Positions 1-64,000 of a stretch of 64,000 bases of DNA are shown one piece after another (positions within the stretch are counted from its first letter, which is position 1; each line of letters starts with the position of its first letter). The stretch lies in the NCBI RefSeq assembly GCF_017901135.1, contig NZ_CP072801.1, forward strand, positions 434,001-498,000, in the 5' to 3' direction. Source of the stretch: Thiothrix litoralis. Its GTDB lineage: Bacteria; Pseudomonadota; Gammaproteobacteria; Thiotrichales; Thiotrichaceae. The position numbers were made by a program, and so were the translations under genes. The notes beneath the pieces are model-generated. The model had not been told where the DNA came from. It did no database searches and worked only from the letters and a program-made list of their open reading frames with translations.

Positions 1-1
1 A

Positions 2-253
2 GTGCAGCGTATCGCTTGGTGTACCGGTGGGGCGCAAGGTTACATTCAGCAAGCCTTCGAGCTGGGTGCGGATACCTATTTGAGTGGCGAGATTTCCGAA
101 CATACCGTGCATTTCGCCCGTGAAAACGGCATCCATTACATTGCTGCGGGGCATCACGCGACTGAGCGTTATGGCATAAAAGCACTCGGCAATCATTTGG
201 CAGAGCAGTTTGGTTTGGAACATCGCTTTATCGATATCAATAACCCGGCATAA
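2..253 (+). CDS. Nif3-like dinuclear metal-centre protein, C-terminal part
   Basis: Only the last 83 residues are inside the window; the gene starts upstream and the GTG at position 2 is an internal codon. The visible part matches the C-terminal half of the Nif3/YbgI (DUF34) family: a GADTYLSGE strand-loop and a GHHATE motif (about residues 50-55) whose His and Glu are metal ligands in this family. The family is near universal, forms ring-shaped hexamers and is often mislabelled GTP cyclohydrolase I type 2; its reaction is unsettled. It ends about 280 bases before the cytochrome bc1 operon. Family identity is confident, function is not. Confidence 0.85.
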
Positions 254-314
254 GTCAGGTTATTTTGTTTAGGTTTGTGCTATTATTGCCGCGCCTAGCT
301 GGTAGGGCGGTGCA

Positions 315-328
315 TTGACCTAAATCAA
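315..328. promoter_or_regulatory. Candidate FNR/ANR-type box upstream of petABC
   Basis: The bases TTGACCTAAATCAA differ at one position from the consensus TTGAT-N4-ATCAA bound by FNR/ANR oxygen-sensing regulators. The site lies in the 279-base gap between the Nif3-like gene and petA, about 205 bases before the petA start. An oxygen-responsive regulator in front of the bc1 complex makes physiological sense. No clear -10/-35 pair was identified, so activation versus repression cannot be judged. Confidence 0.45.
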
Positions 329-405
329 ACAGTCGGTTTTTTAGGGTTCACACTGCTCATTTATGCTTGATTTTAGAAGTGAGTTCGGACATTCTACATT
401 GTCTT

Positions 406-419
406 TTAGCATATGCTAA
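406..419. promoter_or_regulatory. 14-base perfect palindrome upstream of petA
   Basis: TTAGCATATGCTAA is perfectly self-complementary and sits about 115 bases before the petA start in a non-coding gap. Its length and symmetry suit an operator for a dimeric regulator. The sequence names no regulator, and the site may be chance in an AT-rich leader. Confidence 0.3.
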
Positions 420-532
420 TATAGCCATGTTTGAGTCTATGGCTCAGAAATTTAACATTATTGCAAGCGTGTTTTGACAGTATTGCAGTAATGGTGCAGG
501 TTAAGTTTTGAACATTTGGGAGAGTGCTTACG

Positions 533-1135
533 ATGGCAAATTCTGGAGTAGATAAAGGCCGTCGCCGCGTCCTGATTGCCGCCACATCAGTGGTAGGGGC
601 AGCAGGGGTGGCAGCGGTTGCGGCTCCGTTCCTTAATTCATGGAATCCTAGTGCGCGGGCGCTTGCCGCTGGTGCACCGGTTGAGGTTTCTGTGACTAAG
701 GCGGAGCCGGGTCAACAGATTCGTGTGGTTTGGCGCGGCAAGCCAGTGTGGCTGGTTAACCGTACCAAGGAAATGCTGGATGCGTTGGCGGGGTTGGAAG
801 CGAGTCTGAAAGACCCGAATTCCGAAAATATCAAGCAGCAGCCAGAATATGCCAAGAATTTGGCACGTACCCGCGAGGGGAAAGAGCAATATCTGGTGCT
901 GGTTGGTATTTGTACGCACTTGGGTTGTTCCCCGACGTACCGTCCTGAGTTGGCGCCGGCTGACTTGGGTGCAGATTGGAAAGGTGGTTGGTATTGCCCG
1001 TGCCACGGCTCTAAATTCGATCTGGCAGGTCGCGTTTTCAAGAACGTTCCAGCCGGGGCGAACCTTGAAGTACCTCCGTACTACTTCAAAGACGATAACA
1101 CTATCCTGATCGGTGAAGATGGAGGTAAAGCATAA
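533..1135 (+). CDS. petA: Ubiquinol-cytochrome c reductase, Rieske iron-sulfur subunit
   Basis: This is the Rieske subunit of the cytochrome bc1 complex, which takes an electron from ubiquinol at the Qo site and passes it to cytochrome c1. The N-terminus has an arginine cluster (residues 10-12) followed by a hydrophobic Ala/Val-rich segment, as expected for a Tat-inserted membrane anchor. The 2Fe-2S ligand boxes are CTHLGC (127-132) and CPCHGS (155-160). The ATG at 533 is chosen because GGGAG at 518-522 is well spaced from it; the in-frame GTG at 524 lies too close. The stop overlaps the petB start (TAATG). It is the first gene of petABC. Confidence 0.96.
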   Translation: MANSGVDKGRRRVLIAATSVVGAAGVAAVAAPFLNSWNPSARALAAGAPVEVSVTKAEPGQQIRVVWRGKPVWLVNRTKEMLDALAGLEASLKDPNSENIKQQPEYAKNLARTREGKEQYLVLVGICTHLGCSPTYRPELAPADLGADWKGGWYCPCHGSKFDLAGRVFKNVPAGANLEVPPYYFKDDNTILIGEDGGKA

Positions 1136-2562
1136 TGGCAGAGCGTCCCGCACATAATTACAAGGGTTTCCTGGGTTGGGTCGAAGACCGCTTCCCCATG
1201 ATGGAAACTTGGCAAGCGCATTTGGCTGGTTACTATGCGCCTAAAAACTTCAATTTCTGGTATTTCTTCGGTTCACTGGCGATGCTGGTACTGGTTATCC
1301 AGATTTTCTCTGGCCTGTTCCTGGCCTTCCATTACAAGCCGGATACCGGTTTGGCGTTTGCTTCGGTTGAATACATCATGCGTGATGTGCCGGGTGGCTG
1401 GTTTATCCGCTACATGCACTCCACGGGCGCTTCTGCGTTCTTTATCGTGGTGTACCTGCACATGTTCCGTGCGCTGATTTACGGATCCTACAAAGGCAAG
1501 CGCGAACTGATCTGGTTGATCGGTATGGCGATTTATCTGGCGCTGATGGCAACAGCCTTCATGGGCTATTTGCTGCCTTGGGGTCAAATGTCTTACTGGG
1601 GTGCGCAGGTTATCATCAACCTGTTCAATACGATTCCGGTGATAGGTGAAGGTCTGTCTACCTGGATTCGTGGTGACTTCGTACTCGGTGATGCAACCCT
1701 GAACCGCTTCTTTGCGCTACACTTCTTCTTGCCTTCGCTGGTGCTGCCTGCATTGGTGTTTGTCCACATCGTGGCGCTGCACGCAGTCGGTTCCAATAAT
1801 CCTGACGGTGTTGAAATCAAGCAAGGCCCTAAAGGCAACCGTTGGAGCGAAACTGCCCCGACTGATGGTATTCCGTTCCACCCTTACTACTCTGTTAAAG
1901 ACATTCTGGGTGTGATCGTGTTCCTGATTGGCTTCTTCGCTATCCTGTTCTTTGTACCAGAAGGTGGCGGCTATTTCCTCGAACAGCCAAACTTTGAACC
2001 AGCGAATGCGATGAAAACACCATTGCACATTGCCCCTGTGTGGTACTTCACGCCATTTTATACCGTTTTGCGTGCAATTCCTGACCCGTTCTTTGGTACG
2101 TTGGCGATGTTTGCTGCGATTGCTGTCCTGTTCGTGCTGCCGTGGATCGACCGTAATCCGGTTAAATCTTGGCGCTACCGCACCAGCGCACACAAGATCA
2201 ACCTGATCCTGTTTGCTGTGGTGTTCTTGGTATTGGGCTGGATGGGTGTTGAAGCGGTAACGCCTGCCTTCAAGGAACTGGGTACGCGTATGACCCAAAT
2301 CTACTTCATTTTCTTTGTGGTGCTGTGGATCCATAGCAATCCATCCAAGGCGAAGTATGTGATGTGGTTTGGTATCCTGCTGGCGGCGATTATTGCTTAT
2401 GACTTTACGTTCCGTGTACCCGGTAGTGACCCTGAAGCATTGAACCAAATGCTTATTCAGGCTATCTGGCCAGTAGGCTATCTGGCACTGACTTTGTTGT
2501 TGCCTGCTTTTAAAGCGAGCTGCAATGAAGAAAAGCCGGTTCCTGACCGTGTAACAGGTTGA
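1135..2562 (+). CDS. petB: Cytochrome b subunit of the bc1 complex
   Basis: This 475-residue polytopic membrane protein carries the bL and bH haems and the Qo and Qi sites. It has long hydrophobic segments, the N-terminal haem-binding four-helix region (GSLAMLVLVIQIFSGLFLAF and the RYMHSTGASAFF helix), LLPWGQMSYWGAQV for the cd helices, and a C-terminal third with further helices. The Qo-site motif usually written PEWY reads PVWY here (about position 2037), so the glutamate is replaced by valine. The start overlaps the petA stop by one base, implying coupled translation. Confidence 0.97.
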   Translation: MAERPAHNYKGFLGWVEDRFPMMETWQAHLAGYYAPKNFNFWYFFGSLAMLVLVIQIFSGLFLAFHYKPDTGLAFASVEYIMRDVPGGWFIRYMHSTGASAFFIVVYLHMFRALIYGSYKGKRELIWLIGMAIYLALMATAFMGYLLPWGQMSYWGAQVIINLFNTIPVIGEGLSTWIRGDFVLGDATLNRFFALHFFLPSLVLPALVFVHIVALHAVGSNNPDGVEIKQGPKGNRWSETAPTDGIPFHPYYSVKDILGVIVFLIGFFAILFFVPEGGGYFLEQPNFEPANAMKTPLHIAPVWYFTPFYTVLRAIPDPFFGTLAMFAAIAVLFVLPWIDRNPVKSWRYRTSAHKINLILFAVVFLVLGWMGVEAVTPAFKELGTRMTQIYFIFFVVLWIHSNPSKAKYVMWFGILLAAIIAYDFTFRVPGSDPEALNQMLIQAIWPVGYLALTLLLPAFKASCNEEKPVPDRVTG

Positions 2563-2574
2563 GGTGTGACAAAC

Positions 2575-3339
2575 ATGAAAAAATTTATTGCAAGTGTAAT
2601 GTTCGCACTGTCAGCTTCCGTGATGGTATCTGGCGCTGCGTTGGCCAATGAAGGTGGTGTGCATCTGGAGTCGGCGAATATCAATATTCACGATCAAGCC
2701 AGCCTGCAAGTGGGGGCGAAGTATTTTGCCAACTATTGCATGGGTTGCCATTCCCTGAATTTCAGCCGCTATAACCGTGTGGCGGCGGATCTGGGTTTGA
2801 CTGAGGAACAGGTGACTAAAAACCTGATTTTCACCCGTACTGATGGCGAGCCGACCAAAGCTGGTGAGCTGATGAAAAACGGGATGTCCCCCAAGCAGTC
2901 AGCAGAATGGTTCGGTGCGCCGCCACCGGATTTATCGCTGGTTGGTCGCTCACGTGGGTCGGACTGGATTTACAGCTACCTGAAAGCTTTCTACGTGGAT
3001 AAAAGCCGTCCGATGGGCGTAAATAATACCGTGTTTGAAAACGCTGGTATGCCGCATGTCCTGTGGGAATTGCAAGGTTTGCAAGCGAAAGAGTGCACCA
3101 AAGAAGGTGAAGGCGAGCACGCGGTTGAACATTGCGAAATGAAAACCGTTAAAGCAGGCACTATGTCCCCAGCCGAGTATGATAAGGTTGCACGCGATAT
3201 TACCAACTTCCTGACCTATGTTGGTGAGCCAGCAGCACTACATCGTAAAACCTATGGGGTGTTTGTGTTGTTGTTCCTGGGGCTGTTTGCCGTACTTGCG
3301 TATTTCCTGAAGAAGGAATACTGGAAGGATGTTCATTAA
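2575..3339 (+). CDS. petC: Cytochrome c1 of the bc1 complex
   Basis: This is the membrane-anchored c-type cytochrome that passes electrons from the Rieske protein to soluble or membrane cytochrome c. It has a cleavable signal peptide ending near ALA-NEGG, a single CMGCH haem attachment motif in the first quarter, and one C-terminal transmembrane helix followed by a basic cytoplasmic tail. The ATG at 2575 follows GAGGTG at a good distance; the GTG at 2566 lies within that signal and is less likely. It is the last gene of petABC and is followed by a strong intrinsic terminator. Confidence 0.96.
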   Translation: MKKFIASVMFALSASVMVSGAALANEGGVHLESANINIHDQASLQVGAKYFANYCMGCHSLNFSRYNRVAADLGLTEEQVTKNLIFTRTDGEPTKAGELMKNGMSPKQSAEWFGAPPPDLSLVGRSRGSDWIYSYLKAFYVDKSRPMGVNNTVFENAGMPHVLWELQGLQAKECTKEGEGEHAVEHCEMKTVKAGTMSPAEYDKVARDITNFLTYVGEPAALHRKTYGVFVLLFLGLFAVLAYFLKKEYWKDVH

Positions 3340-3362
3340 TACTTCGTCGGTATAACACCTTT

Positions 3363-3397
3363 AAGCCACTCTAGTGTACTATAGAGTGGCTTTTTTG
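3363..3397 (+). terminator. Rho-independent terminator of petABC
   Basis: An 11-base perfect stem (3363-3373 with 3382-3392) and an 8-base loop are followed by a run of T. The hairpin lies just after petC and before sspA, so sspA is expected to have its own promoter or to be reached by read-through. Confidence 0.85.
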
Positions 3398-3423
3398 TTT
3401 TCAGTACAGGGAGTCCCGCTTAT

Positions 3424-4053
3424 ATGGCTTCGCTTTCCAGCCGAAGATCTGTCATGACATTATTTTCCGCGCCTGACTGTGCAGACAGTCATCGTGTACG
3501 TATTGTGCTGGCGGAAAAAGATATTACCGTCGATATTCTCAATATCAACCCCGATAACAAACCTGAAGATCTCGCGGAGTTGAACCCTTATAATACCACG
3601 CCAACGTTACTCGACCGCGATCTGGTGTTGTATGACGCGCGTATCATCATGGAATATCTGGATGAGCGTTTCCCGCACCCACCGTTAATGCCGGTTGACC
3701 CAGTGACACGGGCGCATTCCCGTTTGGCTTTGTTCCGTATCGAAAAGGACTGGTTCTCACTGGTCGATGATATTGAGCACGGCGATGATGCTACGGCTTC
3801 CCAAGCTCGTAAGATCTTGCGGGAAAGTGTGTTGTCAGCGGCGGAAGTATTTTCCGTCAAGCCTTACTTCCTGAGTGATGAGTTCTCGTTGGTGGACTGC
3901 ACGATTGCCCCGATCCTGTGGCGCTTGCCCAAATACGGTATTGATGTACCGGAAAAACAGGGTAAGCCTATCCTGAAGTACATGGAGCGGGTGTTTTCAC
4001 GCGATGCATTCCAGCAGTCTTTGAGTAAGGTTGAAAAGTCGATTCGCCCATGA
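3424..4053 (+). CDS. sspA: Stringent starvation protein A
   Basis: SspA is a GST-fold protein without GST activity that binds RNA polymerase and tunes transcription in stationary phase and stress. The protein is 209 residues with the thioredoxin-like N-terminal half (RSVMTLFSAPDCADSHRVRIVLAEK, here starting near residue 8; conserved LNPYNTTPTLLDRD loop) and an all-helical C-terminal half, the length typical of the family. GGGAG at 3409-3413 supports the ATG at 3424 over the internal ATG at 3454. It overlaps sspB by 4 bases (ATGA), the usual sspAB arrangement downstream of petABC in gammaproteobacteria. Confidence 0.95.
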   Translation: MASLSSRRSVMTLFSAPDCADSHRVRIVLAEKDITVDILNINPDNKPEDLAELNPYNTTPTLLDRDLVLYDARIIMEYLDERFPHPPLMPVDPVTRAHSRLALFRIEKDWFSLVDDIEHGDDATASQARKILRESVLSAAEVFSVKPYFLSDEFSLVDCTIAPILWRLPKYGIDVPEKQGKPILKYMERVFSRDAFQQSLSKVEKSIRP

Positions 4054-4565
4054 ACCAGCCCAAGCAACCCATTTACACCCCGAAGCGACCTTATTTGTTG
4101 CGTGCCTTCTACGAGTGGATCGCGGATAATAATCTGACGCCGCATATTATGGTGGATGCACGTTCCGATCAGGTTCAGGTTCCTCGTCAGTTTGTCAAGG
4201 ATGGCAGTATCGTGCTGAATGTGAGCATGACGGCTACCAGCAATCTGATGATGGACAATGATCAGGTAACCTTTAGTGCCCGCTTCGGTGGCAAGTCTGT
4301 GTCGATCTGGTTGCCGATGTGGTCGATCATGGGTATTTACGCCAAGGAAACGCAGGATGGCTTGCATTTCCCGCCAGAGGAATATGCCGAGAGTATGGCG
4401 ATTCCTGCTGCGGAAGCACCGGCGCCACGCCCATCACTGGCAACGGTTGCCGGGACAGCGGTGACCAACAGTGATGAGGGTTCCTCCTCTGATGCTGATG
4501 ATGGTCAGGATGAACCACCACCGCCGAAGCCTACCAAACGCCCTGCTTTGCGGGTGGTCAAGTAA
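4050..4565 (+). CDS. sspB: ClpXP adaptor SspB
   Basis: SspB tethers ssrA-tagged and other substrates to the ClpXP protease. The N-terminal 110 or so residues form the substrate-binding domain (PYLLRAFYEWIADNNLTPH, WLPMWSIMGIYA). An acidic, proline-rich flexible linker follows and the protein ends in PALRVVK, the conserved tail that docks on the ClpX zinc-binding domain. It starts in the sspA stop (ATGA overlap) and ends 5 bases before folA. Confidence 0.95.
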   Translation: MNQPKQPIYTPKRPYLLRAFYEWIADNNLTPHIMVDARSDQVQVPRQFVKDGSIVLNVSMTATSNLMMDNDQVTFSARFGGKSVSIWLPMWSIMGIYAKETQDGLHFPPEEYAESMAIPAAEAPAPRPSLATVAGTAVTNSDEGSSSDADDGQDEPPPPKPTKRPALRVVK

Positions 4566-4570
4566 TACCA

Positions 4571-5056
4571 ATGCTGTCACTGATTGCAGCGATGGCACAT
4601 CAGCGGGTGATCGGGTGCGAAGGCAACATGCCTTGGCACTTGCCCGCTGATCTTTCTTGGTTCAAACAAAATACCCTAGGTAAGCCGATTATCATGGGGC
4701 GCAAAACTTGGGATTCGATCGGACGCGCTTTACCCGGACGCCGTAATCTGGTCATTTCACGTGATACAGCCTTTCAGCCCAGTGGCGCAGAACGCTTTGC
4801 CTCGCCGGATGCAGCTTGGGAAGCGGTCACTAGTGCCCCCGAAGTGATGATTGTGGGTGGTGCTCAAATCTACCGGCACTTTTTGGCGCGTGCCGACCGT
4901 CTGTATTTAACCTTGATTGATGCTGATTTTACAGGCGATACTTTTTTTCCTGACTATAATCAATATCAATGGCATGAAGTAGAGCGGATTAATTGTCCTG
5001 CTGATGCCAAAAACCCTTATCCCTATTCCTTCCTGGTTCTTGAACGGGAATCCTGA
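4571..5056 (+). CDS. folA: Dihydrofolate reductase
   Basis: This enzyme reduces dihydrofolate to tetrahydrofolate with NADPH, supplying thymidylate and purine synthesis. The protein is 161 residues, the normal chromosomal length, with the N-terminal IAAMAHQRVIG strand, the substrate-loop NMPWHLPADLSWFK (the Asp is the catalytic acid position), IMGRKTWDSIGR for cofactor binding, and IVGGAQIY. It begins 5 bases after sspB and is probably co-transcribed with it. Confidence 0.95.
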   Translation: MLSLIAAMAHQRVIGCEGNMPWHLPADLSWFKQNTLGKPIIMGRKTWDSIGRALPGRRNLVISRDTAFQPSGAERFASPDAAWEAVTSAPEVMIVGGAQIYRHFLARADRLYLTLIDADFTGDTFFPDYNQYQWHEVERINCPADAKNPYPYSFLVLERES

Positions 5057-5076
5057 TTTCAAGGAGACGCCTCCCT

Positions 5077-6417
5077 ATGAGTTCACTGTTGATTGTCAAT
5101 GCAAATCTGGTCAATGAAGGGCAGATTACGGAAGCTGACGTGCTCATCCGTGACGGGCGTATTGCCTCCATTGGTCGTCATTTGTCCGCACCGGGTGTCA
5201 GGGTACTGGATGCTGCCGGGCGGCATTTACTGCCGGGCATGATTGATGATCAGGTGCATTTCCGTGAACCGGGGATGACCCACAAGGCTGACATGGCAAG
5301 CGAAAGCCGTGCTGCTGTGGCGGGGGGCGTTACCAGCTTTATGGATATGCCGAACACCATCCCAAATGCGCTGGATTCTGCGACGCTTAACGATAAAAAA
5401 CACTTGGCTGCGGGGCGTTCGCTGGGGAATTATGGGTTCTATCTGGGCGCCTCCAACGACAACCTTGAAGTCATCAAAGCGCTGAACCCGAAAGATGCTT
5501 GCGGGATAAAAGTGTTCATGGGAGCATCGACCGGCAATATGTTGGTGGATGACCCGGAGATTCTGGAGCAAATCTTTACCCATGCACCGATCCTGATTTC
5601 GGCGCATTGTGAAGATACCCCGACCATCATGGAAAACGAGGAAAGTTACCGCAGTATTTACGGTGACAATATCCCCTTCAATTTGCACCCGACCATCCGT
5701 AGTGAAGCCGCCTGTTACAAATCGTCTTCGATGGCGATGGAATTGGCAAAGCGCTGTGGGACGCGCTTGCATATCCTGCACATTTCCACTGCCAAAGAAG
5801 CAGAAATGTTTTCCGATGCGGACTTGAAGGACAAGCAGATTACGGCGGAAGCCTGCGTCCATTTCCTGCATTTTGCGGATGAGGATTATGCGACCAAAGG
5901 GGCGCTCATCAAGTGCAACCCGGCAATCAAGACGGCGGAAGACCGCGCAGGCATTATTCAGGCATTGCTGGATGGGCGGCTGGATGTGATCGGCACTGAC
6001 CACGCCCCGCATACGTGGGAAGAAAAACACAACCCCAGTTATTTTAAAGCGCCTTCGGGTTTGCCACTGGTGCAACACGCGCTGCCAACGGTGCTGGAGC
6101 ATTATCAAGATGGCATTTTCACGCTGGAATTCATTGTCGAAAAGACCAGCCATGCCGTTGCCGAGATGTTCAATATCAAGGATCGTGGCTATATCCGTGA
6201 AGGCTATTGGGCAGACCTGACGCTGGTTGATCTGGACAAGCCGTTTGTATCAACGCACGCCAATAGCCTGTCAAAGTGTGGTTGGACGCCGTTCGATGGT
6301 TACGAATTCCGCTCCAGCATTGCCGCCACCTTGGTGAATGGGCAACTGGTCTGGCAAGACGGCAAGCTGCTGGATGTTGCGCCACTAGGCATGGCGCTGG
6401 AATTTGATCGCGAGTAA
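5077..6417 (+). CDS. pyrC: Dihydroorotase-family amidohydrolase
   Basis: This 446-residue cyclic amidohydrolase resembles type I dihydroorotases, which close carbamoyl aspartate to dihydroorotate in pyrimidine synthesis. It shows an N-terminal composite sheet, the barrel start PGMIDDQVHFREPG (53-66), a lysine in GIKVFMG that would be the carbamylated metal bridge, and GTDHAPH near the C-terminus. The first metal histidine of the usual HxH is a glutamine (Gln59-Val-His61); as I recall, one bacterial dihydroorotase subgroup shares this. AAGGAG precedes the ATG. Dihydroorotase is the likeliest role; a related hydantoinase-like activity cannot be excluded. Confidence 0.8.
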   Translation: MSSLLIVNANLVNEGQITEADVLIRDGRIASIGRHLSAPGVRVLDAAGRHLLPGMIDDQVHFREPGMTHKADMASESRAAVAGGVTSFMDMPNTIPNALDSATLNDKKHLAAGRSLGNYGFYLGASNDNLEVIKALNPKDACGIKVFMGASTGNMLVDDPEILEQIFTHAPILISAHCEDTPTIMENEESYRSIYGDNIPFNLHPTIRSEAACYKSSSMAMELAKRCGTRLHILHISTAKEAEMFSDADLKDKQITAEACVHFLHFADEDYATKGALIKCNPAIKTAEDRAGIIQALLDGRLDVIGTDHAPHTWEEKHNPSYFKAPSGLPLVQHALPTVLEHYQDGIFTLEFIVEKTSHAVAEMFNIKDRGYIREGYWADLTLVDLDKPFVSTHANSLSKCGWTPFDGYEFRSSIAATLVNGQLVWQDGKLLDVAPLGMALEFDRE

Positions 6418-6423
6418 TCGCGG

Positions 6424-7314
6424 TTAAAGTTCCCGTACTACCCGGAAGCCGAGGTTGGTGTCCATTTCATCCAGATAGCGTTTTTTGCGGGCTGCACTTC
6501 GCGCCCGCGCTGCCGGGTCGAACCATGAGCCGCCTTTGGTGACGTACCAATACGGGTTTGCCGAGTTGGAAGGACGACCATCACGGTTGGCGTACAGGTG
6601 GGAAGCTGTCCAGTGATCCTGAGTAAATTCCCACACATTACCGTGCACATCGTGTAAGCCCCAGGCATTAGCGGCTTGCAGGCCGACTTCGCTGGCTTTG
6701 GGGCTGGGGAAGCAACGCGGCAAATACCAGCGGCGCTTATCCAACTTTTCCTTGTAGGGGAACAGCGGGTTGAAATGCACTTCCTTGCAGCTTACATCTT
6801 CACCGTGATGGAAAGGGGTGGTCGTGCCAGCGCGGGCGGCGTATTCCCATTCGGCTTCGGTTGGCAGACGGTAGGTTGCGCCTGTTTGCATACTCAGCCA
6901 TGCCAGAAACAGTTTGATGTCTTCGATGCGGACATTGATTGCGGGGTAACGGCCTTCGTGCCAGATGAGTTCCGGGCGCAAAAACCATTCAGTGTCCTGA
7001 CGGAACAGGCGGAATTCTTCACCCGTGATGGGGTAAATGCCCATCGCAAACGGCTTGGTGATCATGGTGAGATGGCGCGGGGCTTCTTCGCGCTGATGAC
7101 CAACTTCGCTGGGTTCCGAACCCATTTCAAAGCGTCCGGCGGGTATGACCGCGAGTGTTGGGCCAGTAACACCCTTTTTCAGGGTATCGTGAAAGTAAGG
7201 GGTGAGTTGGTGGGCTTTCGCTGTATCATGTTGTAACTGCCTGATTGATTCATGATCAAGTTCGTCAATGAATAATAGGCGTTGTTCGGGCGTAAGGGGT
7301 TCTGCGATGGTCAT
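6424..7314 (-). CDS. FGE/SUMF1-fold protein lacking the catalytic cysteines
   Basis: This 296-residue protein carries a formylglycine-generating-enzyme/sulfatase-modifying-factor domain from about residue 55 to the end: IPAGRFEMGSEPSE, the PITGEEFRLF segment, RLPTEAEWEYAARAG, DVHGNVWEFTQD and C-terminal KGGSWFDPAARARSAARKK with LGFRVV. Real formylglycine-generating enzymes have two cysteines in the C-terminal segment; none is visible there, so it probably uses the fold for binding or another reaction, as in many bacterial regulators. About 50 residues precede the domain. It is transcribed towards the dihydroorotase gene. Confidence 0.8.
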   Translation of the reverse strand: MTIAEPLTPEQRLLFIDELDHESIRQLQHDTAKAHQLTPYFHDTLKKGVTGPTLAVIPAGRFEMGSEPSEVGHQREEAPRHLTMITKPFAMGIYPITGEEFRLFRQDTEWFLRPELIWHEGRYPAINVRIEDIKLFLAWLSMQTGATYRLPTEAEWEYAARAGTTTPFHHGEDVSCKEVHFNPLFPYKEKLDKRRWYLPRCFPSPKASEVGLQAANAWGLHDVHGNVWEFTQDHWTASHLYANRDGRPSNSANPYWYVTKGGSWFDPAARARSAARKKRYLDEMDTNLGFRVVREL

Positions 7315-7446
7315 GCTTAATCAGTAGCCGTTAATATACTAAAGTTCTTGTATTATCCCCAAACTCACTAGAAAGACAACACAGAAAATTCATTTTTGAA
7401 CTATATTTAAACCGAGGGTTAGTACTAGCAAGTAAGGGGTATGTAA

Positions 7447-7629
7447 ATGAGTAGAAGACTTGTAGTCCGAGAGAGCATGAGGCAGCGTAGTTCTGCGCAG
7501 CTTTTGCTGGATGGGCTGATTATCTATCGTCAGGATTTAGGTGGTCTGGGTAAGCAACTGGAGCGTTTGTTACGGGAAGGTGGTTTGCGATCAAGTCTGG
7601 ATCCAGCCTTTTCCATGAGGCTTCACTGA
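7447..7629 (+). CDS. Small basic protein of unknown function
   Basis: A 60-residue reading frame has a good ribosome site (AAGGGG 7 bases before the ATG), and an intrinsic terminator lies about 90 bases after its stop. The product is rich in Arg and Leu with a predicted helical middle (LGGLGKQLERLLREGG). It has no signal peptide, membrane segment or cysteines. I do not recognise the family. The isolated monocistronic setting between a divergent FGE-like gene and the pilus operon supports a real transcript. Confidence 0.45.
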   Translation: MSRRLVVRESMRQRSSAQLLLDGLIIYRQDLGGLGKQLERLLREGGLRSSLDPAFSMRLH

Positions 7630-7721
7630 AAAAGAATGCGTAAACACATGAACTTTTTGGCGGGATGTAGCGACTTCTATAGTAACGCAGTAGCGTCATA
7701 GTCATGAGTTGAGAGTTCTCT

Positions 7722-7748
7722 CCCCGGTTACATACCGGGGTTTTTTTT
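7722..7748 (+). terminator. Intrinsic terminator before the pilus operon
   Basis: A 7-base GC-rich stem (CCCCGGT 7722-7728 with ACCGGGG 7734-7740) and a 5-base loop are followed by eight T. It ends the transcript of the small gene at 7447 and insulates the pilV operon. The 7630-7894 gap otherwise shows no gene. Confidence 0.85.
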
Positions 7749-7894
7749 GCCTGTCAGATGAGTGGCGCAACTGCCATTGATACCCTAAATGCTACAGCTT
7801 ATCGGCATAACTTGTATTTTCTCCCCATAAATTTTGGTTTTCAGTATAATGGGCATTACCTAAAGCACCCATCATAATATTAATAGGTCGCACT

Positions 7895-8479
7895 ATGCCG
7901 ATACGCTTACCATCCCCTCACAAACAGTCAGGTTTGAGCCTGCTGGAAGTCCTGATTGCTACGGTGGTACTGTCTACCGGGTTGCTGGGTTTGGCTGGCT
8001 TGCAAATCGCGGGGATGAAGACCACCCATAATTCCTATCAAATGCAGCAGGCTACCTGGATTGTGCATGACCTGCTGGAGCGGATGCGTGCCAATAAGGC
8101 AGAAGTGTTCCACATGACAACTGCTACGCCACCTGTTCCTGATTCCAAGTACCTTTTGACTACCGCCGTTACGGCTGCTACCCATTGCAGCACTGCCCTG
8201 AGTAAGGATTGTTCCACCGGCACTCATTGTACTGGGGGGGAGATGGCAACCTACGATGTTTACAACGTCATGTGTGGTGATGGGGCGAGCAGCGGTATCA
8301 ACAATGTCCTGATGGGAGGGCAACTGCAAGTGACTTGTCCGACCAACGATTGTCGTAAGGGGGTGACGGTCAATTTGCAATGGGATGAACGCAATGCTGC
8401 AAGTAGTCAAGCAGGTGATTTTGATGGCAATACCGACGGCGTCGAAAGCTTCAACATCAATCTGGATGCCATTTTGTAG
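7895..8479 (+). CDS. pilV: Type IV pilus minor pilin PilV
   Basis: PilV is a minor pilin that helps prime type IV pilus assembly at the tip complex. It has a class III prepilin leader cleaved after Gly13 (QSG/LSLLEV), Glu at mature position 5, and the hydrophobic N-terminal helix with the PilV-typical TVVLSTGLLGLAGLQIAGM. A conserved DLLERMRAN region follows, then a cysteine-containing C-terminal domain. It is the first gene of a minor-pilin operon and ends 10 bases before pilW; no fimT/gspH gene is seen upstream. Confidence 0.92.
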   Translation: MPIRLPSPHKQSGLSLLEVLIATVVLSTGLLGLAGLQIAGMKTTHNSYQMQQATWIVHDLLERMRANKAEVFHMTTATPPVPDSKYLLTTAVTAATHCSTALSKDCSTGTHCTGGEMATYDVYNVMCGDGASSGINNVLMGGQLQVTCPTNDCRKGVTVNLQWDERNAASSQAGDFDGNTDGVESFNINLDAIL

Positions 8480-8489
8480 GGGGAAAACC

Positions 8490-9407
8490 ATGAAAAAGGC
8501 CAATAGGCAAAAAGGGCTGTCGCTGATTGAGCTGATGATTGCGATGGTCGTCAGTTTGGTGCTGATGGCAGGGATAGGAACAGTCTACATGAGCAGTAAG
8601 CGTAATTACCAAGCGCGTGATCAGCTTTCGTTGATGGATGAAAATGCGCGTGTCGCGTTGAATGCCCTGACCAAACATTTGGAACATACGGGGTATGCCG
8701 CCACTGCTGCGGGTGTGTTTCCATTGCCAACACCGTTTGTACTGACAACACCAGTAGCAGGTACTTGTTCTGATGGTGGCAGTAATATTAATACAGCATC
8801 AACGTTAAATGTGACGGCTGATGATGCGAGTACGACTCCGGCGCAACAGACAGGCAGGGATACTGTTGGTATTGCGTATGTGGGGGATGATGCGTTGTTT
8901 ATTGATTGTGGTAATACAGAAGGTAACAGTATCACGTTGAGTGATACTAGAGCGCAGCGTTTGAAGTCGTTGTGTAAGCATGGGGCGGCGGCAAATGTGG
9001 AAGGCTCGCTCATTTATAATACGTTCTCGATTGGTTATGCCACTACACCGGAAAAGGATTCACTGGGAGTCAGTATTCCCAATTTGTATTGCTCTGGTTC
9101 GGTTAGTGCTAATAAACAATCAGTGGCTCAAGGGGTTGATGCCATGCAGTTCATGTACGGGGTAGATGCTGATGGCAATGACTCGGTAGATCAATACCTT
9201 ACCGCAACGCAAGTGACAACAGCCAATGCTTGGGACAGGGTAATTAGTATTAAGGTGGCGTTGTTAATGCGTTCGATAGAACCCGTCTTGCCCGTAAAAG
9301 AATCTAAAACATACCGCTTGTTGGATAAGGATGTGGTGCGTGATGATCGTTACCAACACGTCGTTTATAACACGGTTATTCAACTACGCAATAGAGTTGA
9401 TGGCTAA
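8490..9407 (+). CDS. pilW: Type IV pilus minor pilin PilW
   Basis: PilW is a large minor pilin of the tip-priming complex. The prepilin site is QKG/LSLIELM, with Gly at residue 9 and Glu at mature +5, followed by the hydrophobic helix and the family pattern of a second conserved stretch (DQLSLMDENARVALNALTKHLEHTGYAA). The ATG at 8490 is chosen because AGGGGGA at 8478-8484 precedes it and the prepilin leader begins there; an upstream in-frame extension would overlap pilV by about 95 bases. The product has 305 residues. Confidence 0.92.
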   Translation: MKKANRQKGLSLIELMIAMVVSLVLMAGIGTVYMSSKRNYQARDQLSLMDENARVALNALTKHLEHTGYAATAAGVFPLPTPFVLTTPVAGTCSDGGSNINTASTLNVTADDASTTPAQQTGRDTVGIAYVGDDALFIDCGNTEGNSITLSDTRAQRLKSLCKHGAAANVEGSLIYNTFSIGYATTPEKDSLGVSIPNLYCSGSVSANKQSVAQGVDAMQFMYGVDADGNDSVDQYLTATQVTTANAWDRVISIKVALLMRSIEPVLPVKESKTYRLLDKDVVRDDRYQHVVYNTVIQLRNRVDG

Positions 9408-9419
9408 GGGAGACTCAGT

Positions 9420-9923
9420 ATGAGAACAAGAAAACAGGAACGCGGTGCGGTGTTGGTGTGGGGGTTGGTTATCTTGCTGACCATGACCGTGATTGGCATT
9501 GCCGCTACCCGGATGGCAACAGTCGATAGCCGCATTGCTGGTAATCAGATGATGTCCATGCTGACATTCCAGGGGGCAGATTCGATGCTCAGGAAATCCA
9601 TCAGTTTGTATCAGGTGATGCAAACAGCGCAAACGGGTACAACACCGTCAGGTGCTTACAATAAGAATAAGGTTAAAGAATTGCAACTGAGCACCTTTTC
9701 TGAGGCAACCAGTGGCGTCAAGGTAACGGGTGAGTCGGCAATGAGTGAGGAAGAAGGTTGCCCACCTCTGAAAGGTATTGCCATGACGACTGAAATGACA
9801 CCGGATGCGGGCGGTATTTCCTGTCGGGTGTTTACCACGGAGGCAAATGCTTCCCTGTCAGGAACGGGGGCGCGTAGCGAGCATTCCGAAGGTGTGTTGA
9901 AACCCGTTCCCAAAATCAACTAA
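9420..9923 (+). CDS. pilX: Type IV pilus minor pilin PilX
   Basis: This 167-residue protein has a short basic leader and the processing-site-like ERG/AVLVWGLVILL followed by a hydrophobic helix. The PilX hallmark segment TRMATVDSRIAGNQMMSMLTFQGADSML comes next. Mature position 5 is not Glu, as is common for PilX/GspK-type subunits at the very tip of the pilus. It follows pilW by 12 bases and precedes the pilE-like gene in the same operon. Confidence 0.9.
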   Translation: MRTRKQERGAVLVWGLVILLTMTVIGIAATRMATVDSRIAGNQMMSMLTFQGADSMLRKSISLYQVMQTAQTGTTPSGAYNKNKVKELQLSTFSEATSGVKVTGESAMSEEEGCPPLKGIAMTTEMTPDAGGISCRVFTTEANASLSGTGARSEHSEGVLKPVPKIN

Positions 9924-9960
9924 GCCAAGCCAATCAACGCGAACTAATAAGGCCATAATC

Positions 9961-10380
9961 ATGACAACAATAACACACCAACGCGGTTTCACCCTGATTG
10001 AACTGATGATCACCGTGGCGATTGTCGGCATTCTGGCTGCCATTGCTTACCCCAGTTATACCGCCAGTGTGCAGAAAAGCCGCCGCGCAGACGCGCAAGT
10101 AGCCTTGATGGAAATTGCGCAGCGCGAAGAAAGCTATTTCCTGCGTAACCGCAGTTATGGGGATACCACGGCGTTGGGCTACAGTACGAGCAGTGGGGAT
10201 GGTTATTACACCCTGTCGATCACCGCGACCGCCACTACCTTTACAGCCACAGCTACAGCGACGAGTGGCAAGCCTCAGGCACATGACACGCCCTGCCAAG
10301 TTATGACACTGAATAATCGCGGTGTGAAACAGGGTGGGGCGACTGCCACCACGACCACTGCCAATACCTGCTGGAAATAA
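9961..10380 (+). CDS. pilE: PilE-like type IV pilin
   Basis: This is a short pilin (139 residues) with leader HQRG/FTLIELMITVAIVGILAAIAYPSY and Glu at mature +5, then the KSRRADAQVALMEIAQREESYFLRNRSYG segment typical of PilE minor pilins. One disulfide is likely between the two cysteines near the C-terminus (TPCQ...TCWK). It lies at the usual place between pilX and pilY1 in minor-pilin operons, so a minor tip pilin is more likely than the major fibre subunit. Confidence 0.9.
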   Translation: MTTITHQRGFTLIELMITVAIVGILAAIAYPSYTASVQKSRRADAQVALMEIAQREESYFLRNRSYGDTTALGYSTSSGDGYYTLSITATATTFTATATATSGKPQAHDTPCQVMTLNNRGVKQGGATATTTTANTCWK

Positions 10381-10423
10381 CCCATTGTTTGCCTCAGTAG
10401 CCAGAATAATAAAAAGGTGCACC

Positions 10424-13400
10424 ATGAAACGAATGCTTCGCCGTCTATTACCCGCTATCCCCCTGCTGTTTTCTACCGTATTGATGGCTGATGATGCAGA
10501 GATTTACTACGGGCAAAGCGTCAGTGCCGACCCGAACATCCTGTTTGTGTTGGATACCTCGCTGAGCATGGAGTGCCAAGCTGATGCCAACGGGCTATAC
10601 GACAAGCCGGATAGTAGCTGTGTGAACAAAAACATCGTGGCAGGCAGTGGCGGTAAAACCCGTATGCAAGTCATGCAGGAAGCCTTTTCAGCGGTCATGT
10701 CTTCGGCACCGGGCAACCTCAATATTGGTTTGATGCGTTACGGTGGGCATGGTGAAAACCAGGCGAATGGAGTCAGCTTCCCAGTAAAACCGATTGATCT
10801 GGATAAGGATGGTAACGGTGGTGCCAAATCGGTCATCGAAGCCAGTATTCCGCTGGGGCAGGATAACTTGCCCAACCCAACAGGAAACGGTGAACCTGTG
10901 CGGGAATTTTTGCAAGACATTGCCCATAGCTGGAGTGCAGGCGGTAACACGCCGATTGTGGATGCCTTGTATGAAGCCAGCCGTTATTACCGTGGCGAAA
11001 CGGTCGATTTTGGCAATCTCGCCCCCGATCAGGTACGGGCAGCTCATCCATCCACCTACACCAATGACGCGAGCCTGAATTGCCAGACCAAAGAATCATG
11101 GTGCAATAACTCAGCAGGTCAGTGTAACACTGCGCTTGCCCTGACTGACTGTAAGACCGAGACGAAAAAGGTTTGCAAGAAATACGCCACGGAAACCATC
11201 ACCTCAACGACACCCAACCAGTGCTGTGGTTGGGAAACGGTGCAACAGGCCAGTACCTGCCAAAATTGCATAACCGTAAAACAACCGGGGATGTGTCAGA
11301 ACTGTGTGACAAGTGGCTACGATGAATCGGGCCAGCCAATTTCCAGTTGCACCGAAGTGGCTTGCATGAAAGATGTCCAGCAATGTACTGAGGTGGCTTG
11401 CACTAAAAATGTCCAGCAATGCACCGGCGGCTTTACCTGCTCCACCACCAACACCAGCACGCAACAGGTGTGTGAGGAATGGGAAGACGTTACCGAGGAA
11501 CAGTGCAGGCAACAGCAAATCACCTGTGGCGGCGGGAAGCGCTATATTTCGCCGATGCAGTATGAATGTCAGGCCAACTACGTGGTACTGATGTCTGACG
11601 GGCGGCCTGAATACGCAGGCAGCGCCAGTAACGGCGGTGGTATTAACCAATATCCACTACGCCAGAATGAGGTGCAAACCCTGACTGGCAAGGGCGCAGG
11701 ATGCGGTAATGATGCCCCTAACGGCTATAAAAGTGGCACCTGTGGCTCCGAATTGACCCACTTTCTTGCCAACACGGACCAGTCCAGTACGGTTGCAGGC
11801 AAACAGGCTATTGGTACATTCACAGTGGCGTTTGGTGTGGAAGATAAGGCCAGTACTGACTACCTTGCCAGCCTCGCCAATATGACCGATGGAGCCTTGG
11901 CGGCAAACGACAGCACTAGCTTGAAGCTGGCGTTTGATCAAGTGATCCGCAAGGTTAACCGCATTGATGGTGGGCAGATCGCCTCGGCCAGTATGGCTTA
12001 TCAGCCCGATTATACCGTCACCAAGCCACTGGCTTTGGCGCAAAAAACTCAGAATGTGTATCAGCAGGTCTTTGGGGTGCTGGGTGCGGGTGTGGCGTTG
12101 GCAGAAGTCCGTTCCGGCCTAAAGGAAATATTGAACCCCTTGCGCTACTGGGGGCGTTTGGCGGTTACCAGTAATGGGGCATTCACGGCCAGTAATCTGG
12201 ATGACCTGACCAATAGCTTCAACAGCATTCTGGATAAAATTGATGCGGCATCGGCGTCTTTCAGCGCCCCGGCTTACAGTATCGACAAGAGCAATCTGTT
12301 GGCACACGGTGACAATGTGTATATCCCCGTGTTTGAGCGCAGCCAGTTACCGCTTTGGTCGGGTAATCTGAAAAAGTTCAAGGTGGCAAAATCGCCCATT
12401 GATACCAATAGCGATGGGATTGTTGACATCCAGAAAGGCCAGATATACAGCACTAAAAACAACAAGCCAGCGGTGGATGACAAGGGGCAGTTTACCAAGG
12501 ATACCTGGGATGAATGGTCAACCTCGACTGCTGCGGATGGTAATCAGGTACAAGCCGGTGGTGCTGCGGCATTACTGAACCCTGCCAGCCGCACGCTGTA
12601 CACCGATGCAGGTGGTACGCTGGGTTATCTTGGTGTTGCTAATGCGGCCATTAGCAAAGCGTTGCTGGGGGATACGGGGATGGATGATGCCTTGCACGCC
12701 AGCTTGTTGGCCTTTGCACGCGGTTACGATAAGGATGGCAGCACGGTACGTCACCATATAGGTGACATCATGAACAGCAAACCGGCGGTGCTGGATTACA
12801 TTGATGGTAAAAGTTATGTGCTGGTGGGCAGTAATGAAGGTTTCTTGCACGCCTTTGATACGGATAATGGCGCAGAAAAATGGGCATTCATGCCGCAGTC
12901 ATTGCTGAAAAACATCCGTCATTTTTACGACAACAATCAGGCTAAAACCCATTTTTACGGGGTGGATGGGCAACTGGTGACGTGGATGCTGGACAAGAAT
13001 GGGGATGGCAAAGTTGATGCCAGCCAAGGTGAGAAAGCCTACCTGTTCTTTGGTCTGCGACGCGGTGGCAGGGCTTATTACGCGCTGGACATTACGGACA
13101 TTGCCGCTCCAAAACTGGCGTGGACGCTCAACAGCAGTCAGGCAGATTTTGCTGAGCTGGGTGAGAGTTGGTCAAAACCGGCCTTGGCTAAAATGCGGGT
13201 GCAGGCAACAGTCGCTGACCCGATGGAGTTGAAAGATGTGCTGGTGTTCGGTGGTGGTTTTGACCCGGCGTTAGAGGAAGAGAACCCGGCAAGCCGGACA
13301 CCTGATGCGATGGGGCGGGATGTGTTCATCGTTGATGCCTTGACAGGTGATAAGCTGTGGTCATTGCGTGATGATGTGAATGGTGCTGATGCCTTGCTGA

Positions 13401-14332
13401 CACACAGTATTCCGGGCGATATTCGGGTGCTGGATATGGATCGTAACGGTGCACTTGATCGTCTGTACTTTGCGGATACTGGCGGTAAGGTGTGGCGGGT
13501 GGATATGGACATGGATTTACGTGATACCGATGCCAGTATGTACGATTACGCTGATGCCCGTTTGACCCTGTTGGCAAATCTGGCTGGCAGTGGGACAGAC
13601 AAACGCAAGTTCTATTACGAACCGGATGTGGCGCTGATGCAGCACCAAGGCCAAACGGTCATGATATTGGCGATTGGCAGTGGCTATCGCTCGCATCCGC
13701 AGAGCGCCGGTATTCAAGACCGTTTTTACGTGTTGAAGGATGAAAATGTGTATACACCCCCTGATCCTGATACTTTCACGACCTTGACTGATGCCGATTT
13801 GACCGAGGCGGATGCTTTGGCAGGGGCGGGTAAAAATCTGCTGGATGCGGGATATTACGGTTGGTATTACGACTTGCCGAATAACGCTGAGAAAGTGCTT
13901 GCTCCAGCGGTCACTTTCCTCAATAAAGTGGTATTTACTACCTTTGCGGTTGGCGATGGTGCTAGTGATGACCCTTGTAATGCCCCCGCGAATACGGCAC
14001 GCGCTTACGTGATCGACTTGTTTAACGGGCAGGCCGTGGCGGATTTGAACCGTGATGGTACGGTAGACGCTGATAAGGATAGATCAGTGGTAGCGGGTGT
14101 TAATGAAATCCTTAGTGGGGCGCAAATCGTGTTCCTTGACCCTGTGGGCAGTAATGGGGTGGATGCGTGTACTGAAGGTGACTGTCAGCAGAGTGTGGAT
14201 ATTCGGGTAGGTAAAATGCTGTTGCCAGTGATGGATAGTAATAACGCATTGGGAACAGGCGTGGCAGGAAGTGTGGATTTGACCGATATTTTACCTAGGA
14301 CTTTCTGGCGTGATGGTGGTCTTTCTTATTAG
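10424..14332 (+). CDS. pilY1: PilY1-type pilus tip adhesin, copy A
   Basis: PilY1 caps type IV pili and mediates adhesion, mechanosensing and calcium-dependent retraction control. This copy has 1302 residues: a signal peptide ending near Ala22; a von Willebrand A-like domain with MIDAS LDTSLSM (Asp44-Ser46-Ser48); a cysteine-rich insert with about 21 Cys (positions about 11080-11575), including a direct repeat; the return of the domain at YVVLMSDG; then a C-terminal beta-propeller with calcium-type loops (DKNGDGKVD, MDRNGALD, LNRDGTVD). The ATG at 10424 gives a proper signal peptide. A second pilY1 follows after 47 bases. Confidence 0.93.
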   Translation: MKRMLRRLLPAIPLLFSTVLMADDAEIYYGQSVSADPNILFVLDTSLSMECQADANGLYDKPDSSCVNKNIVAGSGGKTRMQVMQEAFSAVMSSAPGNLNIGLMRYGGHGENQANGVSFPVKPIDLDKDGNGGAKSVIEASIPLGQDNLPNPTGNGEPVREFLQDIAHSWSAGGNTPIVDALYEASRYYRGETVDFGNLAPDQVRAAHPSTYTNDASLNCQTKESWCNNSAGQCNTALALTDCKTETKKVCKKYATETITSTTPNQCCGWETVQQASTCQNCITVKQPGMCQNCVTSGYDESGQPISSCTEVACMKDVQQCTEVACTKNVQQCTGGFTCSTTNTSTQQVCEEWEDVTEEQCRQQQITCGGGKRYISPMQYECQANYVVLMSDGRPEYAGSASNGGGINQYPLRQNEVQTLTGKGAGCGNDAPNGYKSGTCGSELTHFLANTDQSSTVAGKQAIGTFTVAFGVEDKASTDYLASLANMTDGALAANDSTSLKLAFDQVIRKVNRIDGGQIASASMAYQPDYTVTKPLALAQKTQNVYQQVFGVLGAGVALAEVRSGLKEILNPLRYWGRLAVTSNGAFTASNLDDLTNSFNSILDKIDAASASFSAPAYSIDKSNLLAHGDNVYIPVFERSQLPLWSGNLKKFKVAKSPIDTNSDGIVDIQKGQIYSTKNNKPAVDDKGQFTKDTWDEWSTSTAADGNQVQAGGAAALLNPASRTLYTDAGGTLGYLGVANAAISKALLGDTGMDDALHASLLAFARGYDKDGSTVRHHIGDIMNSKPAVLDYIDGKSYVLVGSNEGFLHAFDTDNGAEKWAFMPQSLLKNIRHFYDNNQAKTHFYGVDGQLVTWMLDKNGDGKVDASQGEKAYLFFGLRRGGRAYYALDITDIAAPKLAWTLNSSQADFAELGESWSKPALAKMRVQATVADPMELKDVLVFGGGFDPALEEENPASRTPDAMGRDVFIVDALTGDKLWSLRDDVNGADALLTHSIPGDIRVLDMDRNGALDRLYFADTGGKVWRVDMDMDLRDTDASMYDYADARLTLLANLAGSGTDKRKFYYEPDVALMQHQGQTVMILAIGSGYRSHPQSAGIQDRFYVLKDENVYTPPDPDTFTTLTDADLTEADALAGAGKNLLDAGYYGWYYDLPNNAEKVLAPAVTFLNKVVFTTFAVGDGASDDPCNAPANTARAYVIDLFNGQAVADLNRDGTVDADKDRSVVAGVNEILSGAQIVFLDPVGSNGVDACTEGDCQQSVDIRVGKMLLPVMDSNNALGTGVAGSVDLTDILPRTFWRDGGLSY
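11348..11419 (+). repeat. Two-unit 36-base direct repeat inside pilY1 copy A
   Basis: Two adjacent 36-base units (11348-11383 and 11384-11419) code for near-identical 12-residue blocks of the form CTEVAC-x-K-x-VQQ. They lie in the cysteine-rich insert of the adhesin's VWA domain. In-frame duplication of a Cys-bearing block could alter disulfide layout and surface shape. Confidence 0.8.
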
Positions 14333-14379
14333 TATCAGCGAATGATTAATAAAATAATTTTACCAGCGATGTAAAAAGC

Positions 14380-17300
14380 ATGAAAAACAAGCATCACCTG
14401 ATGGGTTGGTTACTGTTGGCGGCGGCGTTGTTGCCTGTTTCAGTCGTAATGGCCGATGAAACCGAAATCTACTTCGCCGATAAAAGTGGTGAGGTGTCAC
14501 CCAATGTCCTGTTCCTGATTGATGGTTCCGGCAGTATGAGCCAGACCGTTACGGGTAGTGACTCTCGGATGGATGTGCTCAAAAGCTCTTTCAAGAATGT
14601 AATGGATAACGCGCCTGCTAACCTGAATGTGGGGTTGATGCATTACGCCAATCATGGCTTGGGGAATGATTACTGGTGGAGTTCCATCAAGGGTGTGAAT
14701 TTTCCGGTGTCACCTATCGACAGCGAAATAGGCTCTTCGACAGATGGTGGGGCAGGGATGACGGCTGCTGATGAAAACCTGTACAAACTGTCGGGTGCTC
14801 AACCACCTTTGACAACACCTGTGCGCTCATTTTTGTCTTCCGTCGTCGAGAGTTGGAGTGCCGATGGCTATACGCCTATTGTTGATTCCATGTATGAAGC
14901 TGCCCGTTATTATCGTGGTGACCAAGTAGGTTGGGGAATGGGGTTGCCGACGCTGGGGTGGTCTGCTCACCCGCTAACCTATGAGAACAGCATCAGTTGC
15001 ACAGCTTATCAGACAGCGAGTGGGGGAACGTCCGCCACGCCACCGGCATCGCCTAACAACCCAACCTGTGTCAAGGAATGGGGGCAGTGCAATGGTGAAA
15101 TATTGCCTGCTACTTGCCAGGCACAAACCTATAACGCTTGTTGCGACGACCCGGCTGATCCCAATGATGGTTGGGTTTCAACCGGTGGGGATGGTTCAGG
15201 TTATTGCGTCAATGAGAACTACAGTTGCTCAAGTACGATTACTACGTGCGAAAATCGGGTGTGCACGGCTTATGACACCAGTGTGGATTTGTCTTACAAA
15301 TCTCCCATCAAGCATTCCTGCCAAGCCAATTATCTGGTGTTGATGTCAGATGGCAAGCCAGAATACCCTTACTACCCCGGGGTGAATCCGCCAGAAGTGG
15401 ATGGTACGCTGTATTACCCGCCGTCATCCGAACGGTATCCGGGCGGGACAGGTTATGCGGCTGACAAAAGCAGTGAGATCAAGGTAAACCCACGTCTCGA
15501 AGACTACATGGGGTTAGCAAACTGTGTGGATGGTTCTGACCCTACCATCAACTACAACAGTGGTACTTGTGGGCCGGAGCTGGCGCACTGGTTGGCGACA
15601 ACCGATCAGGACGGCGATTCGAGCAACGGTGATCAGGTTGTCAAAACCTATACGGTCGGTTTTGCACTGAATGCAGACCCTTCCGATAAGGGTGAGGAAT
15701 ATTTGCAGTTATTAGCGAATAAAGGCAAGGGTGAGTATTTCCCCGCTGGCAACGAGGATGAACTGTCTGATGCGTTTAAGTCCATCCTGAATTCCATCAG
15801 CAAGGCAGCATCCTCTTTCAGTTCACCGACGTACACGGTGGATACCAACAATATGCTGGCGCACAGTGATGAGGTTTACATTCCCGTGTTTGACCGGGAT
15901 AACAAACCCGTTTGGTCAGGCAATCTGAAAAAATTTGCACGTACCACCGATGGTAAACTGGTCGGTGAGCCGATCGTGCGTGACCCGCTTACCAATGCCA
16001 TTACTTCAGGGACGCCGATTGTGAATGCCCAAGGTGAATTTCTGGATTCGGCTGATGATTTGTGGGGGCCTGTCAGCGGTACTGACGTTGCCAGTGGTGG
16101 GGCTGCCTCCGCGTTGCCTGCCCCCGCTGCCCGGAAGTTGTATACCGATATCAGCACTGACGTAAACTTGACGGCCACTGCCAATGCGTTGAATGCAGCT
16201 AACACACATCTCACTGATGGTTTGCTGTTGGGGCTTCCTGATGTTGCTGGTCAGGTAGTGAAGTATTGGTTGCCTGATGTGGATGGTGATGGTACGAGTT
16301 GTTTGGGTTACTACTATGACTGTGCGGGTACTAAACATAATGTTCTGGGTGATTATTCTACCAAAGCGGGCTGTGTGACGATTGCAGATGTTGCTATTAC
16401 CTGTCCCACTACAGATTATTTAACAGACAGTGCCCGTAAGCAGTTGTTGGACTTTGTGCGGGGGGATGCCGATCCTGATCCAGCGGTGACGACGCCGCGC
16501 CAGCACATGGGTGACATGCTCAATAGCAAACCACTGGTCGTTGATTATGGTGACGGTGAGCAGCGGATTTTTGCAGCCACCAACGAAGGTTTCCTGCACT
16601 CCATTGATACCACCGATGGTGAAGAGCAATGGGCTTTCATGCCGAAAGACTTGTTACCCAATATCAAGACGTTTATGGAAAATTTGCCGTCAAAAGATCA
16701 TGTTTACGGCATTGACGGCCCGTTGACGCTGTGGAGCTACGACAAAAACCATGACGGTGAAATCAAGAGTACCGATGGCGATAAGCGGGTGCTGTTCTTT
16801 GGGTTGCGGCGGGGAGGCAAAGCTTATTACGCACTGGATGTTACTTTGCCTGATGCGCCGAAGATTTTGTGGAAGAAGGAAAATGCGCCGGGGGCTGATG
16901 ACCCGGCATGGTATGAGTTGGGTGAAACTTGGTCGAAACCCAGCTTGGCTAAAATGCGTATCGGTAGTGCGACATCTAGCGAAGTACGTGATGTGGTGGT
17001 GTTTGGCGCGGGTTACGATGCCCTCAAAGATGAGGAAAATGTCGCTACCCGTCAACCTGACCAAGTGGGTAGCGACGTCATGATCGTCGATGCACTAACG
17101 GGTGAACTCCTGTGGTCATTGCAGCGCGACCTTTTCAACAACAGCGCCTTGAGCAACCCGATCAAGGACAGTATTCCGGGCGACATTCGGGTGATGGATA
17201 TGGATCGTAACGGTGCACTCGACCGCTTGTATTTTGCCGATACCGGCGGGAATGTCTGGCGGGTAGATATGGATCACGACCTGCGGGATAGTGACCCGGA

Positions 17301-18180
17301 TATGTACAACTACGATGATGCCATTCTGACCAAAATGGCTGAACTCGGCACGGGTGGTGATTATGGCACTGACTCGCGCAAATTCTTCTACGAGCCGGAT
17401 GTGGCGCTTATCCAGTACAACGGCAAAGTCTTGATGACGATTGCGATTGGTAGTGGCTACCGCACCCACCCGTTGAATACCAATACCAATAACCGTTTCT
17501 ACGTGTTGATGGACCCCAATGTGTATAACGAACCGGCTACAACAGGTGACCATGCTTTTACCAAAATTACCAATGCTGATTTGATTAACGCACGGGGTAC
17601 GTTGGGAAGCGCTGGCAGCTTTGAGGGAGCCAATGACAGTTTACTCACGACCAACTACAAAGGTTGGTACTACAGCTTTGACAATACGGGTGAAAAAGTC
17701 CTTGCGCCAGCCATCAGCTTCTTGAACAAAGTGGTATTCACTACGTTTGCCCCGGTGGATGAGTCGGGTAACGCAGCATCTGATGATCCGTGTATTGTGC
17801 CACCCAATAGTGCCCGTGCTTACGTGCTTGACTTGTTTAAGGGGACAGCGGTTGCTGACCTTGATCGGACATCAACCACTACCGCCAGCAATAGTACGGA
17901 CGGTAAGGATGATTTCGTCGTGGCGGGTGTCAATGAAATTCTGGATGCCGCCAAGATTGTGTTCCGTATGCCAGCCGCGTCAGATGGCGGTGTCTGTACG
18001 GAAGGCGATTGCCAACAAACTGTTGAAATCCGCGTGGGTAAAATGGAAATGCCCGTGATGGATGCCGCGAATAGCGACAATGCCAATACTGGCATCAGCG
18101 TGCAGGATATTGCTGGTAAAACCGACCTGACCGACATTATGCCACGTATGTTCTGGCTGGATCACAATGTCTCGGATTAA
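14380..18180 (+). CDS. pilY1: PilY1-type pilus tip adhesin, copy B
   Basis: This second PilY1 paralog (1266 residues) has a signal peptide ending near MA-DETE (residue 25), MIDAS DGSGS (48-52), its own cysteine-rich insert before HSCQANYLVLMSDG, and a C-terminal propeller nearly collinear with copy A (GDMLNSKP, ATNEGFLHSIDT, GLRRGGKAYYALDV, MDRNGALDRLYFADTGG). The propellers are strongly similar while the inserts differ, so duplication was followed by divergence of the exposed part. It lies 47 bases after copy A and its stop overlaps the convergent prmC stop by a few bases with no visible terminator. Confidence 0.93.
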   Translation: MKNKHHLMGWLLLAAALLPVSVVMADETEIYFADKSGEVSPNVLFLIDGSGSMSQTVTGSDSRMDVLKSSFKNVMDNAPANLNVGLMHYANHGLGNDYWWSSIKGVNFPVSPIDSEIGSSTDGGAGMTAADENLYKLSGAQPPLTTPVRSFLSSVVESWSADGYTPIVDSMYEAARYYRGDQVGWGMGLPTLGWSAHPLTYENSISCTAYQTASGGTSATPPASPNNPTCVKEWGQCNGEILPATCQAQTYNACCDDPADPNDGWVSTGGDGSGYCVNENYSCSSTITTCENRVCTAYDTSVDLSYKSPIKHSCQANYLVLMSDGKPEYPYYPGVNPPEVDGTLYYPPSSERYPGGTGYAADKSSEIKVNPRLEDYMGLANCVDGSDPTINYNSGTCGPELAHWLATTDQDGDSSNGDQVVKTYTVGFALNADPSDKGEEYLQLLANKGKGEYFPAGNEDELSDAFKSILNSISKAASSFSSPTYTVDTNNMLAHSDEVYIPVFDRDNKPVWSGNLKKFARTTDGKLVGEPIVRDPLTNAITSGTPIVNAQGEFLDSADDLWGPVSGTDVASGGAASALPAPAARKLYTDISTDVNLTATANALNAANTHLTDGLLLGLPDVAGQVVKYWLPDVDGDGTSCLGYYYDCAGTKHNVLGDYSTKAGCVTIADVAITCPTTDYLTDSARKQLLDFVRGDADPDPAVTTPRQHMGDMLNSKPLVVDYGDGEQRIFAATNEGFLHSIDTTDGEEQWAFMPKDLLPNIKTFMENLPSKDHVYGIDGPLTLWSYDKNHDGEIKSTDGDKRVLFFGLRRGGKAYYALDVTLPDAPKILWKKENAPGADDPAWYELGETWSKPSLAKMRIGSATSSEVRDVVVFGAGYDALKDEENVATRQPDQVGSDVMIVDALTGELLWSLQRDLFNNSALSNPIKDSIPGDIRVMDMDRNGALDRLYFADTGGNVWRVDMDHDLRDSDPDMYNYDDAILTKMAELGTGGDYGTDSRKFFYEPDVALIQYNGKVLMTIAIGSGYRTHPLNTNTNNRFYVLMDPNVYNEPATTGDHAFTKITNADLINARGTLGSAGSFEGANDSLLTTNYKGWYYSFDNTGEKVLAPAISFLNKVVFTTFAPVDESGNAASDDPCIVPPNSARAYVLDLFKGTAVADLDRTSTTTASNSTDGKDDFVVAGVNEILDAAKIVFRMPAASDGGVCTEGDCQQTVEIRVGKMEMPVMDAANSDNANTGISVQDIAGKTDLTDIMPRMFWLDHNVSD

Positions 18181-19013
18181 TCCGTGAGCCATTGCCCTCG
18201 GCTAACTCGGTCGTTGCCCGCCAAATCCGGTAGGCAACGCACCTGGGTAAAGCCTGCTGCTTGCAATAAAGCGGTCACGGCTTGGCCTTGGTTATAGCCA
18301 TGTTCAAGCAGTAACCAGCCGCCGTTTACCAGCCATTGCGGTGCTGTTTGGATAAGGTGGCGAATATCATCCAGCCCGTCTTGCCCGGATGCCAGCGCAG
18401 TCAGGGGTTCAAAGCGTACATCGCCTTGCGCCAGATGCGGGTCATCGGCCTCAATGTAGGGTGGATTGGAAACAATCATGTCGAAACGTTGAGCGGGTAG
18501 GGCGCTAAACCAGTCGGACTGAATGAAGTGTACGTTGTGGATGCTGTTTACTTGAGCATTTTCTTGGGCGACTGCAAGAGCAGCGGCGGAAAAATCGCAG
18601 GCGGTTACTTGCACGTCGGGGCGTTCGCTGGCGATGGCGATGGCAATCGCGCCCGTGCCCGTGCCAAGGTCAAGGATATGGCTACTGCTGCTTCCTAGTT
18701 TTAACGCTGTTTCGACCAGTAGTTCGGTTTCGGGGCGTGGAATCAGCGTGTCGGGGGTGACTTTTAGGTTGAGCGTCCAGAATTCACGCTGACCGGTGAT
18801 GTGCGCAATCGGTACGCCCCGCAAACGTTCCGCCAGCAATTCTCTGAAACTTGCCTCAGTGAGGCTATCGACTGCTGTTTCAGGGTACGCAAATAAATAC
18901 GTGCGTGATTTTTGCAGGCAATGCGCCAGCAAGATTTCCGCATCTGCCCGCGCCGATTCTGACGCGGTTTGCAGTTGCTGCACGGCATCCGCCAGTAATG
19001 CCTGATTATTCAC
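18177..19013 (-). CDS. prmC: Release factor glutamine methyltransferase
   Basis: PrmC methylates the glutamine of the GGQ motif in release factors RF1 and RF2, using S-adenosylmethionine. The sequence has the helical N-terminal recognition domain ([21 protein letters not shown]), the SAM loop [14 protein letters not shown] and the catalytic NPPY (VSNPPYIEA). The GTG at 19013 is chosen because alignment with the known family begins there and it overlaps the prfA stop by 8 bases. The longer frame to 19064 would overlap prfA by about 60 bases. It is co-transcribed after its substrate gene prfA. Confidence 0.93.
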
Positions 19014-20085
19014 CCGCCAAAGCCGCCAACTGATCCGCTTGGTATTCATTGATGAGCGGCTCAATCACCTGATCTACACTTCCTGCCAAAATCTCATCCA
19101 GCTTGTACAGCGTCAGATTGATGCGGTGATCCGTAACGCGCCCTTGTGGGAAATTGTAGGTGCGGATGCGTTCGGAACGGTCGCCTGACCCCACCAGATT
19201 TTTACGGGTTTCAGCCTGTTCGCTGGCCTGTTTCTGGCGTTCGCCCTCAAAAATACGTGACTGTAATAGCCCCATCGCACGGGCGCGGTTTTTGTGCTGG
19301 GAACGTTCATCCTGACATTCCACCACAATCCCGGTCGGTAAGTGGGTAATGCGGATGGCGGATTCGGTTTTGTTGATGTGCTGCCCACCCGCACCGGAGG
19401 CGCGGTAGGTGTCGACCTTCAAGTCAGCCGGGTTGATGTCGACGGCTTCGACTTCATCCAGTTCCGGCATGACCGCGACGGTGGCGGCGGAGGTGTGGAT
19501 ACGCCCCTGCGATTCGGTGGCGGGGACACGTTGCACCCGGTGAGCACCTGATTCAAATTTTAGGCGTGAATACGCGCCTTGCCCGATCACGCGCGAAATG
19601 ATTTCCTTGTAACCGCCGTGTTCGCCGTCACTTTGGCTGATGATTTCGATCTGCCAGCGGCGGGTTTCGGCGTAACGCGCGTACATGCGGAACAGGTCGC
19701 CTGCAAAAATGGCGGCTTCATCACCCCCGGTTCCGGCGCGGATTTCGAGGAAGACGTTGCTGTCGTCGTGCGGGTCTTTGGGCAATAGCAGCTTTTGTAA
19801 GTCGATTTCGAGTGCATCGCGCCGGGCTTTGGCGGTTTCGATTTCTTCCTGCGCCATGTCGCGCATTTCCGGGTCGGAAAGCATGTCTCGGGCGGCTTCA
19901 ATATCATCAGACGTTTGTTGGTAGGCGTGAAAGTTTTGCGCGACGGGCTCCAATTGACTGTATTCAATCGAGAGTTTGCGGAATTGGCTCTGGTCGCCGA
20001 TCACGTCCGGCTCGCCAAGCAGGGCGGCAATTTCAGCGTAACGTTCGCTCAGGGTTTCAAGTTTTTGCAGGATGGATGCTTTCAC
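19006..20085 (-). CDS. prfA: Peptide chain release factor 1
   Basis: RF1 recognises UAA and UAG stop codons and triggers peptide release. The 359-residue protein has the stop-codon tripeptide PAT ([12 protein letters not shown]), the catalytic GGQ ([21 protein letters not shown]) that PrmC methylates, and the coiled N-terminal domain. It lies between hemA (6 bases upstream) and prmC in the conserved hemA-prfA-prmC operon. Confidence 0.97.
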
Positions 20086-20091
20086 AGATTT

Positions 20092-21357
20092 TTAGCCGTT
20101 ATCGTCAGGGGTGGAAAGGTTGAACAGGGTGCGGGCATGTTGCAGCAGTTCGTGGTCGCCGCTGCGGGCTGCTTGGTGCATGGCTTGGGTGGCGTCGTGC
20201 GACAGTTTGTTGGCGAGAGTGTGTGCCAGAAATTGCAGGGCTTCTTCGGGGCTTTTGCCGTTGTGTAACAGCGTGGTGGCCTTGTCGAAGACTTCCTGAC
20301 GGATGCTGTCGGTGCGGGCGCGGTAATCACGGATGGTTGCCATGTGGTCTTGTGCCTGTAGCCATGCCATAAACTTGTCGACTTCTTCTACCACCATGCC
20401 TTCGGCTTGTGCGGCAGCAGCGCGGCGCGATTGCAGATTTTCTTCGATCACCGATTGCAGGTCATCGACGGTATATAAGTATACGTCGTCGAGTTCTGCC
20501 ACTTCCTGCTCAATATCGCGGGGTACGGCAATGTCGACCATGAACATTGGGCGATGTTTGCGGATTTTTAGAGCGCGTTCCACGGCGCCTTTGCCAAGGA
20601 TGGGCACGGGGGCGGCAGTGGAGGAAATAACGATGTCCGCCAATGGCAAATGGTCGGCAAGCTCGGGCAGGCCGATGCCTTTGCCGCCGTATTCGGCTGC
20701 CAGCTTGTGTGCTTTGTCGACGCTGCGGTTGGCGACCAGGATTTTGCCGATATGGTTGGCGGCAAGGTGTTTGCCAACCAGTTCAATGGTTTCGCCTGCG
20801 CCGATTAACAGGGCAGTTTGTTTTTCCAGTTTGCTGAAAATTTGTTTTGCCAGACTGACGGCAGCGAAGGCAACCGAGACCGGGTTTGCGCCGATGCTGG
20901 TCTGGGTGCGCACTTTTTTCGCGGTGGAAAAAGCGTGTTGCATCAGGCGATTAAGCTGGCTGCCCGTGGTGCTGTTGTGGCTGGCCGCTTGCAAGGCTGT
21001 TTTCAATTGCCCGAGAATTTGTGGCTCACCTAGCACCAGCGAATCCAGCCCGCAGGCAACGCGCAGCGCATGGCGTACCGCTGCGTCTTGCTGGTGGATT
21101 TGCAAGTACGGTTGCAGTTGCGCGACCGGAATGTTATGCCAGTCTGCCAGCCATTCCACCAGCGTTTCCACTGATTGTTGTGGTTGGCAGGCGGCATACA
21201 GCTCGGTGCGGTTGCAGGTCGAGAGGATCAGGCACTCGGAAGCGACCTGATGCGCAGCGTGCAACGCCTGCGGCAAGCTGTCAGGTGAGAAGGAAACCTT
21301 TTCCCGAATCGATACAGGGGCGGTTTTATGATTGACTCCAACGATCAGGATGGACAT
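20092..21357 (-). CDS. hemA: Glutamyl-tRNA reductase
   Basis: This enzyme makes glutamate-1-semialdehyde from glutamyl-tRNA(Glu) with NADPH, the first step of tetrapyrrole synthesis by the C5 route. The protein is 421 residues, with the N-terminal catalytic domain holding STCNRTELYA (active-site Cys), a NADPH-binding fold (LLIGAGETIELVGKHL) and a C-terminal dimerisation helix. It starts the hemA-prfA-prmC operon and is divergent from the TPR-lolB-ispE operon across 156 bases. Confidence 0.97.
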   Translation of the reverse strand: MSILIVGVNHKTAPVSIREKVSFSPDSLPQALHAAHQVASECLILSTCNRTELYAACQPQQSVETLVEWLADWHNIPVAQLQPYLQIHQQDAAVRHALRVACGLDSLVLGEPQILGQLKTALQAASHNSTTGSQLNRLMQHAFSTAKKVRTQTSIGANPVSVAFAAVSLAKQIFSKLEKQTALLIGAGETIELVGKHLAANHIGKILVANRSVDKAHKLAAEYGGKGIGLPELADHLPLADIVISSTAAPVPILGKGAVERALKIRKHRPMFMVDIAVPRDIEQEVAELDDVYLYTVDDLQSVIEENLQSRRAAAAQAEGMVVEEVDKFMAWLQAQDHMATIRDYRARTDSIRQEVFDKATTLLHNGKSPEEALQFLAHTLANKLSHDATQAMHQAARSGDHELLQHARTLFNLSTPDDNG

Positions 21358-21513
21358 TCAGTAGTATACCAACAGATACATTTCAGCCTTTGCCCGTTTC
21401 GGGATAAGGTAGTTAACTTTCAGAACCGCGAATTTTCTGATACGTTATGGGCGATTACAAGGTAATTCGCTGAATATATCCTTAAAACCTTCTGCAACAT
21501 AACAGAGATACAC

Positions 21514-23229
21514 ATGCACAGCACTCGTTTGCCGCGCCATTTTTTGAGCATCACCCTGGCTCTGTTGATCGGTGGGTGTGCCATGGGGAACGCTACCTTT
21601 GCTGATGAGCAGGCGGATAATGTCGCTACTTTCAGCAGTCCGCTCAGCTATCAAGTCTACAATATCCTCGCGGGTGAGATGTTTATAAAACAGGGTAACC
21701 CTGAGCAAGCAGCCTTACATTATGTTGCGGCCGCGCAGCAAACCAATGACCCAGCCGTTGCCCAACGGGCAGTGGAGCTGGCGATGAACAGTAAGGATGC
21801 CGGATTGGCAGGCCGGGCGCTGGAACGCTGGATCAAACTGTCACCGGATTCCGCTGAGGCTGTGCAGTATCAAGCACTTGCCAATGTGCGTGCCGAAAAG
21901 TACGATGCCGCCATCAAGGATTTGGTCAAAATTCGCGATACTATCGACAAGGAAGCGGGGCACGGTTTTGAGTTCATCGTCTCGTTGCTGTCGCTGGAAC
22001 CTGAAACCAAAAAATCCTACCAAGCCTTCAAGCAGTATGTCAGCAATGTTGATAGCTCGGCGCGGGCGCAACTGGCTCTGGCAGCGCTAGCGCTGAATGC
22101 TGACCAGTTTGAAGAGGCTTTGAACGTTTGCAAGGTGGTGAAGCAAAAAGGCGACAAGGCGCAACAAGTGCAAGCATCGCGTTGGGCAGCTAAAGCTTTG
22201 GTAAGGTTGGATAAACTGCCCGAAGCGATTGCTGAACTGGAAGCCACCAGCAAAACCAGCCAAGACACGGAGTTAACCCTGGATTATGCCCGACTGCTGA
22301 TTCTGGCCGATCGGCGGGCGGAAGCTATCCCGATTTACCAGCAGCTTTACGCCAGTCACCCTGATGATATTGATGTTTTATACACCTTGGGATTGCTGTA
22401 TCTGGAGCAAAAAGACTTCAAGTCAGCCGAACCACTGATCAAAAAATTGTTGGCAGTGCCTGAGCGTTCCGAAGAAGCCAGCTATTTCATGGGGCAGATT
22501 TATGAAGGTCTGCAACAGCCGAAACCCGCTCTCGATGCTTACAAGCGTGCCAGTGTGGGGCGTTATGCGCGTGAGTCCACCGTGCGGATTGCGGCCTTGT
22601 TGAAAGATACTGATAGTCTGGCGGCAGCGCGGGCGTGGCTGGCGGAACAGATCAAGTCCAGCAGCGATGAGCGCAAGGTGCTGCTGTGGCAAGTCGATGG
22701 TCAGTTGTTGCATGATGCCGGGCAATACCCGCCAGCGATTGCCAGTTTTGGACAAGCGTTGGCGATTAAGGCGGATGACTCGGATGTGCTGTATTCGCGG
22801 GCGCTGAGTGCCGAAAAAGCCGGTGATTTTGCTGCCTCGGAAAAAGACTTGCAGGCCGTGCTGAAATTACAGCCGGACAATGCCATGGTGTTGAATGCCC
22901 TGGGCTACATGCTGGTGGTGAATACCCAGCGTTACCCGGAAGCGGTTGAACTGATTGACAAGGCACTGAAAGTCCGCCCGGATGACCCGGCGATCATGGA
23001 TAGCATGGGTTGGGTGCTGTTTCGTACCGGCAAGCTGGAAGAGGCGGAAAGCTGGCTGCGCAAAGCCTATAATCTGTTACCAGACCCTGAAGTGGCGAGC
23101 CACTTGGTGGAAGTGTTGCTTGCGCGTGGTAATAAAGCCGAGGCTAAGGCCATTCTGGATACCATGCTCGGCAAGTTCCCCGATGACAAGCTGCTGCTGC
23201 CACTAAAAGCCAAACTGGTCGACGCCTAA
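21514..23229 (+). CDS. TPR-repeat lipoprotein upstream of lolB
   Basis: This 571-residue protein has a lipoprotein signal (LALLIGGC, lipobox Cys about residue 22) and then about a dozen tetratricopeptide-type helix pairs to the C-terminus (PEQAALHYVAAAQQ, DVLYTLGLLYLEQKDFKSAE, AMVLNALGYMLVV, PDDPAIMDSMGWVLFRTGKLEEAESWLRKA). It should be a periplasm-facing scaffold on a membrane. Homologous genes sit next to lolB in Pseudomonas and relatives, which suggests an envelope role, but no biochemical function is established that I can name. Confidence 0.85.
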   Translation: MHSTRLPRHFLSITLALLIGGCAMGNATFADEQADNVATFSSPLSYQVYNILAGEMFIKQGNPEQAALHYVAAAQQTNDPAVAQRAVELAMNSKDAGLAGRALERWIKLSPDSAEAVQYQALANVRAEKYDAAIKDLVKIRDTIDKEAGHGFEFIVSLLSLEPETKKSYQAFKQYVSNVDSSARAQLALAALALNADQFEEALNVCKVVKQKGDKAQQVQASRWAAKALVRLDKLPEAIAELEATSKTSQDTELTLDYARLLILADRRAEAIPIYQQLYASHPDDIDVLYTLGLLYLEQKDFKSAEPLIKKLLAVPERSEEASYFMGQIYEGLQQPKPALDAYKRASVGRYARESTVRIAALLKDTDSLAAARAWLAEQIKSSSDERKVLLWQVDGQLLHDAGQYPPAIASFGQALAIKADDSDVLYSRALSAEKAGDFAASEKDLQAVLKLQPDNAMVLNALGYMLVVNTQRYPEAVELIDKALKVRPDDPAIMDSMGWVLFRTGKLEEAESWLRKAYNLLPDPEVASHLVEVLLARGNKAEAKAILDTMLGKFPDDKLLLPLKAKLVDA

Positions 23230-23257
23230 CCCTTATTTATTTTTCAGGACGAATCCC

Positions 23258-23893
23258 ATGAAACAACGGATGCTGATTGTTGCCTGCTGCTTACTGACGC
23301 TGGGCGGTTGCGCCAGTCAAAATAAAGCCCCGACACCTGCGAGCACGGCAGCCAAACCCATCAGTGCCGAAGCGGCTTGGCAACAACGCCAGGCAGATTT
23401 TGCCCGGATGAGTTCCTGGCGCTTGCAGGGCAAGGTGGGGATGCAGTTCCGTGACCAAAGTGCTTCCTTCAACCTTTCCTGGCTTCAGAACGGTAAGGAT
23501 CAGTACGAGATGAATATCAAGAATCCGCTGACGGGTTCGATCATGGCTTACCTCAAGGGCAATCGTTCTGACGTGACTTTGCAAGCCAATGGCAAGACTT
23601 ACAAGGATGCGAATGCCGAGCGCTTGTTGCAAGGGCAGCTTGGGGTGTCGTTGCCGCTGGAAGGCATGAAGTATTGGGTGCGGGGTGTGCCATCCCCCGA
23701 TTCCCCGGTAGAGCAGGTGAAGCTGGATGCACTGGGCAGGCCGGAAGTGTTGCAGCAAGCAGGCTGGCTCATCGAATACACCGGCTGGCAAGGCAATGAC
23801 TGGAAAGCCTTGCCGGATAAAATCAACCTGAGCCGTGCGCCTGACAATACTAAGGTCAAGGTGATCGCGAAGGATTGGCAGACCCGTTATTGA
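23258..23893 (+). CDS. lolB: Outer-membrane lipoprotein receptor LolB
   Basis: LolB accepts lipoproteins from the periplasmic carrier LolA and inserts them in the outer membrane. The lipobox LTLGGC gives a mature N-terminal Cys at about residue 18, followed by a flexible Ala/Pro linker and the half-barrel (MSSWRLQGKVGMQF, FNLSWLQNGKDQYEMNIKNPLTG, YWVRGVPSPDSP). The length of 211 residues is typical. It lies between the TPR lipoprotein and ispE, the conserved order, and overlaps ispE by one base. Confidence 0.94.
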   Translation: MKQRMLIVACCLLTLGGCASQNKAPTPASTAAKPISAEAAWQQRQADFARMSSWRLQGKVGMQFRDQSASFNLSWLQNGKDQYEMNIKNPLTGSIMAYLKGNRSDVTLQANGKTYKDANAERLLQGQLGVSLPLEGMKYWVRGVPSPDSPVEQVKLDALGRPEVLQQAGWLIEYTGWQGNDWKALPDKINLSRAPDNTKVKVIAKDWQTRY

Positions 23894-24756
23894 TGCCGAT
23901 GCCAACACTGACACTCCCCGCGCCTGCCAAACTCAACCTGTTTTTGCACATTACAGGCAGGCGGGCGGATGGCTATCATTTGCTGCAAACCTTGTTTGTG
24001 TTTCTCGATTTCGCCGATGAAATCACCTTGACGGTGCGTGGCGATGGTGCTATCCACCGGACGGTGGGGGCGGTGGATGTACCGGAAGTTGCCGATCTGA
24101 CAGTGCGGGCTGCCCGGCTATTGCAAGAGGTCACGGCTTGTCCGCTGGGGGCTGATATTCAGGTATTTAAGCGTATCCCCATGGGTGGCGGCCTTGGCGG
24201 TGGCAGTTCGGATGCGGCGACGGTGTTGCAAGGCTTGAATCGCTTGTGGCAGTGTGGTTTGAGCGATGATGAGTTGGCTGTCTTAGGCTTGCGCTTGGGG
24301 GCAGATGTGCCTGTTTTTGTGCACGGGCAAGCGGCATGGGCAGAAGGTGTGGGCGAGCAGTTAACCCCGGTGGATTTGCCCGCTTGTTGGTATGTGGTGA
24401 TCCACCCGCAAGTACATGTGCCCACATCTGAACTTTTTTCTGCATCAGACTTGACACGTGACTGCCCTGCGATTACATTAGCGGCCTTCCACAACGGGGT
24501 AGGCGCCAACGTCTTCCAGCCTGTCGTGGAGAAGCGTTATCCTGAAGTAGCTGAAGCGATAAGCTGGCTATCCCAGTATTCAAACGCAAGATTGACAGGT
24601 TCAGGCAGTTGCCTGTTCGCTCCGGTCAGTAGTCGGCAAGAAGGTGAAATAATCCTGCAAAGCCTGCCTGACAAGTGGTGCGGATTTGTCGCAGCAGGTG
24701 TTAGTATTTCACCTTTGCAACAAAAGCTGGTAATCTCGCCAACGCTTTACAATTAG
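23893..24756 (+). CDS. ispE: 4-(Cytidine 5'-diphospho)-2-C-methylerythritol kinase
   Basis: IspE is the GHMP-fold kinase of the non-mevalonate isoprenoid pathway and phosphorylates CDP-methylerythritol. It shows APAKLNLFLHITGRRADGYH at the N-terminus and the phosphate loop PMGGGLGGGSSDAATVL. The ATG at 23893 overlaps the lolB stop (TGATG); the ATG two codons later is an alternative. The product has 287 residues. tRNA-Gln follows 7 bases downstream and may be processed from the same transcript. Confidence 0.95.
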   Translation: MPMPTLTLPAPAKLNLFLHITGRRADGYHLLQTLFVFLDFADEITLTVRGDGAIHRTVGAVDVPEVADLTVRAARLLQEVTACPLGADIQVFKRIPMGGGLGGGSSDAATVLQGLNRLWQCGLSDDELAVLGLRLGADVPVFVHGQAAWAEGVGEQLTPVDLPACWYVVIHPQVHVPTSELFSASDLTRDCPAITLAAFHNGVGANVFQPVVEKRYPEVAEAISWLSQYSNARLTGSGSCLFAPVSSRQEGEIILQSLPDKWCGFVAAGVSISPLQQKLVISPTLYN

Positions 24757-24763
24757 TTTCAAA

Positions 24764-24838
24764 AGGGCCGTCGCCAAGTGGTAAGGCACTGGATTTTGAT
24801 TCCAGCATTCCCAGGTTCGAACCCTGGCGGCCCTGCCA
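24764..24838 (+). tRNA. tRNA-Gln (TTG)
   Basis: This is a 75-base cloverleaf with acceptor stem AGGGCCG/CGGCCCT, anticodon stem CTGGA/TCCAG around loop TTTTGAT (anticodon TTG), T loop GTTCGAACC and encoded CCA end. Its place between ispE and prs is conserved in gammaproteobacteria. Confidence 0.97.
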
Positions 24839-24866
24839 TTTTCCCCCCACTCAATGCGGATAGCTC

Positions 24867-25823
24867 ATGTCTGACGATAGAATGATGGTGTTTACAGGTA
24901 ATGCTAACCCTGAACTCACCGAAAAAATCGTCGATCACCTCGGAATTCCCCCCGGCAAAATCAAAGCTGAACGCTTCAGCGATGGCGAAGTCCATGTCGA
25001 GATTATGGAAAACGTGCGTGGTCGTGATGTCTTCATCGTGCAATCTACCTGTGCGCCTACCAACGATAACCTGATGGAATTGCTGATCATCGCTGATGCG
25101 TTGTATCGTGCTTCTGCTGGGCGTATTACTGCGGTGATACCGTATTACGGTTATGCGCGGCAAGATCGACGGGTACGGTCACGGCGTGTACCGATTTCTG
25201 CCAAACTGGTAGCGGATATGATTGCTACCGGACACGTTGACCGCTTACTCACCATTGATTTGCACTCGGATCAGGTGCAAGGCTTCTTCGACCTGCCTGT
25301 CGACAATGTGTATGCGTCTGGTGTGCTAATCAAGGATGTTCTGGCTTGTGAGCTGGATAATATCATGGTGGTGTCACCGGATGTGGGCGGCGTAGTCCGA
25401 GCGCGGGCTTTGGCGAAAGGTTTGGGCGAAGTAGAGTTGGCGATTATCGACAAACGCCGCCCTGAACCCAACAAGTCCGAGATCATGAATATCATCGGTA
25501 ATGTCGAAGGGCGCAACTGCATCATCATCGACGATTTGATCGACACCGGTGGTACCTTGTGCAATGCGGCGGTGGCACTCAAGCAGCACGGTGCATTAAG
25601 CGTGCGGGCGTATGCTACCCACGCGGTATTTTCTGGCAAGGCTGTCAGCAATATCAAGAATTCCCAGCTTGATGAGGTCGTTGTTACCGACACCATTCCG
25701 TTAAGCGACGCTGCCAAAAACTGTGATAAGATTCGCCAGCTTTCGGTAGCCGGTGTGCTGGCGAAGACCATTTTGCGTATCAATCAGGACGAGTCAGTCA
25801 GCTCGCTGTTTGAAGGCTTATAG
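24867..25823 (+). CDS. prs: Ribose-phosphate pyrophosphokinase
   Basis: Prs makes PRPP from ribose 5-phosphate and ATP for nucleotide, histidine, tryptophan and NAD synthesis. The 318-residue class I enzyme has [13 protein letters not shown] at the N-terminus, the flexible loop [17 protein letters not shown], the metal site [14 protein letters not shown], and the PRPP loop [17 protein letters not shown]. It is located between tRNA-Gln and rplY in the conserved order. Confidence 0.97.
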
Positions 25824-25911
25824 ATATTAGTTCCCGTGCTTTGAATGAAGTGACGGGTTTTTTCGGTTGCTGTCCGGTCGCGTTCAGTAACCCTTTGTTT
25901 GGAGTTAACAC

Positions 25912-26532
25912 ATGTCTAAGAAATACGTTTTGCAAGCGCAAACACGTGAATTGCAGGGTAAGGGTGCGAGCCGCCGCCTGCGTCATACCGGTATGGTTCC
26001 TGCTGTCATTTACGGCGCAGGCAAAGAAGCACGCTCCATCATGCTGCGTCATAATGAAATGATCCGCAACTTGCAGGAAGAAGCCTTCTATTCCCAAATC
26101 ATCACGGTTGATTTCGGTGATCACAAAGAGAAAGTGATCCTGCGTGACCTGCAACGTCACCCAGCCAAGCCTATCATCATGCACGCCGACCTGCTGCGCA
26201 TTAGCGATGACCAGGAAATCCGCGTTCACGTTGTGCTGCATTTCCTCAATGAAGACTCTGCGAAAGGCGTAAAAGAACAGGGTGGTGTCGTTAACCATTC
26301 CATGTCTGAAGTTGAAGTGTCTTGCTTGCCGAAAGATCTGCCTGAATTCATTGAAGTTGACATGAGCAACGTTGAAAAAGGTCAGGTTCTGCATTTGTCT
26401 GACCTGAAATTGCCAGAAGGCGTGAGCCTGCCGCAATTGGCATTGGGCGAAGACCACGATAATGCCATCGCGACTATATCGGCAAAAATAGCGATAAAAG
26501 AAGATACGAAAGATAACGAAGCGGAAGATTAA
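25912..26532 (+). CDS. rplY: 50S ribosomal protein bL25, long (Ctc/TL5) form
   Basis: bL25 binds 5S rRNA. The 206-residue product is the long form: an N-terminal L25 domain (residues about 1-95; LQAQTRELQGKGASRRLRHTGMVPAVIYG) followed by the CTC/TL5 beta domain (VVNHSMSEVEVSCLPKDLPEFIEVDMS). GGAG precedes the ATG by a good distance. It is followed by a gap of about 100 bases without a gene before pth. Confidence 0.96.
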   Translation: MSKKYVLQAQTRELQGKGASRRLRHTGMVPAVIYGAGKEARSIMLRHNEMIRNLQEEAFYSQIITVDFGDHKEKVILRDLQRHPAKPIIMHADLLRISDDQEIRVHVVLHFLNEDSAKGVKEQGGVVNHSMSEVEVSCLPKDLPEFIEVDMSNVEKGQVLHLSDLKLPEGVSLPQLALGEDHDNAIATISAKIAIKEDTKDNEAED

Positions 26533-26631
26533 GATTCTTAAAAATCCATAAGCCGTTGCTAATTAGGTGGCCGTAAAAATGTTGAAATCGAAAACTCAAT
26601 TACCGATGGTTATTTACTAAGGTTTATGCCG

Positions 26632-27207
26632 ATGGGAACTCCTATTCGCCTCATCGTAGGCTTGGGCAACCCCGGTAGCCAGTACGACAAAACCCGGCAC
26701 AATGCCGGGTTTTGGTTTGTTGATGAGCTGGCAAGGCGTTACTCCGGCAAGTTTGCTGTCGAGAAGCGTTTTTCCGGTGAAGCCTGTAAACTGCAAGTCG
26801 GCAGTGCTACGGTATGGCTACTCAAGCCCATGACCTTCATGAACCGCAGCGGGTTGGCAGTGAAACAATTGGCACAGTTTTACCAGATTCCGGTGGAACA
26901 AATTTTAGTCGCGCACGATGAGCTGGATATTGATGCAGGTGATGTACGCTTGAAACAAGCGGGTGGTCACGGCGGGCATAACGGTTTGCGCGATTGTCAT
27001 GCCCATTTGGGCGCAGATTATTGGCGGTTGCGTTTGGGTGTTGGGCATCCGGGCGACCGTAGCAAAGTGGTCGATTATGTGCTGTCACGGCCTTCGTTAG
27101 ATGATGAAATCGTCATCTCACGGGCGATAGACAAAGCAGCCGACCAGATTGAGTTAATTTTACAAGGTGACATGCAGAAAGCGATGAACGCGCTGCACAC
27201 CAAATAA
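26632..27207 (+). CDS. pth: Peptidyl-tRNA hydrolase
   Basis: Pth frees tRNA from prematurely released peptidyl-tRNA. It shows LIVGLGNPGSQYDKTRHNAGFWFVD with the catalytic His, LLKPMTFMNRSG, VAHDELDIDAGDVRLK and GGHGGHNGLRD. The ATG at 26632 is preferred over 26626 because TAAGG at 26618-26622 is 9 bases before it but only 3 before the first ATG. The product has 191 residues. It lies upstream of ychF, as in Pseudomonas and E. coli. Confidence 0.96.
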   Translation: MGTPIRLIVGLGNPGSQYDKTRHNAGFWFVDELARRYSGKFAVEKRFSGEACKLQVGSATVWLLKPMTFMNRSGLAVKQLAQFYQIPVEQILVAHDELDIDAGDVRLKQAGGHGGHNGLRDCHAHLGADYWRLRLGVGHPGDRSKVVDYVLSRPSLDDEIVISRAIDKAADQIELILQGDMQKAMNALHTK

Positions 27208-27219
27208 AGGTAAGAGATC

Positions 27220-28314
27220 ATGGGATTCAAGTGCGGAATTGTTGGTTTGCCAAACGTGGGTAAATCCACCTTGTTTAATGCCCTGACCAAGGCAGGCATT
27301 CAGGCAGCGAATTACCCTTTCTGTACGATTGAGCCGAACGTGGGCATCGTGCCCATGCCAGACCCGCGTTTGGATGCGCTGGCAGCCATCGTTAAGCCGA
27401 TCAAGATCTTACCGACGACGATGGAATTCGTCGACATTGCAGGCTTGGTTGCGGGGGCATCACAAGGCGAAGGTTTGGGTAACAAGTTCCTCGCGCACAT
27501 CCGCGAAACCGACGCGATTGCACAAGTAGTACGCTGCTTCGACAACGATGACATCATTCACGTTGCTGGCAAAATTGACCCGGCCTCCGACATCGACACC
27601 ATCAATACTGAATTGGCGCTGGCGGATTTGGATACGGCTGAAAAGGCCGTCAATCGCCTGACCCGTTCTGCCAAATCCGGCAGTAAAGATTTGGTGGCAC
27701 AAAAAGTTTTGGCAGAACGTTTGTTTGCGCACCTTTCCGAAGGCCATTCCGCGCGTTCGATGGAAATGACCCCCGAAGAACGTGAGCTGGCGGTGCGTGA
27801 ATTCCACTTGATTACCATCAAGCCGCTGATGTTCATTGCCAATGTCGATGAAGAAGGTTTTGAAAACAACCCGTATCTGGATCAGGTACGCGAAATCGCC
27901 GTGCGTGAAAATGCCGTCGTCGTGGCGGTGTGCGCAGAAATGGAATCCGAACTGTCGCAATTGGAAGATGCCGAGCGTGACGAATTCCTCGCGGGCATGG
28001 GCTTGGACGAACCGGGTTTGAACCGCGTCATCCGTGCAGGCTACGATTTGCTTGGCTTGCAGACCTATTTCACCGCAGGCGTGAAAGAAGTACGTGCTTG
28101 GACGATTCCGAAAAAAGCCACTGCACCACAGGCGGCTGGCGTGATCCATACTGACTTTGAGCGTGGCTTCATCCGCGCACAAACCATTGCTTACGAAGAC
28201 TTTATTGCTTACAAAGGTGAGCAGGGCGCGAAAGAAGCCGGGAAGATGCGGGCGGAAGGCAAGGAGTACATCGTTAAGGATGGCGATGTGCTGAACTTCC
28301 TGTTTAACGTATGA
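27220..28314 (+). CDS. ychF: Ribosome-binding ATPase YchF
   Basis: YchF is an Obg-like P-loop protein that prefers ATP to GTP and binds the ribosome, with links to oxidative stress and translation start choice. The 364-residue protein has G1 [15 protein letters not shown], switch region [20 protein letters not shown], a central coiled-coil hairpin, and a C-terminal TGS domain ([36 protein letters not shown]). It follows pth by 12 bases and is convergent with sixA. Confidence 0.97.
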
Positions 28315-28318
28315 GACC

Positions 28319-28807
28319 TCACTTCATCAGGGTGTTGGGGATGCTCCACTGCAATTCTCCAATACCTGTCTGAAAATCCACTTCCAGCCGAATCAGTGAC
28401 GCCTTTTTCACTTTGATGATGGCTTCCCGCCGCCCGAGCAGTTGTGAGATGAGGCTGGAAAAGTCCGGCTCATGACCGACCAACCAAAGGTCATTCAGGC
28501 CGCTATTCGCGAGTTTTTCCAGTTCAGCCTGCATGGTATCCGGGTCAGTATTGGCCAGCCAAGAAACCATTTTGGGGTTTGGGCAAGCAGACAGGTTTTT
28601 CTGCAAGGCTTGCGCCGTTTCTCGTGCCCTTACTAGCGGACTGCACAGCAGGTAGGCGGGGATCAGTTGGCGCTGCTTGCAAAAGTCGGCTACCCGTTGC
28701 ATCTGCTTTTTGCCTTTATCCACCAGCCTGCGGGATTCGTCGGGCAGCCCTAAGGCGCGATCCTGAGCGGTGGCATGGCGCAAAAAGGTCAGTGTTGTGG
28801 TTTCCAC
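28319..28807 (-). CDS. sixA: SixA-type phosphohistidine phosphatase
   Basis: This is a 162-residue histidine phosphatase superfamily protein with the catalytic LRHATAQ near the N-terminus, SPLVRARETAQAL and LVGHEPDFSSLISQLL. SixA enzymes remove phosphate from histidine of phosphotransfer proteins (ArcB or the nitrogen PTS in E. coli); the partner here is unknown. The start overlaps the end of the Bcr/CflA transporter gene by 19 bases, so the two are likely in one operon. Confidence 0.88.
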   Translation of the reverse strand: METTTLTFLRHATAQDRALGLPDESRRLVDKGKKQMQRVADFCKQRQLIPAYLLCSPLVRARETAQALQKNLSACPNPKMVSWLANTDPDTMQAELEKLANSGLNDLWLVGHEPDFSSLISQLLGRREAIIKVKKASLIRLEVDFQTGIGELQWSIPNTLMK

Positions 28808-29997
28808 GTCGTTTTCTCCCCTAAAAACAGAGCGGCTGTTGCCAGCAACCCGAGTAGAAAAAAGCCGCCAGTCAAGGGCAGCACGGTGCCATTATAGCTT
28901 TGCCCGATGAACGTCCCTAAAGGAATCGCGACGAGGGTGGACAGCGAACCAATCACTGATGCAGCAATGCCTGCGACATGCCCCAGCGGTTCCATCGCCA
29001 GCGCATTCAGGTTGCCAAACGTCATCCCCAGCGCGAGGAAGGTGAGCATGAAATATGCCATCAGGCTTTCCAGCGGTGGATGCCCTTGCGTCGCATAAGC
29101 GACCAGCAGAAACAGGCCGGATAGCACGGTAAACAGTATGACCGCCCGCATCACCAGCCAATGCATTCCAAACCGCATGACCAGCCGTGCATTGAGGAGT
29201 GAGGCTCCGCCAATCGACAGCGCCAGCAGGGCAAAGTACAGCGGGAAACGTTCCCCCAGACCGTACTGGATTTGCAGGATTTGCTGCGCCGAACTCAAAT
29301 AGCCGAGAAATGCACCAAACACCATGCCCGCCGTGGCGGTATAGGTCATGCTAGTACGGTTGGTGACAACCTCCTTCAGCCCCCGCCAGAACTCAGGAAA
29401 CGTGAACGCCCTACGTTTGTCGGGCGGCAAGGTTTCCGGCATCCGCAACCAGAACCAGACAGCGACAATGACTGCCAGCAGCAGGAACACCGTGAAAATG
29501 CTGCGCCAACCCGCGAACAACAGGATACCTTGCCCCAACGATGGCGCAATCATCGGCACGAGAATGAATATGCTCATGGTAAACGACATCACCCGCGCCA
29601 TTGCCGCTCCCGCATAACAATCACGCACTAACGCCATCGTCAGGACACGCGGTGCGGAAGCCCCCAGCCCTTGCAGAAAACGCCCGAACAGCATGTGGGA
29701 AAAGTCTTGCGCCAGCATCGACAGCAGGCTACCGAGCATGAACATGCCCAAACCGACGTACATCAGCGGCTTGCGTCCGGTTGCATCCGACAGCGGGCCG
29801 AAAAATATTTGCCCGCTTGCTAGCCCCAAAAACAGGGTAGAAATGATCAGTTGCGCTTCGTTTTCATGCGTCACGCCCAGTTCCTGCCCGATGGTGGCAA
29901 GTGCGGGCAGCATGGTGTCGGTGGCAAGTGCGGTGAGGGAACTGAGTAGCGCAATCAGCGTGATGAATTCGCTGAAGCGTGGAAGTTTGGATGGCAT
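28789..29997 (-). CDS. Bcr/CflA family drug-efflux transporter (MFS)
   Basis: This 402-residue inner-membrane protein has 12 predicted hydrophobic segments. It carries the DHA1 hallmark ATDTMLPALATIGQELGV in helix 1, GQIFFGPLSDATGRKPLMYVGL (motif A) between helices 2 and 3, and FGRFLQGLGASAPRVLTMALVRDCY in helix 4. Members export drugs or small metabolites by proton antiport; the substrate cannot be read from sequence. The start is one base after the TIR-domain gene's stop. Confidence 0.88.
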   Translation of the reverse strand: MPSKLPRFSEFITLIALLSSLTALATDTMLPALATIGQELGVTHENEAQLIISTLFLGLASGQIFFGPLSDATGRKPLMYVGLGMFMLGSLLSMLAQDFSHMLFGRFLQGLGASAPRVLTMALVRDCYAGAAMARVMSFTMSIFILVPMIAPSLGQGILLFAGWRSIFTVFLLLAVIVAVWFWLRMPETLPPDKRRAFTFPEFWRGLKEVVTNRTSMTYTATAGMVFGAFLGYLSSAQQILQIQYGLGERFPLYFALLALSIGGASLLNARLVMRFGMHWLVMRAVILFTVLSGLFLLVAYATQGHPPLESLMAYFMLTFLALGMTFGNLNALAMEPLGHVAGIAASVIGSLSTLVAIPLGTFIGQSYNGTVLPLTGGFFLLGLLATAALFLGEKTTWKPQH

Positions 29998-29998
29998 T

Positions 29999-30370
29999 TT
30001 AATGGGTAACCACGTCGGTATCGGTGGTTTCGGCTTGTTCGAGCAACAGCAGGTTGGCTTGCAGCTCTGCGAGCTCCTGAAGGATCAAATGTTTTTTTAA
30101 AAAATCAATAGGAAGATCAACAATATTCACACCAAGCTTCTTGGCTTGTTTCAACTCATATCTTACCCATCTTGAATTCATAGCAGCCGTCGATCTAATA
30201 AGAATCATATAGTTAGATTTTTTTACAGCCAAAAATAATTGTTTTTTTATTGGCTTATTCAGGTCAAGAGACAAATAGTCTATCCATATGTTATTTCCCG
30301 ACCGATGAAGAAACTCAGCAAATCGGTGGGCAAATTTTTTATCAACCCATGAATAACTAATAAATATCAT
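29999..30370 (-). CDS. TIR-domain protein
   Basis: This 123-residue protein consists almost wholly of a TIR domain: FISYSWVDKKFAHRFAEFL (strand A, helix A), IWIDYLSLDLNKPI (BB-loop region), NYMILIRSTAAMNSRWVRYEL. Glu72 in RWVRYEL occupies the position of the NAD-hydrolysing glutamate of catalytic TIRs. Bacterial TIRs often act in phage defence by NAD depletion or signalling, but many have other roles. The gene is AT-rich over most of its length while the last 30 codons have host-like GC. It starts 3 bases after a small membrane-protein gene. Confidence 0.75.
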   Translation of the reverse strand: MIFISYSWVDKKFAHRFAEFLHRSGNNIWIDYLSLDLNKPIKKQLFLAVKKSNYMILIRSTAAMNSRWVRYELKQAKKLGVNIVDLPIDFLKKHLILQELAELQANLLLLEQAETTDTDVVTH

Positions 30371-30373
30371 TAA

Positions 30374-30817
30374 TTAACCCTTGGAAAGAATGTTTGCACC
30401 GTCCTTATCGGTTAAAACAATAACATTTGGAACGAACGTAAGAGCCTCAGCATTAATCCAACTACCATCTATACTCATGCGTTCTGTTGTCACCTGAACA
30501 ACGCAACCACCAGGAACCTCTAAGGCTTTAGTGCTTTTTTGCCATGTTTTTCCTTGAACTTTAAAAAGAAGTTTTAATTTGTCTGGCTGGCCAAAAGTCT
30601 CAATTTCTTCTTTTATATCAGATGTTTTTGTGATCATCTTTTCTTTTATTTCAATGCCTGCAAAGCTGATTCCACCTTTATGTATTCTATCGGTAAGACT
30701 ATCAAGCAAGGAGCGAATTTGCCTTCCATATAAGAAAATTGCGATTAAAACTAACAGAGCCCAAGTGATTGTCTGAAATAATGGCACATACTCAATCATT
30801 TGCTTTAAGAGTTCCAT
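30374..30817 (-). CDS. Small membrane-anchored protein paired with the TIR gene
   Basis: This 147-residue product has one N-terminal transmembrane helix (PLFQTITWALLVLIAIFLYG, about residues 11-30) and a cytoplasmic-type domain rich in Lys and beta-prone segments (KLLFKVQGKTWQKS, VPGGCVVQVTTERMSIDG, FVPNVIVLTDKDG). The ATG at 30817 is chosen for the AGGT just upstream. The gene is AT-rich like the TIR gene and lies only 3 bases before it, so both are probably one transcript. I do not recognise the family; sensor or anchor for the TIR protein is inference. Confidence 0.6.
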   Translation of the reverse strand: MELLKQMIEYVPLFQTITWALLVLIAIFLYGRQIRSLLDSLTDRIHKGGISFAGIEIKEKMITKTSDIKEEIETFGQPDKLKLLFKVQGKTWQKSTKALEVPGGCVVQVTTERMSIDGSWINAEALTFVPNVIVLTDKDGANILSKG

Positions 30818-31337
30818 AATACCTGTCAGAGTGAGTGAAAACTGCCCAAGCTTACAAGATCTTATAAACAAAATGAAGTATTTGTAGAACTCCTACCCCG
30901 CATTGCTGGAAAATTGGTAATTGTGGACAGAGTTTTTACTCTACGCTTCTTGCATAAACGCCCAATTAATATTCAACTCCGGGAACAAGCCCACGGCGAG
31001 CGGCTCTTCCATCCCGAACATGCGTGGCAAGCCATATTGCCCGTCGTCCTTGAGCGTATACACCATCACCCAGCGGTCAGTCGGGTGGATAATCCAGTAT
31101 TCTTGCACGCCATGCAGCTCATAGAGCCATGTCATGTCCGAAGTATTGTTTTCAAGGTCACGGAGAAATTGAATGGGAACTCGTCAAAATGGCTGATTCC
31201 TTCGTTGAGATGGTTATCGCCAGTTATCATTAAAACTTGTACTTTTGTCGTAATCATCACAAGCCGTGGCTTATTCAATACTAGTCTTTCTGTAAAGTTA
31301 ATAATCCTTTTCTGAAACCCGCTATTGAGTAACTGAT
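30818..31337. other. Gene-poor, AT-rich stretch between the TIR pair and the repeat peptide
   Basis: Apart from the Uma2 remnant this 520-base stretch holds no supported gene. The part between 31160 and 31337 is AT-rich, has stops in all frames at short intervals and probably contains the promoter of the repeat-peptide gene. It looks like a scar of past insertions and deletions. Confidence 0.6.
30941..31160 (-). pseudogene. Uma2-family nuclease remnant, C-terminal part
   Basis: An open frame of about 65-75 codons matches the C-terminal third of Uma2 (DUF820) proteins: LYELHGVQEYWIIHP, VMVYTLKDDGQYG, and the terminal VGLFPELNINW. The N-terminal two thirds, including the first catalytic residues, are missing; the frame is closed upstream by a stop near 31175. 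Uma2 proteins have a PD-(D/E)XK-like fold and unclear roles. It is surely non-functional as a Uma2 enzyme. Confidence 0.7.
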
Positions 31338-31670
31338 ATGACGACTATTCAACAACGCCCCATCTGTATTGAGACAACAGACATCCAGCAATTGGCACAA
31401 CAAGGTCGTACCCGCGCCCTGAGTGCCCGCCAAACCTGCGAGGCCAGCAATCCAAAACAGACCAGTAATATGGGAAGTATGCTGAACGATTGTTCCAGTG
31501 CAATCATCGCAGGCGGTAAAACTGCTACTCCGACCAAGCCGCCTGTCGTTGCTGGTGGAAAGCCTGCACAACCCCCTGTTATTGCGGGTAGTTTGCCTGC
31601 GCCGATCAAACCTCCTGTTATTGCGGGTGGTTTGCCTGCTCCAACCAATCCTCCTGTTGCTACTTGCTGA
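31338..31670 (+). CDS. Proline-rich repeat peptide, possible modified-peptide precursor
   Basis: The 110-residue product has two halves. Residues 1-56 form a polar segment with three cysteines (ICIETTD, RQTCEAS, LNDC). Residues 57-110 carry a tandem repeat of about 13 residues of the form PPV-[VI]-AG-[GS]-x-PAP-x-[KN], in about four copies, ending in PPVATC with a terminal Cys. There is no signal peptide. A leader-like half followed by a short repeated core and a final Cys recalls ribosomally made, modified peptides, but no modification enzyme is recognised nearby. The next gene, for a Cys-rich protein, starts within about 20 bases. Confidence 0.55.
   Translation: MTTIQQRPICIETTDIQQLAQQGRTRALSARQTCEASNPKQTSNMGSMLNDCSSAIIAGGKTATPTKPPVVAGGKPAQPPVIAGSLPAPIKPPVIAGGLPAPTNPPVATC
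31519..31667 (+). repeat. In-frame proline/glycine repeat array
   Basis: About four degenerate 33-39-base units code for PPV-x-AG blocks. Neighbouring units differ mainly at single codons (for example AGGKPAQ, AGSLPAPIK, AGGLPAPTN), consistent with recent in-frame duplication. Confidence 0.75.
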
Positions 31671-31675
31671 GAATA

Positions 31676-32155
31676 ATGGTGATGCCCATGAATCTTGAGA
31701 CACTTTGCCCCAGTGCCAACCATAAAGAACAGGGCGCACAATTATTTGCAGTGGTTGGTGGTACGGCGGAAAAACCGGAAACGGCCTATCTGGATCATGT
31801 CCAGCCCATTACCGATGAGGTGTTGCAGCTTGCCGGAGACCTCGACCCTACAGAAGTTTTCCGGTTTGCTGCACCTTGTGCGAAAACAGGCTGCCAGCAT
31901 TTCGATGGGGAGCAATCCTCCTGCCAACTGGCGGCTAATGTGGTGAGTCTGGTGCCGGTGGTGGTACACAAGTTAGCACCGTGTCCTATCCGCAGTACGT
32001 GCCGGTGGTGGCAACAGGAAGGTGTGGCGGGTTGTCAGCGTTGCCCGCAGGTGGTGACGTTGAATTATGCACCCAGCGATGCTATGCGCACAGCGGCTAC
32101 TGCAACTGGAAAAGTGGCGGCCCCAATAGGAATCGAACCTATAGCTGCCCCTTAG
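31676..32155 (+). CDS. Cysteine-rich protein of unknown function
   Basis: The 159-residue product (start among 31676, 31682 or 31688) contains seven cysteines in its middle with spacing C-x4-C-x9-C-x19-C-x5-C-x10-C-x2-C plus one near the N-terminus; APCAKTGCQHF and PCPIRSTCRWW with CQRCPQVVT suggest zinc or iron-sulfur binding. There is no signal peptide or membrane helix. I do not recognise the family. The last 13 or so codons are read from the antisense of the tRNA-Arg gene, so the natural C-terminus has probably been replaced. It is coupled to the repeat-peptide gene upstream. Confidence 0.6.
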   Translation: MVMPMNLETLCPSANHKEQGAQLFAVVGGTAEKPETAYLDHVQPITDEVLQLAGDLDPTEVFRFAAPCAKTGCQHFDGEQSSCQLAANVVSLVPVVVHKLAPCPIRSTCRWWQQEGVAGCQRCPQVVTLNYAPSDAMRTAATATGKVAAPIGIEPIAAP

Positions 32156-32189
32156 GAGGGGGCCGTTTTATCCATTAAACTATGGAGCC
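32115..32189 (-). tRNA. tRNA-Arg (CCT)
   Basis: This is a 75-base cloverleaf on the minus strand: acceptor GGCTCCA pairing with TGGGGCC (one G-T pair), anticodon stem GCCCC/GGGGC around CTCCTAA (anticodon CCT), T arm CTATAGGTTCGATTCCTAT and an encoded CCA at 32115-32117. Its 3' end faces the accessory region at 30-32 kb. The preceding Cys-rich gene overlaps it by 41 bases in antisense. Confidence 0.95.
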
Positions 32190-32208
32190 ACTGCAAGGAG
32201 TACGTAGT

Positions 32209-34539
32209 CTAGCTTAAATCAGGGGATTTGGCAGGTACTTCTGAGCCTTTTGCCAAATGCAAGGTACGTTGTGGAAATGGTATATCTATACCTTGTTGGC
32301 GAAAGGCTTTGTCTATTGCTAGGTTGATGTCGCTGGTGACGCTGAGCTTCGATTCTATATCGCGGATGAAGCAGCGCAACTCGAAATCCAGCGAATCAGC
32401 CCCAAATCCTCGGAAGAATACACTTATTTTCATGTCGGTACGCTCTTTCAGCACGGCGGGGTGTGTCGTGGCCGCTTCGCGTAAAATCACCATGACCTGT
32501 GCGGTGTCTGAGCCATAGGCTACGCCGATGGGGAGGATGAGCCTGCCGAAATTATCGTTGAGCATCATATTGGTGACTTGCCCGGAAATGATTTCCGAGT
32601 TCGGCACAATAATGTCAGAACGGTCAAAGGTCTGTATGGTGGTGGAACGGATGCTGATCTCGCGCACATAGCCTTCCGCAGTACCGACCTTGATCCAGTC
32701 ACCCCGGCGAATCGGGCGTTCAAACAGCAGGATCAGGCCGGAAACGAAGTTATTGACGATGTTTTGTAAGCCGAAACCGATACCCACCGACAATGCCCCG
32801 GCGATAATCGCGAGCTTCTCAAATTGTATACCCGCTACCGACAAACCGACCAAAATAGACAGCAAGATGCCAATGTAACCGCTAATGGTGGTGCTGGCTT
32901 CCCGCGCCCCTCTGCTCAGGGTAGTGCGGCGTAACCAGCTTTCCGAGAAGTGTTTCTTGAAAACCTGTGTCAGGCTGACCAGAAGAGCCAGTGCCAGCAG
33001 GCCGCCAATAATACGTAAAGGTTCCAGCGTAAAACCGGCGATGTGGATGCCGTTACTTAACTGGTTGAGCAAGGTTATCTGACTCTGCTCTGACATTCCC
33101 CACAGGCGTAGTAGCAAGATAACGAGCAAGCCATAGATAACCAGGGTATTGGTCAGGCGCAGCCAGATCAGGCCGGGGACAAACTGCCCCGCTTTTAGCC
33201 CTAGCTGATGGCGCAGTCGTTGTTGCCATTCCACCTTGCCTTCATCCAGCCCGTCAAAGATTTCTGCGGGAATGTTGATGAGGAGCAAGGTTGTCAGCAA
33301 TAGGAATAATGTGCCGAATACGCCGGTAAACAGGTAGCTGGAAAAGTTCCGATACCCCAGCCACAGGCTGCCGATAGCCAGCGTGATAACAAGGGCGGTG
33401 AGCAAGTGTAAACGGATACGTTTTATCGAGAGGAAGTGCGTTGACATTAACCAGATCAGACGGATGAGGGCAATACCTACCAACGTGCCACAGGCGATGC
33501 GCAGCAAGGCAATCAAATGGCTGGGTTCGGGATTTTCCAGCGAGGTGCTATCAAACAGTTGTGAATGGATGACAACTCCGGTCATGGTGGAAAATAGCAA
33601 CAAGCGTGCCCAGATATACAACCTGTTGCTCGCTTTCTTGTCGGCGGGCATGATGCCATCCACTTGGGCGGTGGTACGCAACAGGGAATGCAGGATGCCG
33701 TAACTCAGGCTGAAAACCAGTAAGGTTTGTATGAATTGCGGGATAATGGGGGTTCCTGCCGGGTGAAAATATAACGACAGCCCTGATAGCCCGGCAAACA
33801 ACACGTAGGGCATGACCCGTAGCAAGCTGCGCCATACGGCTGCCAGCGTTGGGCTGGTTTCATGAATGGCTGGCGTTTGTGCCCGGTATTGGCGACGTTT
33901 GTGGGTGCTCCAGAACAGCCCGACGATCAGCCCAGCCAGCCCGTAGCTGAGCGCTATTATCAAGTTGTACCAGTTGATAAGGGGTTGAAGCAGTTTGTTG
34001 ATCAGCCCCTCAAGTTCCCGTTTCCAGGTGTCCGGTTCCAGCAGGATGATGTACAGATGGGTGAACAGCGAGTCAGAAGGGGCGAACAATTGCTGTTTCA
34101 GCAAATCCTGTCGGGATTTACGGGCAGATTCCAGTAGGGTGTTAGCGCGTAAGCTGATCAGGCGGCACTGTGACAGGGTTTTATCAGCCTGTTGTTTCTG
34201 GGCTTCCAGCTCAGTACGTTTGCGCTTGACCTCGGTATCGTCAGTGGCGGTGGATGTGCCGAGGCTTTCGCTTGCCTGTTGGGTTTGCGTTTGTTCCTGC
34301 TCGTACTGGCTGATGCAGGCTTGGGCTTTTTGTCCCAATTCTGTTGCGGTCGTGGTCAGGCTTTCCAACCGGGTGATGTCAGTGTCGTATTGCTGAAACT
34401 CTTTTTCAGCGCTATCCAGTTGTTTGCTGAGAGCATCCAGTGCTTCAGCGGTGAAGGTATTTTCTGCCGCTTGTAACGGCAGGAGGAAACACATGACCAG
34501 TAGAAATGTGCGCCCCAGATAGAGAAGTTTGCCCTGCAT
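32209..34539 (-). CDS. Large MscS-family mechanosensitive channel
   Basis: This 776-residue protein has a signal peptide (LLYLGRTFLLVMCFLLPLQAA), a periplasmic coiled-coil region (about residues 25-150, Gln/Glu-rich), roughly ten hydrophobic segments, and the MscS pore and beta domain near the C-terminus: GIGFGLQNIVNNFVSGLILLFERPIRRGDWI, then IVPNSEIISGQVTN. Such large MscK/YbdG-like channels release solutes on hypo-osmotic shock or regulate ion flux. The ATG at 34539 is chosen because AAGG precedes it and a signal peptide follows. It follows the lyase-like gene closely. Confidence 0.88.
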   Translation of the reverse strand: MQGKLLYLGRTFLLVMCFLLPLQAAENTFTAEALDALSKQLDSAEKEFQQYDTDITRLESLTTTATELGQKAQACISQYEQEQTQTQQASESLGTSTATDDTEVKRKRTELEAQKQQADKTLSQCRLISLRANTLLESARKSRQDLLKQQLFAPSDSLFTHLYIILLEPDTWKRELEGLINKLLQPLINWYNLIIALSYGLAGLIVGLFWSTHKRRQYRAQTPAIHETSPTLAAVWRSLLRVMPYVLFAGLSGLSLYFHPAGTPIIPQFIQTLLVFSLSYGILHSLLRTTAQVDGIMPADKKASNRLYIWARLLLFSTMTGVVIHSQLFDSTSLENPEPSHLIALLRIACGTLVGIALIRLIWLMSTHFLSIKRIRLHLLTALVITLAIGSLWLGYRNFSSYLFTGVFGTLFLLLTTLLLINIPAEIFDGLDEGKVEWQQRLRHQLGLKAGQFVPGLIWLRLTNTLVIYGLLVILLLRLWGMSEQSQITLLNQLSNGIHIAGFTLEPLRIIGGLLALALLVSLTQVFKKHFSESWLRRTTLSRGAREASTTISGYIGILLSILVGLSVAGIQFEKLAIIAGALSVGIGFGLQNIVNNFVSGLILLFERPIRRGDWIKVGTAEGYVREISIRSTTIQTFDRSDIIVPNSEIISGQVTNMMLNDNFGRLILPIGVAYGSDTAQVMVILREAATTHPAVLKERTDMKISVFFRGFGADSLDFELRCFIRDIESKLSVTSDINLAIDKAFRQQGIDIPFPQRTLHLAKGSEVPAKSPDLS

Positions 34540-34559
34540 AATAGCCTTTTGCGTGATTA

Positions 34560-35645
34560 TCACTGTGTCGATAGTGTGAAGTCATCCAGATATAAAACCA
34601 TATCACGTTTAGGTGCCCATTCCGCTCCTGTACCGCCAAAAAATACCGCAAACAGGAAACGTTCAATCTGGAGGTTGTTGCTGTTGCGGAAGCGCAGGTC
34701 GCGTTTGTCCAGCACTTGCTTGCCGTTGAGCCAAGTGGTGATGACGCCGTTGCGCTTACCGGGGGTGTTGAGGCGCACGAAAGTTTTGATTTGATGCCAC
34801 TTGCCTTTTTCCAGCGGGGGAGTATCCCACGGGAAGAAGTCGCCAAAGTTTTTCGGCTGGTCGGGGTGGTAGACGTATTGCCCCGGTTTGCCGTCCTTTT
34901 CCCACATGACGCGCACGCTCCAGCCGTCGTTGCCGTTGGGTTTGACGCCACCGACGCGCGGTGCAACGCTGCCGATGCCGGGGAGTTTACCGCCGCGCAC
35001 GAAATCGAAATTTTCCGGGAATTTCACCCAGTACGAATAATACAGGCTGTCGCGTTGTGCGCCGATGTGCGGTTTCCAGTTGGCGCAGTCTTTTTCACTG
35101 ACGCAGCCGGATGCGCCTTTGGGCAGTTTGAGGCGTAAGGCTTGCCCGTGGGCATTGCGGGCTTCCTTGCCGCCGACGATGCTGACGTTGTTGAGACCCA
35201 TGCTCCAGCCGGGGCAATTCCAGTCGCGGAAATAATCTTTTTCGGTGTAATGACCGAGGGTGTTCTGGTCGAAGGTTATGTACAGCGGTTTGCCGGAGGT
35301 TAGCGGGGTGTCGCCGCTGCAATAGGCGTTGAGGTGGAAGGCTTGGTAGTAGAGGTTTTCACCGGCTTTGGCGGGGGCGCGGGTGGGGATTTTCAGGCTG
35401 TCCAGGTAGGCCCAGGCCGGATGGTTGGCGGGCGGGCTTTGGTTGCCGTTGTAGAGTACCAGCACTTTGTCCCACTGATTGTCGTGGGGGTTCCATTGCA
35501 ACTTGGCGGCTAGCTCGAAGGGTTGCGCGGCGTTGCTCATGGGGAGGGTGCGCACGTCTTGCGGCGCTGCTAGCGTGATACTCGGCAGCAATAACACGGT
35601 GAGCAGGGTAGCGCAGAGTCGCGCAAGGTATTTTGGTATGTTCAT
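34560..35645 (-). CDS. Secreted polysaccharide-lyase-like protein (PL14/PL20 type)
   Basis: This 361-residue protein has a clear signal peptide (ARLCATLLTVLLLPSITLAA) and a jelly-roll region resembling polysaccharide lyase family 14/20 proteins: LYYSYWVKFPENFDFVRGGKLPG, GWSVRVMWEKDG, GKWHQIKTFVRLNTPGKRNG, WLNGKQVLDKRDLRFR, FLFAVFFGGTGAEWAP. That family cleaves uronate polymers such as alginate or glucuronan. Several cysteines suggest periplasmic disulfides. It could be a lyase acting on the cell's own exopolysaccharide; substrate is unknown. It is divergent from pyrG. Confidence 0.65.
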   Translation of the reverse strand: MNIPKYLARLCATLLTVLLLPSITLAAPQDVRTLPMSNAAQPFELAAKLQWNPHDNQWDKVLVLYNGNQSPPANHPAWAYLDSLKIPTRAPAKAGENLYYQAFHLNAYCSGDTPLTSGKPLYITFDQNTLGHYTEKDYFRDWNCPGWSMGLNNVSIVGGKEARNAHGQALRLKLPKGASGCVSEKDCANWKPHIGAQRDSLYYSYWVKFPENFDFVRGGKLPGIGSVAPRVGGVKPNGNDGWSVRVMWEKDGKPGQYVYHPDQPKNFGDFFPWDTPPLEKGKWHQIKTFVRLNTPGKRNGVITTWLNGKQVLDKRDLRFRNSNNLQIERFLFAVFFGGTGAEWAPKRDMVLYLDDFTLSTQ

Positions 35646-35685
35646 GGGGGCGTATAATAAACCAATGGTAAACTTCTTGCCTTAG

Positions 35686-39539
<3,854 letters not shown>

Positions 39540-39566
39540 CCTTTCAGTTTAAATCTGCTATCCTCT

Positions 39567-39595
39567 TATGGCGGGCTTGTCCCGCCATATTTATT
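39567..39595 (+). terminator. Hairpin after eno, probable partial terminator
   Basis: A 9-base perfect stem (39567-39575 with 39581-39589) and 5-base loop are followed by TTTATTT-like sequence. The T tract is weak, so it may attenuate rather than stop transcription into ftsB-ispD. Confidence 0.55.
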
Positions 39596-39611
39596 TCTGA
39601 AATACCACCAT

Positions 39612-39950
39612 ATGAACATGACACGCATCGTATTTATAGTGCTAGGAGTACTGGCTTTCGGGCTGTTTGTACGCCTGTGGGTAGGCCCCGGCAGTTACCC
39701 CGATATGCAGCGTCTGGAAGAAAAAATTGCACAGCAAAATGCTGCCAATGATGAGCAGGCTGAAGTCAAACGCCGTTTGCAAATGGACGTAGTGGGCTTA
39801 TCCAAAGACGATGAAGCCGTCGAAGAGCACGCCCGCAGCGAACTTGGCATGGTGCGCCAAGGTGAAACCTTTTATCAGGTGATCTTGCGGGCTGACCAGC
39901 AAGTAACTGCACCCGGATCGCAAGCTAAGCTGACCCCGCATGTTGAATAA
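39612..39950 (+). CDS. ftsB: Cell division protein FtsB
   Basis: FtsB is a bitopic divisome protein that forms the FtsQLB complex to activate septal wall synthesis. This 112-residue protein has one N-terminal membrane helix (IVFIVLGVLAFGLFVRLWV), a coiled coil (MQRLEEKIAQQNAANDEQAEVKRR interrupted form) and the conserved EEHARSELGMVRQGETFYQV. An alternative start is the ATG two codons later (39618). It overlaps ispD by 11 bases, the usual eno-ftsB-ispD order. Confidence 0.93.
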   Translation: MNMTRIVFIVLGVLAFGLFVRLWVGPGSYPDMQRLEEKIAQQNAANDEQAEVKRRLQMDVVGLSKDDEAVEEHARSELGMVRQGETFYQVILRADQQVTAPGSQAKLTPHVE

Positions 39951-40656
39951 GCTCTGGGTCGTGATTCCGGCGGCTGGTGTAGGGGCGCGGATGCAGGCTG
40001 ACCGCCCCAAGCAATACCTGCCTTTAGTTGGCAAGACGGTGATTGAACATACCCTTGCCTGCTTTCTGACACACCCGGCAGTGGCGGGGATTGTCGTCGC
40101 CATCAGTGAGGGGGATCCGTATTGGGCGGAACTCACTGCGACTGCGCTCAGTGAGCGGGGGAATGTTTACACCGCTCCCGGTGGGTGTGAACGTGCCGAT
40201 TCGGTGCTGAATGCGCTGGATTATCTGGTCAATACTTTGCAGGTGAATGCTGACACTGGTGTGTTGGTGCATGATGCTGCCCGCCCGTGCTTGAGCCGCC
40301 ACGATGTCGACAAACTGTTGGCAGAAGGTATGGGAGAAGCGGCAGGTGCGATTCTGGCAGTGCCAGTACGTGATACCATGAAACGCGCCCAGCCAGATAC
40401 CTCCCGGGTTGCCCACACCGAAGACCGCAATGGCTTGTGGCACGCGCTTACCCCGCAACTGGCAAGGCTTGGGGTATTACGGGAAGCGTTGGCTCATGCC
40501 TTACACGCGGGTCTGCCGGTGACAGATGAGGCTTCCGCGCTGGAACAGTTTGGTTTGCACCCCCTACTGGTCGAGGGCGATGCCCGTAATATCAAGATTA
40601 CCCGCCCGGCAGATTTGGCGCTGGCGACTTTTTTCCTGATAGAAGCCGCAGGCTAA
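39940..40656 (+). CDS. ispD: 2-C-methyl-D-erythritol 4-phosphate cytidylyltransferase
   Basis: IspD couples CTP to methylerythritol 4-phosphate in the isoprenoid pathway whose later kinase, IspE, is coded at 23.9 kb. The protein has 238 residues: VIPAAGVGARMQADRPKQYLPLVGKTVIEHT nucleotide-binding loop, VLVHDAARPCLS, VPVRDTMKRA, and TDEASALEQFG. ispF, often next, is absent; the convergent glcF gene follows after 3 bases. Confidence 0.95.
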   Translation: MLNKLWVVIPAAGVGARMQADRPKQYLPLVGKTVIEHTLACFLTHPAVAGIVVAISEGDPYWAELTATALSERGNVYTAPGGCERADSVLNALDYLVNTLQVNADTGVLVHDAARPCLSRHDVDKLLAEGMGEAAGAILAVPVRDTMKRAQPDTSRVAHTEDRNGLWHALTPQLARLGVLREALAHALHAGLPVTDEASALEQFGLHPLLVEGDARNIKITRPADLALATFFLIEAAG

Positions 40657-40659
40657 ACC

Positions 40660-41898
40660 TCAGGTATTTGCTTGATCGAGCAAATGAATCCAATGCATCA
40701 CGGGTAAATCACTCGCTTCCTGCAAATGTGTTTGGCAACCGATATTGGCGGTGACAATCGCTTCTGGTTGATGCTGGGTCAGGTTTGCCAGCTTGTTGTG
40801 GCGCAATTGCTGGGAAAGCTCCGGTTGCAGGATGGAATACGTTCCCGCTGAACCGCAACACAGGTGTTCGTCCGCGACTGGCACCAGCACAAAACCGCAA
40901 TCCAGCAAAATATTTTCCACCACGCCCCGGACTTTTTGCCCATGTTGGAGGGTGCAGGGCGGATGCCACGCCACGCGGGTCGCTTGGGCGGGGGCGAGTT
41001 GCTGGTAGTTTTCATTGATGATGATTTCGGCAATGTCTTTGCACAAATGCGAAATCCGTTCCGCTTTGATGGCGTATTCGGGGTCATGACGCAAGTGGTG
41101 AGCGTATTCCTTAATCATCACCCCACAACCGCTGGCGGTGGTGAGGATAGCTTCGACAGCACCTTCTTTACGTGACAGGTAAGGCCACCAAGCGTCAATG
41201 TTACGACGCATATAGTCGAGCGCGTCTTCGGGTGCGCCCAAATGCTGGCTGACAGCACCACAGCAGCCTGCTTTCGGGGCTGTCACCAGACTGATGCCGA
41301 GCTTGTCGAATACCCGTGCCGCCGCCGCATTGATGTCAGGGGAAAGCGCGGGTTGCACGCAGCCATCCAGCACCAGTATCCAGCGCTCGTGGCGTGCTTT
41401 CGGCCAGTGACCTGCCGGGCGGGGTGCAGTGATTTTGTTCGCCAACTTTTCTGGCAACAAGGGCTTGAATGTACGCCCCAGAGTCAAGCCTATGCTAAAC
41501 AGATTGCTTTTAGGCAGGTAGGTGCGCAGGCGTTTGCGTAAGGTTTTGTCGGCACGGTCGCGCCCGACGTGTTTCTCGGCAATGTGTCGGCCAATGTCCA
41601 GCAGTTTGCCGTATTCAACCCCTGACGGACAGGTGGTTTCGCAGCTACGGCACAACAGGCAGCGGTCAAGGTGTTGCAAGGTTTTGCGTCCGCTATCCGG
41701 GGTATTTTCCAGATTGCCTTCCATCAGTTGTTTGATGAGGTAAATGCGTCCGCGTGGGCCGTCGTTTTCATCGCCTAACAGTTGGTAAGTAGGGCAGGTG
41801 GCATTGCAAAAACCACAATGTACGCAGCGGCGCAAAATGTCTTCAGCGACTTTGCCGTCGTGAGTTTGCCGCAGTGCGGTGAGTATCTGGGTTTGCAT
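40660..41898 (-). CDS. glcF: Glycolate oxidase iron-sulfur subunit
   Basis: GlcF is the electron-transfer subunit of glycolate dehydrogenase, passing electrons to the quinone pool. The 412-residue protein has two 4Fe-4S motifs (CVHCGFCNATCPTY and CLLCRSCETTCPSG) near the N-terminus and two CCG domains (GCCGAVSQHLG, LCCGSAGTYSI) in the C-terminal half. It directly follows glcE with no gap and is the last gene of glcDEF. Confidence 0.95.
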   Translation of the reverse strand: MQTQILTALRQTHDGKVAEDILRRCVHCGFCNATCPTYQLLGDENDGPRGRIYLIKQLMEGNLENTPDSGRKTLQHLDRCLLCRSCETTCPSGVEYGKLLDIGRHIAEKHVGRDRADKTLRKRLRTYLPKSNLFSIGLTLGRTFKPLLPEKLANKITAPRPAGHWPKARHERWILVLDGCVQPALSPDINAAAARVFDKLGISLVTAPKAGCCGAVSQHLGAPEDALDYMRRNIDAWWPYLSRKEGAVEAILTTASGCGVMIKEYAHHLRHDPEYAIKAERISHLCKDIAEIIINENYQQLAPAQATRVAWHPPCTLQHGQKVRGVVENILLDCGFVLVPVADEHLCCGSAGTYSILQPELSQQLRHNKLANLTQHQPEAIVTANIGCQTHLQEASDLPVMHWIHLLDQANT

Positions 41899-42972
41899 TT
41901 ACCAATCCTTATACATGCGACCGATGTTGAAAATACCGCTTGGATCCATTGCCTGTTTGAGGCGCTGTTGGACAGTGAGCATATTGGGTTGCAAAGGGTG
42001 GAACGGGTTGACGCCCGGCAAGCTGCCACGATAAACCGTGGCGTGGCCTTCGCCTTTGTGCGCAATATTGCGGATCAAGTTCACCGGGATATTGGTGTAT
42101 ACCCAACGCTGTGAACCACCCCATTCCACCAGGGAATTACCTTCCAGACGGCTGATAACATTGGCGGAAACAGGAAAGGATAGACGCCACAGCGGACGAT
42201 CGTATTGTTGGAAAAATTCGTGGGTTTGGTTGCGCAGCGCTGCCCAGAATTGATCGGGGTTATTGAGCGGTTCGCCGCCAATCTTGCGGTGTGAGGCAAA
42301 CACATGGCTGGGTACGCCACTGAGACGCAGGTATAAACACCCATCAAAATAACAGGTGGCACTCAAGGGGAAGTTAGAGTTGCGCATGGTGGTAACCAGC
42401 TCAAAAGCTTCTTGACTGGGCATGTCGAGTGTCAAGGTGAGCTCGGTGACTGGGCGTGGCATAACTTTCAGGGAAACGTCCAGAATCAGGCCGAGTGTAC
42501 CCATTGAGCCGGTAATCAGTCGCGAAATGTCGTAACCGGCGACGTTTTTCATCACTTGCCCACCAAAACTGGCGACTTTGCCGTAGCCGGTGATCAGTTT
42601 GACGCCCAGTACATGGTCACGTACCGAACCTGACCACGGGCGTGCCGGGCCAGCCAAGCCAGAGGCGACCACACCACCGATGGTGGATTCGGGGCTGAAG
42701 CAGGGTGGCTCAAACGCCAGCATCTGACCGTTGGCGGTGAGTAGCGCTTCGATGTCCTGAAGGCGGGTTCCGGCGCGGGCAGTAATGCACAATTCCGACG
42801 GTTCGTAGGCAATAATGCCAGTATGCGGCGCTACCTGTACAGGCGTGCCGGTCGTGGTATTACCGTAAAAAGCTTTGCTGCCCCCACCAATGATGTTCAG
42901 TGGTTGGTGGTCAGCAAGTGCTGCGACGACTTTTTCTTGCAATGTCGAGGTTATATCGTTATCTGCGATCAT
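41899..42972 (-). CDS. glcE: Glycolate oxidase FAD-binding subunit
   Basis: GlcE is the second flavin-binding subunit of glycolate dehydrogenase, related to GlcD but shorter. It shows the FAD loop IIGGGSKAFYGN, the second loop PCFSPESTIGGVVASGLAGPARPW, and NVAGYDISRLITGSMGTLG. The ATG at 42972 gives a normal 357-residue protein; the longer frame to 43041 would overlap glcD. It lies 13 bases after glcD. Confidence 0.94.
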   Translation of the reverse strand: MIADNDITSTLQEKVVAALADHQPLNIIGGGSKAFYGNTTTGTPVQVAPHTGIIAYEPSELCITARAGTRLQDIEALLTANGQMLAFEPPCFSPESTIGGVVASGLAGPARPWSGSVRDHVLGVKLITGYGKVASFGGQVMKNVAGYDISRLITGSMGTLGLILDVSLKVMPRPVTELTLTLDMPSQEAFELVTTMRNSNFPLSATCYFDGCLYLRLSGVPSHVFASHRKIGGEPLNNPDQFWAALRNQTHEFFQQYDRPLWRLSFPVSANVISRLEGNSLVEWGGSQRWVYTNIPVNLIRNIAHKGEGHATVYRGSLPGVNPFHPLQPNMLTVQQRLKQAMDPSGIFNIGRMYKDW

Positions 42973-42985
42973 ATTCAGGCCCGAA

Positions 42986-44455
42986 TCAAAATCTTGGCAG
43001 TTCAGGGTGGGAAAGCTGCCCGTGATGGACGTGCATTGCACCGAGTTCTGCGCAACGGTGCAACGTGGGAACAGCTTTTCCGGGGTTTAGTAATTCGTCA
43101 GGGTCGAAGGCACGTTTGACTGCGTGAAAAACTTCCAGTTCTGCTTCGGCAAATTGCACGCACATGGAATCCAGTTTTTCATGCCCGACACCGTGTTCAC
43201 CCGTGATAGAACCACCGACTTTAACACATAATGCCAGAATATCCGCACCGAAACGTTCGGCTTTTTCGAGTTCGCCGGGGCGGTTGGCATCGTACAGGAT
43301 CAAGGGGTGCAGGTTGCCATCACCGGCATGGAAGACGTTGGCTACGCCCAGTTCGTAGGTTTGGGAGAAATCGTTAATCTTTTGCAGCACCTGCGCGAGG
43401 TGTTTGCGGGGAATCGTGCCATCCATGCAGTAATAGTCGGGGGAGATGCGCCCCACCGCAGGGAAGGCGGCTTTGCGCCCTGCCCATAGGCGAGCACGCT
43501 CGGCGGCAGTTTTGGCGATGTGGATAGTGCCAGCGTGGTGCTCTTTGAGAATGGCGCTGACTCTGGCGACCTGTTCGCTTACTTCATCTTCGGTGCCATC
43601 CAATTCGCACAATAAAATGGCATTGGCATCTATCGGGTAGCCTGCGTGGATGAAATCTTCGGCAGCGCGGAGTGCGGGGTTATCCATCATTTCCAGCCCA
43701 GCGGGAATAATGCCTTTACTGATAATGGCAGCGACGGCATCACCGGCATCAGCTACTTCTGAGAAATCAGCCATTAGCACTTGCACGGTTTCGGGCTTGA
43801 CGGTCAGTTTGACCAGCACTTCGACGACAATCCCCAACATGCCTTCCGAGCCGGTCATCAGCGCCAGCAAGTCGTAACCGGGGGTATCCAGCCGGTCGTT
43901 GCCTATGGTTAGTAATTCGCCGTCAATGGTGACAACCTTGATTTCGAGGATATTGTGAACGGTCAGACCGTATTTGAGGCAATGTACCCCGCCGGAGTTT
44001 TCCGCAACATTACCGCCAATCGAGCAGGCAATTTGCGAGGAAGGGTCAGGGGCGTAAAACAGGCCAAGGTGGTCGACTGCCTGACTGATGGCAAGGTTAC
44101 GCACACCGGGCTGGACGCGGGCGTGCAGGTTTACGGTGTCGATTTCCATGATCTGCTTGAAGCGGGCAAGGCTCAAGACAATACCGCCTTCGTGTGGCAA
44201 TGCGCCACCGGACAGGCCAGTGCCTGCACCGCGTGCCACCACGGGTATTTTCAGGCGTGAACAGGTTTTGACAATCAATTGCACCTGTTCGATGGTGGTG
44301 GGTAATACCACTGCTAGAGGCAAATGGCGGTACGCAGTTAGGCCGTCGCACTCATAGGGGTGCAAGTCTTCTTTTGTCGTCAGGATGGCGTCCTGTGGCA
44401 AAATGTCAGCTAGCTGCTGGAATAACAGGTTGTGTGGGGCTGCACTGGTTTTCAC
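42986..44455 (-). CDS. glcD: Glycolate oxidase subunit GlcD
   Basis: GlcD is the catalytic FAD subunit that oxidises glycolate to glyoxylate. The 489-residue protein has the FAD-binding PCMH domain (VARGAGTGLSGGALPHEGGIVLS, FYAPDPSSQIACSIGGNVAENSGG), the MTGSEGMLGIV segment and the C-terminal domain with FHAGDGNLHPLI and GSITGEHGVG. It begins the glcDEF operon. With gph at 56.7 kb it provides a route for 2-phosphoglycolate made by RuBisCO oxygenation. Confidence 0.96.
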   Translation of the reverse strand: MKTSAAPHNLLFQQLADILPQDAILTTKEDLHPYECDGLTAYRHLPLAVVLPTTIEQVQLIVKTCSRLKIPVVARGAGTGLSGGALPHEGGIVLSLARFKQIMEIDTVNLHARVQPGVRNLAISQAVDHLGLFYAPDPSSQIACSIGGNVAENSGGVHCLKYGLTVHNILEIKVVTIDGELLTIGNDRLDTPGYDLLALMTGSEGMLGIVVEVLVKLTVKPETVQVLMADFSEVADAGDAVAAIISKGIIPAGLEMMDNPALRAAEDFIHAGYPIDANAILLCELDGTEDEVSEQVARVSAILKEHHAGTIHIAKTAAERARLWAGRKAAFPAVGRISPDYYCMDGTIPRKHLAQVLQKINDFSQTYELGVANVFHAGDGNLHPLILYDANRPGELEKAERFGADILALCVKVGGSITGEHGVGHEKLDSMCVQFAEAELEVFHAVKRAFDPDELLNPGKAVPTLHRCAELGAMHVHHGQLSHPELPRF

Positions 44456-44543
44456 GAACTATTATGACCTTGTACTAGGGAATGGGTACTGTAGCGTACT
44501 TCCAACAAAAAATTGATTTTAGCTGAATTACGAAGGAATTGGC

Positions 44544-44918
44544 ATGTATCAGATAGGTGGAATTTTATTAGGTGGTGCAATCGGTGCGTTGTTACGTTTC
44601 ATGGTGGCGAATGGTGTGTACCAGTGGTTAGGGCGTGGATTCCCTTACGGGACGCTGGTTGTGAACGTATTTGGTTCGTTTTTTATTGGCTTTTTAACGT
44701 TGTATTTCATGGAACGTGAGTTGCTGAATTCGGTGTTGGCACGAGGATTAATTGTGGGGGTTTTGGGTGCATTTACCACATTTTCCACGTTTTCTTTGGA
44801 TACGTTTGATCTGATTCAGCAAGGCAGGTTGTTGGGGGCGGGGTTAAATGCGTTGCTGAATGTTGGGGTTTGCGTGCTGGCAGTGTGGGCAGGGGTGTCG
44901 GTGGCGCGGTTGGTTTAA
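44544..44918 (+). CDS. crcB: Fluoride channel Fluc/CrcB
   Basis: CrcB is a dual-topology dimeric fluoride-specific channel that lowers cytoplasmic fluoride. The 124-residue protein has four membrane helices, with GGAIGALLRFM, YGTLVVNVFGSFFIGFL (conserved Asn) and the phenylalanine-box region GVLGAFTTFSTFSLDTF. It lies 76 bases before serS. No fluoride riboswitch was found in the short leader. Confidence 0.95.
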   Translation: MYQIGGILLGGAIGALLRFMVANGVYQWLGRGFPYGTLVVNVFGSFFIGFLTLYFMERELLNSVLARGLIVGVLGAFTTFSTFSLDTFDLIQQGRLLGAGLNALLNVGVCVLAVWAGVSVARLV

Positions 44919-44949
44919 AGGGATTATGTGACGCGGCAATCTGAGGTAA

Positions 44950-46266
<1,317 letters not shown>

Positions 46267-46383
46267 GAAATCAGTGAAATACTGCGTTAACTTGATTCTG
46301 CGCAATGTAATGTGTGTGGGGTCGGGTATGATGCAGTTTTTTTACCCCGTCCGGCACAGCGAACGATTGGATATTGCAACATT

Positions 46384-47784
46384 ATGAGTACTGAACAAGT
46401 CATCCAGCCCAAGTCTTCCCTCCAGCCACGCTCGGTGGAAGGCCGTTTCCGTAATATCAAAACAGCCATTCTGGTGGTGGCCTATGCAGTATTTTTTCTG
46501 CTGCCATGGGTGCGCTGGGAGCGGGCGGTCGGGCCAGATCAGGCTATCCTGTTCGATATTCCCGGTCGACGTTATTACATGTTTGATTTGGTGATGCACG
46601 CGCAGGATATTTTCTGGCTCACGGCCTTATTGTTCCTTGCGGCGGTATTGCTATTTTTTGTGACGACGCTGTTTGGGCGGGTGTTCTGCGGCTATTTCTG
46701 CTTCCAGACCCTGTGGACGGATGCCTTCCGCTGGATTGAGCGTTTCATTCAAGGTGACCGGGTAGCGCGTTTGCGTCTGGAGAAGCAGCCGTGGAATGTT
46801 GAGAAAATTCGCAAGATCGGTTTGACCCATGGCCTGTGGCTGCTGTTGGCGATGTGGACGGGCTTGAGCTTTGCCTTGTACTGGGGGGATGCGTTCACCC
46901 TGACCGGGCAATTCTTTACGGGTAGTGCTCCGGCAGCGGTGTACGGCACGGTGATTATCCTGATGACTACCACTTACCTGACGGCGGGTTGGGCGAAAGA
47001 ATACGTGTGCTTGCACATGTGCCCTTACTCACGTTTCCAGAGTGTTATGTTTGATCAGGATACCATGATTGTGTCATACGACATGAACCGTGGTGAAGGC
47101 TCAACCGGGCGGATTAAGCCGGTGAAAGAGATGCGTGATCAGCAAAACCGTCAGGAAAAAGGCCATGGCGATTGTGTCGACTGTGGCTTGTGTGTACAAG
47201 TTTGCCCGACAGGTATCGATATTCGTAACGGCTTGCAGATTGGTTGTATCCACTGTGCTCTGTGTATTGATGCTTGTGACAACATCATGGACAAGCAAGG
47301 TTGGAAGCGCGGCCTGATCCGTTACACTTCCGAGCACGGCTTGGAAGGCAAAAAGACCAAAGTGCTTAAATTGCGCACGGTTGGCTATGGTTTAGCAACG
47401 TTATTGGCGACGATTTATCTGGTGTGGAGCATTGCCAGCAGTAAATTGTTGGAGGTGACGGCGGTACAAATCCGCAGCCCGCTGTACGTTACCCTGTCAG
47501 ATGGGCGTATTCAGAACAGCTACGAAGTCAAAATCAACAACAAAACCATGGAAGCAGCACGCTATTCATTGACAATGGAAGGCTTGCCAGGCGCTGAAAT
47601 GGAATTGCATATCAATGACTTGAGCCTGAAGCCGGATTCGACGATGCGGGTGCTGGCAAAAATCCGTTATACTAAGCAGCCCGGTGATACTGGTGGAAAC
47701 CGTGAGTTCCAGTTTAAGCTGACGCCGCTGGAAGGTAAGGTGACTGCGCCAGTTATTATCCCTTCACACTTTATGACCCCGTAA
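46384..47784 (+). CDS. ccoG: Cytochrome c oxidase accessory protein CcoG
   Basis: CcoG (RdxA/FixG) is a membrane-bound iron-sulfur protein needed for cbb3-type oxidase assembly; it is thought to reduce Cu(II) for CuB insertion. The 466-residue product has about five membrane segments, TLFGRVFCGYFCFQTLWTD and MCPYSRFQSVM, and two 4Fe-4S motifs (CVDCGLCVQVCP and CIHCALCIDACD). The C-terminal Ig-like FixG domain follows. The ATG at 46384 begins the standard N-terminus. It is the first gene of ccoG-fixH-ccoI-ccoS. Confidence 0.95.
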   Translation: MSTEQVIQPKSSLQPRSVEGRFRNIKTAILVVAYAVFFLLPWVRWERAVGPDQAILFDIPGRRYYMFDLVMHAQDIFWLTALLFLAAVLLFFVTTLFGRVFCGYFCFQTLWTDAFRWIERFIQGDRVARLRLEKQPWNVEKIRKIGLTHGLWLLLAMWTGLSFALYWGDAFTLTGQFFTGSAPAAVYGTVIILMTTTYLTAGWAKEYVCLHMCPYSRFQSVMFDQDTMIVSYDMNRGEGSTGRIKPVKEMRDQQNRQEKGHGDCVDCGLCVQVCPTGIDIRNGLQIGCIHCALCIDACDNIMDKQGWKRGLIRYTSEHGLEGKKTKVLKLRTVGYGLATLLATIYLVWSIASSKLLEVTAVQIRSPLYVTLSDGRIQNSYEVKINNKTMEAARYSLTMEGLPGAEMELHINDLSLKPDSTMRVLAKIRYTKQPGDTGGNREFQFKLTPLEGKVTAPVIIPSHFMTP

Positions 47785-47790
47785 GGTTTC

Positions 47791-48615
47791 ATGGAAAATC
47801 AAAATATTGCATTCACTCTGGGGGTAGGCGTCCTTGCGTCGCTTGCCCTGTTTTTCCTGTTTTACAAGGTAATGAAGCGTCCCGCTAAGCTTGCTTCCTT
47901 GTTGACTTTTTTGGTGGTGCAGGCCGTCTACATCGCTGTGGCGTCCTTGCATTGGGCGGGTCTGGATGTCTTTGCGATCCATTTCTCCTTCTTTACCATG
48001 GCGGCAATAGTGCCGGGTATCATTGTCGGGAGTCGGCGCGGTTCCGATACTGATAAGGGCAGGCTCCATTGGGGGCCGGGCATTATCATCGGGTTTTTCA
48101 TGATTCTGGTGATTGTGGATTCAACCATCATCACTTTGGCAAACAGCGGGGCAAGCGCGGACTTCATTCGCAAGTTCTTGCCTCAGCCGCACCGTGAAGG
48201 CGTGCAAAATGTGGTGTCTGCTTTTCCCGGCACGGTTGCCAATGACTACCAGAAGAAATATAGCCAGTACAACAACTACATCGCACAATTGAAGACCCAA
48301 AAGGAACGCGGCTGGCAAGTGGCAGATGGCTGGCTCGAAAAGCCGCAACCTGGCAAACCTACCCAGTTCCGTATTCATGTCACGGATAAGGCAGGGCAAC
48401 CCGTGAGTAGTGCCAAGGTTCAATTGTCGTTTTTACGCCCTTCCAATAAGGCGCAGGATGTGAACCTTGAATTGCTGGAATCTGAACCCGGCTTCTACGG
48501 TCAAATGGTCAGCCTGCCCGTTCACGGTATGTGGACAATGGTACTTTCTATCCAGCGCGGTGATGAAATCCATGAGATCAAAGGTGAAACCTGGGTCGGA
48601 GAAGAGCCGCAGTGA
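47791..48615 (+). CDS. FixH domain protein with extra N-terminal membrane helices
   Basis: The C-terminal half matches FixH (CcoH), a small membrane protein needed for cbb3 oxidase assembly: LEKPQPGKPTQFRIHVTDKAGQPVSSAKVQLSFLRP, PGFYGQMVSLPVHGMWTMVLSI. The 274-residue length exceeds usual FixH (about 160) because about three additional hydrophobic segments precede it (ASLALFFLFYKVM, LLTFLVVQAVYIAVASLHW, HFSFFTMAAIVPGIIVG). It lies 6 bases after ccoG and 20 before ccoI. The extra helices may anchor or sense redox state; this is inference. Confidence 0.8.
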   Translation: MENQNIAFTLGVGVLASLALFFLFYKVMKRPAKLASLLTFLVVQAVYIAVASLHWAGLDVFAIHFSFFTMAAIVPGIIVGSRRGSDTDKGRLHWGPGIIIGFFMILVIVDSTIITLANSGASADFIRKFLPQPHREGVQNVVSAFPGTVANDYQKKYSQYNNYIAQLKTQKERGWQVADGWLEKPQPGKPTQFRIHVTDKAGQPVSSAKVQLSFLRPSNKAQDVNLELLESEPGFYGQMVSLPVHGMWTMVLSIQRGDEIHEIKGETWVGEEPQ

Positions 48616-48635
48616 GCGGGTATGAGTGAGCCTGC

Positions 48636-51065
48636 ATGACAGAAACTGCTTTTCAGGTTGAGTCAGGCAATTGCTTCCATTGCGGGCAACCCATCCCTGC
48701 CGGGGCGTTGTATCCGGTTACTATTGATGGTCATACCCGCGAGATGTGTTGTACCGGTTGTCAGGCGGTGGCGACGGCCATCGTGGATAATAACCTGACG
48801 GATTATTACCGTTTCCGCACCGAAATCGGCGACAAGCCGGAGGATTTGGTACCGGAAGCCTTGCGTCAGTTGCAGGTGTACGATACCCCGGAATTGCAGA
48901 AATCGTTTGTGCGCGACACCGGCGCCAATATCCGCGAAGCCTCGCTGATTCTGGAAGGCATTGTGTGTGCAGCCTGCGTCTGGCTGAACGAGCACCACGT
49001 CAAGCAACTCGACGGGGTGTTGGATTTCCGCATCAATTATTCCACCCATCGCGCAACCCTGAAATGGGACAATGAACGCCTGCACCTCAGTGCGGTGTTG
49101 CAAGCCATTTCAGAAATTGGCTATCACGCCCATCCATTTGACCCCGGTCGTCTTGAATCCCTGCAAAGAAAGGAAAAGTCCATTGCCCTGCGGCGCATTG
49201 CCGTGGCGGGTCTGGGGATGATGCAGGTCATGATGGTCGCGGTGTCGATGTATATCGGTGCGGTTTCCGACATGGATACGGGAATGCGCGATTTCCTGCG
49301 CTGGATCAGTTTGATCATGACCACGCCGGTGGTGTTCTATTCGGCACAGGTATTTTTCAGCTCGGCATGGCGAGACTTGCGGCGCGGGCGTTTCGGGATG
49401 GATGTGCCGGTGTCGCTGGCGATCGGGGTTGCCTTCAGTGCCAGTGTCTGGGCGACCTTGACCGGACAGGGCGAAGTCTATTTTGACTCGGTAAGCATGT
49501 TCACCTTTTTCCTGCTGACTGGGCGCTATCTGGAAATGGCAGCACGTCACAAGGCCGGGCAGGTGGCTGAAGAACTGGTGCGGCTGATGCCAGCTACGGC
49601 TACGCGCTTGCGTGATGGCGAACAGGAAGTGGTGCCGGTCAGCCAGCTTGAGCTGGGTGATCACCTGCTGGTTAAGCCGGGGGAAGTGGTGCCTGCGGAT
49701 GGCTCGGTGCTTGAAGGTACGAGCAGCACCAACGAATCCCTGCTGACGGGCGAAAGCTTACCGTGCCACAAACAGCTAGGCGATGCCTTGGTGGGCGGTA
49801 CGTTAAATATTGAAAGCCCGCTAACCATGCAGGTGGAAAAGGTCGGCGACAGTACCGTGTTGGCTGCCATTATCCGTTTGCTGGAGCGGGCGCAGGCCGA
49901 GAAACCGGAGCTGGCGCGGTTGGCTGAAAAAGTGGCCTCACGCTTTGTGCCCATTATCTTAGTCATTGCGGTGAGTGTTTTTGCATGGTGGTATCTGCAT
50001 GAGCCTTCACAAGCCTTCTGGATTGCCCTGTCGGTGTTGGTGGTGACGTGCCCCTGTGCATTCTCATTAGCCACGCCAGCAGCGCTCACGGCGGCGACGG
50101 GCTTGCTGACGTCCAAAGGGGTGTTGACTACCCGTGGTCATGCGCTGGAAACACTGGCGCGTATCAACCACATTATTTTTGACAAGACCGGAACCCTGTC
50201 GCATGGTCATCTGGAAGTCGTGGATATTCAGGTGTTGAGTGCAATGCCGGAGGATGTCTGCAAGCAGGTGGCAGCGGGGCTGGAAACGGCCTCTGAACAC
50301 CCGGTTGCCCATGCCATTATGCGTTTGAGTACCAGCCCGCTGCGTTGCGATGACCTGAGTTCAGAGTCAGGGCGTGGGGTCAAAGGCATGTATCAGCAAA
50401 AACGTTATCGGATAGGGACGCCAGCATTCGTGCAGGAACTGACCGGGTGTGAAGTCCCGCAAGGTATTTTGCCGCCTGCGGCGCGTTCACAAGTCTTTCT
50501 GGGGTCGGAAGATGGCTGGTTGGCGGTCATCAGCTTGGCAGACCAGTTGCGTGCTGAAGCTGCTGGCATGGTCACTGAGTTGCAAGCCCTGGGTGTGGAA
50601 GTAACCTTGTTGAGTGGTGATTCGCCGCATGTGGTGGCGACAGTGGCGCAGCAATTAGGCATTTCTCATGCCCTTGGTGGGCAATTGCCTGACGATAAGC
50701 TAGCGTATTTGCGTGACTTACAAGCACAAGGCAAAGTCGTCGCGATGGTGGGCGACGGGGTGAACGATGCGCCTGTGTTGGCGGGGGCGCAGGTATCCAT
50801 TGCGATGGGCAGCGGTTCACAATTGGCACAAGCCAGCGCCGACATGGTGCTGTTATCAGAAAACTTGCAGCAACTGCCTTTTGCCGTCCGTACTGCTCGG
50901 CGGATGCAAATCATTATCAAACAAAACTTTCTCTGGACTATAGTCTATAATTTGATCGCGATTCCTTTGGCGGCTACTGGGCTGATTGCCCCGTGGATGG
51001 CGGCTATCGGTATGTCAGCTAGTTCTTTGGTTGTTGTGCTGAACGCATTGCGCCTGAAAAACTAA
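48636..51065 (+). CDS. ccoI: Copper-translocating P-type ATPase CcoI
   Basis: CcoI (FixI) exports copper across the inner membrane for loading cbb3 oxidase. The 809-residue product has an N-terminal cysteine-rich metal-binding region (CFHCGQPI, CCTGCQAVA), an HMA-like domain with GIVCAACVWL (CxxC), and eight predicted helices with the transport motif CPC (TCPCAFSLATP). It also has the phosphorylation motif DKTGTLS, TGES loop, and GDGVNDAPVLAGA. Its context between fixH and ccoS supports the oxidase role over general copper export. Confidence 0.94.
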   Translation: MTETAFQVESGNCFHCGQPIPAGALYPVTIDGHTREMCCTGCQAVATAIVDNNLTDYYRFRTEIGDKPEDLVPEALRQLQVYDTPELQKSFVRDTGANIREASLILEGIVCAACVWLNEHHVKQLDGVLDFRINYSTHRATLKWDNERLHLSAVLQAISEIGYHAHPFDPGRLESLQRKEKSIALRRIAVAGLGMMQVMMVAVSMYIGAVSDMDTGMRDFLRWISLIMTTPVVFYSAQVFFSSAWRDLRRGRFGMDVPVSLAIGVAFSASVWATLTGQGEVYFDSVSMFTFFLLTGRYLEMAARHKAGQVAEELVRLMPATATRLRDGEQEVVPVSQLELGDHLLVKPGEVVPADGSVLEGTSSTNESLLTGESLPCHKQLGDALVGGTLNIESPLTMQVEKVGDSTVLAAIIRLLERAQAEKPELARLAEKVASRFVPIILVIAVSVFAWWYLHEPSQAFWIALSVLVVTCPCAFSLATPAALTAATGLLTSKGVLTTRGHALETLARINHIIFDKTGTLSHGHLEVVDIQVLSAMPEDVCKQVAAGLETASEHPVAHAIMRLSTSPLRCDDLSSESGRGVKGMYQQKRYRIGTPAFVQELTGCEVPQGILPPAARSQVFLGSEDGWLAVISLADQLRAEAAGMVTELQALGVEVTLLSGDSPHVVATVAQQLGISHALGGQLPDDKLAYLRDLQAQGKVVAMVGDGVNDAPVLAGAQVSIAMGSGSQLAQASADMVLLSENLQQLPFAVRTARRMQIIIKQNFLWTIVYNLIAIPLAATGLIAPWMAAIGMSASSLVVVLNALRLKN

Positions 51066-51108
51066 CTATTTGGGTCTATAATGTCTGATTTAGTCGGGAT
51101 ATAACATA

Positions 51109-51312
51109 ATGGATGCCTTGTACCTGTTGATTCCTATTGCGTTGGGTGTGATGGTTGTAGTGGTGATAGCCTTCATCTACACCGTCAAAAGTGGGCAATA
51201 CGATGATTTGGAAGGGCCTGCACACCGTATCTTGATGGATGATGACGATCCACGTATTCCTGGCAACCAGAAGCCGCCAGTAGCAGAGGAAAAAGATAGT
51301 CAGCGTGATTAA
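51109..51312 (+). CDS. ccoS: cbb3 oxidase maturation protein CcoS
   Basis: CcoS is a small bitopic protein needed for haem and copper insertion in cbb3 oxidases. The 67 residues begin with the conserved [15 protein letters not shown] membrane helix, then [20 protein letters not shown], a signature of the family, and a charged tail. It ends the ccoGHIS cluster. No ccoNOP structural genes follow. Confidence 0.92.
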
Positions 51313-51577
51313 TAAATAGAGAGATGCCGCTTATCGCTGCTTAGTGCCTCTATATCATTTTCTTCATCAAGCTGAACATATCATTAACCATAATGCGAAA
51401 ATTGTTCTATGCTATCTATAACAAATTCCTCTGGTGAAAATTGGCAGGTCTTTAGATAGTTTTTTTTAATCATTGATCAGTAGTAAATATCCGGGAATGG
51501 ATGACCGGAACAGGGATGGCAAGGATGAGTTCCCTGTGGGGTTTGCTAGGACTGGTAATAGGAGAATAGGTAATCAT
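51313..51577. other. Intergenic region ahead of the LysR gene
   Basis: This 265-base gap has no supported gene. It contains an AT-rich half with a run of eight T near 51460 and a 7-base inverted repeat (ACAGGGA at 51510-51516, TCCCTGT at 51531-51537) inside the leader of the LysR gene, a possible autoregulatory site. Confidence 0.4.
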
Positions 51578-52486
51578 ATGGCTGATAGAAGATTACAGGT
51601 CTTTCATGCGGTGGCTCGATTATTGAGTTTTACCAAGGCAGCAGAAGTGCTGCATATGACACAACCGGCGGTTACATTCCAAATCCGTCAGTTGGAAGAC
51701 CAATTTGATACCCGTCTGTTTGACCGGACGCATAATCGCGTTTCCCTCACAGAAGCTGGGAAGATTACCTTCGAGTATTCGGAGCGTATTTTCGAGCAAT
51801 ACAGCGAGATGGAAAATGCCATCCGTGAAATGACTAACGACATCAGTGGCTCCCTGACCATTGGTGCGAGTACCACCATTTCCGAATACATGCTGCCGTC
51901 ATTGCTGGGTGAGTTCAACTCCAAAAACCCAGATGTCAGATTGCGCTTACGTGTTTCCAATACCGAGGGTATTGTTTCCATGGTGGAAAACAACGTCATT
52001 GATTTAGGCGTTGTGGAAGGCATGGTCAACAATAAAAACCTGCTGGTAGAAGTTTGCCGTCAGGATGAGCTGGTGCTGATTGTGCCGCCAACTCATGCGC
52101 TGGCAAGCAAAACTGCTGTCAAGCTGAAAGACGTGTTGGAATACCCGTTCATCTGCCGTGAAGAAGGTTCAGGCACACGTGAAGTGGTACTGGATTATCT
52201 GTATGCGCTGGGTATGGACAAGCACGCCATGAATGCTTGTCTGGAATTGGGTAGCCCGGAAGCCGTCAAAGGTGCTGTTGAAGCTGGCATGGGCGTTTCC
52301 ATTGTCTCCAGCGCCAGTATCGGTAAAGAATTGCGCCTTGGCTCACTGGTATCTATCCCGCTGGATCCACCCCTGACCCGTGACTTCTCTTTCGTGCGTC
52401 AGCGCCAGAAGTTCAAAGTCCGTGCGATGGAAGAACTGCTGGAGTTTGCCCGCAGCTATTGCGAAAACCTCAAAAAGCAGAAATAA
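51578..52486 (+). CDS. LysR-family transcriptional regulator
   Basis: The 302-residue product has an N-terminal winged helix-turn-helix (residues about 1-60; SFTKAAEVLHMTQPAVTFQIRQLEDQFDTRLFDR), a linker helix and a periplasmic-binding-protein-like effector domain (SGSLTIGASTTISEYMLPSLLGEF). The ATG at 51578 is chosen for AGG 7 bases before it and the standard start of the domain. It lies between the cbb3 maturation genes and a conserved small gene; the effector and targets are unknown. Resemblance to CysB-like or CbbR-like types cannot be decided from context. Confidence 0.9.
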   Translation: MADRRLQVFHAVARLLSFTKAAEVLHMTQPAVTFQIRQLEDQFDTRLFDRTHNRVSLTEAGKITFEYSERIFEQYSEMENAIREMTNDISGSLTIGASTTISEYMLPSLLGEFNSKNPDVRLRLRVSNTEGIVSMVENNVIDLGVVEGMVNNKNLLVEVCRQDELVLIVPPTHALASKTAVKLKDVLEYPFICREEGSGTREVVLDYLYALGMDKHAMNACLELGSPEAVKGAVEAGMGVSIVSSASIGKELRLGSLVSIPLDPPLTRDFSFVRQRQKFKVRAMEELLEFARSYCENLKKQK

Positions 52487-52951
52487 AATCCGCTGCGGGT
52501 ACAGCTCATGTTGCTGTACCCCGGATTATTTGCATCACACAGGATATTTCCCATGTTACCCGGTATGCCACAATCCAACGGCTCTGCCGAAGAAAAGCGT
52601 CTTCGCAAGCTATACCGCGACATGAGTTCACAAGATCAGGCAACCCTGATGCGCTTTGCTGAGTTTTTAGCAGGCTCGCCAACACTTGATGCTGAACCCA
52701 TGACTGAATTCCCCACCCCCGAAAACATTCCGCGCCCCGAACAGGAAAGTGTCGTTAAGGCGATTAAGCGCTTGACAGCGACGTATCCGATGGTTCCGCG
52801 TGAACGTTTGCTCAATGAAACGTCCAGCCTGATGACAGCGCATGTGATCCATGGCAAGTCAGCCCCGGTGGTGATTGAAGAGCTTGAACTGATGTTTGCA
52901 CAGCATTACACCACGCTGAAAGCTGAGTTCGAGAAAGAAACCCCTCCCGCT

Positions 52952-54976
<2,025 letters not shown>

Positions 54977-55248
54977 GTCAGGATGCCTGTGCGGATGGTT
55001 TGCAATAATTGCGGTGCGAGCGTAAGCCTAGCAGCCTGTCGGACACGAAGCCAGTTCCAGAGTAGCCTCAACCGGAGGAAAAACCAATGGGTCGTTTTCG
55101 CAAACTATCACATACAATTTTTGTGCCGCTAGCGGCGATCCATACGTGGGTCAGGGATTGAAGCAAAATGGTCGACTATCGAAGTTTAGCCAGCAATTGG
55201 ACGGGGCTTTCGGTATAGTTTACCGCAGTCTTACCAATATTCGCGTAA
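54977..55248. other. Region between uvrB and the decayed IS element
   Basis: This stretch holds the uvrB leader, the tnpA stub (55087-55161), a GCCGCTAGCGGC palindrome near 55126 and the left arm of the 10-base inverted repeat. No intact gene is present. The left boundary of the IS element was not determined. Confidence 0.5.
55087..55161 (+). pseudogene. IS200/IS605 tnpA remnant (N-terminal stub)
   Basis: A 24-codon frame behind a strong ribosome site (GGAGG) begins MGRFRKLSHTI, the N-terminus of IS200-type TnpA transposases, and then diverges and stops. The catalytic HUH and tyrosine regions are absent, so most of tnpA has been deleted. Confidence 0.65.
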
Positions 55249-55256
55249 AGCCCCGT
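55201..55256. repeat. 10-base inverted repeat at the 5' end of tnpB remnant
   Basis: ACGGGGCTTT (55201-55210) and AAAGCCCCGT (55247-55256) are perfect reverse complements separated by 36 bases. The right arm falls at the start of the tnpB homology, so it may be a deletion-derived fold-back or an IS subterminal hairpin. Confidence 0.55.
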
Positions 55257-56462
55257 CTTTTGCCTTGACCCCAACAACAAACAAGCCACTTACTTTGCTA
55301 AAGCCGCAGGCACTGCACGGTTTACCTACAACTGGGCGTTAGCGGAATGGCAAACCCAATACGCCGCATGGAAAGACGATAACGACCTCCCCAAACCCTC
55401 GCAGTTTTCACTCCGCAAACAACTCAATGCCATCAAATGCGAGCAATTCCCGTGGATGCTGGAAGTCACCAAAAACGCCCCACAAATGGCGATCATCCAA
55501 CTGGGCGTAGCCTCAAGAACTTCTTTGCAGGTCACGCCAAGTACCCGCAATTCAAAAAGAAAGGCAAAAGCCATGACAGCTTCACCCTGACCAACGACCA
55601 ATTTTCCGTTGACACTTCCCGCATCCGCATCCCCCACCTTGGGTCAGTGCGGATGCGGGAAACGTTACGCTTTTCCGGCAAAATCCTCTCTGCCACGGTT
55701 TCCCGCACCGCTGACCAGTGGTTCGCCAGCATCACGGTGGATACCGATTCCAGTCACGTGCCACCCGCCGAAAACCAAGGCGTAGTGGGCGTGGATTTGG
55801 GCGTATCCGCACTGGCAACACTGTCAACGGGGGAAGTGGTGACGGGTGCGAAGCCGTATAAAGCCTTGCTTTCCCGCCTGCAACGGCTCTCGCGCAGCCT
55901 ATCCCGCAAGGTCAACGGCAGTACCAACCGCGCTAAAGCCAAGCGCAAACTGGCAAAACTCCATGCGCGTATTGCCAATATCCGCAAGAACGCTTTGCAC
56001 CAACTCACGACGGATTTGACCCGCCGTTTCCATACCCTTGGCATCGAAGACCTGAACGTGTTTGGCATGGTGAAAAATCGCCATCTATCTCGGGCAATCA
56101 GTGATATGGGCTTTTTTGAGTTTCGCCGCCAGTTGGAATACAAAGCCGATAGGCGCGGTGGTGTCGTGGTAGTTGCAGGCAGGTTCTTTGCCAGCAGCAA
56201 GACCTGTTCCGCCTGCGGTGAAAAGCTGGAAAAGCTGCCCCTGTCAGTCCGGCAGTGGGATTGTCCGACCTGTGGCGTAAGCCACGATCGGGATGTGAAC
56301 GCGGCTATTAACTTAGCCAACTACGCCGTGAGTTACACGGTGTCTGCCTGTGGAGGGGATGGCTCTGGTCTTGGGCGTAAGCCAAAGGCGAAACCAGCCC
56401 CTGTGAAGCAGGAATTTGACTGTAAATTTGACGATGTTCAGGTTTGTATAAGTTCAAAGTAA
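55249..56462 (+). pseudogene. tnpB: IS605-family TnpB/OrfB, frameshifted
   Basis: TnpB is an RNA-guided nuclease of IS200/IS605 elements. Homology starts in one frame at about 55249 (DPNNKQATYFAKAAG, ARFTYNWALAEW), runs to about 55510 (MAIIQLG) and continues one frame over from SLKNFFAGHAKYPQF to 56462, so one base is missing near 55511. There is no clear start codon at the 5' end. The RuvC residues (GVDLGVSAL, GIEDLNV, HDRDVNAAINL) and two CxxC zinc pairs (CSACGEK, CPTCGVS) remain intact, so decay is recent. Confidence 0.85.
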
Positions 56463-56654
56463 CGGTTCAATACTAATGTGGGTGGGTTTTCTTTTGCGGC
56501 GCGTGGATTTTTTGGGTTGAGCCATGACGTGTTACCTTATTATTGGGTAACGTATCTTAGCAGATGTTCCATGAAGACATGCCTAACGAGGTGTTAACTG
56601 GTAATTGTCGTATGGGTTCCTTCTGACCACCCATAGCTGATCAGAAGGTTGGTG
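56463..56654. other. Structured non-coding region after tnpB, candidate RNA fold
   Basis: No gene is seen. Two interleaved perfect stems are possible: TATGGGT (56611-56617) with ACCCATA (56629-56635), and CCTTCTGA (56619-56626) with TCAGAAGG (56641-56648). Interleaving gives an H-type pseudoknot or two alternative hairpins. A further hairpin GTTACC/GGTAAC lies at 56531-56551. This could be the IS right end or the 3' region of gph transcripts. Confidence 0.45.
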
Positions 56655-57326
56655 TTAGCAACGAATAAGGTCGCGTAATTCCGCCATCGAATCAATCACC
56701 GCATCAGGCGAATAGTTGCGAATATCTTCGCCATGATTATAGCCGTAAGTCATGCAAATGATCTGGAAACCCGCTGCCCGCGCCGCTTTCACGTCAGACT
56801 TGGAATCGCCCAGCATCATGGAATCTTCCGGCTTCACGCCCAGCGCTTCAGCCGCGTGGAGCAACGGCAGGGGATGCGGTTTCTTTTCCGGCAAGGTATC
56901 GCCACTGATGACAATCTCGAAACGGTCAAAAATACCCAAATCTTTCAGCAAGGGCAGGGTGAATTGCGCCGCCTTATTGGTGACACACCCAATTTTCAAG
57001 CCTTCACAGCTTTGCAGAAAGTCCAGCCCTTCCACCACGCCATCATACAAACGGCTGCGCTTGGAGGTATTTTCCGCGTACAAATCCATGAAAATGGGCA
57101 TAGCACGCTCAAATAGCGCAGCATCCGGGAAGCCATCCAGATCGTCGGTCAACGCACGTTCCACCAAACGTTGCACGCCATTACCCACCCACTGACGCAC
57201 CGCAGCTTCGCCGCGCACCGGCATAGCCAGTTGCTGCATCATCTCATCGACGCAAAATGCCAGATCGGGAACGCTATCCACCAGCGTCCCATCCACATCA
57301 ATCAACACCATTTTCGGGTTAAACAT
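56655..57326 (-). CDS. gph: Phosphoglycolate phosphatase
   Basis: Gph is a HAD-superfamily phosphatase that dephosphorylates 2-phosphoglycolate, feeding the glycolate oxidised by GlcDEF. The 223-residue product has LIDVDGTLVDSVPDL (nucleophile Asp), a helical cap, CVTNKAAQFTLPLLKDL, and MMLGDSKSDVKAARAAG. The ATG at 57326 is preferred as AGGA sits 9 bases before it and directly abuts the ATG at 57335. It lies downstream of rpe and is separated from it by a large inverted repeat. Confidence 0.92.
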   Translation of the reverse strand: MFNPKMVLIDVDGTLVDSVPDLAFCVDEMMQQLAMPVRGEAAVRQWVGNGVQRLVERALTDDLDGFPDAALFERAMPIFMDLYAENTSKRSRLYDGVVEGLDFLQSCEGLKIGCVTNKAAQFTLPLLKDLGIFDRFEIVISGDTLPEKKPHPLPLLHAAEALGVKPEDSMMLGDSKSDVKAARAAGFQIICMTYGYNHGEDIRNYSPDAVIDSMAELRDLIRC

Positions 57327-57340
57327 AATCTGCATTCCTG

Positions 57341-57441
57341 AAAGAAACCCCTCCTAACCTCCCCTTATCAGGGGAGGAACAAGAGAACTGTACACCTCTT
57401 AGCTCCTCCCCTGATAAGGGGAGGCCGGGAGGGGTTTCTTT
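57341..57441. repeat. Large imperfect inverted repeat (MITE- or REP-like)
   Basis: Two 38-base arms (57341-57378 and 57404-57441) are reverse complements except at three adjacent bases, around a 25-base loop. Each arm also holds CCTCCCC-TTATC-style self-complementary blocks (CTCCCCTTATCAGGGGAG). It separates gph from rpe and is followed by T-rich sequence, so it may act as a terminator or RNA processing site. It resembles repeat palindromes of the CCCCTCC-type common in bacteria. Confidence 0.75.
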
Positions 57442-57457
57442 AAAAAGGTTGTAAAAC

Positions 57458-58156
57458 TTAAACCTTAGCCGCTGCCAATTCCTTACGGAATTCAGCAATA
57501 ATGCTGTTGTAATGGTTCGGGTCAGCTTTGTTGGCAACGTTGAAAATCGCTGAACCTGCTACGAATGCATCCGCACCCGCTTCCTTGATTTCACGAATAT
57601 TGTTGGCTTTAACGCCGCCATCCACTTCCAGACGAATATCCAGACCAGAATCATCAATCATCTTGCGCACCTGACGCAGCTTGGTCAGCGTGGAGGGGAT
57701 GAAGCTTTGACCACCAAAACCAGGGTTGACCGACATCAGCAGGATCATGTCTACCTTGTCCATCAAATATTCCAGAATATTCAAAGGGGTAGCTGGGTTA
57801 AATACGAGGCCAGCCTTGCAGCCTTCGTTGCGGATCAGTTGCAGGGTACGGTCAACGTGTTCAGACGCTTCCGGGTGGAAGGTGATGTAAGACGCGCCCG
57901 CAGCGGCAAAATCAGGGATGATGCGGTCGACCGGTTTGACCATCAAATGCACATCAATCGGTGCAGTCACGCCGTGCTTGCGCAGGGCTTCGCACACCAA
58001 GGGGCCAATGGTCAGGTTAGGCACATAATGGTTATCCATCACGTCGAAATGCACAATGTCTGCGCCAGAGGTCAGGACATTAACCACTTCTTCACCCAAA
58101 CGGGCAAAGTCAGCGGACAGGATGGATGGTGCGATGAAATCAGTTTGACGTGCCAT
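57458..58156 (-). CDS. rpe: Ribulose-phosphate 3-epimerase
   Basis: Rpe interconverts ribulose 5-phosphate and xylulose 5-phosphate in the pentose phosphate and Calvin cycles. The 232-residue TIM-barrel protein has [59 protein letters not shown] and [14 protein letters not shown] precedes its ATG. The rpe-gph pairing is common. Confidence 0.96.
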
Positions 58157-58248
58157 GAAACGTTCTCCTCAAGAATGTAGCGACAAAATTTGCAGCCACT
58201 TTACCGGAAAGGCTGTGCTAATACAGCCCTTCCGAGGGAGATAGGTTT

Positions 58249-58869
58249 TCAGAGTGTGGAATAGCTCAAACCGAGTGAATACAGGTCAGCATCGGTTTCG
58301 TAAGCAGAGTCAGAACCAATGTTGAACATATGTTCCCATTCGCCGCGCAAGTGCAGGTTACTGTTCATTTGGAACTGTGCGCCGCCGCCAATCAGGGGGC
58401 TGATGCCGGTTGAGTCTTCCTGTTGGGTAAGGCCGCCGCCCACGGTTTTGCTGGTTTTATTGTTCCACGCGATAGCGCCTACTTTGCCAAAGGCTTCGAT
58501 TTGCGGGGTGATCGGCACGTAACCGACCCCGGTAATGCCCGTTCCGGTAGTGCTGCTGTCGAGCTTGGCCGTGCTGCCACCCGTGATGCCATTCATGCTG
58601 CTGCTGCCGAGGTCGTAGTAAGCGAGTTCCACCCCGACCATCGGGTCAAAACGTGCGCCACCAAAGGCTTTCCACGCAAAGTCCTGATCGTTGCAGTTGC
58701 CGCTAAAGAAGGGGTCGTTGCAAGTGTCGCCGAGTTTGGAACTGCCTGCGCTGGCACCGACGTACAGTTTGGGGCCATTAGTGAAATCGCTGCCCATCAT
58801 CATGGAATCGCCTGCGTGCGCATTACTTGCCAGCCCAATGAGCAGTCCCCAAGCCAGTTGCATTTTCAT
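58249..58869 (-). CDS. Outer-membrane beta-barrel protein, paralog 1 of 3
   Basis: This 206-residue protein has a signal peptide (LAWGLLIGLASNAHA) and an OmpA/OmpX-like small-barrel pattern of alternating strands: KLYVGASAGSSKLG, FAWKAFGGARFDPMVGVELAYYDLG, GVGYVPITPQIEAFGKVGAIAW, LHLRGEWEHMF and C-terminal LYSLGLSYSTL ending in an aromatic-flanked strand. Two cysteines lie in the first loop (GDTC...GNC). It is likely a porin-like or structural barrel; no specific ligand can be inferred. It lies 14 bases after paralog 2. Confidence 0.8.
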   Translation of the reverse strand: MKMQLAWGLLIGLASNAHAGDSMMMGSDFTNGPKLYVGASAGSSKLGDTCNDPFFSGNCNDQDFAWKAFGGARFDPMVGVELAYYDLGSSSMNGITGGSTAKLDSSTTGTGITGVGYVPITPQIEAFGKVGAIAWNNKTSKTVGGGLTQQEDSTGISPLIGGGAQFQMNSNLHLRGEWEHMFNIGSDSAYETDADLYSLGLSYSTL

Positions 58870-58883
58870 AGTGCTGCCCTGTG

Positions 58884-59576
58884 TTAAAAGGTAGAAAAGA
58901 CTGCACCCACACTCAGCAGGCCAGCGTCTGATTCATAGGGCGTGTCTGTTGCTGTGCCGAAAACGTGTTCGTATTCACCGCGTAACGACAGATTAGGGTT
59001 GACTTGGACCTGCGCCCCGCCGCCCAGCAACATGCCAAGGCCACTGTTGGTGGAAATAGTATCCATGCTGGGATCTTCCGCCACGGTTTTGCTGCCATTC
59101 TGCTTCCAGTAAGCTGCGCCGACTTTGCCCAGCAATTCGGTACGTGGTGCAACCGGCACATAGCCGACGCCTGCCAGATAGCTGGCGGACAATTCGCTGC
59201 TGAGTTTGCTGTCGTAAATGCCTGAGCGCCCGGCCGTACCGTTGGCAGTGCTTTCGCCCAGATCCATGTGACCCACTTCGATGCCCAGTGTTGGCAAGGA
59301 GGCGGAGGGGATGACCCCGCCCGGCGTTGCTAAAAAGCCATTATGGTTGGGCGTCGCCCGTAGCCCGGCAAAAAACTTGCTGCCGGTGGCGCTGTCTTCG
59401 CAGTTGCTGGAAGTGCTGTCAGCGACGCAAGCACCATCTTGGCTAGCCATGCCCGCACTCGCCCCTGCGTACAACGATACGTTGGATGGCACGCCGTAAC
59501 CTTCCATACCGCCTGCAAACGCCGCGTTCGCCCATAGCGCCATGCCTGCCAATGAGCAGGAAATCAGTGTTTTCAT
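58884..59576 (-). CDS. Outer-membrane beta-barrel protein, paralog 2 of 3
   Basis: This 230-residue paralog has signal peptide SCSLAGMALWANAAFA, and LYAGASAGMASQDGACVADSTSSNCEDS with the same two-Cys loop. SKFFAGLRATPNHNGFLA, LGIEVGHMDLGES, GVGYVPVAPRTELLGKVGAAYW, LSLRGEYEHVFG and the terminal strand LLSVGAVFSTF follow. It shares the strand order of paralogs 1 and 3 and is slightly longer in the second loop. It is probably co-transcribed with them. Confidence 0.8.
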   Translation of the reverse strand: MKTLISCSLAGMALWANAAFAGGMEGYGVPSNVSLYAGASAGMASQDGACVADSTSSNCEDSATGSKFFAGLRATPNHNGFLATPGGVIPSASLPTLGIEVGHMDLGESTANGTAGRSGIYDSKLSSELSASYLAGVGYVPVAPRTELLGKVGAAYWKQNGSKTVAEDPSMDTISTNSGLGMLLGGGAQVQVNPNLSLRGEYEHVFGTATDTPYESDAGLLSVGAVFSTF

Positions 59577-59625
59577 ACAAGCCCCTTTCTATTTTTTCCA
59601 AGCATTCCCGCTGCGCGGGATATTG

Positions 59626-60258
59626 TTATAACGATGAAAAAGTAAAACCTAAACTGAGTAAGTCAATATCGCCAGCTTGTTGCGTGGTGGTGGTGCCGAC
59701 ATCTTTGTAACGTTCCCATTCCGCGCGGATGCCCATATTGTCGCCAAGGTCATAATTTGCGCCTAGGCCAACCATGATATTGTTGCCGGTATTTTCAACC
59801 ACCGTGCTGCTATTGGTGTGCTCGACTGTCCAGTGAGCCATGCCTGCTTTGCCAAAGGCTTCGATTGCGTCGCTGACGGGGATGCCCGCTACGGCTGCTG
59901 CGGTATAGGCGCTGGCTTTTTGGCTAACAGTACCACTGGTATCCATGCCGGATTGCTTGCCAAAATTGACATAGCTGCTTTCCAGCACAATGTTGTCGTT
60001 CATCCGTACCCCGGCGAATGCTTTCCAGCTTTTATCAGTGCTTGCGCAGGCAGTCAGGTCTTGGCAGAAGCCGTCAGTGGTGGTTTTGCCAATGCTTGCA
60101 CCTAGGTAATTGGGTGCTTTGGCTGTTTGGGAGCCACCAATCGGTGCCATGGGTGCGCTTTTGGCAAAGGCTGAATTGGCAGATGCTTCCGCGAAGACGC
60201 TGCAAGTCAGCACCAGTAAGGTGTATCCGGCAAGACAGGTAGCCTTGGAAATCGTCAT
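59626..60258 (-). CDS. Outer-membrane beta-barrel protein, paralog 3 of 3
   Basis: This 210-residue paralog has a signal peptide (LAGYTLLVLTCSVFAEASA), then PNYLGASIGKTTTDGFCQDLTACAS (two-Cys loop), WKAFAGVRMNDNIVLESSYVNFG, AFGKAGMAHWTVEHT, MGIRAEWERYKDVG and terminal strand LLSLGFTFSSL. It is the first gene of the array in transcription order. All three end in a C-terminal aromatic-rich strand suitable for BamA insertion; bamD lies next. Confidence 0.8.
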   Translation of the reverse strand: MTISKATCLAGYTLLVLTCSVFAEASANSAFAKSAPMAPIGGSQTAKAPNYLGASIGKTTTDGFCQDLTACASTDKSWKAFAGVRMNDNIVLESSYVNFGKQSGMDTSGTVSQKASAYTAAAVAGIPVSDAIEAFGKAGMAHWTVEHTNSSTVVENTGNNIMVGLGANYDLGDNMGIRAEWERYKDVGTTTTQQAGDIDLLSLGFTFSSL

Positions 60259-60375
60259 GTGTATAGCCCCGCTGATTATTATTGTTGTGTCGCTTTATAG
60301 CTTTTAACACCACTGTAAATGACTGACAGGTAACCTGCCAGTATTAGCCGATAATCGGGGGATGCGTGAGGGGGG

Positions 60376-61173
60376 TTAGCGCAATTGCGCTTTGAGGGCA
60401 GCAGCACGTTGCGGGAAGTTCAATTCCAGCACCCGCAGGTTGTCAGCCACCAAGTCAGGTTTGCCAAGGTTGTGGGCTGCCTTGATCTTGATTTCCAGCG
60501 CATCGACTACCGCAGGTGAACCCTCGTAATGCCTGACAGCGTATTCAGCCCGGTTGAAAGCCGCCAGCCATGCGCCACGTACCATGTAATAGCTTGCCAC
60601 ATTCACTTCGGATTGTGCCAGACTGTTACGCAAGTGCTGGATGCGCTCTTTGGCATCCGGGGCGTATTTGCTGTTCGGGTGACGGGTGAGCAGGTGTGAA
60701 AAGTCTTGGAAGGACTCTTTCTGGCGCACGGTATCCAGATCCGCAATACTGCGCGGGAACACCTTGTCGACAATGCTGTGACCCCGGTTGAAGTTCACCA
60801 GACCGCGCAGGTAAAGTGCGTAATCGGCGTCTTCACTGGTCGGGTTCATCCGCAGAAAACGGTCAATCGCATCCAGCGCGGAATCTGGCTCGTCAAACTT
60901 GTAATAAGCATAAGCGGTTTCCAGTTGCGCCTGTTGGGCAAAACGCCCCAGCGGGTAGCGTGCTTCGAGTGATTCGTACAGACTGATGGCCCGTTCGTAA
61001 TCGCCCGCTGTCATCGCTTCGCGTGCGGTTGTGTAAATTTTATTGGCTGACCAGCCCTCTGTCAGGTCTTTTTCCGTTTGGGAAAAGATAGAACAGCCGC
61101 TGAAACCAGCCGAAATTGTCAGTATGCTCGCCAGATAAATGCTGGCTTTGAGTCTTTTTGTACTTATCGACAT
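60376..61173 (-). CDS. bamD: Outer-membrane assembly lipoprotein BamD
   Basis: BamD is the essential TPR lipoprotein of the BAM complex that inserts beta-barrels in the outer membrane. The 265-residue product has a lipobox ending GFSGC (Cys about residue 27), then five TPR-like motifs including YERAISLYESLEARYPLGRFAQQAQLETAYAYYK and DALYLRG-like ADYALYLRGLVNFNRG. FLTRHP-type segments include HLLTRHPNSKYAPDAKERI. It is divergent from rluD with 63 bases between them, the common arrangement. Confidence 0.95.
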   Translation of the reverse strand: MSISTKRLKASIYLASILTISAGFSGCSIFSQTEKDLTEGWSANKIYTTAREAMTAGDYERAISLYESLEARYPLGRFAQQAQLETAYAYYKFDEPDSALDAIDRFLRMNPTSEDADYALYLRGLVNFNRGHSIVDKVFPRSIADLDTVRQKESFQDFSHLLTRHPNSKYAPDAKERIQHLRNSLAQSEVNVASYYMVRGAWLAAFNRAEYAVRHYEGSPAVVDALEIKIKAAHNLGKPDLVADNLRVLELNFPQRAAALKAQLR

Positions 61174-61236
61174 TTGCTTAACAACACATGATGATAGAAT
61201 GAGTTTGCAAGTATAGCGTATTCAACCGGATTAAGA

Positions 61237-62178
61237 ATGTCTCTAAACCAACAGATCGTCAGCATAGTGCCACTCAACATGGAAGGTCAGCGCCTAGATC
61301 AGGCCGTTGCCAACCTGTACCCGCAATATTCCCGCAGCCAGATTCAAAAATGGATCAAAGCCGGGTGCGTGTTAGTGGATGATAAAATCCTCAAACCCAA
61401 GGAGCGCTTAATCGGCGGCGAAGAATTAATCCTAAATACGGTGCATGAGCCGCAAACCGAATTTGAGCCGGAAGACATTCCGCTCAATATCGTTTACGAA
61501 GATGACACCCTCATCATTATCAACAAGCCCGCCGGACTGGTGGTTCACCCCGGTGCAGGCAACTGGTCGGGCACGCTGGTCAACGGCTTGTTGCACCATG
61601 ACCGTTCGCTGGAAATGTTGCCGCGTGCGGGCATTGTCCACCGCCTCGACAAAGACACCACCGGCCTGATGGTGGTCGCCAAAACCCTCGAAGCCCACGG
61701 CAAGCTGGTCGAACAGCTACAGGAACGTGATGTTAGCCGTGAATACCTCGCGCTGGTTTCCGGGCAAGTCGTGGCAGGGACAACGATTGAAGGCAATATC
61801 GGCCGTCACCACATTGACCGCAAACGTCAAGCCGTCCACGACGGTGGCAAAGAAGCGATTACCCATTACCGGGTGGAAGAGCGTTTCCCGCATCACACCT
61901 TGTTGCGAGTATCGTTGGAAACCGGACGTACCCACCAGATTCGCGTTCATTTAAGTTGGAAGCACATGCCGATTGTCGGCGACCAGACTTACGGCGGGCG
62001 TCCGCGTGTGCCGGTCGGGATAACCAATGACTTACGCACAGCAATCCAGACCTTCCCGCGTCAGGCATTGCACGCTACCCGGCTGGGGTTGACGCACCCG
62101 GCAACGGGCGAGGCGATGGCGTGGGAAGCCCCTGTTCCTGACGATATGGCAGCATTGCTGGCGGCATTGCGGGAGTAA
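61237..62178 (+). CDS. rluD: 23S rRNA pseudouridine synthase RluD
   Basis: RluD makes pseudouridines 1911, 1915 and 1917 (E. coli numbering) in helix 69 of 23S rRNA. The 313-residue protein has an N-terminal S4-like domain (RLDQAVANLYPQYSRSQIQKWIKAGCVLVDD) and the catalytic domain with IVHRLDKDTTGLMVVAKT (catalytic Asp), RTHQIRVHLSWKHMPIVGDQTYGG. It is divergent from bamD, as in other gammaproteobacteria. The TA-like pair follows. Confidence 0.96.
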   Translation: MSLNQQIVSIVPLNMEGQRLDQAVANLYPQYSRSQIQKWIKAGCVLVDDKILKPKERLIGGEELILNTVHEPQTEFEPEDIPLNIVYEDDTLIIINKPAGLVVHPGAGNWSGTLVNGLLHHDRSLEMLPRAGIVHRLDKDTTGLMVVAKTLEAHGKLVEQLQERDVSREYLALVSGQVVAGTTIEGNIGRHHIDRKRQAVHDGGKEAITHYRVEERFPHHTLLRVSLETGRTHQIRVHLSWKHMPIVGDQTYGGRPRVPVGITNDLRTAIQTFPRQALHATRLGLTHPATGEAMAWEAPVPDDMAALLAALRE

Positions 62179-62249
62179 GCATTGCGGTGGTTTTGCAAAT
62201 TCCTGAGGCTAATGGCATAGTGAAGCCATTGGTATTCAGGAGCCACCAC

Positions 62250-62489
62250 ATGACCGATCAGGAACTGTTACAACGCATCACCCTCAATCCACAAGTTATG
62301 ACGGGCAAGCCCGTTGTGCGTGGTACGCGCCTGACTGTCGAATACATCCTTAATTTGCTGGCGCACGATACCAGCATTGCCGACATTCTCGAAGAGTACG
62401 AGGGTTTGACGGAAAGCGACATCAAGGCTTGCTTCTTGTTTGCCCAGAAGTCATTGGAAAGCACGTATTTCATGCCTATGGTGGCTTGA
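62250..62489 (+). CDS. DUF433 antitoxin-like protein
   Basis: This 79-residue protein has ITLNPQVMTGKPVVRGTRLTVEYILNLLA, the DUF433 (VapB-like HTH) signature, then ADILEEYEGLTESDIKACFLFA. AGGAG precedes the ATG at 62250. DUF433 proteins pair with DUF5615 PIN-like toxins, which is the next gene 2 bases downstream. It is probably the autoregulatory antitoxin. Confidence 0.85.
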   Translation: MTDQELLQRITLNPQVMTGKPVVRGTRLTVEYILNLLAHDTSIADILEEYEGLTESDIKACFLFAQKSLESTYFMPMVA

Positions 62490-62491
62490 AT

Positions 62492-62845
62492 ATGCGTTTT
62501 TTGGTTGATGAATGTACTGGCACAAAAGTAGCGGCCTTTTTGCGCACCCAAGGTTATGAGGTGTTCTCGGTTTTCGAGCAGGCTCGTGGTAGCACAGATG
62601 CTGAATTGATTCAGAAAGCCTGCGACGAAAACTGGGTACTGATCACCAATGACAAGGATTTTGGTGAAAAGGTTTATCGGGAAGGGCATCCCCATCGCGG
62701 TATTGTTTTTCTGAGGCTGGGGGACGAGCGGGCACAGTCCAAAATTGTGGCGCTTCAACAACTGCTTGAACGTTATGCCGACCGTTTGCCTGATACGTTT
62801 ACGGTGGTGACAGAAAACAGTGTCCGATTTGCCAATAAATCCTGA
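62492..62845 (+). CDS. DUF5615 PIN-like toxin
   Basis: This 117-residue protein has the PIN-like acidic pattern: FLVDECTGTKVAAFLRTQGYEV with Asp and Glu near the N-terminus and VLITNDKDFGEKVYREGHPHRGIVFLRL in the middle. Such proteins are predicted RNases paired with DUF433. The start at 62492 is 2 bases after the DUF433 stop, a tight two-gene unit. Activity is inferred from family only. Confidence 0.83.
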   Translation: MRFLVDECTGTKVAAFLRTQGYEVFSVFEQARGSTDAELIQKACDENWVLITNDKDFGEKVYREGHPHRGIVFLRLGDERAQSKIVALQQLLERYADRLPDTFTVVTENSVRFANKS

Positions 62846-62869
62846 ACATTCCCTGCTGGAGATGCTTGT

Positions 62870-62911
62870 AACTTGACTTCCTCCCCTCCCTAAAGGAAGG
62901 GGATTCCTAAT
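62870..62911 (-). ncRNA. Candidate right end and omega-RNA scaffold region of IS605 element
   Basis: Between the toxin gene and the tnpB stop lies an imperfect hairpin TCCCCTCC-CTAAA-GGAAGGGGA (62882-62903). In IS605 elements the guide RNA (omegaRNA) covers the tnpB 3' end and extends to the right end, which carries such a hairpin. The exact end and guide start cannot be set from one copy. Confidence 0.45.
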
Positions 62912-64000
62912 TCATCGAGAACAGGACAACGACACCGAAATGCCATCACCGCTAACATTCTCTCCAAAGGCTAGCACCGCCAGTCCGGCGGCTAAAATGT
63001 TACGTGCTGCATTCACGTCACGGTCGTGGGTTGCGCCACATTCCGGGCATTCCCAAGACCGCACGTCCAGCGGCATGTTTGCTTTCACGAACCCGCAGCC
63101 GTTACAGCGTTTGCTGGAAGGAAAGAAACGGTCGATCTCGACATACTTCCTGCCTGCCCAGTGGGCTTTGTACGCCAGTTGGCGGGTAAATTCCCCCCAA
63201 CTTGCATCGGCAATGTGCTTGGCTAATGTTGGGTGTTTAATCATGTTCTTCACAACGAGGTTTTCAGCGCAAACGACTTGGTTCTCGTTAATCAGTTTGC
63301 GGGACAGTTTGTGTAAGTTGTCCGAACGGCAATCGGAAATCTTCGCGTGAACACGGGCAACCTTGCGTTTGGCTTTCAGCCGGTTCTTGCTGCCGAATTT
63401 CTTCTTGGCAAGACGGCGTTGATACTTCGCCAGTTTAACCGCGTGTTGGGCGGTATGGCGGGGATTGCCGGACTTAAAACCGTCAGAGGTGACGAACAAA
63501 TCCTTGATGCCCACGTCAATGCCAGCTTTTTTGTCGGTGACGGGCAACAGCGTGGATTCAAATTCACACAAGCAAGACACGAAATAGCGTCCGGCCTGAT
63601 CTTTGGACACGGTGACAGTGGTCGGGGCAGCAGGAAGTGGCTGGCTCCATCGAATGTCCAGCGGCGCAGCGCACTTAGCCAGCTTCAATTCACCGTTGCG
63701 GTATGTAAAAGCACGGTAAGTAAATTCTGCCGACTGGCGGTGCTTTTTGGATTTGAAGACAGGGTATTTTGCCCGGCCTTCAAAAAAGTTCTTGAACGCG
63801 GTTTGTTGGTTCCGCAAGCATTGTTGCAGCGGAACACTGGAGACTTCATTCAAGAAAAGCAGCTCAGGCCATTGTTTGATGGCTGTCAACCGCGCATTAG
63901 CACCCAGGTAACTGACTTTTTCCTGAGTCTGATCGTAAGCATCCGTGCGGTAACGCAAGATGCTGTTGTACACGTAACGCACACAACCAAACGTCTGCGC
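62912..64000 (-). CDS. tnpB: IS605-family TnpB/OrfB, 5' end beyond window
   Basis: This partial RNA-guided nuclease reads through the window edge in frame (QTFGCVRYVYN precedes the first in-window methionine), so the start is beyond 64000. Visible parts are QTAFKNFFEGRAKYPVFKSKK, the RuvC motifs AGIDVGIKDL (Asp), VVCAENLVVKNM (Glu), HDRDVNAARNIL (Asp), and the zinc finger CNGCGF / CPECGA. No frameshift or stop is present, so it may be active, unlike the copy at 55 kb; the two are only distantly similar. Confidence 0.9.
   Translation of the reverse strand, partial: AQTFGCVRYVYNSILRYRTDAYDQTQEKVSYLGANARLTAIKQWPELLFLNEVSSVPLQQCLRNQQTAFKNFFEGRAKYPVFKSKKHRQSAEFTYRAFTYRNGELKLAKCAAPLDIRWSQPLPAAPTTVTVSKDQAGRYFVSCLCEFESTLLPVTDKKAGIDVGIKDLFVTSDGFKSGNPRHTAQHAVKLAKYQRRLAKKKFGSKNRLKAKRKVARVHAKISDCRSDNLHKLSRKLINENQVVCAENLVVKNMIKHPTLAKHIADASWGEFTRQLAYKAHWAGRKYVEIDRFFPSSKRCNGCGFVKANMPLDVRSWECPECGATHDRDVNAARNILAAGLAVLAFGENVSGDGISVSLSCSR

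Follow-up and report, generated by a model that had tools for sequence, protein, structure and literature searches.

The window, a stretch of 64,000 nucleotides on a 4.28 Mb contig of Thiothrix litoralis, contains two neighbouring same-strand ORFs, the first encoding a repeat peptide and the second a cysteine-rich protein (table 1). The first-pass annotation had described a 110-residue product with a Cys-bearing, leader-like half and about four PPV-x-AG repeats ending in Cys, next to a protein with seven patterned cysteines. This description holds in its details. The first half of the peptide carries Cys 10, Cys 34 and Cys 52, three of the repeats are exact and the last is degenerate, and AIIAGG is an additional motif. 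The spacing of the seven cysteines in the second protein is likewise exact (positions 64, 69, 79, 99, 105, 116 and 119), to which we add an eighth, the N-terminal Cys7 in a CPS motif.

Table 1. Features of the peptide/Cys-rich protein locus, in positions of the window.
Feature	Position	Strand	Basis or remark
Leader-bearing repeat peptide, precursor-like, 110 aa	31338-31670	+	ORF, homologues, HMM
Leader-like segment, residues 1-31 (RPICI + DIQQLAQQGRTRALSAR)	31338-31430	+	aligned to relatives' leaders
AIIAGG, residues 55-60	31500-31517	+	sequence; compare KGIIAGG, KGPIIYGG in relatives
Repeat 1, PPVVAGG, residues 68-74	31539-31559	+	sequence; family core motif
Repeat 2, PPVIAGS, residues 79-85	31572-31592	+	sequence
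Repeat 3, PPVIAGG, residues 92-98	31611-31631	+	sequence
Degenerate repeat 4, PPVATC, C-terminal Cys, residues 105-110	31650-31667	+	sequence
Cys-rich protein, 155 aa, eight invariant cysteines	31688-32155	+	in-frame starts also at 31676, 31682
tRNA-Arg(CCT)	32115-32189	-	convergent; overlaps 3' end of Cys-rich ORF; outside the pair

In the window, the closest neighbours of the pair are a TIR protein, an MscS channel, the fragment of a Uma2 gene and an ORF that belongs to no family. Scanning the adjacent ORFs confirmed that no modification enzyme of known type lies next to the pair in the window, as had been noted earlier; the ORFs scanned are of kinds other than LanK kinase or HopA1 lyase. 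A promoter scan at the locus gave no match, and three terminator-like sites all fall within the tRNA gene. The final ~13 residues of the Cys-rich protein are the antisense of tRNA-Arg and are common, in the alignment, to T. lacustris only; strain DSM 21227 of that species is the closest named relative among the fetched loci (Cys-rich protein 96% identical). We also observed that the 3' end of tRNA-Arg(CCT) faces the pair and that T. lacustris has the same read-through tail; this tail and the differing left flank may mark an insertion site. The interval 29999-30871 (minus strand) holds a small TIR-domain protein (PF13676, 4.2e-15; ThsB-like PADLOC models match as well) and an adjoining 165-aa ORF without a family match; the two may form a small pair for defence or signalling. 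The Uma2-family fragment (PF05685; 30941-31135, minus strand) lies beside the peptide/Cys-rich pair and spans the last third of the profile only. Neither the peptide nor the Cys-rich protein matched in a PADLOC search at E ≤ 0.01, and a defence system was therefore rejected as the identity of the pair.

Compared with T. lacustris, the peptide has a dN/dS of 0.16 and the Cys-rich protein one of 0.09, and both ORFs are under purifying selection. Two antisense ORFs gave 0.18 and 1.38 in the same comparison; given the first of these values, the close species alone is insufficient to settle the frame. The first-pass annotation had allowed for an antisense frame being conserved in place of the repeat frame. 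The opposite was found: the sense frame outscored every antisense frame in 8/8 comparisons, out to distant species, and all three antisense frames contain stops in Thiolinea. With an HMM built from seven peptides outside Thiothrix (six from proteobacteria and one from an acidobacterium), the peptide frame took the top rank among the 853 ORFs of the window (E = 1.3e-10; second-ranked ORF 0.14). It also ranked first, weakly, with an HMM of cyanobacterial peptides (E = 0.015; second-ranked ORF 0.25). One antisense frame is open in both the window and T. lacustris, at the dN/dS of 0.18, as might be expected if the ORFs arose by chance or if the true gene lay on the other strand; taken together, the HMM, dN/dS and frame comparisons refute this reading, to which we assign next to no probability.

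The two proteins had been proposed to belong together, and their homologues indeed co-occur as neighbours. Among 16 genomes of the genus, four hold the Cys-rich protein and the same four hold the peptide, each peptide homologue adjoining a Cys-rich gene. In 95 genomes of relatives, the Cys-rich profile matched five and the peptide query matched the same five plus two weakly; these weak matches (G036 and G073; E 0.006 and 0.009; internal stops) were taken as chance. The pair is adjacent and in the same orientation in all five genomes (four of the same genus and one of the same family). Its flanks differ among the five, and the tRNA-Arg/MscS side is common to the window and T. lacustris. Genome G003 has a second Cys-rich gene between two peptides with a lipoprotein-type signal, as judged by eye (L129:6926-7967 for the three together). 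A divergent second Cys-rich gene, 29% identical, is found in G004 (L127:6363-7835), and the 90-aa ORF upstream of it (L006:1128-1400) has no recognisable homology to the peptide. The C39 domain (PF03412) has 0 matches in the pair-holding Thiothrix genomes (G000, G003, G004 and G005); it is present in 5/16 genus genomes, all of them without the pair. With neither a GG site nor a C39 match, a C39-exported peptide was rejected as the identity of the window peptide.

All eight cysteines of the second protein are invariant in a 39-member and in a 70-member alignment. R59, R102, R106, W107, Q110 and E111 are also invariant in the 70 members, and of these non-Cys residues only R59, R102 and W107 remain so in distant members. 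The 70-member structure alignment consists of the window protein and 69 of 76 listed sequences; the list omits L027, L038, L042 and identical sequences, and the alignment further omits the near-copies L077, L081, L082, L085, L087, L089 and L090. The window protein matched nothing in Pfam or NCBIfam at E ≤ 10. For the 70 members the best Pfam value was 0.056, for a family found in two of them, and a PDB search with the family gave no convincing match to a solved structure. As identities of the Cys-rich protein, Pfam DUF1540 (0.37), the antifungal-protein model (0.056) and a PDB match to a sperm antigen (0.031) were all taken as chance. In a tree of 39 Cys-rich members, the Thiothrix/Thiolinea sequences form a clade (support 100/99), which is nested in a larger group (93/94) that also includes other members from beta/gammaproteobacteria. 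From this position we infer that the missing GG site and the multiplied core of the Thiothrix peptides are derived states.

The pair is conserved from Thiothrix to cyanobacteria, well beyond a single genome or genus. A scan of 84,980 species genomes recovered 111 sequences related to the Cys-rich protein, the best 80 of which comprise 68 cyanobacterial, 11 proteobacterial and one acidobacterial sequence; distant members are missed because the scan pattern requires a CRW[WF] motif. Seven of 398 Pseudomonadota genomes hold a member, the window's own counted. On plasmids, tblastn found more distant relatives in nine records, from Nostoc, Agrobacterium, Spirosoma, Polymorphobacter and Streptomyces. 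On the Streptomyces plasmids (L025:7715-8444, L026:7690-8435), the divergent Cys-rich member comes after a small peptide that has a secretion-type start and ends in Cys; in L026 there is an overlap between this peptide and the end of a helix-turn-helix gene.

At many of these loci, a small ORF lies directly 5' of the Cys-rich gene. The usual sequence of the cyanobacterial upstream peptide is IEINDLIDDAVNNAVARRN...LSDEEAxNVAGG with a core such as KPICPPIIVGLIAVP after it; that of the beta/gammaproteobacterial one is IxxxDIxxxAxQGVxRALxAR...ELSPEExxxVSGG with KGIIAGG or KGPIIYGG after it. The double-glycine site is present in five aligned beta/gammaproteobacterial peptides and in many others that were read (uncounted). 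In most upstream peptides a helical leader and a double-glycine site occur together with a short core motif (PIIxGG / PIIVGLI), which most of them carry once or twice. The leader-like segment of the window peptide aligns with KPxxIxxxDIxxxAxQGVxRALxAR of the beta/gammaproteobacterial peptides and with the cyanobacterial leaders. As read from their sequence, the PPVVAGG/PPVIAGG units of the window peptide are the relatives' core motif in several copies, and AIIAGG is possibly the original single core. The LSxEExxxVxGG cleavage site is absent from the window peptide, which also contains no tyrosine and matches neither the Nif11 family nor any Pfam/NCBIfam model. Its C-terminal Cys recurs in the peptides of T. 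lacustris and T. fructosivorans and in the first peptide of G003, and the T. lacustris peptide has one repeat unit fewer, the missing unit depending on the alignment. The leader is conserved and the core variable in length and repeat number, as in a RiPP precursor with a leader, in keeping with the precursor-like look reported at first.

Held-out HMMs (five-fold, E ≤ 0.01) detected an upstream leader-like peptide in 62/78 loci, with random folds that left close relatives in both training and test; the 78 loci omit the near-copies L038 and L042. The upstream slot, defined as same-strand ORFs whose end lies between 500 nt upstream of the match start and 60 nt beyond it, inside the match, comprised 199 of the 8184 ORFs, and 31 HMM matches fell elsewhere, in 25 loci. 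At least one of the 62 upstream matches (L102) is probably an NHLP precursor and outside the peptide family. Among the 16 loci without a match, six are helix fusions, described below (L067, L084, L098, L103, L104 and L106), L055 is cut by the contig end, the upstream region of L099 is masked, L056, L062 and L105 have a peptide visible by eye, and in L095 a TPR protein appears by eye to contain a similar helix. The other four (L046, L068, L093 and L094) have no leader-like peptide upstream. The core pattern occurs in 54/62 upstream peptides compared with 8.0 expected on shuffling, a count that is descriptive because the pattern was written after the peptides were seen. Second peptides were also observed downstream of the Cys-rich gene in cyanobacteria (L034:6439-6672, L036:3556-3795, L040:6454-6693 and L041:6435-6671); they have the leader in common and carry other cores, some with Cys/Thr, and are candidate class V lanthipeptide precursors.

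In L067, L084, L098, L102, L103, L104 and L106, as well as on the Nostoc plasmid L021, a leader-like helix (e.g. ELENATFHAKQRAIEAR) is fused to the Cys-rich domain, as judged by eye, and an NHLP precursor lies upstream of every such fusion except that of L098. The predicted model of one fusion shows a helix at residues 21-41 (pLDDT 75-85) preceded by a strand at 17-19, in a model that is poor overall (pLDDT 55, pTM 0.51).

To survey the neighbours of the pair, we grouped genes by blastp in stretches of up to 6 kb a side and scanned one or two members per cluster against family libraries. The resulting counts are lower bounds because contig ends cut the stretches. Across the 78 loci, we counted radical SAM genes at 26 (a cluster that includes other kinds, by eye in L103), Nif11 precursors at 25, PpiC-type isomerases at 25, HopA1 at 21, HlyD at 20, LanK-like kinases at 19, C39 transporters at 15 and NHLP precursors at six. 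At least one of these eight types is present at 55/78 loci, and at 23/78 a Nif11 precursor is the next gene downstream (cyanobacteria). Family identifications were radical SAM TIGR04103 (820 bits), Nif11 TIGR03798 and HopA1 PF17914 (9.3e-58); the LxmK-like kinase (84 bits against 315) and the TIGR04500-like PpiC protein remained below cut-off.

These neighbours allow the Cys-rich protein to be read as a redox or metal-cluster donor to the radical SAM and class V lanthipeptide enzymes of the cluster, with the peptide incidental. A radical SAM, LanK-like or HopA1 gene does lie in the fetched stretch at 39/78 loci. None is clustered at the other 39, however, which include all 12 non-cyanobacterial loci and some short stretches, and the best TIGR04103 score in the genome of the window is 37.5 bits against a cut-off of 725. 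We consider such a donor role unlikely. Less probable still is a structural or surface role for the peptide, as a proline-rich, lipoprotein-like repeat protein next to a Cys-rich protein for metal storage or sensing, the two being linked by co-regulation only. The lipoprotein-type signals of the two G003 peptides and the differing repeat number between close species would fit this; the double-glycine leaders and C39/HlyD neighbours of the relatives argue against it, as do the Cys-rich domains to which a leader-like helix is fused.

Outside cyanobacteria, the surroundings are simpler. Four of the 12 non-cyanobacterial loci have HlyD and C39 genes, and the other eight have none of the eight neighbour types, some in short stretches. 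In these four (L032, L033, L035 and L055), which are gammaproteobacterial, HlyD and the C39 transporter follow the Cys-rich gene. Three of them have the peptide upstream, where the fourth meets a contig edge. Their clustered neighbours, whose ORFs were scanned in part, included no recognised maturase. Six genomes from further classes within the phylum, probably Alphaproteobacteria, also hold the Cys-rich gene, next to a longer protein in two, a different small protein in two, a downstream peptide in one and no partner seen in the last, and no RiPP-type genes were recognised around it by eye. Alignment of the longer neighbour with the leader by hhalign gave E = 0.062 and a probability of 0.9%, a weak likeness that does not establish the longer partners as homologues of the peptide.

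Small clusters of peptide, Cys-rich gene and exporter in which no maturase is recognised, together with the ordinary-looking genes (by eye) around the Cys-rich gene in the six genomes, are what would be expected if the peptide stayed unmodified. The Cys-rich protein would then be a chaperone, a self-protection or an anti-aggregation partner by which a Pro/Gly-rich, possibly membrane-active peptide is prevented from doing harm before its export. Against this, the six invariant non-Cys residues of the 70 members suggest more than passive binding, an argument that weakens in distant members with their three. We regard the chaperone-like role as a possible but doubtful explanation.

Our preferred reading, with a probability of about 0.5, is that the locus is a two-gene module consisting of a leader-bearing, multi-core, RiPP-like precursor and a dedicated cytoplasmic partner, which is probably a leader-binding metalloprotein. 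In favour of this module are the pairing and conservation of the two genes, the anatomy of the peptide, the exporters and RiPP enzymes in the vicinity of many relatives, the helix fusions, and the lack of a GG site and of C39. The peptide has an N-terminal leader with an amphipathic helix and a C-terminal half with several P-[IV]-[IV]-x-G-G cores. The Cys-rich protein would recognise the leader and hold or modify the core, most likely by way of one or two metal sites formed by its eight invariant cysteines. Where relatives have a C39 transporter, cleavage at the double glycine would release the core for export. In Thiothrix, where the GG site and the transporter are missing and the core is multiplied, the product would either leave by another route, for which the lipoprotein-like peptide versions of one Thiothrix genome offer a comparison, or act inside the cell; a role in export or signalling is putative. 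Lacking the GG site and C39, the window peptide is not handled by the processing route that is probable for its relatives. Because it nevertheless keeps the leader helix and the core motif, and the Cys-rich gene is also retained, the leader would appear to serve the Cys-rich partner and not an exporter alone.

Several observations count against the two-gene module. The same leader type precedes other cores in cyanobacteria, where it may serve other enzymes or the exporter. The upstream peptide is lacking at 4/78 loci, and the second gene of G004 is unpaired. In the six genomes of other classes, the Cys-rich gene has neighbours of other kinds or none. The partners in G003 and Streptomyces seem to carry Sec-type signal peptides (by eye) and the Cys-rich protein does not. 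A more specific proposal, which we hold only tentatively, is that the eight-Cys proteins are a new class of RiPP maturase, namely small metalloenzymes that would bind their partner peptide by its helical leader and then modify the PIIxG core. In Thiothrix such an enzyme would need no other maturase and would make a multi-core product; in cyanobacteria spliceases and class V lanthipeptide enzymes would have joined it.

The first-pass annotation had seen in the second protein a metal-binding partner, enzyme or carrier, roles that are putative, and had called the locus a candidate undescribed system. The latter stands in so far as neither protein has a Pfam/NCBIfam model, and less so in that many relatives lie near known RiPP enzymes or exporters. 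In the open literature searched, by titles and abstract openings, we found no earlier description of the pair. What emerges is an eight-Cys family that crosses phyla, accompanies a leader-bearing peptide and occurs, in cyanobacteria, in the vicinity of two RiPP chemistries that are already known. Should the family prove to be a maturase or a metalloprotein that binds leaders, it would be a new RiPP part without a model in the curated libraries searched. Consisting of just two genes, next to which no further known maturase lies, the Thiothrix pair would offer a simple test system.

We compared the pair with four known systems. The proposed role resembles that of RiPP recognition elements and other leader-binding partners, in that a small protein binds the leader. 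Eight invariant cysteines are not known to be a feature of such elements, and no convincing fold match was found for the Cys-rich protein. With spliceotides, the pair has in common the nearby radical SAM genes, of which the two scanned (L063 and L021) belong to TIGR04103, the family to which PlpX presumably belongs as well. Nif11 cores in L021, L054, L065, L066 and L069 have MYG or LYG among their YG sites, and the splicease PlpXY is reported to act on MYG and LYG sites (PMC10533398). The window peptide, in contrast, has no Tyr and no Nif11 match, and its genome stays below the TIGR04103 cut-off; it was rejected as a splicease substrate for want of Tyr and of a TIGR04103 match above cut-off.

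Genes of class V lanthipeptide type lie close to the pair in many cyanobacteria, namely the LanK-like and HopA1 genes counted above, and peptides with similar leaders and Cys/Thr cores are encoded there too. The paired peptide differs in being marked by the PIIxG motif, with no Ser/Thr-Cys pattern by eye, and LanK/HopA1-type enzymes are not adjacent in the window. A cyanobacterial 'type-B' LanA group is reported in the lanthipeptide section of PMC9486802, which names no Cys-rich protein; the downstream peptides with the same leader may be this group. Double-glycine leader peptides near C39-peptidase ABC transporters have been described in cyanobacteria (Wang et al. 2011, PMC3140520), in passages that do not mention a Cys-rich partner. 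The window peptide is set apart from these by the missing GG site and by a genome without a C39 match, but its relatives share the GG-type leader, and many of these have HlyD, C39 and PpiC/SurA-type genes in their surroundings.
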